DNA of 64,000 bases. Origin: Vitis vinifera (lineage: Eukaryota; Streptophyta; Magnoliopsida; Vitales; Vitaceae). Position numbers and translations under genes: made by a program. The notes beneath the pieces are model-generated. The model made no database searches. It had not been told where the DNA came from and saw only the letters and a program-made list of their open reading frames with translations. Positions 1 through 64,000 of this stretch are shown one piece after another (position 1 is the stretch's first letter; the number at the start of each line of letters is the position of its first letter). The stretch is taken from the NCBI RefSeq assembly GCF_030704535.1, contig NC_081807.1, positions 2,149,001-2,213,000 on the forward strand, given 5' to 3'.

Positions 1-965
1 TGATAGTCTATGTCGATGATATTATTCTATCTGGGAATGATATGGAGGAATTACAGAATTTGAAGAAGTATTTGTCAGAAGAGTTTGAAGTTAAAGACCT
101 TGGAAATTTGAAATATTTCCTTGGTATGGAAGTGGCTAGATCAAGGAAGGGAATTGTAGTATCTCAAAGAAAATACATACTCGATCTTCTTAAGGAGACC
201 AGTATACTTGGATGCAAACCAATTGATACTCCTATGGATAGTCGGAAGAAACTTGGTATCGAGAAAGAAAGTATACCAGTAGACAGGGGGAGATATCAGT
301 GGCTTGTCGGGCGCTTGATTTATCTCTCACACACTCGGCCAGATATTGGCTTTGCAGTGAGTGCTGTAAGTCAATTCATGCACAACCCCACTGAGGAACA
401 CATGGAAGCAGTCTACAGGATTCTTAGATATTTAAAAATGACACCAGGGAAAGGTCTATTCTTCAGAAAGACAGAGAACCGTGACACTGAAGTATACTCA
501 GATGCGGATTGGGCAGGAAACATCATTGACAGGCAGTCCACTTCTGGATATTGTTCTTTTTTCTGGGGAAATCTTGTTACCTGGAGGAGTAAGAAGCAAT
601 CGGTTGTAGCCAGAAGTAGTGCAGAAGTTGAGTACAGAGCTCTTGCACAGGGAATCTGTGAAGGGATTTGGATAAAAAGGGTTCTTAGTGAACTGGGACA
701 AACGAGTTCATCTCCAATTCTGATGATGTGTGATAATCAGGCAGCTATAAGCATAACAAAGAACCCCGTGCATCATGACAGGACCAAGCATGTTGAGATT
801 GACAGACACTTCATCACAGAGAAGGTGACTAGTGAGACGGTTAAATTGAACTATGTTCCTACCAAGCACCAAACCGCAGACATCCTCACCAAAGCTTTAC
901 CTAGGCCTAACTTCGAAGACTTAACTTGCAAGCTGAGATTATATGATATATATTCTCCAACTTGA
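1..965 (+). mobile_element. Copia (Ty1) LTR retrotransposon, 3' part of pol
   Basis: This is the reverse transcriptase C-terminal half and RNase H of a Ty1/Copia element. The frame is open from the first bases of the window, with the YVDD catalytic motif at about 11-22, then the Copia markers KDLGNLKYFLGMEV and RPDIGFAVSAVSQF, and RNase H motifs (SDADWAG, STSGYCSFFWG, NPVHHDRTKHVEID). The reading frame ends just before a purine-rich tract and the 3' LTR. The visible part looks whole; gag, protease, integrase and the 5' LTR lie left of the window. It sits in an intron of the STY46-like kinase gene, in the opposite orientation to that gene. Age cannot be judged because only one LTR is visible. 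Confidence 0.93.
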
Positions 966-972
966 GGGGGAG

Positions 973-1180
973 TGTTGAAATTTGGCATTCAAAGTTAGGG
1001 TTTTAATTTAGGAAAGTATTTTAGGAATAAAAAAGGAGAGATCATTTAGGATGATTCAGTTTCCTAATTTTAAGAGAGAATCAAGTTAGATTGATATTTT
1101 CTTATTCAGTCATTTGTGTATATATATGTGTATGGTGTGTACGTAAAAAATCAATAAAGGAATTCAGAAATTCTTCAACG
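973..1180 (+). repeat. 3' LTR of the Copia element
   Basis: A polypurine tract (gagggggag, 964-972) directly follows the pol stop, as expected for second-strand priming. The LTR then starts with TGTTGAA and ends near TTCAAC, a short inverted terminal repeat typical of Copia LTRs. At about 208 bp it is short. An AATAAA at about 1152 may be its polyadenylation signal. The right end is approximate. The next 620 bases (1181-1805) are A+T-rich host intron in which I see nothing else. Confidence 0.75.
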
Positions 1181-1805
1181 TCATAACAAAGTTCAGTGGT
1201 ACGGACCCTACAAATATTTTGTGCATTAATGGTTGCTTGTGCCCACAAGTCCATTGAGCTTGAAGATCACAAGTGTAAAAGTTCGGATTTTTTGGACCCA
1301 ATCTGACTGTTCAAAGTGTAATGCCTTCTCATGCCATTTACTAGCTTAAGACATTCTTCAAGGAAACATAGAATTTTTTGGACCCTTGCATGGTTGTTAC
1401 TTGAGTCCAACCTCTACTAATTTTAATAATTGACTAAATTTGCTGCTTCCAATATCAAAAGTTTCAGTTTCCAAGCACAATTTCTATAGCCAATAGGCAC
1501 TAGCATATACTTCTCTAATTCTATGACCTAACTATAGAATTTAAAGCTATCCCAGACAAGTACTAATCATCCAGCAGCCTATTTAAAATAAACAATAATG
1601 ATAATGCTATTAGAAAATAATTCAAAATGCATATGAACAAGCACTTTAATATAAAATATTTCAATAATATAAACAAGAAACAGAGTTCCAAAAAAATTCA
1701 GGTTAACAATGTCCATCAGCCAATCCAAGCTGTGTTTAACCCAGTCAAGTTTGATTAGACATCTCCAGATCTAATATGAGGACATATAGGACAAAAGTTA
1801 TTTAC

Positions 1806-4800
1806 CGAGAATACTGTGAACTAGCATGTACAGAATCATCCCCATCCCCATCTTGGACATGAGAATTGTTTGCTTCAATTGCAAGGGCCTCAAGATTAGG
1901 CGATGATCCAAAGGCAGGTGGTGGGAGAATGCTGACAAATTAAAAAGGGAGGCAAAGATGTCAGCCTAGTTAATAAGAAGTGATACCAAACAAAAAGAAA
2001 GCAAGAAATACTGAATAAATTTCACTAAAGATAGCTCATATGAGATTTAAAGAACTTGCATTCAACAAACTAAAAAAAAAAAAAAGATAAAAACAAGAAA
2101 AGGAACTTGGAAAAACGAACGATACCTCTGTTTGCTAGAGTACTTTGGAGAACCATGGGCTGGCCCAATAGTAGGAGAGTTTGAATGAATAGAATCAGCT
2201 ATGTTCCCATGAATCCCATCAGATATAGGATGAACCTACATAACAGAATGGGTAAAACCTCCCATAGAATTAGGAAAAAAAAATAGAGTTGGAGAATACA
2301 TATATAGAAACTAAGGCTTAAGATCCATTCTGCAGCATGGAAATTTCAACAAAAAAGGGATTAGGGGAGTATTTGGAGATACAAATCTTCATAAATTAAA
2401 AGAGACATCAGTTCAAATTGTCAATAACTTGTGTCTAAAAAATTCATAAACAATCACAAGTTAAGATAACACTAGTTAAGATAAATTGCTCACTGACAAT
2501 ATAGAAACCACTTCTAAAATAATCAAATACAAAAGTGACAATGTATCTGGACCATCAACAAGTATTTTCACAGTTTTCCCAGGAACTTTTTGAAAGCTAC
2601 TCTGATAATTGCAATGCTATGCCAAATCAAAATTTTCATTTCAACAGGGTGTGAATTCTTCAAAAAATGTTACATGAACCTTCTTCTAGCAAGATCAGCT
2701 ACCTATTATATCCCTAAGAAACTTTAAAAAATGAGAGTTTCCCTCCTGGTTACATCATCCAATACTCAAGATGCTTGAAAAACTGTCGTTGCTGGACTAA
2801 GACCAAGATTCAACTAGTCAATTTATGTTATAGTTTATTTTAATACACAATTCGTTAATTTGTGGAATAGTTGATTTATATACAAATGGTTATATTGTAG
2901 GATTTGGATGCTATTTATCCACTAGAACAAACATTAAAATTAGCTTTGTCCTAGAAAGAATAGAAAAGAACGCACATCAAAACTACAGCCAAAGGAAGTT
3001 CATTTAAGGGTGAAAAAGTACTCGAAGAAAAAAATACAAGAAAATAAGAAAAAATTTGCAAAGAAATAAACAGAACAAAGTAACAACAAATAAAAAATTT
3101 CAAGGTCCAAGCCAAAAACATGAAAATGGAGACAAGACATAAATATTTAACAGTCTAACAGTCAATGATATTATGTTCCTTTTCCCCTGTCGCAGAGCCC
3201 AACCACATCTTACATAACGTTTGTGAGAGACATCAAATTTTCCAAACTGAAACATAAAAGTAATTAGTTCATGTAGATACATAAACAGATGCCAGCATCA
3301 TATCCATATACATGCAAATCTGAATGTCTTGCAAAAGAAAGTCTCATTCCTTCAGCAATATATAGTCAACAAGCTCACTACAACCCCTCGATAACTCAAA
3401 CTAATATCCCAGCATCCACATATTGCTATGCTCATACAAGATAAAGTATTTTAACCATCCATGTTGACACCACTAGAGCGGATAATGCATCTTAATTAAT
3501 CTAGCTTAATGACTGTCTGACTTTGAATAAAAATCACAGTATGGCCAGGCTAATGGGAGTCCATTGCCCATTGCATTAATTCCAGCAAATAGCAATGGGA
3601 GTGTCAACTAACCACCAAATATATTTGTTAAAACAAAGTTCATATTCATAGTTCTTCTACCCATGTCCAGAGTATTGCAAAGCAAGAATAAATTTTCCTA
3701 TTTCTATTAGTTTTGAAAACCAATCACTAAGATAATGTGAGATGACAAATTTCCACCTTTCAGTAATATCTCAAAAAGAAAAAAAGACGAAATCCCTTCC
3801 AATATGATAAATCGAAAATGAAATACAGATTGGTAGAATCAAGTTAGATCTTCTTGATAATCAATGCTGAATCCCACTTCGGACAAATAAACTGAGCCGA
3901 GCCAAGCCAAGTCAACACGTGCAAATGTTTCTCATTTCATAACAACTGGAAACATCAATCTAGTCTTCCCTGAATTTGAGCACATCAAGCCAGAAGCCAC
4001 AACCAAGATTATAAATAATCTCTTAAATGGGGCTTGCAGTTGGACTCACATTCCTTAATAAAAAGGTAATCGATTTACAGTTGGTTACTGAATTTAGCAA
4101 CTAGTTGCAGTCACATATAGGAAAGATCTCATATCCCTCAAGGAGAGAATTCATGGAAATAGGGATAAAAAGATGAGCAGATTCAAATTAAAAGTTGTCC
4201 CAAACAGAAGCAACACCCACACACTTCGAGTAACATTATATGATTACACAAAGAAATCAAAGTATCCCTAAGGAAAATAAAGTTTCAGCAATTATATAAG
4301 AAAATGAAAAAAGAAAATGTTCAAAATTGAAATAACTTACATCTAGTATGGAACTAAACTACGATTTATAGGAGATCCATAAAAACCATAGGAAGAAACA
4401 ACACTGATGCTAAACGACAAGCACAATGTGATGTAACGGCCAGCCAGCCAACGTTACTGACATTCGTTAGTTGAAAGCCGACCAAATCAACTCACCTGCA
4501 CAAGGCGAACTTCAATTGCAGGCCTATTGGTAGGATCATGCGCCAAATGCAGCAATCTCTTGTGCGTTAGAACGTCTTCAGCCCTCTCCACATTCACATC
4601 CAGAGCATACCTGCAGTCCAAAACATCAAATTCCTCAGCGCAGTCATTCAACAAAGCATAAACACACAGAAAACCACGGAAAATGCTATGAAGTCTGAAA
4701 CGAAACGTTCAACAGTATCAAAGATAATTAATCTACTAAACTAAACTACCTTCATGTAAGATTAATCCACCAAACACAACCAAAATAACACTAATATCAA

Positions 4801-5199
4801 ATTCAAAAACTAATCATCAAGAAACGGATTCAAGATTCCAACAATCCAAAACGACAATCATCGTTACAAAAAAAAGAAAAAAAAAAAAAGAAACGAAAAT
4901 CGAAACAAACAGTGTACAAACAAACCAAAAAGAAAAAGGATAAAAAAAACTTGATAAAATAACAGAAACAAAACGAAACGAAAAGGCTAGGGCAAAAGGT
5001 ACCGAGTGGGGAGTCGAACGAAGTGAGCCCACAGTTCCTCGTCGAAACCAGGCTCAAACGCCTCCTCGTTGTCGGAATCCTTGAGCCGACGCAGAACCTC
5101 ATTGTATACCTCCAGCTTCTGGCGCTGTTGCCGCGACTGCGCCGGCGACGACGAATCGTGAACTCTGCTACTGCAACTCTCGTTGTCTTCCATCACCAT
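1806..5199 (-). CDS. STY46: ACT-domain protein kinase STY46/STY8-like, N-terminal exons only
   Basis: Four coding exons are visible on the minus strand: 5199-5003, 4610-4496, 2235-2126 and 1931-1806, all with GT..AG borders and matching phases (548 nt, about 182 residues). The start MVMEDNES and the stretch [15 protein letters not shown] match the Arabidopsis STY8/STY17/STY46 kinases as I remember them, cytosolic kinases known to phosphorylate chloroplast transit peptides. The fourth exon carries the conserved [15 protein letters not shown]. The ACT domain and the kinase domain are absent: they must lie left of the window, because the intron after 1806 runs through the Copia copy to the window edge. 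Introns 2 and 3 are 2.3 kb and 194 bp. Whether the gene still splices across the insertion cannot be told from the sequence. Confidence 0.88.
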
Positions 5200-5399
5200 T
5201 GAAGACAACACCAAAACTAAAAAAGCAAAACGGAGAAAATTGGCGAGAAAATCTTGAGGCAGCGAGATCCGGAACGGCGAACGGAGATATAAACGGTGGA
5301 TGAAGATTTGTTTGGTTACGTGAAATGGATTGATTCGGAAAAATAGAGAAGGCGATAGCAAGCTTTTATGGAGACGCAGATGCTTAAACTGTAAAAAAT

Positions 5400-5445
5400 A
5401 AAAATAATAATAATAATAATTATTATTATTATAATTATAATAATC
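5400..5445. repeat. TAA/TTA microsatellite
   Basis: An imperfect run of (AAT)n and (ATT)n forms a near-palindromic A+T microsatellite about 200 bp upstream of the kinase start codon, in its leader or proximal promoter. Confidence 0.8.
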
Positions 5446-5529
5446 GTTAGTATTACAAGGACGTTTTATGCCTTTCATTCCATCGACCTTCCCTTCCCAC
5501 TCCCTTTCGCAAACTATACACATATACAA

Positions 5530-7313
5530 CTACTAAAAAATAAATATTATTCTTATTATTATATAATTATTATTTTTTATATATTTATAATTAATTAAAT
5601 TAATTTCAATTTTTTAAATTACATTAAAATCTATATCTATGAATTATTTTTGTTTATTTTGTTGTGGAATGTTGAAGTTGATTGGATTGGATTAGATTTG
5701 GTTAATTAATTAGAGTTTGGGGATTAGTTTAAATAAAGTTATAATTAAATCATCCCAACGAGTCCGTGAGGCCAGCACCCACCTTCTTTCATGCCCAATC
5801 AGACGCGGGATAACGTGGCATTGTTTTGGGCGCCGGGCGCCCACTGCTTTTAGATAAGTTCTTGGTGTAATGACACTTCTGCCCCTCGTTTTGCCTTCTG
5901 GGATGTCCTCATCCGAAAATAATTGCCAATATTTTTAAGAAAAATTATGAGAGTGATTTTGGTTTATTTAATTTTTTTTTGAAGAATCGTCTTCCAACTA
6001 ATTTTTTTATAATAAACTTAGGGTAATTTTTAAAAATTTATCCGATGTATAAGTTCTTTAATGAAACACTTTTGATTTTTTTTAAATTATTTTTAAAGTG
6101 ATATTTTAGATTTTGATGAATAATTAAATTAATTGATTTTTATTTTTAAATGTTATATGCTATGCACTTTTAAAATTTTCAAAATTATTTTTATAAATTT
6201 TTAAAGATATATATATAAAATAAAATGTGATAAACATGATAATTTAAAAATAATAATAATAAATATTTTATTTCATTAAAAATATTTTTTTTTAAATATA
6301 AAAAACTGTTCTAATTGTAATTTTTGAAACTAATTTTTAAAATTTTTATTTTATTTTTTAACTCAAAATTAATTTTTAAAAATAAGTTTTTAGAAAGTAT
6401 GATCAGACTCATGTTTTTTTCTTTTATTTTTAAAAATTGATGAAAATAACTTATACTTATTCTCTAAAAATTATTTTTCGTTTTATTTCATTTTTTTAAA
6501 TTGCTTTCATATAACAACGATCAAATAATATTAAAAAATAAATAAATAAATTTTTATTTTTAAAAACATAAAAACTATTTTTAAATTACATAATCAAACA
6601 AACTCGGAATAATATTAATTTTATTTAAATTTCAAATAAATTGAAACATGTTTAATTAATTTTTAAAAATCATTTATACTTTAGAAAAAACGTTTTTAAA
6701 GAAAAATCAAATATTTGAAAATTTTTTAAAAATTTGAAAAATCAATTATAATCTTTTATGAAAAAAAAATATTCTCAAAAACATTTTTATAAAAAATGTT
6801 TCCATTAAAAACATTTAAAAAATAATTTCAAACACATTTTTAATCTTCATATTTAAAAAATAAAAATAAAAGAAAAGAAAATAAACCAACCACTTCTACG
6901 TATAAGAAATTTTCATGTTAACCAAACAAAGTGTATGGATGAGAGTTCACGAGAGAAATGTGAAAAGGAAAACCAAAAAGTGAGGTAAGATATTGCTTTG
7001 TTTGATGCAAGCTTCTAAGGTGGAGAAGGGATAGAAGGGATTGCAAGGGGACCATTTCAATTATAAAAGTAGTTGGTGCGATAAGTGAATCAAATATGTT
7101 TCATGTGTTGTTCCTCCATTGTTTGGCAACCTAGAAACCCTTTTCCTTCCTTACGCCCCAAACTAAGTTCCTGACCAAAAATCCAGGTCATCTCTTGGAT
7201 AGCTGGCCATTCATAACATGCCTTGCCACATGGCTTAACCCAACCCATGGAACCGACATTCTTCTCACGGTCGATGACCATTAAAATTTCATTTATTTGA
7301 AAACACTCTTTAA
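5530..7313. other. A+T-rich intergenic spacer
   Basis: No gene is recognisable. A short G+C-rich patch (about 5750-5900) holds the near-palindrome gggcgccgggcgccc at about 5828 and may be the upstream promoter of the kinase gene. From 6000 to 6880 the DNA is almost pure T/A runs of the TTTTTAAAAA kind also seen at 9.5, 24.7, 36.7 and 59.7 kb, consistent with eroded MITE sequence. An 80-codon minus-strand reading frame at 7090-7332 resembles nothing I know. Confidence 0.6.
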
Positions 7314-7641
7314 GGCTATGTTTGGTTCCCATAAAATTTGAAGGAAAATGTAAGGGAAAGAAAATATAAAGGAAAAATAGAAGGAAAGAAAAAATGAAGA
7401 AAAATAAAAAAATAGATTAAAAGTTGATAAATTATTTTTTTTGTTACTTCAAACCCATTTTATTTATTTTAATTCATTAATATAAAGATTAAATAATTTA
7501 AAAATATATAAGCTTTTAATTAGTTTTAATTATATTTAATTTTCTTTTATATTTTTCATATGACATCCAAATATGAAAAAATCATTTTCTTTTATATTTT
7601 TTTTCTTTCCTTAGTATTTTCCGGAAACTAAACATAACATA
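7314..7641. mobile_element. MITE-like element with ATGTTTGGTT termini
   Basis: The left end reads ctatgtttggttccc; the right end, read on the other strand, gives ttatgtttagtttcc, so the ends form an imperfect terminal inverted repeat around about 330 bp of noncoding A+T-rich DNA. Termini of this kind are common in plant hAT-type MITEs. I could not define a target-site duplication, so the superfamily is uncertain. Confidence 0.5.
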
Positions 7642-9020
7642 ACTGTTTTCCTTCTGAGTTAATCGAAGGTTACTAATAACCGGAGAAGACAATGCGATGG
7701 GTTAGAGGTGACCCGCCCCATCCTAACCCTTCCTAATTTAACAAGAGACAACAACTTTGATATATACAACCCCACCCTCTCAATAATAATAATAACAACG
7801 AGAAAAAAAACTACAAACATATTTTGCAATGATACAATATTACACCACGTGGGGTTTGACCCACCATGATTCCCCTTAGCTGAGGGGCCTACCATTCAAG
7901 TGACGTGTCTGGCGTCAATACTAAGGATAAGCTTGAGCTCTTTTACTAAAGGTTAATTTGGAAAGGAAACTAGTAAATACTAATAAGTCGTATCTTAACG
8001 TATCCAAAATTTGATATTTACAACCTATAAATTAAAAATAAATAATAACTTTTGAAAAAATCTATAAAATATGGAATACTTCTCTAATGACAGCTATTAA
8101 ATCATAACGATAATATATAATATTAATAAGATAATCTCTAACCTTATATGTTAAATATGGCGAATATTGATATTTAAAGATAGAGAGTCGTGTTTGATTT
8201 CACTTTTATTTTTTAAATCTATTTTATGATTAAAATTTAAAAATAATTTTAAAAATCCTCACATTATACGTTCATTCAAAATATTATGATATTTAGACGA
8301 TTCAAATATTTATTTAGTTGTTTAGCGTTCTCTCTTTTTTCCATTTTTAAACAAATCAAAATAATTAAAGTTTTTTTATTTGGAATCGTGTTAGGTCTAA
8401 TTCCTATTACTTTGGTTGAATTATTCGTAACGATATATTTATAAGATAAAGACAGTGATCGGTTAGACTTTTGATTAATTAACTTTTTTTTTCTTCATTT
8501 CTTTAATCCGAAGGAGGTTGTTCGTGGATCAATTGTAGGTTAATCATTTATCTTACTAATTAAAAAAAATAAATATAAATACAAATATAAATAAAATTTT
8601 GTCATATTTTAAAAAACTTCACTTGAATTACTTGAAATTAAGTATAATTATTTTTGGTTATTAATATGAATGTAGTTGTGATGGCTAGAAATGACGACAT
8701 CATGATGTGTAAGGTGTGACATTATTTTCTATATATTTTTAGAGTCATCTTGGGTAGTATGATATGTGGGAAGCCAATTGGAGCCGGGCCTGACTCATGG
8801 GGATGTGGAAAATAATTTACAATATTATTTTATTAAATTAGAACAAGAGTTGGGAGGAAAACATTAAGGGCGCCTCCGTTCTAATCCACCTAAAAAATCA
8901 TGTAAAAGAAGTTCGAGATTAACTAAAAGGGAAAAAAAAATTTAACAAATAAACACGTGGAAGGATAGGTGCAACACGTGGCAAATGACCTTTCGAATAG
9001 GCGAAAGGCCAAATACAGAA
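7642..9020. other. intergenic spacer without a recognised gene
   Basis: A+T-rich DNA with only short chance reading frames. A slightly more G+C-rich patch at 7660-7900 has no recognisable product on either strand. Nothing else is seen. Confidence 0.5.
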
Positions 9021-9243
9021 GGCGTGAATGTGTATGCATGGAAGGATGATAGTGCCAGCTAAGCCCAAGAGTAGGCGGCGACCGGACGCCGGCGGAATAG
9101 GCGAAGGAATATGCTGACCCTGAGTCAAACTTAGGCGTGAATGTGTATGCATGGGAGGATGAAGGGTGCCAGCTAAGCTCAAGAGTAGGCGGCGACCGGG
9201 CTGGCGGAATAGGCGAAGGAATATGCTGACCCTGAGTCAAACT
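9021..9243. repeat. 112-bp tandem duplication, G+C-rich
   Basis: Two head-to-tail copies (about 9021-9131 and 9134-9243) start with ggcgtgaatgtgtatgcatg and end with ccctgagtcaaact. They differ by a few substitutions and small indels. The unit is far richer in G+C than its surroundings. The reading frames across it encode nothing recognisable. Confidence 0.85.
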
Positions 9244-11500
9244 CCTAGGGCTTTTATACTAATAAATAATATATTAATAATATTGGGGTAACGTATAAAA
9301 AGTTATCCTTAAGATTGTCAAACGATAAAAAAAAGGCTCCTAGACGAGAATTTCAAGGTCTTTTTAATTTTTTTTAAATATATATTTTAAATCATCAACT
9401 TGTATATAAAATTAAAATATATTATAAAAAAAGTATAGATTTATTTTTATATTTTTAAAATTGACACAATAAATTAAAAAAAAAACATTTGAGTCTGCTT
9501 AACCATATTTTATTTTAAAAATTATTTTTTATTTTTCAATTTAGAAACAAATTTTAAAAAATATGATTAAACGAGCCAATATATATATATATATATTAAA
9601 AAGTAAAAATAACTCTTATTTTTTTCAAAAAATTATTCTCTATTTTATTTTTTAAAATTATTTATAAATAACAAAAATAAAACAATGTTATAATTTTTTA
9701 AAAACAGCTTTATATTTTTAAAAACATAAAACTATTTTTAAAACACACAACTAAAAAAACTATTTTCAACATATCCTTTCAAGAATTTTTATATATTATA
9801 TGACGGTTATTATCATTTTTAAAATATAAATAGTAAGTGTATCCATACAAATACTTATTACTTTATTTATTTTTTTAATAAATTCATTTTTTGATTAAAT
9901 ATTAATAAATTATTATTGTTTATATATATATATATATATATATATAAAAGCAAGGAATTGGTAGTTTTTGGAGGGCATGATGGTGGCCAAGAGGAGGAAA
10001 TGGTGGGGCAAAATAGTATGGATCGTGAGGTACCCTACCTAACAGGCCCATGTGTTGGGTCCTCAACGTGGTGTCGATACACTTAGCATGTGGATTTGGA
10101 CAAAAACATCTTTGACAACTTGGCATGATAATCTATCTTATTGGCTTTATCTCACTATACATATATATTTGAAATTTAAAAAATGCTACTCAGATGGGTT
10201 TCTCCTACATTTTTTGCGATTATTTGCATGATATCAAAGAGTATCTTTAAGATTTAAATATAAGGCATTTGTAATATAAAATCGATAATTTGAAAGTCAA
10301 ATCTTCCTAAAAATTGTTGCAAAATTTGATTTTAAATATTGTTGTTCAATTTTTGATTAAATTTATAGTGTTCTATTTTATAGTCTCTTTTCATAAAAGA
10401 AAAAAAATATATCTACATTAATTGTTTATCGTACGATAAAAACGATGACAAGATAACACGATGATATAAAGTTGGTGTTTGAGAGAATTTCTTAAACATT
10501 AATGTTATTTTAGTTTTAAAAAATATTAAAAAGGAAAAGAAAATCCTCTTGTTTGATTTATCATTGAAAACTATGAAATAAAATAAAATGTAATTAAAAT
10601 TTTATATTTTTCAAATTATTTAATTTTTATATTAATAATATTTTTATAACATGGAGGATATTATCCTAATGTTGTTAAGAGATAGTCCTAGGATAAGTTC
10701 ATTTTCCTTTCTCTCATGGGATAGGCAAGTTTAAATTAAGAAATTATTTCGAATACAAATCGGATGAGAATTCAAATTCAAATTGGATTAGACCCACGTG
10801 TTTTATTTATATAGAAATAATCAAAGAAAATGGTTTTAAATGTTTAGGTCAATGGCCGGCTCTAACCAGATGAACATCCTATGTAATCTTCATCGCAGGA
10901 AAGAAACAAGGGATGAGGGTGAGACCAACCAAAATTCTTATCAAGTAGTGACAACAACGACTCAACTGGGATGTCTCTTCACTGTATTTCTAAGCAAATT
11001 CTGTTTTTAAAAATGCTATGAAATTTTGGCCCGGGGGCACCACGTGAGTCATACGGATTAAAGGCCATGAGTTTCATTTGTTTTGTCTGTGATTTGGGCT
11101 CCATGTATTTTGCTTGAAAAGGACAAGTTCATGCCTTTGTCGATGACTCACACTAAATACAAAAATTAATTTAGCTTCCACATCCCTTAAACGATGAGGT
11201 TGTTGTCCAAAAGGCCTCGCCTCAGTAGCTTACGAAAAATTGAATACTTCTTCCAGGCTCATAACTTAATAAATATTATTTATGGATTGGTTCAAAGAAT
11301 TTGAGAGGAAGAAAATAGATAAAAAAATATTAAAAAGGTAAAAATACATATATTTTTCTTGAGTTAATTATTTAACTTTAATCTATATCAAAAGAAAATG
11401 GAAAGATTTTTTACTAGCATTTTTGCTCATCTTTTTCTCATTTTATTTTTATATCAAAACATTAAAAAAAATATTTTCTTTAAAATAAAAAATAATCTAA
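9244..11500. other. A+T-rich spacer with AT microsatellites
   Basis: Contains (AT)n runs at about 9579-9597 and 9920-9947. The tract 9480-9780 consists of TTTTTAAAA-type modules like those elsewhere in the window. A patch of normal composition at 10730-11260 has no coding signal that I recognise. Confidence 0.55.
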
Positions 11501-11662
11501 ATTAATGTTTATTTTTTAACTTTTTTATTCAATTAAAATACTTTATTAATATCAAGTAAAAATATTAATAAAAAGTTTGCTTTAATTATATAGATGGATA
11601 TCAATCTATTATTTTTAATTTAATTTAATTTTTACTATTCAATCAAAAAATAAACATTAGCC
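11501..11662. mobile_element. Tourist-like MITE, diverged copy
   Basis: The left end taatgtttattttttaac is mirrored at the right end, whose complement reads taatgtttattttttgattg. This is the same terminal sequence as in the clear element at 33946-34166. The interior is A+T-rich and noncoding. Target-site duplication is unclear. Confidence 0.55.
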
Positions 11663-13268
11663 GAGATAATAACTCAATATTTCATTAGTACTTTTTGATA
11701 CAATACTAAGGGCTTTTCGTTAAATAATTCAATTATATTGTTCAATTAGGTAGGAGAAGATTTAGATTGTGTATGATAAAATGTAACTTTATTAAATATT
11801 TTAAAATAACTTCATTTGAATTTTGTTAAATCTTCATTTTTTAAAACTAATTTAAACATTTTGTTACACTAGAAACAAGGAGGAAAAGAAAGTTTTCGAT
11901 GGTGGTAGAAGATGCTAAGAAGCCTAAGTAGTCCGTATTAGGTGCGGTGGCAAGTGGTATTGGCAACCACTAACCAGACCATCGCCTCATTTCCTCAAGA
12001 GAAGCTCCCATCCAAAAACCTCCACGTATCCCACTCGATTCATTCGCCGGCCCCACCTTTGGAGTATGCTCAGAGGCATCACACAAAATTGTTTTGTTCC
12101 CCATTAATTTTTTATTTTTTTTTGGCTTCCTTTGTTAATAGCTTTGAAACATGCGAATAGGTTTTGAATCTCTTGAGATCATACACTATGACGATATTTG
12201 GTAAAAAGGGGAACATAAATATCTTTCTTCTTATGAAAATAGTTTTTAAATATTTAAAGGATATTTATATAAAAAAAAATAGATTATTTTTTAAGTTGAA
12301 ATATATGAAAGCTTATTTTTACGATATCAGAAGTATTTTATTCCTTTAAATCTATTATGTCTATCATAGATATAAGGTACATGAAAAAGGTTGCATCCAT
12401 CTGGCTTTTCCTTAGGGGATAAGATGGGCCCTCTAATAATTCCAACCCGATGCATGCACATCTGAGTGAGATATGGGAAATGCACAAAGCATAGTGGATT
12501 TATTCATTACCTGCATCATGAAGGGTAGGACTGGCATTAACTTTGTTCGCATGAATCAACCAACCATCAGGAGATGCCTCCGCCTCCATCATTATATCTC
12601 AAATGGCCGACAAACATCGCTTTCTGCTGAGATTCATCAAAAAGTGATACGGGTTAACAAAACATAATGGCTAGGGAAGATGCCGAGAACTGAGGAACAC
12701 CAGGAGTGGACTGGGAAACAGTTACCTCAATATGCAGGTCTCAGTGGCCAAGTCTGATGGGAGCTTCAACTGAGGGGCCTTCTCTGGCAAGAATATACCC
12801 GATGGTGGGGGCAGCTGTGCCTGGGCCTGCGAAGAAGGAGACAGAGAAACTTTTTAAGTAAATCTAGCAGCTGAAGACCTGGAAACCCAGACCAGCTAAT
12901 CCTGTTGGGGGTATCGATAAATTTAAAGCTTGATCAAGGAAAACAATGCGGCAGAGAGAACAAATTGAAAATTTGAATCCACAAATATACAATTCTGAGT
13001 TTATACAAGATTTGTAACCGCATAAGCATGCAAAGATCCATGGAGGATCAATTGATAAATTTTCCAATCAAACCTGATGGCCCAGCAAATCTGGAGCAGC
13101 ACTGTCAGAAGGGCTTTCTGATGGAGGTTCAAGTCAGAAAACCAAGCCGAGACTGTCTGAAGTAAAGTCTATAATTTAAGAGTCAAATTTTCTACATAAA
13201 ACTGGCGAGGGAGAAGTAACAAGTAACAAATAAATACATAAAAAAGTACAACAATCTCGTCTTGGAAA
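11663..13268. other. spacer downstream of the FBL10-like gene
   Basis: The first half is A+T-rich. From about 12390 to 13268 the composition is closer to transcribed DNA and probably includes the 3' UTR of the minus-strand F-box gene that ends at 13269. Small open frames at 11942-12160 and 12473-12667 resemble no family I know. Confidence 0.45.
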
Positions 13269-16200
13269 TCACTCGACCATTTCTCCATTGTTTTCAACTT
13301 CTTCCATCTCTTCATCGTCACTCTCATCCCCTCCTTCGAGCAGCCACTGTTCAAGTTCATCCATTTCTTCATTATCATGCATGTACAAACCATCCCAGTG
13401 GTCAGTCCCTAGCTCCTCACCATGGCATGCCACATGCAAGAAGGGTCTACTTCTAGCTAAAGCGTCTACCATGTCTCTGTTCACGCTTCCTGTCACTCCC
13501 AACCATCTCAGTCTGGGAAAGTAAGGGTTCTTTAACCACCGGAAAGAAAGAGATGTAATGCCACCACAGTTATAAAGATCCAACACCCGCAAACTACTGC
13601 CATGTGATCTATGATCGTCAACCTGCATTGAGGCTAACGCCATGATTGAAGTGTCACCTATGAGTGGACATTGTCGCATCCTGAGTTCAAGAATTGGAAC
13701 ACGACTTTTAGCCAGCGAGAATATTCCATTATCAGATAGGTTAGGAAGATTAGATAGGTCCAATTCTTGCAACTCCTGTTTGGAAGAGGGATCAAATAGA
13801 GCAGAGATGCATTTATCCGTAAGCCTTTTGCACCCTCTAATGGACAATGAAACTAGTGAGCCTATCACTCCCTCTCTCAAGTATGACAAACCCGCATCTG
13901 TAATATCAGACCCATCCAATAGTAAAATCTTCAATTTATGAAGAGTGCTGATGGCTTGGAGGGCTTCATCCCCAAGGTTTCTGCAGTCTCTCAAGTCAAG
14001 AACCCTAAGATCCAAGTTGGATGCCAAACTTATGACTGCCTGGTTTCTCAAAAGATTACACCATCTCAAGCTGACATGTGTCAAAGAAAGGGATGTTGCT
14101 GAAATATCAAGAAAAACCAGATTAGTCAATAGCATTCCATGAGACACCCTAAGCTTGTATAAGGTCGAGCACGAGTGCAGGATTGTTTTGAAACCAGAAT
14201 CTGTTACTCGACAAAAGCCACCAAGACATATACTTTCCATACTAGAGCATCTGTCGGCCATTAGGAGGATTCCTAGATCGTTAACTCGTTTGAAGTATGT
14301 AATTAGGAACTCCTGGCTACGAACCAAGGAGAGGTGTTTCAACTTCCCACGTTGATTAATCTGTTGAAAACCGGAGTTTGTGAGGTCAAATGTGACTCTT
14401 GGTTCAATGATGGGTGCATCTCGAAGATCCAGATGAGTTAAGTTGATGAGACATTTAGATACTGTCTCAACCATAGTGTCAGTAATATAATCCACTGAGA
14501 GGCACAATCTCTGAAGACTCGGCAATATGGATGGCTGGAGATGATTTGGGGGCTGATGGGGTCCCACATTAGGGCTGAGCAGTTCAGTCACCATAACTGA
14601 AGAAACATAGCCAATCTCAAGACTTGTGAGATTCTCTGAAGCCAAAGACCAGGCTCGAGCAAAATTATAACGAGGAAATAGTGAAATATCGAACATCAGG
14701 CTTAGTGTCTACAAAAAAGAAATTGGAAAAATGAACAACTAGTAGATGGAAAAAATGCTCCAGAAATGAATCAAATAATATATACATAAATAGTAAAAAA
14801 TTTGAAACATCTATGAATCATCTATAATTAAGATGAAAATCATGTCAATTCAAAGGAGAAATAATCAATCAACTTAACCATTTAGAGTGCGAATAGGGGT
14901 GCAAATTGAACAGGTCTTCCTAAGCTCCAGCTGGAAACAGACAGAGCTGTACCTAGTTCACACTGGGCTGAGAAGCAGGCCTTACTGAGCCTCAGTTCAG
15001 GAACAGCCTGCCCCTACAGGTCTTGTATTGATATTACATTGCAGGCAAATTTTGGTTCTCAATGTCAAGATCTAAAGTCCAACTTCCCCCCCCACCCCCC
15101 CCGGATAAATAAATAAGAAAATATAATAAAAGGAAGTTATACACCAAGGTACACAGGATGTAAACTATGGGTACCAGAAGATGTTGCCTTAAAGAGAGAG
15201 AACACAAAAAAGAACTACTCCTTCCCTCAGCTAGGTCCAACTGCTAAGTAGTGTCTTCCATTAAACTGTTTGTGTCCCATTTTGTGCACAACATGCGCAC
15301 CTAGGATGAGTGCTGGATGAGCACAAATGACAAAATAAGCCCAGCTGCAGATGGAACTATGAACATGCCTGATGGATTGGTGGCCTATGAGTCAATTTAT
15401 GCAGAGGCAGATGTTACTCTTTGTCCACATGGCCATTGCAGCATTGTGCTCCAAATTACCTCCCATGCCAAGGCATGGTAGCACTTTTATGGATGCCCAC
15501 TCTTCTAGTAGATGTTTAAACTCCTTGAATGGCTGCAACACATGCATAGGAGGTGTAGTGAGGTAGGTAGAGATCGACTGCATGCCACAACCATTTCAGT
15601 TAAATTGAAAGGAAGGGACAATTCATCATGGTCCTCAGAAACATCATCTGAATGCAATGACATGCTGATGGAGCAGTTGATCAACACCCTAGTTGAATCC
15701 CTTACAGGCTTACTCTCCTAAACTCACTAGACCTATCTACACTTGTGCCTCTTGTAGGGGTCATAATTGATTTTGAGCCTGTAAGATTCCTTTCATAGAG
15801 TGGCTTAGTGAGAGCAAAACCCATCTTTGGTTCTAGGTCTACCCAGCTAGCTAGGCACCCTGCATAAGCTTAGCCTAGGGCAAAGCTTAAACTTTTTCAT
15901 TGATTAGGCTTGTGATCCATCTAGTTGGCACTGTCTAAGTCCTTATATAAAGACCCAACGGGTGAATATGGCAAGGGATTAAAACATTTTCAAGTCTCAA
16001 GCCCAAGTTAAGATACACTCTTAAGTTTGCTTCCACCTTCTCTAACCCCCTCCCACCTTGTTACCTATTTTGTTCGCTCCTCAAGCTTGAACATCTTACA
16101 TCCACATTGCTAAATCTCCTCCAACAAGAACTACAACAAACATGTACAAAATAAATAACTTAGTAAAGATAATCCATTATGCCCAATCTCCAATACTTTT

Positions 16201-19200
16201 TCATTGATTAGGCTTGTGATCCATCTAGTTGGCACTGTCGAAGTCCTTATATAAAGACCCAACGGGTGAATATGGCAAGGGATTAAAACATTTTCAAGTC
16301 TCAAGCCCAAGTTAAGATACACTCCTAAGTTTGCTTCCACCTTCTCTAACCCCCTCCCACCTTGTTACCTATTTTGTTCGCTCCTCAAGCTTGAACATCT
16401 TACATCCACATTGCTAAATCTCCTCCAACAAGAACTACAACAAACATGTACAAAATAAATAACTTAGTAAAGATAATCCATTATGCCCAATCTCCAATAC
16501 TTTCATTCATAAAAAACTTGATAATTGCTAACTTCATAAAAAGGTCTTGAGCTCAAATCAAGCTTAAGAATGATAATTCATGTTGGTAGATTGTGTTCTT
16601 GTTGTGTCAAAACTTAGACACTTGACTAAGTCAATCCAAACATGACATGAATAACAAACAAGTTAAGAACACAAATCCAAACATGAATTAATTATCAAAC
16701 AGGTAAACCCACTTAATAATTAGGTCCTATTTAATAATTAGATCAAGTTAGGTCTTGTTTAAATCAATATGATTAATCTTCCAACCCAACATATTTATGA
16801 CTCAATTAACTTATTTATTCATAATCAAATTTTAAATAAGCCAAATTTGAGTAAAGTAGGTTATAGTTATAATCAAGCCAATAAACACAATTATTGAACA
16901 TTTCAATTTAGGTTAAATTTGTGTTGTGCAAGTTGACAAAAAAAAAACCTATTTATCAAATAGGCGATGTAAGTTGACATGAATTTGACCCAAACAAGAT
17001 TATACTTAACCTAAATTTGCAAAAAAAGTGTCGGATTTGAGTCGTGTTGATGAATAGTATCAAACTTTGCACCTTGCTTGAGCTAAGCAAGAACTACAGA
17101 AGACCTCAGTATACCTCTCCCCAAACAATATATACATGCCAATAGTTTTCTTGTCAAAGGAGTTGAGTTTTTGATGGAGGTTGTGTTAATGCCAAGTTAT
17201 AAACAAATTAAAAAGGTTAGAAATGTGTCTTTAATATATAAAATTACTGCAGCATGATTTAGGAGAACTGGGAATTAGTTTTCATGATTATTGTGTTTTA
17301 CAAACTATGTCTTGCACTTATCTTATGTCAATATTCACACTTTTTCTAGTCACGCATTATCATCTTAGTTCAATTCATGTCTGTTGTCTTGCGGATTTTT
17401 TCAAGAAAGGAAAATTTTATCAGAAAAAGGTAAAATGTTTAGTTTCCTGCATATCGCATGGTTTGCATGTGTTATTGTGCTTCCTTATGGCACCATTTGA
17501 TAAAATTGGGATGTTAAATATCTAACACTACCTTGAAGTTGCCCATGACAAAAATAAATGAAACATCCCATCACCATCAAAACTTTCTTCCATCAAATAT
17601 CCATTCAAACTGCTAAGAAAATAATTCAGGATGGGAGAGAAATGTCTTAACAAAAGAATGAAGATTGTCCCTGTTTTTCATTTTTTGTAAAGGTAATAGA
17701 ATCATACTATTGTTAGATACTCAAAGAAAGGGTATCATTAGGTTTAGGAAAACTTGTTCAAAGGACTGGAATACTAATTATACTAAATTCTACATATATT
17801 AGTGTTGCCAATACTTTAAAATAAAATTAAGAACTAAACAACAAAAGACAACACTATCTCATGACAGGCAAAGCAAGGCTCACTAATCATGCTAGTGCCA
17901 TCATCACTGATAAATTAATATGTTAATCACCCACTCTAGGCCTCACTGGGGCAGAATGATACCTAAGCAACCAATTGAGCGAATTGATAGCATTAACAAA
18001 GGTTAACAACTTCATTGTAAAACATAATAAACATTCAATTGAGCACATACTCAAACTAACTTGCATATCCATAGAATGCAACCACAACAAGTGTTACAGT
18101 TGTGCCAAAGTGTTCTTGTCTATCCCAATGCGTGGGTGTCTCCAAAACCAAATAAAAAATAAAAAAATAGAAATAATAAAAATGATAGATAGCAATTAAG
18201 CAGCTCTAACAATTAATTTGAAGAATTAGCATTGGCACAAAATGGTCAATGTAAATGAGGAAAGCAACCTGAATATGTTGTAATCTCTCCAAAATATTAA
18301 TTATAAGGCTTAATTTATGGTGATGCAACAATGAGGACAAAATGCAGTAGTCATCAAACTCATTCTTTCACTACTAAATATTAAGTAAAAAATTTTACTT
18401 ATGTAAATATCATTCCTTTATCATAATTCTCATTCAAGCATTATTAGACGCCATTCTATCTTTTAAGTAAAAAATTTTACTTACGTCAATATCATTCCTT
18501 TATCATAATTCTCATTCAAGCATTATTAGATGCCATTCTATCTTTTAAGTAAATAACCAACAATCAAGGAGAGGTTTCTTATCATGACCTTTAACATAGA
18601 GAGAATAATGGTTGAGAAGTAGTTCATAATGAAATATACTTGGAGAAAAGTAACAAGATATACCCCACAAAAGGTAATGTCAAGCCTCCCAACACTCTTG
18701 GGGCTTACTTGACAACATTTGTTTTAAGAAATGCTCAATTCAAATATGGGGAGTTCATTGTAATCAACATATCCTAGCACTCTTAAGAATTCCCAAAAGA
18801 ATGAACTATAAAAGATGGCCCCAAAATTGATTAACTTAAATCCCTCAGAGAACATTGCCTAACATGATCATGTTTATTTATTCTTTGATGTTAGGGTACC
18901 AATCTTGAAATTGAACCTTACTTTTAACTCAGTGCAACCACAGAGTAACTCCTCAAGGTTAGAAATATGGACTGCTCGTCCTCTTTTCTCAGCCACACAA
19001 CCCAAGTAGAGAGACCTGGAGAGAAGTAAGTGGACAATGCTAATAACTTGTTGCTTGAAATAGGTAAGAACTAAAGATTAAACTATTGCTAATTTAGACC
19101 AAACTATTACTAGTTTAGAACTAGTAAACAGATTTATACTGATGAAAACATCAATCCACACTAGATTCTTAAGCACCAAAACAAGAGAAGAAAAGGCAAA

Positions 19201-20197
19201 CCTTAAATCCTTGCATTGACCTCCAATCAGAGAAAGCAGCCTCCCACTAAAATCAGCACAATTGAGGAGAGAAATCTCATGCAAAGATGGCCGAACCAGA
19301 TGTTCAATTGATGAATCATCAAGTTTACTGCAATCAACTTTCAAACTCCTAAGATAAGGATTTGGTGGCAGCAAAGGCCTCAGCAAGTTGATTGAGAGTG
19401 CAACATCCTGAATTGAAAATACCCAAAAAAATTATAAAAAAAATGAACACATCAAATCTAAGAACAGTTAGCTACCAAGAAACTCAACTGAATGGGGGAA
19501 AAAGAGAAAGAATATAAATTTTAGAATTTCGAATTTGAGAATCTTATAATCTTCAACATTTGAAGAACCGCTAAAGAATTAAAACAAAAACATCAAACTC
19601 ATGCTCACTTTGGTTGAGCCGAAACTGAAGGCAAACAAAAACAATCAAAATTAACGATCATGAAAATCGGGATATTAAAATTCGATCCCGATATGGAATT
19701 CGAACTCAATAGAATTCGAAATTCATGCTACCGCGGTGGAGATTTTATACATTTTGGATCTACAAATCTAAACAAGGATCCTATTCCGAACCCTCCTTTC
19801 GAGGCAGACGATAAAACAAAGAAAAATCAACCTAAAATCAAACAACCAGTGGCTTCTCTAAGTTGAAATTTCAAAAAAAAATTTATCGACAAAAACAACA
19901 AGGACAAATTAATAAACAGAATAAAACTCAAACTTCTGCTTTCGTTTCGTGTTTTTAGCTTCTAGTTTTTTCCCCCCTCGAAATCCAAACAAAGAACCAG
20001 GGTTTGAAAGAGATTTGACTCACGAGGAGATGGAAATTGGGGAGGAAGTGGAAGATTTGAGAAGCGCATGAGCGGATGGTAGTGCACGTGGACGCTAGGG
20101 AGCGAATCGAGGAGACGTCGAGCTTCGTCATGATCGTTGCCAGCAGTGCCGCCGGCAACTGCTCCAGAGCCCCTCCGGCGGCTTCGCTATTCGCCAT
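13269..20197 (-). CDS. FBL10: F-box/LRR protein, FBL10-like
   Basis: Four coding exons: 20197-20024, 19407-19202, 19015-18922 and 14708-13269, with GT..AG borders and matching phases, encode 637 residues. An F-box lies at about residues 9-50 (QLPAALLATIMTKLDVSSI), followed by leucine-rich repeats of the cysteine-containing type (for example LRVLDLRDCRNLGDEAL and LVSLSIRGCKRLTD), ending in an acidic C-terminal tail (DESDDEEMEEVE). Order, length and sequence match my memory of Arabidopsis At2g17020 (FBL10, about 650 aa), so it probably serves as substrate receptor of an SCF ubiquitin ligase; its target is unknown. Intron 3 is 4.2 kb and holds two tandem duplications but no recognised gene. The start is the first in-frame ATG before the F-box. 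Confidence 0.9.
15891..16498. repeat. 304-bp near-identical tandem duplication
   Basis: Two direct copies (15891-16194 and 16195-16498) with a period of 304 bp differ at only a few bases (for example tctaag/tcgaag and cactct/cactcc). A third partial start follows at 16499. It lies in intron 3 of the FBL10-like gene and codes for nothing recognisable. The low divergence implies a recent event. Confidence 0.92.
18383..18546. repeat. 82-bp tandem duplication
   Basis: Two direct copies starting aagtaaaaaattttac (18383 and 18465) with four or so differences, followed by the beginning of a third. Located in intron 3 of the FBL10-like gene. Confidence 0.88.
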
Positions 20198-20651
20198 TCT
20201 CTCTCTCCCGATCTCTCGATCTCAATCCCGATCGATGTTTCAGGCGGATATGTGTTCCGCTGTGGAAGGGGCCAGGGTCAGTTTTGTAGGTCCATGTGAA
20301 ACCGTGACACGCCAGCATAAAGGGTGATTGGACTTAGGGTGCGTTTGCCAAAGCCAAATTAAGGGGGAAATGGATTTTAGCACGGGCAATTGCCTTTGTT
20401 ATAAAAATTAATTTATTAAATACATAACCTTCGTTTTGTTTACGGATAAAAGTATATTTGTGATCTCAATTTTACTTTTTTAATCTGATAAAAGACTCTT
20501 ATTAAAGTTCATAAATCTTGTCCTAACACACTTCCCCAAACTTATTCAATAGTTGTAATTTTTTCATGGTAATATCTATTATCACAAAAGTGTGAAAGAA
20601 AAAAAAAAAAAAATGTTATCCGAATGGAGTGGCGAACCAATTGGATACACA

Positions 20652-22635
20652 TCAGACAGAAGTATCGATGGTAAAGCCTCTTTCCGCGGCGAAGTCCACA
20701 AAGCTGTAAAGCGGAACGACGCTGTCGCCATACTTGTCGAATCCACTCAACTCTCTCTTCGCCTTGGCTCGAAGCTCCTCCGCCACTTCCATGGCCTTCT
20801 CCATACCGTACACGTCCACATAGCTCTTCCCTTTCTTTTTCTTCTCTTCGTCTTCCTCACTCTTCGTCTTCGCTTTCAGCACATCGTCCACCACCTGGTA
20901 CAACATCCCGACAGCTCGGCCGTATCTCCTAAGGCGTAGGATATCATCGTCGGCGGCGCCGCCCAGGAACCCGCCACAAACAGCGGAGCACTCAGCCATC
21001 TCGCCGAACTTCTTGCGCTGGACGAAGTCGACGGAGTTGGGGGCGCCCTCGAGGTCGAGGAACTGGCCGGCGGCCATGCCGGTGGAGCCGACGGAGCGGG
21101 CGATTTCCGCGATGACGCGGATGAGCTGGCCCTCTGGGACGAGGTGGGAAGGGGTGTGGGAGACGATGTGGCGGAATCCGAGGGGGAAGAGGGCGTCGCC
21201 GGCGAGAATGGCCATGTCGACGCCGTAGACGGTGTGGTTCGAGGGCTGGCCCCGCCGGGAGGGGTCATCGTCCATGCAGGGAAGGTCGTCGTGAATCAGT
21301 GAAGCCGCGTGAACCTGTTAACAAAAATATCCAAACTTTAATACAGAATCTATAGTGCAGAAGGGAAAGAAAATGACAAATAGAACGGAAGAAAATAAAA
21401 TTATGGCTTTTTCCTATGCTAATCCCTTGAATTATTTCACAAGAAGTAGTTTCATGGGTCGATTTGCCATTGCCTTTGACTGAGAATGAAATGCATTTTG
21501 AATTCACAAACCATTCTTCTTTCATGAGTAACTTGTTTCTAAAATTAGCCATTAATTCAAACTACCTATAAGTTTCTCAGACAGCAAACATTCCTTTAAG
21601 CTGACTTCACAGACAACCAAGTTTGGTGGGGGGATCCTCTGTAGACAAAACAATTTGATTTATGACCTTTTTCTTTCATGAGTAATTTGTTTCTGAAATT
21701 ATTCAAACTACCTGTAAGTTTCTCAGACGCCCAAACATTCCCTTAAGCTGACTTCACAAACAACCAAACTTGGCGCCGAATCACATCCCTAATAATCATT
21801 TTAGTAACCAATTCCATGTTTCTTAAAATATAGTTTGTGACATTTTTGTTAAATTAACGTATCATACTCTATAAGCTCTCAGCTTCCTCAACCGTATACA
21901 TAGAAAATTTCAAATTTCTACCAAAAATTCACTTAATCGTTGTCTCTTAAGCTATAGATTCTACCGTTTTTCTTAAATTAACATATCATCCTCTCTGAAT
22001 TTTCAGCTTCCTCAACCATAACAAAAGAAAATTTCAAATTTCTACCAAAACTTCACTTAATTCCAACTTTCTGAAACTACAGGTTGTAACATTTTTCTTA
22101 AATTAACAAGCCATCCTACATGAACTTTCTGCTTCCACAATATTATCACAGAAAAAGAAAAGTAGAAAGCTGATTCGCAGGCAAAAACGTGAAACACAAG
22201 AGTCAAAATCAAAACGAGAAAAGCGTGACAACTGACGTGAGCGAGTGAGATTAGGGTTTGTTTTGGCCGTACCATTTCTAGGGCACAGGCGGTCGGAAAG
22301 GCAGCAAGGCGGTCGCCGCCGAAAAGCTCACAGACGGCGACGCACATCACCGGGGGAGCTCGCTTCCCGCCTTTTGCTAGCACGGAGTAGCGCATGGCTT
22401 CGTAGATCTGTTGCGGATACTTCACCGGAATGGCTTCCTCGAGCTTGGTGTTGATCTCTGAAATCAGGGTGGTCCAGTAGGAACGGAGATCGAACTGCAT
22501 TGATTTTGACGGTGAGACTGAAATTGAAGGAGAAGAGCATCGAATTGTGCGTGGTAGGCTCAGAGAAGATCGGTTCGGAAGGCGGTGGTGGAGGCGGGCA
22601 GCGGAGGGCAGCGATAGAGCGGTTGTGAACGCCAT
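20652..22635 (-). CDS. GGR: heterodimeric GGPP synthase small subunit (GGR-like), plastid
   Basis: Two exons, 22635-22273 and 21314-20652, encode 341 residues. The N-terminus (about 45 residues, rich in Ser/Arg) looks like a chloroplast transit peptide. The trans-prenyltransferase fold follows, with a first aspartate-rich motif DDLPCMD at about 130-136. The second motif is DDVLK (264-268), lacking the last Asp of DDxxD. Two CxxxC motifs, CVAVC (98-102) and CSAVC (230-234), are the hallmark of SSU-II/GGR proteins, which bind catalytic GGPP synthases and steer products toward GPP or GGPP for plastid isoprenoids. It matches Arabidopsis At4g38460. A charged insert (KSEEDEEKKKKGKS) follows the second motif. 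Little activity alone would be expected; this is inferred from the family. The G-box at 22757 lies 122 bp upstream of the ATG. Confidence 0.9.
21517..21780. repeat. tandem duplication in GGR intron (about 154 bp)
   Basis: Two direct copies starting ttctttcatgagtaa (21517 and 21671) share the core aagtttctcaga...cattcc.ttaagctgacttca. They differ by substitutions and indels, so they are moderately old. Confidence 0.8.
21819..22157. repeat. three diverged tandem copies, about 124 bp each, GGR intron
   Basis: Units starting near 21819, 21943 and 22068 share cttaaattaaca..(tc)atcctc, gcttcctcaacc and aaatttcaaatttctacc. The third copy is truncated at the exon-proximal end. Together with the neighbouring 154-bp repeat, most of this 958-bp intron is built from local duplications. 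Confidence 0.75.
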
Positions 22636-22643
22636 CGCAGACC

Positions 22644-22645
<2 letters not shown>

Positions 22646-22687
<42 letters not shown>
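22646..22687. repeat. (CT)n microsatellite in GGR leader
   Basis: About 21 CT units on the plus strand, that is (GA)n in the transcript direction, beginning 11 bp upstream of the GGR start codon. GA/CT tracts are common in plant 5' leaders. The length is likely to vary between accessions. Confidence 0.95.
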
Positions 22688-22689
<2 letters not shown>

Positions 22690-22756
22690 TCCCTGACCAA
22701 CTGAGTGGGACTATGTGGACGCTTTGCTCTGCCTGTTTTTGTCTATGAATGGGATC

Positions 22757-22762
22757 CACGTG
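22757..22762. promoter_or_regulatory. G-box (CACGTG) upstream of GGR
   Basis: A palindromic CACGTG within tccacgtggca, 122 bp upstream of the GGR ATG. G-boxes bind bHLH (PIF) and bZIP (HY5) factors, which control several plastid isoprenoid genes. Function here is inferred from position and motif only. Confidence 0.45.
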
Positions 22763-25400
22763 GCACAATTTTCCAGCATTCTGGCCCTTTTCACTAGTGG
22801 ACTTGAAGAAAATTACGGCATGGTTTCAAAATGGAAATAGCATAAATTAAATTTAAATTAAGATAAAATTGAAGAAATTTAATTGGAATTTTACAACTTG
22901 TGTTAGGGATGGATGAATATCGGAAAAAAAAAATCAATTTTGCTAACAATACCTTTTCACGCTATTCTTTTGCAACTTGAATATGGAACTTAGATAGATT
23001 GATCGAGTTGATGAATAACTTAAACCCAATTTGAATTAAGAAATAATCACCCCGAAATACTCTAGTCAAGTTCAATCTAACTTTATATTTCTAAACTCAA
23101 GTTGAGTTCGGGTCGCTTAAATTAAACTCGAGTTATTGAGCAAGTTTGTTAGGCTGTATAATTCAAAATTTATTTATAATATTATTTTAATGTATTTATA
23201 TATGAAAAATTAAATAACAAATATAAAACAATTTCAAGAAAATGAGAGAAGAAAAAACATAAATTTATATATTTTCTAAAAAAATAAAAAACATATGATA
23301 TAATTTTATTTTTTTCTTACAAATAAAAAAATAAAATAAATATGATTATATATGATAAAATGTATTATAAATATTATGAAAATATTAAATAAGTTTGGGT
23401 TAGGTGCAGGTTATCTAACCTTAGCCCAAGTCCCACCCAAATTGAACTTGGATTGAAAAAATCTAACTCAAATTATTTATATTATTTAAAATCAGTTTTC
23501 TTTCTAAATAAATGGGTAGATTTTTAATGTGCATTATTTATATAGATTTATCATTATTTTATTTTGATGATTAGTAGTAAATCAGATCTTGACATAAATT
23601 CAAAATTAAATTACTCATAAAAACAATAAAGAATTGTAAAGAAAAACTTATAAAATAATTTTGACAACAATTTTTAAAAAATAATTCTTAATTATTGTTT
23701 GGAAACTTAAATATCGATAAATGTATTTTATACTCACTTGGTGTTTTTTTTTAATTAAATAGAATTTAATTTAATTTAATTTAAAATAAAATTTAATAGT
23801 ATTGAGTATTAAATTGTTTGTTATTTTATTATTTATTTCTATTAAGTATTAATGGGATAAAAGTTGTATTGAAATTGTTTTAAAATTTTAATTTTAGCAT
23901 TAAGAAAAAATTCAAAAATTTTGTTTTTTTTTTTCTATTAAGCACAAAAAATTTTAAACATAAAAATTAAAAACAAACGATTTAAAGTCTAAATGTAAAT
24001 TGTATTTGATATTAAGTTAAAAAAACAAACAAAGTAAATTTTTTTAAGGTATTTTCAATTATTTATTAGAGCACTTTAAAAAAACAAATGAAATTACCTT
24101 AAATTTACTTTTAAAAAATTACATATTTTGATAATAAATTCTTAAAAATATGTTTTATATGAAAAGTTTCGATATATCTAACTATCTAAGTTGGGGTGAT
24201 TTAATAAAATTTAATATTTATTATTTAATGATTTAAATTGACTTTAAGTTAAATTATTTTTAGGTTCTTAACCTAAAACTTATTACTTAATTTTTATTTT
24301 AAGTATTAAGGTTTTTTTTTATAATAAAATTAATTTAAAATTTATTCGTAATCATCAAATTAATATATTTATACTTATAAATTATAATTAAGACAAAGAA
24401 GGTTGAGTAATAAAGGTTCTAGAGCAACAAAAGAAATCATGAAGGTAATTAGGGAAAATTGAGATAAAAATATAAAATAAAAATTTGGACTTAAGAATAA
24501 GTTAATTGTTTTTATTTATTACTTAAATTTATTTTTAATTTTAAGTTATACTGATAATTATTTTACTAAACATATTTAACTTATTTAATAACTTAAATTA
24601 AGTTATTAAGTCACTTTAAGTTATTAAGTTGGTGTACCAAATATTAAACTAGTATTTGTTTTTAGCTTTTTGTTTCTAATTTTAAAACACAAAAAATAAT
24701 AATAATTTTTATACAAAATACAAAAATTCTTTAAAAACTCATCTTGAAAACATAATGATTTTTTAAAATTGATTAAAAAATATTGAGATATTAAAAAATG
24801 TTTATTACCTCACATTAAAAAAATTTTGAAAGTAATTTTTAATGACTTAAAGAAAAGTACAAACCGTACACTTATACAAAAAATTTCATTTTTAAATATC
24901 AAAAATTGAAAATACCTTCAAATTAAGTCTTTAAAAACAATATTTTTATTTAAAAAATAAATAAAACAATTGTTTTCAAAATCAATTTCCAAACATAAAC
25001 TTAGGGGCTGGAGGCAGAAAGCTAGCAAAATTAGCATGAGTAGAATTTTCACAATAAATTTATATTGAAAGTAAAAAAAACACTAGAGATTAAATTTAAC
25101 ATTTTAAAACCATTTTTAAACCCTAAAAAAGCTTATAAATGTCTAAGAATTTTCCCAATAAATTTATAGAAATTAGAGGAAAATAAATCAATAAATTAAA
25201 ATGATTTTTGAACCGTCAACAAAATTCATAAATTTGAAATTATAATTGGAAAGCTCACAATTACTAATAAAATTTTAAAATTAGAATTATTAAAATTCAT
25301 AAATTGAGGTTTTTAATAAAAAAAATAAAGCATGAGACTTTAAAATCTACATATTTTCGTGAGAAAATACAAAAGGCGCCAGTGTAGACGCCTCTTTCCC
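22763..25400. other. A+T-rich spacer with eroded MITE-like modules
   Basis: No gene is seen. The tracts 24230-24650 (repeated ttaagttattaagt motifs and their complements) and 24650-25010 (gtttttagctttttgtt... ending ttccaaacataaactta) look like decayed inverted-repeat MITEs. G+C content rises after 25370, where the FAR1-OTU gene leader begins. Confidence 0.5.
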
Positions 25401-25921
25401 TCGAACCAGAGCTGATCAGAGTCGCCATTGAAGCTTCTTGGGAGCTCAAAAGCTTTCAAATGTGAGAGTTCTGGGACATCTCGCTTTTCCGTACGTTTTG
25501 TAAATCTCTCCATCTCGGTTTTTATTTTTTATTTTGATTTTTTGGGAGGGAGAAATGTAGTGGAATGTGGCGTCTGGTTTTCTTTGAAATAATTATCAAT
25601 CGGAATTACATTCTAGGAGTCACACAAGAAGGAGATATTATTTTTTTTTTTTGGTTGAAAATTTTCCAGATTTTTTTTGGCTTCGGGGTTATTTTAAACC
25701 CTAAATTTGTTGTTTTGAAGTTGCTGTCTTCTACAACTCTCTTCCAAGGCGCTGCGTTTTGTTTTCTCCAATTCTTGTTAACAGCAAGAATGTTTTCGAA
25801 GTTTCTGTCTTTGGATTTATGTATTAATCTTCCTTCAATTGCAGCACATTTTGGATTCTAATACGATTTTGAAACATATGCTTCTGTAGGATAATGCAAA
25901 TACCGCATTCACCCATCGATC

Positions 25922-28505
25922 ATGGACTATACGAATGTTTTCACAACTGACGCAATTCACCCTAGTAGAGAAGCTTTGATCGAATGGGTCCGGGAGACCG
26001 GTAAGAGGAATGGAATGGTGATTATAATTCAAAGAGCTGATATAGGTGCTACAAATAGGAGCAGGCCTAGAATCACATTTGTTTGTGAAAGAAGTGGAGC
26101 TTATAGGCATACGGGGATGGATAAGGGGGAGGAAGGAAAAAAGAAAAGGAAGAGAAAGGCCACAGGAACCAAAAAATGTGGCTGCCCTTTCTCTTTGAGG
26201 GGTATCAAGTTGCCACTAGCCGATGAATGGACGTTGGTAGTTAAATGTGGAACTCATAACCATCCAGGAGGTCAGCATGTTGAGGGACACTCCTTTGCTG
26301 GCCGGTTAAGTATGGAAGAAATCGGTATATTGATTGACCTGTCAAAGAGTCAGATGAAGCCAAAGGAAATCTTGAATACCCTAAAGGAGAGAGACGGGCT
26401 TAATTGCACAACAATAAAGGGTATATACAATGCAAGACATAAACATAAACTAAACGAAAATGCTGGTGGGTCACTGATGCAACAACTCATGAACAAGTTA
26501 ATGGAGTTTAAGTACATTGAGTGGCATAGGAATGATGAGCATAATAACTGTGTTAGGGACTTGATGTTTGCACATCCTTCATCCCTTGAGTTGTTACGTG
26601 CCTTCCCAAGGGTCTTGATCATGGATTGTACATACAGAACCAACAAATACCAATTACCTTTGCTTGAGGTGGTTGGTGTTACCTCGACTGAGAAGACATT
26701 CTCTGTTGCTTTTGCCTATCTTGGGTCTGAAAGAGAGGAGGCCCACACTTGGGCATTGGAGAGATTGAGGAGTATGATTGATGATGCCATGCTTCCACGA
26801 GTAGTTATGACTGATAGGGAACCATCCCTTATGAATGCCCTCCAAAAGGTGTTCCCAATGGCTTCAAATCTCCTATGCAGGTGGCACATTTCAACAAACA
26901 TCCTCGCAAATTGCAAAATTTTTTTTGAGTCAAAGTCAAGGTTGGACGCTTTTATTTCCATGTGGAACATAGTAGTGCTTGCTGAAACCGAAGATGAGTA
27001 TGCAAATCGCCTTAACCAGTTGGAGTCACACTTTCATAGATATATACAGGCCATTAATTACTGCAAGGAACAATGGTTGTTGCCGTATAAGGAGAAGTTT
27101 GTGGCAGTTTGGACGAACAAAGTCATGCACTTTGGTAACACCACAGTGAATAGGTATGCAACTAAACTGCATTATAAGAATCGATATTTTAGACCGGGAA
27201 ACTGTTTACTAACAATTTTACATGTCACCTAATAGGGCAGAGTCAACACGTGCAAAACTAAAGAGGCAGCTAGGCTTGTCTCGGGGTGATATTGAGAGCT
27301 CATGGCCAAAAATCCATTCTCTGCTCGAGTTGCAACACATAGATATAAAAACATCATTTGAGATTAGTTTAACAAATGTGCAACACAACTTCAAAGATCC
27401 ATTATATGGTGAGGTAAGGGGAAGTGTTTCGAAGTCTGCATTGTGCATATTGGTAGATGAAGCAAATAGATCTGAGAGTATTGGAGTGGATGCCTCTGCT
27501 TGTGGGTGTGTGTACAGTCGAACTCATGGGTTACCCTGTGCCCATGAGATATCTTCATATAAGATTAGAGGTCAACCCATCCCTTTGGCATGCGTAGACC
27601 CCCACTGGAGAAAACTTGATCTAGTATCAGTTAGCGGGAAAAAAGTGCAGGATGTGAGTTTTACCACTGCCATGGAACTCTTCTACAAACGATTTATGGA
27701 TGCTGATGACATTGGCAAGCAGCAGTTGGTGATGAAGTTGATGGAGTTAGTTAATTCAACTTCCACTTCCCTTGTTGCACCAAAAGAAAATGTGAAGACC
27801 AAAGAGGGATGCACATCTTCATTTCCAGAGGGCTTGCAGCCATACATCATGCATGTGAAGGATGTAGCTGCAGATGGTAATTGTGGCTTTCGAGTTATAG
27901 CATCTGCTATGGGCATGGGTGAGGAAGGGTGGCCTCAGGTGAGGAGAGACATGCTGTTTGAGTTACGCACATACTGGGCTGAGTATGCCCAGTTGTTTCG
28001 GGATCCAATACGGGTTGATGAGCTTATTCATGTGCTTGAACACTTTCAGAGTCCTGCTGATTATGATAGATGGATGACTATGCCTGATATGGGGCACATT
28101 ATAGCCTCCAGATACAATGTTGTCCTAGTTTATATTTCAATGCAGTTGTGCCTTACCTTCCTCCCACTCAGGTCAGCGCCAACACCACTACCTATGCGTA
28201 GGGTTTTGTCAATAGGTTTCATCAATGATAATCACTTTGTGGAGGTAATGTTTATAATTTAGTTATGTGAACATATTGTTTACTGCTGTATGTAGTTAAC
28301 TCATCCTGTTTGGATTATTATTATGTAGATTTTGATGACAACTGGGGCTCCCATGCCACCTGTTGCAAATAGTTGGTCCAAGAGCTGTTATCCATGTGCT
28401 GAAGGTTGGGCAACTCCATATGCTGCATACATTAACATGTTTCATGGCCTTGTTTCTAATGATGTTGCCACACAAGATACTATGCATTTGGATAGTGACG
28501 GCTGA
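25922..28505 (+). CDS. FAR1/MULE transposase-like protein fused to SWIM and OTU protease domains
   Basis: Three exons, 25922-27153, 27236-28244 and 28329-28505, separated by short introns of 82 and 84 bp (the first with a CTAAC branch-point-like site), give an uninterrupted 805-residue protein. In order: a FAR1-type zinc-binding region (C55, C86/C88, H112/H114); a Mutator-like transposase core with D235 (MDCTYRTN), D298 (MTDREPS) and a glutamate near 357-359; a SWIM finger C500-H514 (CGCVYSRTHGLPCAH); and a C-terminal OTU-like cysteine-protease domain with D624-C627 (ADGNCGF) and H744 (NDNHFVEV). The key residues of both enzymes appear present. A 5' UTR intron (25491-25889) is likely. I found no clear long terminal inverted repeats, so it may be a host-kept (domesticated) transposase gene; a mobile MULE with ends I missed is the alternative. 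Its function is unknown. Confidence 0.85.
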
Positions 28506-29080
28506 TTTTTTTTTTTCCTTTTCAATCTAATCTCTGCATAATTGTATGGACATCAAGGAATGAAAAGTTCACTAAGTAGTTATCTACTATATATTTATAA
28601 TATAGATAGAGTCTATTACATAGTTTTTCAGTAATTCAAAATATCTATGGCTACAATAAATCATTCCTCCACATGCCTCCTTGTGTATCACTAAGATGTA
28701 CTGTCTGGATGGTGGATAGCTGTGGATGACTCTCCAATGCTTGCCAAGTAGAGGATCTCTCTTCTCCTGGACACACCAGTATAGGTGATCAAAAGGCTGA
28801 AACCTCTTTAGATGGATGGATCTAGTCCCAATCTCCAATGCTTGTATCATAGCAGTCTGAGTCTGAATGTGGCTCATGGGGCTGCTGCTGCTGCATGGGG
28901 AGAGGTGTTGATGCTGATGCCTACATGTAATCAGACACACATTCTGAATGACAATGGACTGGGCCACCATGCATCACAACTTGAGAGAAATGATCTCCCC
29001 CATGATCCCAAAGATACTCCATGGTTAGCCTATATGATATGTTTGTTTGGCACTTGCCTTATTGTTTAGGAAGAAATTTA
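28506..29080. other. region 3' of the FAR1-OTU gene, no gene recognised
   Basis: Normal-composition DNA that probably includes the 3' UTR. A 127-codon minus-strand frame at 28587-28970 and an 85-codon plus-strand frame overlap but resemble no family I know. It contains a short (CTG)n run near 28880. Confidence 0.4.
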
Positions 29081-29480
29081 TTTTTAGAGAATTTACTCAT
29101 ATCCCATTGTTGAGTGAAATAAGGCTTTTCTTTCTGGAGAAGAAAGGTTTAGACGTGGAAGACTAAAACCCCATTCCACTGTGTGACAGTGGATCCAGGT
29201 ACGCTTCTGACTTATTTTTCTTGATGATTTAATATGATCTTGATTTTGAAATTAAAATATAAAGAAAAATAAGTTGAAGTCCTCAGTCTAAATAGTTTTT
29301 TTAGAGAATTTACTCGTATCCCATTGTTGAGTGAAATAAGGTTTTTCTTTCTGGAGAAGAAAGGTTTAGACGTGGAAGACTAAAACCCCATTCCACTGGG
29401 TCACAATGGATCCAGGTATGCTTCTGACTTATTTTTCTTGATGATTTAACATGATCTTATAACATATGATCTTGATTTTG
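29081..29480. repeat. about 217-bp direct duplication
   Basis: Copies begin with tttttagagaatttactc at 29081 and 29298. They share a near-identical 150-bp core containing gaagaaaggtttagacgtgg and ggatccaggta(c/t)gcttctgac, then diverge. No coding content is recognised. Confidence 0.85.
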
Positions 29481-29529
29481 GGTTATAACACGATCTTGTT
29501 GTTTTTGGGCTATTAATATGAGATCTGAT

Positions 29530-29880
29530 GTTTGGATAATCCTACAAGTAGTTTGGCTAATCCCTACAGATATTTCCCATTGTTGACAATCTTGTCTGAC
29601 AGGGGCTGGTTGTACATGTTTACCCTTACAGCAGACAATCCCCGGCAAGTATGCCATCAAATGAGGGAGAAGGGCTTTGCTGCAAGCACTGTTGTCCAGA
29701 GATCAACTCAGGAGAGTCTCCATGTTATCAAGTTCTGGCAGGATTTTGGTATTGGAACAGAGCAAAGGAAATTGTGACAATAAGCAAACAGATCCAGCAA
29801 AGGTCATGGAGTCTCTACTTCCACCATTTCCTCAATTGCCATTCTGGAGAAATGGCAACAGCATGTAAAAAGTGAAAGCT
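29530..29880 (+). pseudogene. HEMK2/N6AMT1-type methyltransferase, C-terminal remnant (copy 1)
   Basis: An open frame at 29532-29777 contains LSDRGWLYMFTLTADNP, then QMREKGFAAS and VVQRSTQESLHVIKFW. This matches the C-terminal 60 residues of eukaryotic HEMK2 (PrmC-like glutamine methyltransferase of release factor eRF1; human ends LLSPRGLFYLVTIKENNP..., Arabidopsis At3g13440 is closer). The SAM-binding region and NPPY motif are missing, so this piece alone cannot be an enzyme. Its 3' flank (ccatttcctcaattgcc...gaaatggcaacagc) is shared with copy 2, so the duplicated unit extends into former UTR. Confidence 0.8.
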
Positions 29881-30289
29881 TCAAAGGTGAGATTGTGTTC
29901 ATTCTTTTGTTCAATTTTTCTGTTCTATTTCCATATGGTCCTTAGAGTCTTGGACACAGCATTGTTGTGAAATGTTAGAAGCCCATATCTGATTCTTTGG
30001 TGCTGCTATGGGGCTTAGATGCAGTACTACTTTTATCCATAAAATGTTTAGCATTTCATTTTTCCTTGTTTTTTGGTCTCCTTAACTGGGTGGGTTTGAT
30101 ATACTCCTTATTGTGGCTTATCAGTGAATTTGCTTTTATTTTTTTATTTTTTATTTTTAAATTTTTAGTGAAGGAAGGTGCTCTTCTATTCACTCTTTTT
30201 TCATTAGATAGTCTATCATTCATCTGTGACAACTGACTGGGTATAAGCAAGAAACTGCTACCAGGCGAGAGACTATTTGAGTAAAGGCG

Positions 30290-30850
30290 GTCCATGTTCT
30301 CAGTCCCTTATATCATATAAACCGACCTGTTAGAGCATCATCCAACAGCATGGAAGTGGGTTGTTGGCTTGTCGCAGTGGTTATGTTATCTCTTCTCTAG
30401 CTCTCATACTTGTGCCCTTCATGGGGTTCATTATTTGGCTGCTGTCATCCACCCTCATGCAGCAGTGAGGTTCATGCCTTCTGCCAAGTTGATATCCACT
30501 GGCATGGCATCAGGACTGGAGAGAAACTTGGCCGGATTGGTTGATGTGTAGTGGGCTATCCTGGAACTGCCATTTCGGGGCTCGGGGGCGAATGGGCAGG
30601 GATAACCAATCACCTGTCCGACAGAGGCTGGTTATATATGTTTCACTCTCACAGCAAACAACCTCACAAATATGCCTCCAATTTAGAGAAAAGGGCTTCC
30701 ACCTCCACAACTGTTGTCCAAAGATCAACTGAGGAGAGTGTTTTGATTCTCCAACGAAGTGGTTCCTGCTAGAGTGTTGGAGTCCCTGCTTTCCCCATTT
30801 TCTCAGTGACAATGCTGCAGAAATGGCAGCAGCCGCAGATATATAGCTTG
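30290..30850 (+). pseudogene. HEMK2/N6AMT1-type methyltransferase pseudogene (copy 2)
   Basis: Longer remnant of the same gene. About 30330-30550 retains EHHPT, then GVHYLAA and ASGLERNLAGLVDV, matching the SAM-binding half (Arabidopsis has GVHYLATD and ATGLEKRLAGSVDV). About 30620-30770 retains the C-terminal part (LSDRGWLYMF, TTVVQRSTEES). The middle, including NPPY, is lost and the pieces lie in different frames, so it is dead. No introns are evident between segments that are far apart in the protein, which would fit a processed copy, though I know the exon structure of the parent gene too poorly to be sure. Confidence 0.8.
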
Positions 30851-33150
30851 AAAGCTTAGACCTGTGACATTGAGCTGAGATCCTCGTTTTCTCTTCAATT
30901 TTTCAGTTCTATTTCCGTCACGGAAAATCTATTTCAGATTTGGTGTATGCTTCGGGTTTACTATTTGGCTTGATTAAATCAATTTATTTTTTCATAAATT
31001 ATTTATTTATTTTTATTATATGGTTGAGAATTGGATGACCAAAACATAAGAAAATGAATAATTAAAAAATCAATTTCCCTCTTTTAATTAAAATTTTTTT
31101 TTTTAACACAATATTCTGCTACGGATGTTGAAAGACATTGGAAATAATCTTTTATGGTTCATATCACCGTAATTACGTATCATAAAAATAAATTATTAAT
31201 TAGATTATTTACAAAATATTTGAAACTAGGAATTTGAGGGCTTTACCCTGGGTTAGAGGGAGCCCTTCCAGAAATTCTCGATGGCCTAGGCTTAACCCAG
31301 GCCAAGGAGGGGGTTTGGAAATAGTTTTCAACCAGCAATTGACGCGCCTCGGTTAGAACCTCACTAGCTGCGTCATTGCCCCAAGCGCAAAGATGCCTTA
31401 GCAATATCCTCTGGTGTCCCTTTTATAGTCAATGTTTCTAACTCAGTACTTCTCTCCATCCGATGTGGGACGCAACGCCACTCTTACGAGAAAGAAACAC
31501 CATTCTAATACACCCCTCATTAATCTAAATCTTCTTCACATTAATTTATGACAGGGAAAATGATTTGTACAATTGTATTTTGGAAAAAAAATTGGTGGAG
31601 AATTTAAGAAAGTGAATCATTTTTTATTTGAATAAAATAAGAAACCAATGATAAAGCTGTTAAGAAAAGATTAAACTATAATATTAATTATTTTAGGGTC
31701 GGTGTGAGCTTTTCATTCGCAATTTTAATGAATAAAAATATTCCTGAAATAGTACCTGAATTTCTTTGCATCTAATAAATCAAATGATAAATTTTTGCAT
31801 TCCGCTAACGAAAATATTACAAAAATTAAGAAAAAGTGAGTTTTTATTCCATAATTTTAAAAAATATAAAAAAAATCCGAAAACTTTTATAATTCAGTTT
31901 TACCTTCGTTCATTTAAAAATATTTTAAAATATATATGTATTTTTTCCTTACATAATTATTTTTTAAAATACTCTTTTATTTGATGATATTAAACAAACT
32001 TATCAAAAAATTAATTTATCATTTTAATTTAATAAAAGTACTTTAAAAATAAATATATTATAATTTGTTATATAATATGATATATAAATTATTCTAGAAA
32101 TTTTTTTAAGAATCCTCAAGTGATAAATAAAATTCATCTAATTCCTTAATTAATAGTAATTTTATATCATGTATTATATAAGTTAACTCATTTTCTCATT
32201 TTTTTAAAATTAAATTAAATTAAAATTTTGTTAATTGACATCAATAATAAAATAAAAAATTTAAAAATTTAAAAATACAATTAAAACTAAAGTACTTAAA
32301 AATTAAATAAAATTAAAACAAAAAACTTAAAAATTAATACAATTAAAACCAAAAACTAAAAAAATTTAAAAATAGAATTTTGACTCCCATTGAATTTCCA
32401 ACTCTTTCTCAATATCTATATTTTTAGTTTTAATTATAATTATAATTATTAAAAATTCCTATTTTATTAATTTCAAATTAATTCTTACTGTATTTTTTTT
32501 AAAATAGTGTTATTAATGTATCAAATAAAAGGATTATTTTAGAAAATAATTATTTAACTTTTGAAAAAGTGCATTTATTTTTCAAATATTTTTAAGATTA
32601 TTTTTTCTATATTTTTTAAAATTAGTGAATCAAAACCTTTTTTTTTTTTTTTTGTAAAATTAGTGAGTCAAAACTCACTTTTTCCAAAACAATATATTTT
32701 CAAAACAAATTTTAACAAAGTGTTTTATCATTTTTTTGAATTAGAAAATTTTCTATATTTATAGAAAATTTACAAACCTATTTTTTGAATTAAAAATCTG
32801 TTTTTCATTTTAAAGAACAAAAAAAATATTTAAAACTAGTTTGAAATTGGACCAAATATTACGATCCCATCATTGCCCATATGACATTTATTTTTAAAAT
32901 TAAAATCCGACATTCAAATATTTGATCTAAATACAAAAATTTAAAAAAAAAGTTTAAATCTTATCCAAAATAAATAGTAATTTTGTCCCCATTTCAAATA
33001 ATTTTTATCACAAATTAATTAAGTTGTATTTAGATTAGAGAACCAGACCCAAAAAATCTGCCACGTGGCACCTACCAGTTATGCAACAAGATGAATCAGG
33101 CAACGCACATCCTTGGTTCCTCCATTTATTTTTTTCCAGAAAAACAACAG
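30851..33150. other. A+T-rich spacer with one G+C-rich patch
   Basis: Mostly T/A runs. The patch 31230-31530 is of normal composition, noncoding in all frames, and includes ccgatgtgggac, a motif frequent in plant interspersed repeats and seen again at about 33300. It may be a fragment of an unclassified repeat. A G-box (ccacgtgg) lies at about 33062. Confidence 0.45.
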
Positions 33151-33171
33151 AAACTAGATTAAAGCTTGAGC

Positions 33172-33290
33172 TTCCACCCTGAACCGCAGCTCAAGCCAAG
33201 GGCCCACTTCAATCACAGACCGCAGAAATGGTCCCTTAACATACTCCCACTCCTTTAAGGTCCTTCCTTTGCCAGTAGCGTGAGTTTTGA
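33172..33290 (-). pseudogene. O-methyltransferase C-terminal remnant (third OMT copy)
   Basis: Read on the minus strand from 33285, the sequence gives THATGKGRTLKEWEYV then SVIEVGP, matching TTGKERTLKEWDYVL...KSVIEAYP of the two complete genes next door. About 17 residues are missing between the two matching parts, and the SAM-binding exon is not found. It is a dead third member of the tandem OMT array, downstream of the two intact genes. Confidence 0.75.
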
Positions 33291-33584
33291 CTTGTAGTCG
33301 ATGTGGGACTTGTTTTATATCTGACAAGGCACTGTTCTTAAGGCGCGTTTGTCTTTCTTTTGATTTTATTTTCTTGCCTAAGATTGGGTGGACCGGGAAA
33401 GATGAAAATCAAGCATTAATATTAGGGAATTAATAATACAAAATTAGGTCCGATTTACATGATTGGTGAGCGAGATGATGTTAAAATTGAGATGGAAAGA
33501 TGACTGAATCATATTTCCAAAGAAATAAAACAGATGAATATTTGTTTCCTCAGGTTAATTTAGAGGGATTTACCTTGCGATATA

Positions 33585-35440
33585 CTAAGGGTATGCTTCA
33601 ATGATAGACTGCACAATATTGCGAATAGGTTTTATGGTATATCGACTAAAACCAGCATTGAGAAGGACGTAGTCCCATTCCTTGAAGGTCCTTTCTTTGC
33701 CTGTAGTAGTATGTGCCATCATAACCATGTCTACCATCAACTTCACATCCTTGAGCTTCTGATCATCACCTTGAGGATCACCATCTTCAATCACGGCTTC
33801 TACAATTACCACCTTCCCTTTGTCCTCCGGAATGGCTTCTCTGCATTTTTCTAGGATCTTGATGCACTTTTCATCTCCCCAATCATGTAGGACCTTCTAC
33901 AATTGAGAAAAAGAAAACCGATTAATTCAATTAGTAGATGACTAAGATGATGTTTATTTTTTGGTTGAATAGAAAAAACCAAAATATTTGACTTTTTCTA
34001 TTTAGTTAAAAGTACCTTGTTGCTATTAACTAACATTACTAAAATGAACTTGTTATCAATAAATTTAATTTAATTATGTCGGTTGATATCAATGAATTAC
34101 TTTTAGTTAAATAGAAAAAACCAAATATTTTGGTTTTTTATATTCAACCAAAAAATAAATACCACCTAAGTATGAAATGAAAATATTATTGGTATAAAAT
34201 TTTGAAGTGATATGTTTCATCTTTTAGGTTAAAATAGAAGTTTTTAGTGGAATAACGTATAACTTTCAAATAAGATATTATCTGCTATAAGTTTAATGAG
34301 AGCACACAACTTTAATAGCCATTTATATAGTTAAGAAAAACCCATTCTTAGACCCTATCATGTAAACACAATGTCTTTATCGTGTCTATGGAATTATATG
34401 ACTATCGAGATAAATCATTATTAAGGATCAACTATGATACTATTTGTAATTACTCGTTTTCTTTCAGGTATATTTTCCATCCTAAGTTTAATAAACTTTC
34501 GCAACTTTAAAACATATTCATGGTTAAGAGAAGTCAATTATATATATAATGCTATGAAATTTATTTTTATTTTTTTATGGGATATGAAATATCGCAAATG
34601 TGTTCGACCTTGAAATAGTATTTTTTAGAGTTTGAAAAGCCCTCCCAGACAGGTTAAATTAAATATACCGACCATGATGAAAACAGCATCAGCTTTGGGG
34701 ACGCTGTCGAACATGTTTCCTCCAACATGCTCAACATCGTTACATTTAGGAGCAGTGGCCACGACATGAGGAAGATCAAAGTTGATGCCTCTAATCCATG
34801 GGCAGGCCTTGACCAACGTCCGCAGGGCGGTGCCATTGCCCCCACCTACATCCACCAGGGTGCTCACCCCATCAAACACCTCTGGACAGTCATTCACCAT
34901 TGCTGGCACTACCCTCCTAGCATTAGAAGCCATTGCATCATTTATAAGCTTGCTGTGATCAGGGTTTTTAGCTGCATAGCCCCAGATATCATCCCCGTGC
35001 GCAGCCTCGAACGTTGAGTTCCCTTTCCCTAGAACCCGGGCGCTCAGGCCATGCCATGGAGCCAGCATCACTGGGCTGCTCTCCAGCAACACAAAGGCAG
35101 CCATGCCATCTCCTCCGCTCGTCATCAGGCACCGTGACATGGGTGTTTGTTGATAGCCTGTATCGCCTTGGCTTGTCTCCACCTCCTTGAATATTCTCCG
35201 GCTCACCAGGAACCTCATGATCCGGTTCAAACCAGAAGGCGGGCACCCCAGGGAAGAAGACAAAGCAGAAAGAGTGATGGGGCCTCCATGGCTTTCCATG
35301 ACATCAGCTATGCCTAGCTCAATGCCACACTTCACTGCAGCCATTTCAGCAAATCCATATATGTACTTCCACATCTCAATTCCAACTTCTGCTTCTTCTT
35401 CCTCCTCCAAGGTTTTCATGTCCCTCGTTGCCTCTGTCAT
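33585..35440 (-). CDS. class I (COMT/ASMT-type) O-methyltransferase, copy a
   Basis: Two exons, 35440-34673 and 33896-33585, encode 359 residues. An N-terminal dimerisation domain (to about residue 120) precedes a SAM-dependent fold with LVDVGGGNG at 195-203, MLAPWHGLSA at 125-134 and the catalytic base H260 in HDWGDE. The sequence is closest in my memory to Arabidopsis acetylserotonin O-methyltransferase (At4g35160) and to grapevine hydroxypyrazine O-methyltransferases. The substrate cannot be read from the sequence; phenolics, N-acetylserotonin or hydroxypyrazines are possible. Just before the catalytic loop it has FIMKVLHDW where the neighbour has FLMWVLHDW: the usually conserved Trp is Lys, at the first codon of exon 2. 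The intron carries a complete MITE. Confidence 0.9.
33946..34166. mobile_element. Tourist-like MITE with long inverted repeats
   Basis: A 221-bp element flanked by TAA on both sides (33943-33945 and 34167-34169), the target preference of PIF/Harbinger-type Tourist MITEs. The left end GATGATGTTTATTTTTTGG and the complement of the right end GGTGGTATTTATTTTTTGG start inverted repeats of about 70 bp that include ttgaataga and ccaaaatattt. The transcript would fold into a strong hairpin. It lies in the intron of OMT copy a. Confidence 0.85.
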
Positions 35441-37295
35441 AGAAAATTAACTAATGAATCTTCACTCTTCACTAAGAGAATTCAACCATGAAGAAAAAGA
35501 AACAAATCAATGTGGATTACATTAGGAAAAAAGTTTTTTTCAGGTGGGATTTCCACTAACATGATCTCATCGGAAAGACCATTAATTTTTTTTTTTAATA
35601 TGATAAAAGGATAAATTTTGAAATCTACAATTGGAAAAGGAAGACAAAAGGTGATGAATCAGCTGTTGTTGATGTGTTTGGCTGGAATTGCGTCGGCATT
35701 TACCCATTCTATCAATGGAACTTCACTTCAATAATTCAGCTCTGGCCATATTTGATTAGAAATAAAGGTTTTTTAAATGCCCCACTATCATCAGAATCTC
35801 ACAAAGATCTCAATTTATCTATAAAATATAAATAGAATAATTTAATTCATCTGTGGTGTATAAAAAGTATCAAAGCAGACAAAAACACAAGATTTGATGC
35901 ACCCCCTGCTCAAGAATGAAACATTATTAGTACATATTGGATCCCACAAACTTTTTATAATCCTATCTTATTTCATTCTTGGTTACTTGGACATATGGGT
36001 AAAAATAACTATTAATATTATATTTTAAGGTTATTTTAGGGTTATAAGAAATAATTTATCCGTTTAATTTTCATCACAGATAACTAATTAGAAAGAATTT
36101 AATAGGAGTTAAGTTTTCGAATTTGATTATAGTTACTTAAATTATATTAATGTGGTTAAATTTCATTTAAAAAGAAAGTAATTATGGTTAAGTTTTTGTT
36201 TCATTTATAAAGAATTTTATTAAGATTAAGATGGTGTTTGTTTTTTTTTGTTAATATTTGACTTTTTCTATTCAATTAAAAAACAAATACTATTTAAGTC
36301 TTTAGTTAAAATGTTCATGTAAACTTAATAAAAATCTTGAAGAAACACCCGTGACTTTTGAATAATTAAAGTTTTAATCTTTCTTTATCTATTGATCTTT
36401 ATTTTAAGATTTGGACGTCATAAAAAAGTTACATATCAAAGATGGAAGAGAAATGAGTTACAAAAAATGGATCATTTTTTTTAGAATTAATTGGTTAAAA
36501 TGATGAAATGATCATCATATATATTTTTGTTTGAAGAGTAACCTATTTTTAATATAAATGTCCTTAATTATTTTAAATATTCGTATATATGTTTTAAAAG
36601 AAAATGTTATTTTTATATAAAAAAAAGATCAGGATATTTTTGTTAAAATGAGACAAAAAAAAATAAAAATATGAAGATGAAAAGCTAGGACTTGTTTGAC
36701 CATGGACGTTTCTGAAACTTATTTTGAAAAATTGTATTTAAGTTAAAAAATAAAAAATAATTTTTAAAAAATATGGTCAAATAAATTTATAAACACGGGT
36801 AAAAATGACTTGTTATTTAAAAGTTATTATTTATTTTATTTTATTTTTAAAAATTATTTTCAAAGAACAACATCCAAACTATGTTAGCATCTTTTACTTT
36901 TCCAAATGGGTCAAAAAAAATACAACATCACTATTAGTAGAATTAGCATATTTTAAGTCTTGTGAGGTTGTACAAGTCGAATAGTTTAGAAAACATGACA
37001 TTACTATAATCAGAATTCGAATATTTTAAGCCTCACGAGCCTCATACAACAACTTGCATATAATAATTAATGAAAGGTCACATCACAATTATGATTCATT
37101 AGAAGTCAAAATTGGCCAATTATTTCAAAAATTCCACACCTACCCTTACAAATACGTACCATTTTAAGGTAAAAAACAAATAAAAAACACACCAAGTACT
37201 TCACTATCATTTAACACTGAAAATCAAATCAACATTATGTTTCATCTTCATTCTCATCTTATTTGTTATGCCTAATTTCGTGTCCTAATGACACC
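35441..37295. other. spacer between the two OMT genes
   Basis: Promoter of OMT copy a plus A+T-rich DNA. Apart from the short MITE at 36230 and a TTTTTAAAA-type module at 36690-36890 (starting cttgtttgaccatgg), I see nothing. Confidence 0.5.
36230..36294. mobile_element. Tourist-like MITE, internally deleted copy
   Basis: A 65-bp element flanked by TAA on both sides, beginning GATGGTGTTTGTTTTTT and ending AAAAAACAAATACTATT. It shares ends and the internal atatttgactttttctatt with the 33946 element, so it is a shortened family member. Confidence 0.7.
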
Positions 37296-38575
37296 CTAAG
37301 GATAAGCTTCGATGACAGATTTGACGGCACGAATAGGTTTCACGGTGTATCGATTAAAACCGGCCTTCTTAAGGACATAGTCCCATTCCTTTAAGGTCCT
37401 TTCTTTGCCGGTAGTAGTATGAGCCATCATAACCATGTCTAGCATCAACCCCACGTCTTTAAGATTGTTGTCACCTTCTTTTTCGTTTTCTTGTATCACG
37501 GCTTCCACTATTATCACCTTCCCTTTGTCCCCAGGAATAGCTTGTCTGCATTTTTCTAGAATTTGGATGCACTCCTCGTCTCCCCAGTCGTGTAGAACCC
37601 ACTACAAGCCACAAAGAGAAGGTAGGTTAGTAAATGAGCCAGGCTTCCAAGTGACCAACTTCAAATCCACAAATTAAATCTTCTACCAAACTAATTCCCA
37701 AACTAATCCATTTCAACTACGGGGATGCCCATGTGACCAATTTTAGATGGAAACAATGTCTTTTGCCACTCATATTTAAAAATAATAATAAAAAAAATTA
37801 GAACTTCTAGGCTACCAACCATGAGGAAAGCAGCATCCGCTTTAGGGACAGTGTCAAACATATCCCCACTGGCATACTCAACACCGTTACATTTAGGGGC
37901 GGAGGAAACAACGTGAGGAAGATCAAAGTTGATGCCTCTGATCAATGGACGGGCCTTGATCAACGTCCTCAGGGCAGTGCCATCGCCCCCACCGACATCC
38001 ACCAGGGTGCTCACCCCATCAAACACCTCCGGACAGCCATTCACAATGGCGGAAACCGCCATTCTAGCATCACAAGCCATCGCATCGTTTATGAGCTTAC
38101 TGTGAGCAGGATGCGAAGCTGCATAGCCCCAGACATCCTGCCCGTGGGCAGCGTCGAACGTCGCGTTCCCTTTCCCTAGAAGCCGGGCGCTTAGGCCATG
38201 CCATGGAGCCAGCATCACTGGGCTGCTCTCCAGCAACAGTAAGGCAGCCATGCCATTCTCGCTGCGGGTCATCAGGCGCCGCGAGAGAGGTGTCTGCTGA
38301 TAGCCTGTGTCGCCTTGGCTTGTCGCCACCTCCTTGAATATTCTCCGGTTCACCAGGAACCTCATGATCCGGTACAAACCAGAAGGCGAGCACCCGAGGG
38401 AAGACGACAGTGACGAAAGAGTGATGGGGCCTGCATGGCTTTCTATGACATCAGCTATGCCGAGCTCAATGCCACACTTCACTACAGCCATTTCCACAAA
38501 TCCAAAGATGTACTTCCACATCTCTACTTCAGCTTCCGCCTCTTCTTTCTCCATGATTTTTACCACTTTCTCCAT
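37296..38575 (-). CDS. class I (COMT/ASMT-type) O-methyltransferase, copy b
   Basis: Two exons, 38575-37820 and 37601-37296, encode 353 residues that are closely similar to copy a along the whole length with the same intron position. LVDVGGGDGT lies at 191-200 and the catalytic H256 in WVLHDWGDEE. The Trp before the catalytic loop is kept. The short N-terminus (MEKVVKIMEKEEAEAEVEMW) is acidic, with no targeting signal, so the enzyme is probably cytosolic. The two genes are in tandem, 1.9 kb apart, both on the minus strand: a local duplication. They may be a grapevine hydroxypyrazine OMT pair (VvOMT3/VvOMT4 are described as neighbours), but this is unproven. Confidence 0.91.
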
Positions 38576-41500
38576 GAAAATTGATTAGTGAATCTTGGGG
38601 AAGAAAGTTCAAGGAAATATCTCAACCATGCAATAACTTTTGCTTTGGGTATCATATTATATACACGGACACATACAAGTACACACGACACTGCAGCAAA
38701 TATTTTTACCGAATGGGCCATAGACCAAGATCTCCACAATCTCTCAACTTTGCCAAAGATTATCCAAAATCATTTTTTTTTATAATCATCAAAGTATCGT
38801 GTTTGATTTTTGAAAGTGCTGTCAAAAGGAAAATTTTCCTAAAACTTGTTGCCGTTTAAATTGTTTTTCACGTGTTTTAGTCTAACTTGATAAGATTATG
38901 GTGAGGTCTGTTATCTTTCTAATCTCTTAAAATTCTTCTATGAATCGATGGTGTGGTAGTTTATCCCACTAATCTCTTAAAGTTCATTCCCTCTCATGTT
39001 TAATCTCCTAAAATCCATTATTTTTTGTTCTTGTCTAATCTCCTAAAATTTATTGAATTCAAAATAGGTATACATGGTTAAGAAACCCAATTGTTATTTG
39101 CAACACTATTTTTACTAATATAACATTTTGCATTTCTAAATTACCCTCCCTTATTCTTTCCCAATCTCTCTCCTCTCTCCTCCCCAACCTCACTCTCAAT
39201 TACACCCTTTTTTTTATTTTTATTTTTCCTTATTTTTTCCCAACCCCACCTCACATTTTACCCACCCAACCCCCCACCCCACATAAACTTTGTTTTTTTT
39301 TTCTTTTCATTTTTTCACATTAAATTGTTTTTCATATTCTTCTAGATGCCAAAGCCCCACTCAGGATGTTGGAGCCCCACCCAGGTCGTCGGTTTTTTTT
39401 AATAAATATATGTATATTTTTTTATTAAAAATGAAAGTTATAAATCTTACCTAAAATTGTTATAAGATGTTGAATTTTGATATTTATTATTTATTATATT
39501 TCGTATGTGATTTATAATCTTAATCAACTAGAACTTAGGTTTAATATGTTGAGAGGAGGTCAGAGAGAGTTCTTTATTAAAAAGGGTATATATGAAAAAA
39601 AAAATGATAAAAAAGTGTTATGTTTAGTAAAAGGGATATTGCGAATAGCAACCCCCTAAAGAAAAAGAGAAACCCGAAACTTTTTTTCATATCAAATATA
39701 TAATAATAAAAACTTATTTCCTTATTCAATAGAGATATTAATATCACAAATATAAAATGTGCGGCTCACAGCACAAAACCAAGTAATAATAATCCACTCC
39801 TTCCTTCCTCGATATTGTTCACTTGAATCCAATAAATTTTCAAGATTTTCCAAACAGAATCCAGTATATCAAAAACTCGTTGCGAGACATCATGAATCGT
39901 CACTGAAATTAAAAATAATTCATTGCCATACTCTAGGCATCAGTTACTGCTGGACACCGGTGACACCCACGCTCCAGCGTCGATTTCAATGCCTTGTACT
40001 ACATCTCAACACTTGCTTTTCTTCAGTACATGTTTCTGGGCAATTTGTATAGGGCCATTTTTTTTTTTTTTCACTAAGTATTAATATTTATATAATTATT
40101 ATTAAATATTTAAATTAAAAATTAAAAAGAATAAGTTTGATTAGAATTTAGCAAGACACGTCTGAAAAATGTTGTCCATACACATTTATATGGTCCTGAC
40201 ATGTGGGGGCTCTGTTGGTTACCAAAAATGGTCTGTAGGGGCAATGGCATGTGCTGTGGATACCCACCATCAATTGGATGCATTGTATGGAATCATAAAT
40301 CATTAGGATAAAAAAGAAGAAAGAAATCCACCATCATTGATTCATTCTGTTGCTTTTTGTAGGAATTTTCCTCACCGAGAAAAGGTGGGAAAAGGAAAAT
40401 CAATCACAGATTTGGTGAACATTATTTTATCCTAGAAAGGATTATCATAGATTTTGTCACCTAATCCCACTTACCAAACAGATGGGGCTCAAAATAAAAT
40501 TGTTTTGAAGGGTTATGTTAATGTATCATTTGATTTACATCATCTCCCATTTGTCCAATTCATCCAACACGTTCTAATCATTTTTTATTTTTTATTTTTA
40601 CTTTATAAATTATTTCTATTTATACTATTTATAAATAATAAAAAATTAATATTAAAAAATCACAATTATTTAAAGTCAATGGATGGTTATCTTAAGAAGT
40701 GTTTTTAAAATTCGTTTGATAATAATTCTATAATACATTTTTAATATTTCTAACACTTTAAAAATTTTGTAATTCAAATATTAAAAATGTGAAAACCATT
40801 TTTTAAAATCACTCCTAAACACATTTTTAATTTAAAAAACGTTTTTGAAAAAAAATTAGGTATGTGACAAATTTTAAGAAACACTTTTAAAAATTTTGAA
40901 AATCATTTATAATATTAAAAATAAAAAAACATTTGACAAGTAATTCTCCTATAAATAATTTAAGAGAAAATGCTTTCACTAAAAGTAATTTAAGTAAAAA
41001 TACTGCTAAACACACACTTAATCACTTATTAAAATACCTTCCATTTATTTTAAGGTATTGCCAATCTTTGTTTGTTTGTTTTAATCTATATTTTATCTAT
41101 TAAAAGATCGGTTTGATCTGAATTAGTTTGTGAAAAATCTTAAGAATCACATGTTAAACATGAGAGAGATCAGATTAGTCAAAAAGGAAGATTGAGGTCA
41201 CTACAGTAAATTTCTATTAAATTCTAGCAGAAATGTAGACCACATTCAATGAAATGTTCCAAAAGAAAGAAAAAAAAATGATAGAAAGGAGAAGGAAAAA
41301 GAAAGAAAATGGAAATAAAACTAACTTTGAAGTTATATTTATAGTGATGTCATCGTCTTCTTCCATCATCTCTTCACCCGGTACTCCAAAACCCTAATTT
41401 TATTCTTCTTTCTATTTCTTTCCTCCAGGTTCTTTTTCCTTTTCATTCATCCCCTCCAACGGCTAAGGATGAATAGCAATAGAAGAAAACGAACTGGAAA

Positions 41501-42020
41501 AGAAGAAGATGGGGGGAGGCAAAGGAGAAGAATATAGGATTAGGGGTAAGGTTTTTTAAAGGATGGATGAAAGAACAAGATGATAAAATTATTTTAATTG
41601 GAGGTTAGATTTGTAATTTAGAATTCATCATTTGGAAGTCCGACTTTCCTAGAGATGTTACAAAGTTTGATTTTGAAGATTATTATGACTCATCTTTTTC
41701 ACTTGGATGCATAGATACTCTATTTAGTAGTTTTAAAAACGATACTTCTCATCATCTTTTAACTTCTGAAAAAGCTATCATCTAATCTGATTAGTTTGGT
41801 GTTTGAGAAAATTTTAAAAATTGCAACCAATTTTCCAAGGGTCACCTCTCAATTGGGTCCTACACTTCTTTGAGGAATTAGTCTATGTCGATTACTCTTC
41901 AAGACAATTTTTTATGTTCTCCATACAATGTGTTAGGTAAAGCAATTTTTTTTTTTTTTAGCTGTATGTTCTTAAATATACACAAAATGTGATGAATTTT
42001 TCAAAAGTAACAAGATTCAG
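38576..42020. other. spacer between OMT copy b and MINIYO
   Basis: OMT promoter, then A+T-rich and pyrimidine-rich DNA. The patch 39750-40060 has normal composition and an open frame of 97 codons that I do not recognise. The tract 40690-41010 consists of repeated ttttaaaa modules like decayed MITEs. No other feature is seen. Confidence 0.5.
38918..39055. repeat. short degenerate repeats of taatctcytaaaatt
   Basis: The motif ctaatctcttaaaattc recurs four times at irregular spacing (about 38919, 38969, 38999 and 39036), a small degenerate minisatellite upstream of OMT copy b. Confidence 0.6.
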
Positions 42021-45000
42021 TTATTGGTCTTGCCTGAAGGAGGACTTGAGTTTCTCTACTTCCTTCAACAGGGAAGCATTTCCTTCACAAGCTTCTGTCA
42101 GAAACCGGAATCTTTTCTCAGTTTCGCCCTCCTTCATCCATTCAGGCTGTGGGGATGCAAACTGCTTGTTATATCGGAGAAGCTGCAACATCAGGCCCTG
42201 TAATTATATTTCATGAATGATAATGAATTAGTCTGATGAGCCCAAACTGGAGGAGGAAATGGAAAATGCAAGATCTGGAGACATCATCACAGGTATTAGT
42301 TTTGGAGCCTAGTTAGACAGAAAAGAAGAGATGGCATTTATTTGTTTTATTCATTTTTATGGACAGCCAGTTAGGCAGTGCTCAGCAGCTCCAATAATCG
42401 TCCAGGAGCAGCCAAGGGACATGACTCAATGATAAAACTGCTAGACTGCAAGGTACCTGTGATTTTGCATAGGGAACAGTGTGTTTTGACACACATCACT
42501 AGAAAGAAAAAAACAAAACAGAAAATAGCAACCCAAATGTGTGTATCAAAACACATTTTTCCCCTTTGGCATATCTATATTTTGGTGAGGGAAATGTTAA
42601 ATAAGCTCACTTTTTCTGTCTCTCATCATTTGAAAGGACCAAAATACCTTCTTCTTTTCTTCTACCTTCGTGGTCCTTTTTTTTTTTTTTTTTTTACTTT
42701 TCAATTTTCAAACCCTCTATACTGTCCACCCATGCTTGGAGTTCCAGATGTGTCCAGTTTTCTCTTGTTCTTTTTCTTTTCTTCCCCTTCACAATTTTTT
42801 ATAAATTTTTCTCTCATTTTCTTCATCCTTTTAATGAAACTTATAAGCATGAAAATAAAAGAAGGGAAGATCCATGAAAATTAAAATAAAAGGTAGAGGA
42901 CGGAAAAGGAAAGAGGAAAGAGGAAAGATTAGAAATAGGACTTGATGGGTGCGAGTGGGTATAAGAAGATAAAGAAGATGAGAATATTTTTGTACTTCAT
43001 AATAATTTTACTTGAAAAAAAAAAAAACAATTAGGTGGTGTAGAGGGAGATCGACAAGAATCTTTAACATCACATGCATGGCAAGGAGAAGTACATGGAA
43101 AAAGTGTGAGGGTAATTATGCATGTACAAAACTAATTTATCACACACATGGCAAAGTTCAGTAGTTTCCAAATAACTTGCATACCTCATGTTGTCGCTTA
43201 CGAGAATAGTCTCTAAGGAGGGACTTTGCAAGCTTATTCCTCAGTGATAACTTAACATCAGCATCATCTTCAAAAATGACTGATGAAAGGTGGTGCAAAA
43301 CCAGTGTAAATGTAACTGATCCTCTAGTTGCAGCTCGGTCCAGAGCACCAGTAACCCATGACTTGACATAAGCTTCCAAAATCCCTTCATTATTCTGCAA
43401 AATAAGAGTTTGAATTCCCACTCGCTGTTTTTTGGAGTGTCTAACAAATAAATTGACATGTAGTCAACTATCTCTTGTAGTGCTTGAACATGAAGTAACA
43501 TTTTATACTCATCCTAAATGAATTATCACACAATCAAGTTTGTGAGAATGGCTTTAAAAACAATTCCTGGTTGTTTTCAACAATAAAATTCTATTTGAGA
43601 ATTCAATTACAATAAGTTGAAAGAGAATAACAAGATGACAAGAAAGGATAGGGTTTAGTATTAGGGTTATGTAAGAGTGATTTCTCCATGTTTTCCTTTG
43701 GTTCTCGAAACAGTTCACAAAAAAACAAGCGTAAAAATCTTAAATTTGTTTTAAAAAATCATTCTTTTTTCAAAATGAAGTTTCAAAAAATTGTTTTCAG
43801 TCCAAAATTTATCTAACATTTTCAGAAAATTGTTTTTAAATAATAATTGTCAACCAGACCCTAAATTTCATGTTCTTTTACTTTAGCATGGACTTCCAGA
43901 GGAATCAATAATCGGATGTTATGATGTTTTCTTTCAAATGTTTTCATTGCAGCAGGCTCCTTGAAGTTAATTTTGTAAACAAATCAATGGTTTGTTAGTG
44001 GTACCTCAACTGGTTCAAGATAGCCTTCAGCATCAGCAGAACACTTCTCCAATGGTGGCAGAAGTTCAAGGACACGGGCATTAGATAGCGCATTCCAAGC
44101 AGCAAGCCGTACTGGAGCTTCTACACTTCGGTGTAGATAAATGGCAACTTGCCGGCCATAGATCAGATCACCATAAGATATAGCAGCAAACTGCTCCACG
44201 AGAGTTTCGATAAATGTGGAGTAACTCTCATGAATATCTGATTGAAACCTCAGGAACTCGATGCTGTTTTTCTCTCCAGTTTCTGGCGTAGGTTTGGTGC
44301 TTCTGTGAACCCTTGATTCATCAAGAAGCTGCCCGTACAGCTCCTGCAAAGCTTCATAGACATCCCTACTTTTCTTCTCTTCAAGCACACTCATTCCATC
44401 AAGTAAGGTCACAGACAAAGAATGCAGTTTCCAAATTACTGGTACACTCCGAACAGGAGAAGGCACATCAGAGGAAAGGAAAGAGGACATTGCCTCAATA
44501 CCTAAAAGAAAGAAAAGTCCACCTCTAGCTACCTCAAGAAAATCAGTGGGGTTCTTCACCAAATTTTGTATATTAGAATTACTAGGAGGCTCAGTATGTT
44601 TACCATCATGGATGGTTGATATTGGACTCAGAAACCAGTGCACAGGAAGTGGAAGTCTTTGGTGAGCCCACTCTACTAACAAAGAAGGGCAGTCATGATC
44701 TTGAATGGTCGTATTTGATATGTCCATGTCCTCGGGAATGGTGTCCAGAGATTCACTACCCTTAGTTGATGCTTTTTGGCCAGAAGAACTCTTGCTTTCC
44801 ACTGCTTTAAACTTCTTTTTTACACACAGCCATCTCTTTCTGAAGTGAGAAGCTAACATCTTACTGAAGATCAGAAAGTCCTCTTCTTGATATACCCAAC
44901 CAAATTGTTTAATTTCCTTATTAAGGTGAAGAAAACGGCAAATACAGAGATTAAGGTACTTTAGAACAGGGACTTGGAGCAAGATATCCAATGCCTTCTC

Positions 45001-48000
45001 CATGGTCACTCTATTCCTTGGTCCTAAAGTTAAACATACTTCCAAAGCAGAGTTGATCCTTTGAATGGTAAATGTCATGTCCTCATCCAAAGGTATATCT
45101 TCAGAAAACAAAAACGGAAAGATTTCAAGCAAGTGAATGAGCAATTCTGCATCTGTTTGTGCCAACAAAACAGTTTTGGACCAAAACCCTCCACCAGAGG
45201 CACCCCAACCAAGTCCAACTCCTGGAGCTGGACCTCCTCTTCCAAATATCTCAATAGACTGCAAATAATGCCACTCTGAAGTAACTAGCTTCATGAAAGT
45301 AATTAGCCCAGTTTTCAATTCAATTAGTGACCATTTGAGTACCCCATCTTCAAGTACTTTCCCCTCTTTTGCGAAACTGTGTCCTTGGAAAGATGGAGTT
45401 TGTATCTCAGTCTTAGCCAGCTGGATCAAGTTATCAAGGGAAACAACCTGCTGGACTAGTCCATGAAGGCAACAAGTAGAACCTAAGGATATTTCATAAT
45501 CACCATGATGTCTCAAATGACACAGCTCCTCAATGAAAGAGCAACCTGCTGAAGGATCAGTTCCATATTCTTTGTCATTCACACCTGGGAAGCTCAGAAA
45601 CGAATTATTAATTACTTCTAGTCCAATTTTGGAGACAAATTCAGGCAGCCCTGGCAGGAGCCCACCACTTTCAGGCAGGCTGATGGTATCTTCTGGGGTC
45701 ACTCTTTTGAGCACACTAGAAAGCATGTGCATGGTAGCTGAAATCACCCATAACAAGGGTCTCATTGACAAATCTTTGTGAACAGAATTGCTCTCAATTC
45801 CTTTTTGTTGGTCAAAGAATCTAGAAATGTCTGGATTGGTTTTGAAAGCCATCCACTTCAAAGCTATATTGACTATAGGACCCACATGGCTCCAAGACCA
45901 GGTCTCTTTGTCATCATCCACAAGCTCTGATATATGCTTCTGTGAACTAAAATTTGAAAGTCTTCTAGCCAGAGACTCCAGAACAAGGTATGCTTCTGTG
46001 GTGATGGCAGCAAATTCATTAAGAACATTGTTCTCAATGAGTTTTTCAAATGTAGGTGGATTCAACCACAGGTGCATGGCAGGGAAAAAATCTCCAAAGT
46101 AAGATACACAATATCCATATTGAATGCAGACCTTCCAAAAGCGTAGTTGTTCAACCATCAAAGCTGACGCATGTTTACAGTTTTCTTTCCCTGATTTTAT
46201 CCACTGATCGAGGGACAATGGACATTGAGACAAATTCAAAGTTGCATCCTGGAAAATCCCACTCTTTATGAACTCTATACAATTCTTCTTGTCAGATTGA
46301 GCCAACACCTTTTTCACATTAAACAGAAAGTAAGTATATATTTGTGTTGTATTTGGGGCCAAAATAATTTACTGCCTTGTAAGAATTTGAAACAAGCATA
46401 CATCACAACTACTGGAAACATGTCAAAGAAAATGCATACCTTCAAGAGAGTGACTGACTTTATCTTAGAAGGATAGACTCCCATCTTGTCCTTTTCAGCA
46501 AATCTGCCAACAACCGTCTGAACAAGCCTTTCACACTTTATAATTGCATTTGCACATGTTGGGGAATGCCTTGCTATTGCAATAAGTATAGAAATCATGC
46601 ATTCTTCCAAAGCTACTGTAGGATCGGTCTGAAATCATATGAATCAACATGTTATAGATTATAGTACTAAGAACAGTTGCACTGACATTTTTGAGGAAAC
46701 TATTACTATAAACAGATCAAGCAGTGCACAGCATTTCAAAAAGACTGTCCATTTAGTAACTATCTCTTGCTATCAAATCCTTCACACAGATACTTCTTTA
46801 GGAAAATATGTTAGTGGGTCCAGCGGGCAGATTGACAGATTAACTGTCCATTATTTGGGCTGTACACCATTCTTGAGCCTAATTTGTATCTGTTGGGGGT
46901 CTCAGACAATAAAATTGATCCTTTGACCCACATAACTAAAGCCAGCCATTAGACCTCAGCCAGCTTTGGTTTGAGAAGGTCCATACAAGTAAGCTTCTGT
47001 TTCATAATAGCCATCTTCTGCGGGCTTGGTTGTCTAAACTTTGCCCCAGCTTATTAAGCAGTAAGCCCCTATCTTCTAGGCCATCACAGCCACTGGATCA
47101 TCATCTTCACAATTACAGGCATCAGATGCCAACAAGATGGTAATTACTTAATCAACACACATCTAGTGAAGAAATCAGACATTTATTATAATTTGAAAGT
47201 TACAAAGAAGACTTTTCTGACCAAACCTAGCAAACTACAAGTGTTTTACATCTGAGACGAAGAAGGAACAAAAAATAAATAAATTATAGTTAGATCCTTA
47301 AGCAAAGGAAAGAGTAAAGTTTTCATCTGAAAAATGTTGCACATAGTGTAGTCTCATTCAGTCTTCTTGTCTTTGAAATGCAGACAAGAGATCAGTTGTA
47401 TTTCATAAATCTTTGAGACACTGAGCTTGTTTGGAAATCATCTTTAAAAACAATTTTCTATTCTTAAAAATGGAAAACTGTTTTTTAGACTCAAAAACAC
47501 ATATAGTAATTATTTGACAAAAAAATAGTTTTTTGAGAACTTACTCTGAAAACAAAGTATTTTTTGAAAATGCATTTTAATTGTTTTCACTTGTTTATTA
47601 GGGGTTGTTTTAAAAAATAATTTTACAAATATGGAGAATTATTGAAAAGAAAATATTTGGAAACATAGAAAACAAGTTGAGAACATTCCAAGTTCCCAAT
47701 ATGGCTTTTATTCTAGAAAACATCAGAGAATTGTTTTTAGAACTATTATAAAAAACATCTCCAGATAGGCCCCTAAGAGTTTTCTTTAACCGAAAAACTT
47801 CTAGGAAAAGCATCTTTATCACAAAATCCTTACCTCCAACAGATAACGAATCCTAGGAAGGATTCCCATCCTAACCAAACCTGCAGCAAAATCTTGTCCA
47901 GCAACAACAATATCATCCTGAATGGTGAGTTTTTCTTCACTCTTGGCATCCATGATATCCTCACTTAAAGGAAAAATATTAGAAGGTTTGGTGTTGTATT

Positions 48001-51000
48001 TCCAAAATCCACCATGAAGGAAACCAAGCTCAATCTCTGGTCTACTTCGGAACACCGGGGCAGTACATACAACTTTCTCGCAAGTTGCTAGTCTCTAGAA
48101 GCAAAGAATGTTAGACTTAAATGCAGAATCATTTGAAATAATAAGGGAAGGGCAATCATTAGAATACAACTCTTACCTCCGAGACATCAACAAAGTACTC
48201 ATTCATATCACAGCTCAGTACGCACTGAATAACTTTGGCACAAGCCAAAACCACAGAATTGTGGTTATCATCAAGAGACATCCTACAGATCAACCAAAGT
48301 GCTATTCATCACTAAAGGTATAAGAAACAGAAGATGGTCAAACAAATCAAATACAATACTAAAGAGAAGAAATATTCTTTGTCATATAACCAAAATTCAG
48401 ACAAAAGCACGCCACATTTTAGTTCCAATTTAGGCATCAAATATAGCTATAGCTGGCAGAGACATCACAACCAATAATTTTCTGAGAAATATATTTCATA
48501 AGCTAAAAATGACCACATTCAAAGAGTTAATAAGTCCCTTATAAGGAGTGCAAATTTGAGGAGGCAACCTAAAGGTCTTAAACAGTTTTGCAAGCCAGGT
48601 TTTGACCAGTTTAGCAATGTAGTGTAGAGGTATAGGTTGAAGCAAATTTTTCATGATCAGTCTATGTTTGCTCCAAGAAGATGTCTTAAATGTGCTCCAA
48701 GAAAAGCACAGTATTCAGATTTCTGGTATGTAGAAAATCACTAAGTTTCCAACAGTGATTAGGCTAGTGCACAATGTGCACCTCAAATGCAAGATCTAGA
48801 GATTCCAAGCTTCTTGGTGAGAAGCTTGTAACATAGAGGTGGCCCTTGTTACAAACTCAAGTTCCAAAGGAGGGTATAGAATTCTGACTCATGTGAAATA
48901 AGCCTCCTTCTAATATTGGGCTCCTAAAATTGATCCTATCAAACTGCCTATGAAAAAAACAAATTATATCTCGTGAAACTGTTATGTGAGAATCAAGAAG
49001 ATGTATTTTGTCAATAGTCCTGCATCCATGAGAGAATTAATCATATTAAAGTTAACCTCAATTCTTTTACTAAGATGAAATACAAGAAGATTTTCCACCA
49101 TATGTGAAAAAGAATAATGAGTTTACAACTTGAAAGCAGATATAGATCCACAGGGAAGACGTTCAATGAAAATAAAGAACATAAGCATTCAGATTTCACC
49201 TCAGTGCTAAAACAAGCTCTGGTTCTGGGCCTAGTGCATAAGCCCAAACTGCCTCCCAGTCAATAAACACACCGCTGTTATTAACACTTCTCATGGTATA
49301 CCCAACCTGATGTCGGTGAATATTGTCCAATGCCTTATACAGCACAGACGCAAGGAGATGATATGCAAGGGCCCGTTGTCCTGGCACCTGAAATTTACAT
49401 TTTAAGAACAGGTCAAGAAAGAATGCCATGAAATATAGACATATCATCATATGAAAAAAAATTAATGTATAGAAGAGATGTTAACAACTGTGTTGTGTAA
49501 CTCTTGGGAGTGAATATTCACAATACACAACAAAACCATAAAAATTCTACTATACACCACACAAACTTCAGTGGATTTACCTTTCACATAACATAAAGAA
49601 GAGGAAGGACATGAAGAAGACAATGGTCAATTATTTCTAAATTAAACAATGTGAACTTATAATGACTGAGCACTAAGATATGATCTAAACTAACCATGCT
49701 CCTAGCCAGTGCTAGAGCTTCTTTAATTGTGTAACCTGCTGCACCAGGGTCTCCCTCGGTTCGGAGGAAGTCTCGTTCAGTAACATTATCAGCATTATAC
49801 CCACTACGAACAGAATTGTTATCTGTTATATGAAAACCAAGAGGGGAAAGAATTAAACAATACCATAATAGTAATCTTCATGACAAGTGAGAAAATCCAC
49901 TAAATTGGGTGAGGGACAAGAACATTCTGATTAGAAATAGAATGCACAAAGATTGGGCATTTGAAGAACCAAGAAATAATAAAAATAAAAAAAATAAAAA
50001 GAAGAAGAAGAGGAAAAGAAAAGAAAAGGAAATCCAAATAAGTATCTCAACTTGGTAATTAATACAATAATTCACCCAAAAATTAGAATGAACTCAAATA
50101 AACCAATAGAAGTAATTGACCAAGAAACTTGGTTTTCATGACAACAGGCAAATACCTCAATCAAGGGGGGAAAAACTTGGTGAACTTCCTTGAAAGAAAA
50201 AAAAAAATAACTAAACTGTTCTGAAAATTTTTGACAAATTTCATAAAATACCTATGAATTATATAATTTGGGTAGGGAGCACCAATGTCAACTTCTGGCT
50301 AACAGAAGCTACAGCTGAAACTGTCAAAATCACTTCTGGCTAACAGTATTAAATTTTGCCCTTAATATCTTCTTCATAACCACCAGATTTAGAATTATCA
50401 TTTCCCTCTATTCTTATACAGACCTCTCCACATGGACCACACCATAACTGCTAACTTTAGCTCTGTGTGTTCAAATATTAGGAGTACTTGGTTCACAGAG
50501 TTATCCTCCATCCTTCATCTTCCTCATCCAAACCAGGTTTATAGTTATGTAGGATTTCCATTAGAACCTTTATACTCTAAAATTTAACGTCATTGTTCAT
50601 CATGAATTTGTTCATAAAAAATATTTGGTCATCTAAGCAAAGTGTCTGCAGCAAATGGATCCCAAAATTATTCTCTACCCTTCATCTTCCTCATCTAAAA
50701 CCAGATCTCTAGCTACACTAATTTTCAGGTTAGAACATTGCCCTCAAAATTGCTCAGAGTGCTTCAAGAGAAGCACCAATTAAAACTGCAGTAGACCAAT
50801 CACCAAACTCTATTTAATAAACATTGGCTTTATGCCAAATTGATGCAGCTAAAATTTGCAAATGGAATATACACCAGGATTCTTTTTTGAAACCCACTTT
50901 AAGAATAGTCTAAAACATATTTTAGGTGACTGCATCTCTTCTTCAAAAACTCTATCCGGCAAAATTTTCATTCAAAATCATAAGAAAGAACAGTCACAAC

Positions 51001-53833
51001 TTCAACTCATCAAACTTGCATATTCAGGAATTAACCCCTTCATTAAATGCTACAAAATTTCCAGGTCATGCAGTCAGTGTCCAATTGAACTTTTTGACCA
51101 AGGAGCCAAATTCCCATAACATAAAGCCACACACCTTAATTATTAGAAGTAAACAAAAGGGACCGCTAAGACCACTAAGATACTTAAAACCAAAAGTTAA
51201 GATCGAAGTTTCTCCCCTTAGTCCTAAAATTTGAAAACTACTTGATCAATGCTCATTCATATTGGGTTTCTATGATCCAAATGTACAGTTTGTATATCAA
51301 AAGAGAAAAGAAGGAAAAGAAAAGTATCCAATGGCCTCCTAGTCAAAAGACAAGTCAAAATATGTAGGATTGTCACATTTACTAGAGAGAAGCCTTGTTT
51401 CTGAAATATGAACATCTGAAGCGGGACACACAAACCCAGAAGCTATGGAGATTTTAGAGGAACTATTAAACTTAAATTAGTTGATTGAGTATAATGATAG
51501 CTGATGTTCACATGCCTTAAAACAAGAATCATCTAGAATAGTAGCATAAAGCAAGACATGAATCAATAGGTGAAGGCTTGACAATTATCCCACACCAGTA
51601 ACTAAATCTATCATACGGCTCAAAAATCCGGAGAGTATGGTAAAAAATGCATTAACAAAATAAACAAAGAACAGTAAACAATAGCATTGAAAAACAAAAA
51701 TTAAAAATAATGATAGTAATAGTAAAATGTAATAGCAATAGTTCTATACAGCCTTACCAGTCTTGGATACCTGGCCAAAATCATTTTCAATAACAGTTCC
51801 ATCCCAAGAAAACCTTAAATCCCTGACAGCCTCAACTCTCTCACTCCAAGCATTCCACAAACCGCTGTTGCCTGGACCAGAATTCTGCAAAGCAACATTA
51901 TCTTGTCCCCTCTGTGCATCTTTTGAGGCTGTTTCTGTCACCATATGAGAATCATCACTCTCCACGACTGAGAAACCTTTTGTGTCTTGTGTCAACTGAT
52001 TCTCATCTTGTAAATTATGCAATTGGCCATTGGTAGCCAGATCTGACCCTGAGCATTTTTGCTTCTTCAGTTTGTCTTGGCCCCGTTTTTTTAGCATCTT
52101 CAGTAACGTGGGGTTCATCTTCTCCATTATCTCAGCCTGTGCTTCTGCAATCTCTTCATGTGACATTCTCTCCAACTGTGCACGATTTTCAGCATCAATT
52201 TGACTCTCAAGAGTCATGGATCCTTGGTCAATTCCAAAATTTTCTGACCCAGGAACCATATGTGATTGCTCCTCCATATTCACTTGCCCTTGATTCTTTT
52301 GCACCTCTACTAGTCTAGGCCTCATACTTTCTACTATCTCAAGTTGTGCTCTTGCAATATCAGGCACTGGATCCAATTTATCTAATTCCATATTGGCAGC
52401 AACAGAATTTAATCCTGATTCTACATTCATTTCTTTAGGATTAAGCACATCAGCATCAGCTAATGCTGCGTAAGAAGACATCTTTCTCTTGTCTGCATTT
52501 TCAGTTGTTTTGCCCTTGTTGTTTTGCTCCTTAAGTTCTGCTAATAAAACCTTATCTTTCTTTTCAGCAGGAAGAAGAGAATTATCATTAGGGACTAGCT
52601 CTCTCCAGTTGCTCAAATCCAAACCCTTCTTCTGTTTCCTTTCTATAGGATTAGCAAAAGCAGCTATTTGATCAAAACCAGTAAGATCCATATCTTCTCC
52701 ATCATCACTATCACTATTGTCAGCACCCTTTTTATCATTCCCACCACCCATCTTACTGCCAAATGGACTCCAATGCTGTGAAATTGAATTTTTATAAGTT
52801 CATGAAACAACAAAACGGATTTCTTTCTAGTGCTTTCCTATAAATGAGTGTCACTCATACAGGGTAGTTCTCAAAGTAAATGTAAGATGCATAGTTCACA
52901 TGTAACAACTGATTCAACCACATGGCAATAACACCCCATTTGTCCAAAACAACCCTTACTAAGCCAAACAGTTACAGAAAGCTCAGTTGAATTTCCGTTT
53001 GCTCATCATAAATAATGGAAAATTCAAGACTGAAACTTCCATTTGGAAAAAAAAAAAAAATCATTTTCTGCATTTTCTAAGCACCCATGCAGCTGGAGCC
53101 CTAAATGCAAACGTGGGCAATGTATAAATGAGTGATGAATAACAATAAGAGTATGAAAAAAAAAAAAAAAGAAAGTCCATGGAACAATGAAAAATTCAAG
53201 AATGAAATTTCCATTTTTTTTTCCTAGTTTCCGGCCTTTTCACAGCCTCCAAACAGCAGGAGCCCATATGTAAACTTTGAATGCTGAATAATAATAAGAG
53301 TATTGAAAAAAAAGGCTCATTAAATAATAAAAAATTCAAAATTGAAACTTCGAATTCCTTTTCATTTCCTGCATTTTCTGGGCATGCGCCCTAACAGAAA
53401 AGTGGGCAGCTGCGGAAACCAGTAAATGATCAATGGTAATAAGAATGAGGGAAAAAAAAGTCCATTAAATAATGAAAATAAAAATAACATCCATTTTTTT
53501 TTCCATTTCCCGAATTTCTCAGCATCCAAACAGCTGGAAACTTTACAAACGAGCCAAAGACGGACCATAACAAGAGTCTGAAAAAAAAAGAGAAAGAAAG
53601 CTCACCGGACCGTGAGAGCGGTGCCGTGCGACCGGAAAAGGGAGAACAGTGGGCTGAGGAGCGGAAGAGGGAGCAGGAGGCTTACCGGAAATGCCCTTTT
53701 CGACTATGCTGCCGACAAGGCGAGCGCCCTCATCTTCGTTGATTCGCATCGCTTTGGCTCCAATCATCTTCCTTTGAGAAGGCCTTTGGGGACCGCTGCT
53801 TTTGCTGCTGCTGCTGCCCTGGTTCTTCTCCAT
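42021..53833 (-). CDS. IYO: MINIYO, RPAP1-like transcription elongation regulator
   Basis: Ten exons (53833-53606, 52775-51758, 49822-49695, 49387-49200, 48282-48177, 48094-47834, 46628-46440, 46308-44005, 43394-43185, 42197-42021), all GT..AG with consistent phase, encode 1602 residues. An RPAP1-N motif lies at about 273-315 (SHEEIAEAQAEIMEKMNP) and the RPAP1-C region starts near 390 (VEAVRDLRFSWDG). The long C-terminal part is helical and repeat-like. MINIYO binds RNA polymerase II and, on moving into the nucleus, starts cell differentiation in Arabidopsis (At4g38440, about 1465 aa). The product here is somewhat longer. A second RPAP1-N-like segment lies at about 214-239. The gene is divergent from the SLY1 gene. 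Confidence 0.94.
47424..47775. mobile_element. MITE-like element with GTTTGG ends in an IYO intron
   Basis: The left end cttgtttggaaatcatcttt with aaaaacaattttct is mirrored by the complement of the right end (ggcctatctggagatgtttttt...aaaaacaattctct). About 350 bp, noncoding. A partial relative lies at 43690-43865 in the intron before exon 9 (ending gtcaaccagaccctaa). These ends resemble abundant plant hAT-type MITEs. Confidence 0.55.
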
Positions 53834-54368
53834 GGAAAACTCTTCTCCACTTGATTGAGAGAACTCCGAACCCCGAATTTAGCGTAATTCTGAGAGAAAA
53901 TCAGTGTAGAAGTTCTCAGTTCCTTGGTCTTCGTTGTTCAATTTGATGAATGGAGCTTCTGAGGATAGGAGGAAGGGTTTAAGAGATTTTAGAAGAGAAA
54001 AAAAAGACAAATAGGGTTTTATTTCTTAAGCATGTTGAATTCACTGTTAAAATATTATAGAATTTAATTTAAAAATAAAATATATTTGTGGTATATTTTT
54101 CATGTCATTATTTATATTTAGCTTTAATTAATTTATGCCGAGATGGCACAATATGAATGGGGAAGTGCACGTCAATTCCACTCTTTCAAAACGCAGCGTT
54201 TTACCCATTCATAGAAAAAAAATTTGGTACCCAAACAAAGCCTTCCTGGCAGCTACCATCTCTTTCGCTCTCGGCTCTCACTTCCTCTGCACAGATCTAC
54301 GCCACCCAACGACGTCGTTTCGAGAATAACGAAGCTCCTAGCCCTAGAAACCTTCTCTGCGGCCATAA
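53834..54368. promoter_or_regulatory. shared divergent promoter, IYO and SLY1
   Basis: Only 535 bp separate the start codons of two divergent genes, so both 5' UTRs and both core promoters must fit here. The centre (54010-54130) is A+T-rich. The SLY1 side has a pyrimidine-rich stretch with cgacgtcg at about 54310, a palindrome containing the ACGT core of bZIP sites. Confidence 0.6.
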
Positions 54369-57208
54369 ATGGCGCTCAATCTTCGTCAGAAACAGACTGG
54401 TACCTCCATCTCTCTCCAGATCTCTCTCTACATGTACAGAATATTTGTATGTTCTTGCGTAGATCTCGGTTTTAGGGCTTTAACGAAGCAAAGGATGTGA
54501 AATTGATACAATTCTGATGGAAAAATCATTCCATTTCGTGGTATTTCAATTCGATCTGTTTTTTTTTTTACCCCTCTCCTTGAACTTGAAAATGCGTAAT
54601 TCGAATATTGCATGTGAATTACTGGTTAACTCAATTGGATCGGAAAACGAAGAAAATGGTGTGAAAATAGTACGTTTAAGGTAAGATTTAATTTGTGTGG
54701 TTTTATGTCTGACTCTGATGCTGTATGTATTTCTTTAGACCTTTGACGAAGAAAATGATGCGAGAAAAATGCATTTGAGATTTAAAAAAATATTCATTTT
54801 CTGTGATTGTTGTCGGTGAGTTGGATTCTTTTTACCAGAATGATAGCTTGAATGTTGAATCTGCACCAATCAGTTAATTCAACAGAAATCAATACATTTA
54901 AGATAAAAGACCAATCAAATTGTGTTGTTTCATGCTGCACTAAAATACTGGATCTATTCCTTTAAAGTTGTAAAGGAGAAAAGAAAAAAAAAGATATGTA
55001 ATCAATGCAATTGAGATAAAACATTATCAGTTAGCGTGATTTCATGTTTACTCAGATTGGTGAATTGGATCTATTTATTTTTTTCATTTTTAATTTCTTT
55101 AATTTTAATCTTTTTTATTGAACCAGAATACCCATCTTGAATGTTAAATCTGAATCAACTGTTGAACTAACAGGAATAGTAAATGAAGAAAATGATATGA
55201 ATTTGATATTATATAAGGTAAAATCATTTGTGTTAATTCGAATGTTAGAACTATTCCTCTTGGTATTTAATAAAGGAAATGGTATGAAATTGACTTAAAT
55301 CAGACAAAAGATCATCTGATCAGTGTGATTTCATGTTTAATTTGGTTGGTGAATTTGATCTATATTTTTCTTTGCCTTGAACCAGAATGCATAACTCGAA
55401 TGTTGAATCTGAATCAACCGGTGAACTCAACCGGAACGGCAAATGAAGAAGTTTACAAGATTTTAATATATGACAAGTATTGCCAAAACATGCTCTCTCC
55501 TTTAATTCATGTGAAAGATCTTCGTAAACATGGTGTAACCCTATATTTCCTCATTGATAAAGATCGAAAACCTGTACATGATGTACCTGCCGTCTACTTT
55601 GTCCAACCCAATCAGTCCAACATTCAGCGAATTGTTAATGATGCCTCTCACTCACTCTATGATAGCTTCCACCTCAATTTCTCTTCATCAATCCCTCGAC
55701 CGCTTCTTGAGGATCTTGCATCTGGAATGTTGAATTCAGATTCAATTAATCGAATTTCTAAGGTGCATGATCAGTATTTGGAGTTTGTCACATTGGAAGA
55801 GAATTTGTTTTCGTTGGCACAGAAATCGAGCTATGTTCAGTTGAATGATCCCTCAGCAGGGGACCGAGAAATTGAGGAGATAATCGAAAAGATTGTGAGT
55901 GGACTGTTTTGTGTTCTTGCCACACTTGCAGTAGTGCCCATTATTCGATGCCCCCGTGGTGGGCCTGCAGAGATGGTTGCTTCTGCTCTGGATCAGCGAA
56001 TGCGAGATCATTTACTGTCAAAGAATAATTTATTTTCTGAAGGTGGGAATTTTGCGAGTTCATTTCAGCGGCCAATTTTGTGTATATTTGATCGGACTTT
56101 TGAGCTATCAGTTGGTATCCAGCATGACTTTAGGTATCGACCACTTGTTCATGATGTGCTGGGTTTGAAGCTTAATAGGTTGAGTGTGCCGGGGGAGAAG
56201 GGTGGGATGCGATCATATGAGTTAGACAGTTTTGATCCATTTTGGGTGGCAAATGGGTCATTGGAATTTCCTGAAGTTGCCATTGAGATAGAGACACAAC
56301 TGAATAAGTATAAGAAGGATGTTGACGAGGTGAATAGACGGACAGGTGGAAATGCTGAGGAGTTTGATGGGCAAGACTTGATTGGCAATACAAAGCATTT
56401 AATGAATGCTGTGAACTCACTGCCTGAACTGACTGAGAGGAAGCAGGTGATTGATAAGCATACCAACATTGCAACAGTGTTGTTGGGTGAGATCAAGGAG
56501 AGGTCTCTTGATTCTTATGCTAAAAAAGAGTATGACATGATGGTCAGAGGAGGCATTGATCGGAATGAACTTCTAAGTGTCCTAAAAGGTAAGGGGACTA
56601 AGATGGACAAACTACGATTTGCAATTATGTTTCTAATTTCTACAGAAAGCATTCCTCAGTCAGAAGTGGAAATGGTGGAAGCAGCCCTCAGAGAGTCTGA
56701 AGTTGATACTAGTGCATTTCAGTATGTGAAAAAGATCAAGTCTTTGAATGTCTCATTGGCATCAGCAAATTCTGCCAGCAGAAGTAACATTGTTGATTGG
56801 GCTGAGAAACTCTATGGGCAGTCAATTAGTGCTGTTACTGCTGGTGTTAAGAATCTATTATCTAATGATCGGCAGCTAGCATTGACAAGGACAGTAGACG
56901 CCTTGATGGAAGGAAGGCCTAATCCTGAAATTGATTCCTATGTTCTGTATGATCCTCGAGCTCCTAAGTCAAGCTCTGGAGCAAGCCATCTGAAAGGACC
57001 ATTTAAAGAAGCTATTGTATTCATGATTGGTGGTGGTAACTATGTGGAGTATGGAAGCTTGCAAGAGCTTGCACTTCGGCAGCAGCCAGTCAAGCATGTT
57101 ATATATGGAACAACAGAAATTCTCACAGGGGCAGAGTTTGTAGAGCAGCTTAGTCTGTTAGGACAGAAGATGGGATTAGGTAGTAGCAGTGCTCCTCCAA
57201 CCCATTAA
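54369..57208 (+). CDS. SLY1: SLY1-type Sec1/Munc18 protein
   Basis: Two exons, 54369-54399 and 55386-57208, encode 617 residues. The short first exon gives MALNLRQKQT and joins at phase 1 to ECITRMLNLNQP, as in Arabidopsis ATSLY1 (At2g17980). Conserved features include KILIYDKYCQNMLSPL, the HVKDLRKHGVTLYFL segment, ILCIFDRTFELSVGIQHDFRYRPLVHD and the C-terminal IVFMIGGGNYVEYGSLQEL. SM proteins of the Sly1 class bind syntaxins of the Sed5/SYP3 group and promote ER-Golgi membrane fusion from the cytosol. The initiating exon was chosen because the open frame upstream of 55386 is intronic and has no conserved residues. Confidence 0.95.
54589..55210 (+). repeat. decayed tandem copies of the SLY1 exon-2 start, within intron 1
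   Basis: Segments at about 54590-54665, 54836-54895 and 55123-55200 each resemble the intron end and first 75 nt of exon 2 (accagaatgcataactcgaa..., 55382-55460): all keep gaatgttgaatctg-like and gttaactcaac-like blocks, and two keep aatgaagaaaatg. A second block, gtgatttcatgttta...ggtgaattggatctat, recurs at about 54700, 54925, 55040 and 55327. The pattern is of two or three ancient tandem duplications of about 250 bp spanning the acceptor site. Confidence 0.75.
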
Positions 57209-60200
57209 GAAGTGTACTCCAAGTTTGCTTTTTCAATCATGAAATCTGACGGTGTATATGCACATAAGTGTGTTCATGGGAAATTAAAATTGTTGAAGAG
57301 TGCTATTTGAGAGAGTCAATTGAAGCTGGTAGCAGGAGGAGTGCCTATGCATTTTTTGGTTTTGAATTCCAGGCCCTCATGGGACTTTAAATGGGCTACA
57401 GCTGACATTCTGTAAGGTTATAGAAGAATGTGTTTATTATTTTCATTAATATGAGTAGGTTTCTAGTATTGAAAATTCTCTGTTTTGATCATTTTTATCA
57501 TATTGAACTGCTTAATATCTGGGAATCAAATTGCTCTCCTTCTAACTCCAGTGAGATACAGCATGGTTCGATATTTTCTTCTATCACTTTGTAAGCAACT
57601 TACACACTATGAAAAATGGAAAGTGATCTATCATGAGGCATTTGGACTTAAATTTTTTATTTTTTTGTGGTTTTCTTTTTGCTGCTGTTGTTGTTGTGCA
57701 ATGAATTGAAATCATGTTACAGCAGACCATATCCATGCTGTGACCCTTTTCATACCGAGGATGTGGGGCACTTCTGATCCTGTTAGTCTCTTGTCTATTA
57801 TGTTATCTATTGGTTAAATTTTTTTGACACTAAATTATAGTCCTTTTATCTGATTCTCGTACAACTTCTCATACATGCACAAATCAAACTTCTGCAGTTA
57901 ATTGTTGTCCTATGCCACCACAGTTGTAATAATCCTCATGTCTTACATTGAAAAAGTTGATCGTAAATTGGGAACATAAGCTGATCTCCAGATTCAAATC
58001 GTTTTTGTCTGATGTAACTACAATGTTGAGCAGCTGATGTTGATTTTTCTTTTAGTTTAATGAACACAATGCCTCAAAATCGTTAATTGATTCATATATT
58101 CTGCTAGTTTGGTTCTTGGTATTGAAACACTCATGTTGAATGTATCATACGAATTTAAATTTCCCTCGGATGTTTGCTTTCTAATCTCATACAAACCAAC
58201 AAAGCATAGTGTCCGGCTGCAGCACCGAAGAGGTACCTGCCGAAATGTACGCATTTAGGTCGCTATTATTTGGCATCCATTGTTTTGTATTTTGGTCCAT
58301 TATTTTTACTTTATATATATGTATGTCTGTGTTTATGTACTGGGGTGTCTTGGATCGAAGCTGTTACTGCATTGTCAACCTACCTCTTAAGTCTTAACAC
58401 TCACGCACTGGTTATTGCTTGGAACCAAAACTAATCCCTCTTGGCTCCGGTAACGAATATTGTGGACTATGGTGCCTGTTTAGGTAATTTTGTTAGAAGG
58501 TTTATGAATTTTTATTTTTTATTTTGAATGTGTTTTTTTAGTTTCTGGGAAGTACTAAGAAAAGGGGAAAATATTTGATAAAGACTCTGATTTTTTTTAT
58601 ATTTAGATGTCATGGAAAAGGTGGCCAAAAAAAAATTATTATCTACATTTAGTTCTTAGAAAAATTGTGTGAAAATACGGAAAAAAAAAATAATGAATAA
58701 AATAGGAAGAAAAATAAAGTTTAAAGTTAATAAATGACTTTTACAAGTTTTTAGAAATTTATTTTACTTTTTTTTCTCTCATATAAAGATTAATTATTTT
58801 GAAAAATATAGTTTTTATCTAATTTGAGTTATATTTAATTTTCTAAGAGAGTATTAAAGAAAGAAAAAATATGCTAAATAAATTAATTTTTTTTATAATT
58901 GCTTTTATTACGAAAAATAGTAAAAATAAATATAATTTAAATTAATTAGAAACTTATTTTCAAATTATTTAATTTTTACATAGAATATTTATATTACGTG
59001 AAATAAATTTGAACTAGTATCTAAAATTAATTTTTTATTATTATTTTTTATTTTTATTATTTTGTTTCTCTTTATTTTCTTGTTCTCATATTTTCGTTCA
59101 ATTTTTTTATGAAGGAAATATAATGAAAGTTTTTCATGGTAAACAATACATGTGAAAATCTTTTTCATTAATGTATATTTTTTTTATTTCATTAATATTT
59201 TCTGACAACCAAAAACAAATGAGAGGAAATGATAAATGCTTTTTTTTTTTTCCCATTTTCTTTAAGAGAAAAGTACGAAATGTTGATAAATAGTGTATAC
59301 CTAACAATTTAATTTTATTCTCTCAATTTTTCCATTGACATCTAAGAGAAAAATATTATAATCTTCCTTAACCTTTTTCATTTTTTACAATAGTCTTTAT
59401 TATTTTCTTTTTCTCAAAATTTTTTATACTCCTGAGATTGAATTTGTGGAAAAAAAAAAACTAGATAGAAAAACGTAAGGAAATATAAAATAAGGAAACT
59501 TCATAAAATTTTTCTAATTTATATATAAATAAAAGGTTGAGGAAAAAGAAATTAAAAGCCCGTTTGAAAGTGGTTTAAAAAAACGTTTATAATATTTTTA
59601 ATATTTAAAATTTTTATTTATTTAAATGTTAAAAAGATTATAAATGATTTCTAAAATTATTATAAAATGCATTTTAAAAAGGTGTTTGTTTGCGTGATTT
59701 AAAAATCATTTTATGTTTTTAATAATAGAAAATTGTTTTTAAATTTTTTTAACGCTAGTTGCTGTTGTTTTTTGAAAATATTTTTTAAAAATCAAAATGA
59801 AATAGATAATAATTTTTAGGGAACAAGTAGAGTCGTTTTCACTAGTTTTTTTAAAACAAAAGAAAAATATGAGTATGTTTGATCATGTTTTCTTAAACTT
59901 GTTTTTATAAATTGTTTTTAAGTTAAAAAATAAAAAATATTTTTTAAAATAAGTTTTAAAAAATATGACTAAATGGAGCCTTGATGATATTTCCAACTTT
60001 CTTCACCTTTTTATTATATGGAAAATAAGGAGAACTTTTTTAACATGTATTTTCTTAATTTTTTAAAATTTATTCATGTTTAATTTAAATTATTAAGTAT
60101 ATTTACTAAAGTAACTTAATAATGTAATTTAAAGTCAAAAATGATTTTAATAAATTAAGTTAATAATTTAATAATATTCAATCAATTAAGTATAATTTTA

Positions 60201-60625
60201 TTTAAAATGATTAAACATTGAATATTAAGTTTTACGGAATGTATCCAATTTGGCTCAATAGAAAGATAAAATCCCTTTGCCCAAACCGTCATGGAAAAAA
60301 TAATTATGTACCTATAATTTCCCTAAAAATAAATAAAAAAATAAAATAAAATAAAAGTTAAATTATCGTAAAGTAAAATGTCCATTTGCAAACAAATTTC
60401 AAACTTGGGGTAAAAATTAAGAGGCCAAAACGAAAAATACAAAACAATAGGGACACAGTTGCAAAAAGCACAAAATTCTGGTAACTTTTCGGTCTTTCAT
60501 GGCTTCTCTGCGACTCTTCAGTCTTCAACTCCTCCATTTCATGAAAATCACATTTTAGACAAGTATACCACGAACCCTCCGAAACCTAATTTTATTCGAA
60601 GTCAACGAAAAAGTCATCCAAATCA
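57209..60625. other. spacer between SLY1 and IDH genes
   Basis: Includes the SLY1 3' UTR and an unremarkable region to about 58500 without a recognised gene. The tract 58500-60250 is extremely A+T-rich with ttttaaaa modules (59560-59980 starts cccgtttgaaagtgg and contains gtttgatcatgtttt), likely eroded MITEs. The last 200 bases carry the IDH promoter and leader. Confidence 0.5.
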
Positions 60626-61150
60626 ATGGCCAGGAGAGCCCTCCCCATCGTCAAGCAACTCGTCGGCCGGTCGTCGTTCGATCCCCACCCTCTCCTAGGG
60701 TTAGGGTCCCGATCCGTGACCTACATGCCTCGTCCTGGCGACGGCTCTCCGCGCGCCGTCACTCTGATCCCCGGAGACGGCATCGGGCCTCTGGTCACGG
60801 GCGCCGTCGAGCAGGTCATGGAGGCGATGCATGCGCCGGTGTACTTCGAGAAGTACGAGATTCACGGGGATATGAAGACGGTGCCACCGGAGGTGATGGA
60901 GTCGATTCACAAGAACAAGGTGTGTTTGAAGGGAGGTTTGTCGACGCCGGTGGGCGGTGGTGTGAATTCGTTGAATGTTCAGCTGAGGAAGGAGCTCGAC
61001 CTTTATGCCTCGCTTGTGAATTGCTGCAATTTGCCTGGTTTGCCGACGCGGCACAATGATGTTGATATTGTTGTGGTGAGGGAGAACACGGAGGGCGAGT
61101 ACGCTGGGCTTGAGCACGAGGTCGTTCCCGGCGTGGTCGAAAGCCTTAAG
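60626..61150 (+). CDS. mitochondrial NAD-isocitrate dehydrogenase regulatory subunit, exon 1
   Basis: The exon encodes 175 residues and ends AAG|gtaacg. A short Arg-rich N-terminus (MARRALPIVKQLVGRSS) looks like a mitochondrial presequence. RSVTYMPRPGDG, IPGDGIGP, NVQLRKELDLYASLVN, LPGLPTRH and ENTEGEYAGLEHEVVPGVVESLK match the regulatory subunits IDH1/IDH2 of Arabidopsis (about 367 aa), part of the TCA-cycle NAD-dependent enzyme. The second half of the protein is not in the window: intron 1 continues to the right edge and contains a LINE. Exon 1 is more G+C-rich at its start than the rest, common for plant first exons. Confidence 0.92.
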
Positions 61151-61629
61151 GTAACGTCTGTTTGGATGCCTAGAGAACTGGTGGAACATAAAAGAAAATA
61201 GACTTTTGGTTCTGTTTTGGTAAGAAAAAAAATATAAAATGCGACCCCTAAAATGCTTAAAATTTTAGTTTTTTTCCCCCTCTTATTGCATTTTTTCATT
61301 CACTGAATTTGTCATTATGTTGATTTATTTTGTATTTCGTTGTTGATCATATAATTAGTATGGCTATGCATTTTGATTTTGAATTAATGGTCGTCAGAGT
61401 TTGTCTTTTTCATAGTGCTCGTGATTAATCTGATAACAATGAATAGAAATGCTATCAAAAGAAATTCTACACTCATGAAAGTGAAAAAAAAAGGCTGTTG
61501 AGTAATGTCAATTATGGAACTAGTGCCATGTTCGATAACCTATTAGGGATTCGGGGAAATTATTTGAGGGTTTGGTCTGATTTTGGAGTAAATAGTTTAT
61601 TGCATATTCTGAAAATATATTAGTAAGGA
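61151..61629. other. IDH intron 1, proximal part
   Basis: A+T-rich intron sequence between the exon 1 donor and the poly(T) edge of the LINE. No further feature is seen. Confidence 0.6.
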
Positions 61630-64000
61630 TTTTTTTTTTTTTTTTTTGATAGATAAACCCACAAAAATATATTAGAAAAAGGGTGCTTGAAAGGCGACCT
61701 GAAGCATACAGGGAGTATACAAGAGTCATCTAAAAACAAGAAGGGACAAGCACTCATCGACCCTTAACAAGAACCCAACCAGTCCACAAAGTTAATCAAA
61801 GATAAGGGACCTACAACTATAGAAGACTTAGCCCAGGAAAAGAGATTACAAATAAAGGAATTTTTCATTATTTGAATCGATAAGACCTCATTATAAAAAA
61901 CTATCATGTTTCTTTCCTTCCAAACTGTCAAAAATAAGCAAAGAGGAGCTACCCACCAAACCTTTCTATGCTTCTTGTCCTTAAAGGAAGCACACCAACC
62001 TAAAAGAGTGTCTCTAACCGTAAACGGAAGGACCCAATTAACACCAAACAAAGAAAGCACGAGATCCCACAAAACCTTCGCCTTGGAACAATGAACAAGA
62101 ATGTGATTTATTGTCTCCTCTTCAGCACAACACAAGGAACATCTGTTAGCTAAAATCCAACCCCTTCTCTTGAGTTGATCTTGAGTAAGAACCTTCCTCC
62201 ATGAAGCTTCCCAAGCAAAAAAAACCCACCTTTGTAGGAACATCTGGACTCCAAATAATGCTCCACGGAAACGGGACTGCACAGCTATGATCAAGAGAAT
62301 TATAAAGGGACTTTACAGTGAAAATCTCATTCTTCGTCCCTTTCCACACCATCCTATCCTCCACATCAGCATTCAGCCTCTTTCCTTGAATGGTTGAAAG
62401 GAATCTCTCCACCTCCCAATCATTGAAAGGTCTAGAGAAACGGGGAGTCCACCCTCCCTCTTCCCCCATTGAATCCCAACAGTCCGCTACCCACGCATCT
62501 TTAGAAATCGTTAATGCAAACAAGGAGGGAAAGGCCTCACAAAAGGAATTATTCCCACACCAAATATCCTTCCAAAACCTCACCCTTTTGCCATCCCCCA
62601 CAGAGAAAGAAACATTATTGAGAAGCAACGAACCTTCCTTACTGATTTCCTTCCAAATCCCCACCCCATAGCCCTCCCTTACCCCACGAGAACTCCACCC
62701 TCCTTCTTCTTCCCCAAACTTCCTACTCATTATAAGCTTCCAATAGGAATCCCTTTCAACCGCAAAACGCCAACTCCATTTGCACAGAAGGGCCCTATTG
62801 AGAGTAGAAAGATTTCTAATCCCCAATCCACCCTTCTTTTTATGAGAACAAACAACAACCCACTTTACAAGATGAGGCCTCTTCTCCAACGCTCCCCCTC
62901 CCTAAAGAAAATCCCTTTGAATTTTCTCAAGTCTTAATTTAACCACTCTTGGCATACACAATAAGGACATGAGGTAGGTTGACATACTCGCCAAAGTGCT
63001 TCGAATGAGAGTGATTCTTCCTCCCTTAGAAATGAATTGTCTCTTCCACAAGGCAAGTCTCTTCCGCATCCTCTCTTCCATTGCGTCCCACACCACCACC
63101 AACTTATGAGGAGCACCTAAAAGGAGCCCCAAATAAGTGGAAGGGAGATATCCCACTTTGCAGCCAAGCTCAGCAGCCAATAACTCGACATTCTCTACTC
63201 TACCCATCGGCAAAATTTCACTTTTGTTCAAATTAATACACAGACTAGAAGTGGCTTCAAACCACAGTAACAACCAACTTAAAAAAGTCAATTGCTCTTG
63301 GGAATCCTCACAAAAGACCAATGTATCATCAGCAAACAGCAGGTGCGAAACTTGGATCCCAATGCCATCCCTTCCCCTTATCCTACATCCTGTTAGAAAA
63401 CCCTCTTTTACTGCTTTGTTAATGAGGCTACTTAAAGCTTCCATTCCTAAAACAAAAAGGTAAGGGGAAAGAGGGTCTCCTTGCCTTAACCCCCTAGTGC
63501 TCCGGAAAAAATCGGTTGGAGAACCGTTAATCAGAACATAAAACGAGGCAGTGGATATGCACCATCTAATCCAACCAGCCCATTTCTCCTTAAAACCCAT
63601 TTTTTGCATCACTGTTAGCAAAAAAATCCCAATTGATATGATCATAGGCCTTCTCTAAATCCAATATACACAACACCCCACTTTCCTTTCTTTTCAGCAA
63701 GGAGTCTATGGCCTCATTAGCAATTAAAGCAGCATCGAGAATTTGCCTTTCTTCAACAAAGGCATTTTGGGATGAAGACACCACCTTTCCCACTACCTTT
63801 TTTAATCTATTAGCTAAGACCTTAGTAAGCAGCTTGTATAGTCCTTCCGCCAAATTGATGGGTCTAAAATCGCTCAAATCTTTAGCCCCGCCTTTGTTTG
63901 GGATTAAAACTAGGAAGGTGGTGTTCAGGCTTCTGACAAATTTTCCCCTCTCAAAAAAATCTTTGAAAATATCCATGAACTCATCTTTGACAAAATCCCA
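61630..64000 (-). mobile_element. L1-type LINE, 5' end outside the window, defective
   Basis: A reverse-oriented non-LTR retrotransposon. Its 3' poly(A) appears as a 19-T run at 61630-61648. Reverse transcriptase covers about 63976-62900 (NLAEGLYKLLTKVLANRL, QNAFVEERQILDA, GLRQGDPLSPYLFVLGMEAL, FADD at about 63336-63325), then the C-terminal RNase/zf-RVT region (RCSLCCAEEETINHILVHC) down to about 61770. The open frame is broken by one frameshift near 63610 (between INWDF and MQKMGF), one in-frame stop at 62902 (where FLWGGG is expected) and one frameshift near 62230. It is therefore not autonomous, but few breaks suggest moderate age. The endonuclease and ORF1 lie right of the window if present. 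It sits in IDH intron 1, antisense to the gene. Confidence 0.93.

Follow-up and report, generated by a model that had tools for sequence, protein, structure and literature searches.

The locus at positions 25922–28505 of the analysed window (the whole 64,000-nucleotide stretch of the Vitis vinifera genome) raises the question of whether an intact gene that joins the parts of a MULE transposase to an OTU-like domain is a mobile element or a protein that now serves the plant. The initial annotation described an 805-residue frame over three exons with short, well-formed introns, and splicing of 25922–27153, 27236–28244, and 28329–28505 reproduced this single stop-free frame with GT-AG junctions. 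Four splice combinations give a stop-free frame (798, 800, 803, and 805 aa), of which the 805-aa form retains the NRAES and NHFVE motifs and agrees with the positions of gaps in several relatives. When intron 2 is retained, the frame reaches a stop at 28262 and the product is 752 aa long. The features of the gene are as follows.

25922..27153, + strand: exon 1, codons 1–410 plus two bases of codon 411; covers the zinc-finger region at the N-terminus and the larger part of the transposase core
25976..26266, + strand: FAR1/AFT-type zinc-finger region, aa 19–115 (Pfam AFT and FAR1 models)
26612..26899, + strand: MULE transposase domain, aa 231–326 (Pfam PF10551, 1.7e-24)
26624–26626, + strand: D235
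26813–26815, + strand: D298
27154..27235, + strand: intron 1, 82 nt, GT-AG; several relatives are gapped there, at residue ~411
27236..28244, + strand: exon 2, through codon 747; E413, SWIM motif and OTU-like core
27240..27242, + strand: E413 in NRAES, likeliest third catalytic acid (conservation; order as in Muta1)
27501..27545, + strand: SWIM motif C-x-C-x9-C-x-H, C500/C502/C512/H514 (exact motif)
27810..28244, + strand: OTU-like core, aa 603–747 (motifs and local alignment; profile tests negative)
27873–27875, + strand: D624
27882–27884, + strand: C627
28233–28235, + strand: H744
28245..28328, + strand: intron 2, 84 nt, GT-AG; several relatives are gapped there, at residue ~749
28329..28505, + strand: exon 3, codons 748–805; C-terminal tail with the weakest constraint

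The MULE transposase model PF10551 scored 86.5 bits against a Pfam cut-off of 27.6, and a second RNaseH-like Pfam model, PF21056, matched at 6.2e-14. For the zinc-finger region, the AFT model was above its own cut-off (25.4 vs. 21.6 bits) and the FAR1 model below it (23.5 vs. 28.1 bits). Pfam gave no SWIM match in the 805-aa protein, though the CxCxnCxH motif is exact, and a search of NCBIfam returned no match. The transposase residues D235 and D298 and the four SWIM ligands were found where they had been claimed. The third acid, however, had been assigned to E357/359, which is unlikely given the variable residues at both positions among relatives; in the younger family described below, residue 357 is Q in 4/4 copies and residue 359 is E in only 3/4. 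A likelier candidate is E413, which is kept in the younger copies (E in 4/4, as NRxES) and fits the D-D-W-E order of Muta1, where D214, D283, a conserved W401 and E419 are found and the triad was tested by mutation (PMC5225508). Across the 11 relatives covering this position, six have E and five K. With W397 sixteen residues upstream of E413, and C319/H322 forming the CxxH, the D-D-CxxH-W-E set (D235, D298, C319/H322, W397, E413) would be complete.

The C-terminal domain is very probably an OTU domain, a judgement that leans on motifs. D624, C627, and H744 are present as claimed, within DGNCGFR and NDNHF, i.e., a DGNCxFR box followed downstream by His, and C627 is kept in 13/14 and H744 in 9/9 of the relatives covering those positions. 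That the tail is instead an unrelated family-specific domain sharing a DGNC-like motif, and not an OTU protease, is improbable, although the profile methods lean that way: for OTU, Pfam gave no match to the 805-aa protein even at E 10, a profile search of solved structures returned nothing at E up to 1, hhalign reached E 0.0026 at a probability of only 11.6%, and a family profile did not rank the genome's cellular OTU above shuffles. A Pfam scan of eight family members produced one OTU match (E 0.19) and one Peptidase_C65 match (E 0.098), no better than the unrelated models WRW (0.098) and DUF4191 (0.18) in the same scan, and a single-sequence fold (pLDDT 43) was too poor for a fold search. 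Set against this, the only two solved-structure matches, both weak (E 0.21 and 0.42), aligned at DGNCFFR; these entries are named RNA-dependent RNA polymerase and we take them to be nairovirus OTU domains. Local alignment of the tail with the cellular OTU gene also scored 64, compared with at most 48 in 1000 shuffles; by semi-global alignment the score was only 2.4 sd above shuffles and was reached by 10 of 500.

Relatives of the gene were sought in a genome of 495.6 Mb in 21 contigs, where a DNA search gave at least 36 matches and a protein search 70 among the matches listed. Twenty-seven distinct places were compared, most of them 30–55% identical in amino acids and the shorter pieces higher; FRS-like ORFs (25–28% identical, several intact) and some further matches were left out of this comparison. 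Stops were present in all 27 relatives compared, with 281 counted over 10,428 aligned residues; some of these stops lie in read-through introns. In DNA, the matches listed were 65–67% identical to this gene over 1 kb, the best over 300 bp being 73%, and short pieces of 52–105 bp were 74–81% identical. No near-identical copies were thus found among the matches listed, these lists being lower bounds. Scans of viral contigs revealed no relative.

Two families can be told apart among the relatives: a decayed one, mostly of 65–80% DNA identity with common non-coding sequence and including two closer sets at 90–97%, and a younger one (L039–L042 and L045) whose members are 83–94% alike. Three copies of the younger family measure 4181–4285 bp, whereas L042 and L045 are partial; its core as query gave 46 matches, of which 41 were pieces of one end. 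Among its five copies, L039 and L041 carry the end motif TTGCTATTCRCAACAYC at both ends, two others carry it at one end, and L042 lacks it; 9-bp flanking repeats occur in two of the three copies that could be checked (L039 and L040, not L041), a count without a chance control. Proteins of this type were thus mobile in this genome. Three of the places, L054, L055, and L026 (C12:12.19–12.26 Mb), are copies of a relic's OTU end that are 90–97% alike over kilobases and lie within 70 kb, which suggests that a decayed element was duplicated locally.

The idea of a special fusion is not supported, as the same architecture is present in at least two dispersed MULE families of this genome. A unique fusion was therefore rejected, the OTU-like tail being common to the decayed and younger families, and it follows that the tail arrived with the transposon. 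The OTU part alone as query gave 33 matches, two of which are this gene, several of which fall beyond the places examined, and most of which carry stops; the genome's cellular OTU gene was not among the 33. One difference concerns the distance between the SWIM and OTU parts, compared in 10 relatives: in six of them (L053, L004, L035, L039, L041, and L042) it is 105–157 nt longer than in this gene, the extra stretch resembling, by eye, a basic linker of about 35–50 aa. For L051, L052, and L006 no extra stretch was seen in the alignment, although the DNA of L052 shows a similar stretch by eye, and for L040 no measure was obtainable. As the linker is present in both families, it was probably lost from this gene.

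The initial annotation had also relied on the lack of terminal repeats, and it is correct that no convincing TIRs are found near the gene: the spanning inverted pairs are short, AT-rich and about 71–78% alike (e.g., 24331–24390 with 31170–31228, E 0.001), and the terminal motif of the younger family is absent from 22–32 kb. The use of this absence as evidence for a host gene was rejected, because the same search revealed no convincing flanking TIRs for six relics of the decayed family and those of the younger family are only about 20 bp long. The region around the CDS shows no homology, and this was not counted, since at position-3 distances of 0.51–0.81 non-coding DNA would hardly align.

Several repeats lie in the neighborhood. 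Upstream of the gene, 24205–24641 is 80% identical to L046:8075–8511, apparently another dispersed repeat. Just downstream, 29081–29458 contains two direct copies of 161 nt (96%, 217 nt apart), and further repeats about 1 kb apart are present at 29688–30916. At 39081–39675 the window holds an internally deleted non-autonomous derivative, about 590 bp long, of the younger OTU-MULE family with both ends joined; its pieces are 68–87% alike to L039–L042 and L045, and it is flanked by the 8-bp repeat AGAAACCC. The end motif in this derivative is not beyond chance (18/100 shuffles reach two matches), but the sequence match is. Of 10 ORFs scanned in 13272–63654, nine had Pfam matches (a leucine-rich repeat, a polyprenyl synthetase, two O-methyltransferases, two RPAP1 pieces, a Sec1, and two reverse-transcriptase-related pieces); this gene lies between the polyprenyl-synthetase and O-methyltransferase genes. 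Most of the scanned ORFs belong to ordinary gene families, a point in favor of domestication.

Selection was assessed by means of codon positions. The branch leading to this gene has lengths of 0.125, 0.086, and 0.425 at positions 1, 2, and 3, respectively, a four-fold excess at position 3, whereas ten relic tips (range 0.08–0.31) differ little between positions and have no consistent position-3 excess; departures among them include L005 (0.125/0.142/0.193) and L004 (0.312/0.212/0.220). Although this test was rooted by an outgroup that is saturated, at 1.41 for position 3, it shows purifying selection on the branch of this gene that is absent on the ten relic branches. Constraint from the transposon phase and from the host phase cannot be separated on this branch. 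In 400 runs of simulated neutral drift, the frame stayed stop-free in 2.2% at 0.05 substitutions/site and in 8% at 0.03; little of the 0.425 branch can thus have been neutral. The depletion of CpG was rejected as a test because the groups overlap (0.32 for this CDS, 0.19–0.38 for nine decayed-family relics, 0.46–0.59 for four younger copies, and 0.15–0.67 for five neighbor ORFs).

By region, the ratio of positions 1+2 to position 3 between this gene and the ancestor of the relics was 0.24 for the zinc finger, 0.20 for RNaseH, 0.43 for SWIM, and 0.29 for the OTU core (bootstrap 0.21–0.45), the last being similar to the transposase core. These values come from an outgroup-free test with 25 bootstraps each, without a relic control and at the position-3 distances given above, on fragmentary relic alignments and over a path that includes the constrained stem of the relic family itself. 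All four regions show constraint, whereas that on the last exon is weak (0.60, range 0.31–0.93, for tail aa 751–805). An earlier test with a distant outgroup gave 0.16 (relic control 1.09) for the zinc finger, 0.27 (0.94) for RNaseH and 0.20 (1.02) for SWIM. For OTU its position-3 branch came out at 0.000, or 0.066 when the tail was included, against relic controls of 0.75 and 0.98, which is the opposite of constraint; this OTU result was judged an artefact of outgroup saturation, and the outgroup-free test was used instead.

Two catalogued entries resemble this gene. VvFRS3 (Vitvi03g00193_t001; Yao 2025, PMC12112247) has 752 aa, 85,954 Da, pI 8.69, instability 40.56, aliphatic index 85.56 and GRAVY -0.283, whereas the intron-2-retained product of this gene has 752 aa, 85,987 Da, pI 8.69, instability 40.47, aliphatic index 85.04 and GRAVY -0.284. 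The two masses differ by 33 Da, and VvFRS3 shares its chromosome number with this gene if our contig C3 is chromosome 3. This gene thus seems to be VvFRS3/Vitvi03g00193, matched by computed properties rather than by sequence, with the annotated form lacking exon 3. It is catalogued there as an FRS gene and named three times, never in the expression sections, and the words OTU and peptidase are absent from the main text of that paper (PMC12112247). The gene is probably also Hopvine-2 (AM457042.1; Benjak 2008, PMC2528002), by span (2585 bp vs. 2584 bp here) and by description. Hopvine-2 is likewise a single copy without TIR or TSD, has a matching EST, and was proposed as a potential domesticated transposase of the Hop family; the main text of that paper also does not contain the word OTU (PMC2528002).

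On balance, we regard this as a gene without close copies that derives from a MULE already carrying the FAR1-type finger, DDE core, SWIM and OTU-like domain, and that, with reasonable though far from full confidence, most likely serves the plant, since it remained intact and under purifying selection whereas its mobile relatives degenerated. Of the earlier proposal of a transposase-derived host protein, the MULE origin, intactness, retention of all regions, lack of close copies and purifying selection hold, and the missing TIRs no longer count in its favor. Its 805 stop-free codons, set against the stops in every relative compared, count toward domestication; that the constraint on the branch includes its time as a transposon counts against it. 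The loss of transposase activity described for FHY3/FAR1 in the accessible text of a review (PMC13306707) is not visible here, as all three catalytic acids are kept. We infer a host function, a nuclear role and protease activity. By analogy with FHY3/FAR1, the product would most likely be a nuclear DNA-binding protein, in which the zinc finger would find DNA sites, the RNaseH-like core would serve dimerisation and the SWIM region would make contacts, while the OTU-like domain may trim ubiquitin or ubiquitin-like tags off the protein or its partners at the bound site. The coupling of DNA binding to ubiquitin removal on chromatin put forward in the initial annotation is a hypothesis of this kind.

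An alternative that we consider unlikely, albeit the best of those remaining, is that this gene is still a transposon, the one autonomous copy left of an almost extinct MULE lineage, recently inserted or immobilised, with its constraint stemming from past transposition. The complete D235/D298/E413 set with CxxH and W397, and an architecture equal to that of the mobile families, are what such a copy would show, and constraint alone cannot tell the two phases apart; yet among the matches listed no sister exceeds 73% over 300 bp or more despite a position-3 branch of 0.425, and 22–32 kb contains neither a convincing TIR nor the younger family's terminal motif. A bolder form of domestication, in which the whole transposase was recruited with its own deubiquitinase-like enzyme as a sequence-specific binder removing ubiquitin at target sites, the loss of the linker marking the change of role, appears doubtful to us. 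Least probable is that only the DNA-binding and transposase parts were domesticated, with the OTU-like part a passenger and the 752-aa form the real product, for although the published gene model equals that form in length and pI (PMC12112247) and the tail is weakly constrained, the OTU core ratio is close to that of the transposase core, and C627 and H744 are kept, also in the 752-aa form.

The preferred reading, a MULE-derived host gene, may be compared with known systems. The FHY3/FAR1 and FRS family is likewise MULE-derived with the same order of zinc finger, MULE and SWIM, but this gene differs in a FAR1 match below the Pfam cut-off, an extra OTU-like tail and the retention of all DDE acids, and it shares only 25–28% identity with this genome's FRS-like ORFs (themselves presumed to be FRS). 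MuDR-6_HM of Hydra (group 14), an animal transposon, is a MULE listed with "Ovarian Tumour Gene" and is likened here by that table entry (PMC6446971). Ginger1 transposases have a C-terminal OTU or Ulp1 protease but, unlike MULEs, belong to a Gypsy-integrase-like superfamily, and that group has reportedly given rise to two or more vertebrate host genes (PMC2836005). OTU/ULP1-type proteases are reported in several transposases, their role there being conjectural (PMC2836005, PMC6446971). The closest plant case is a soybean clone table with "Ovarian tumor otubain" genes, which the part covered does not connect to MULEs (PMC2613891). No plant MULE with an OTU domain appeared among the titles and abstract openings listed from open-licence papers, though subscription journals or Repbase may hold one; none is described in the accessible text of PMC12112247, PMC2528002, PMC6446971, PMC2836005, PMC2613891, PMC13306707, PMC5715367, PMC13026280, and PMC5225508, and a term search of PMC8599713 showed the words OTU, peptidase and protease to be absent.

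The gene is real, probably domesticated and probably already catalogued under two names, and its OTU-like part, which has been kept by selection, is seemingly unreported under either. The presence of a copy kept by selection beside decayed and younger mobile relatives leads one to ask if the protease part has a use other than in transposition, and it suggests that FRS genes already in catalogues could contain a protease-like domain that annotation has missed.
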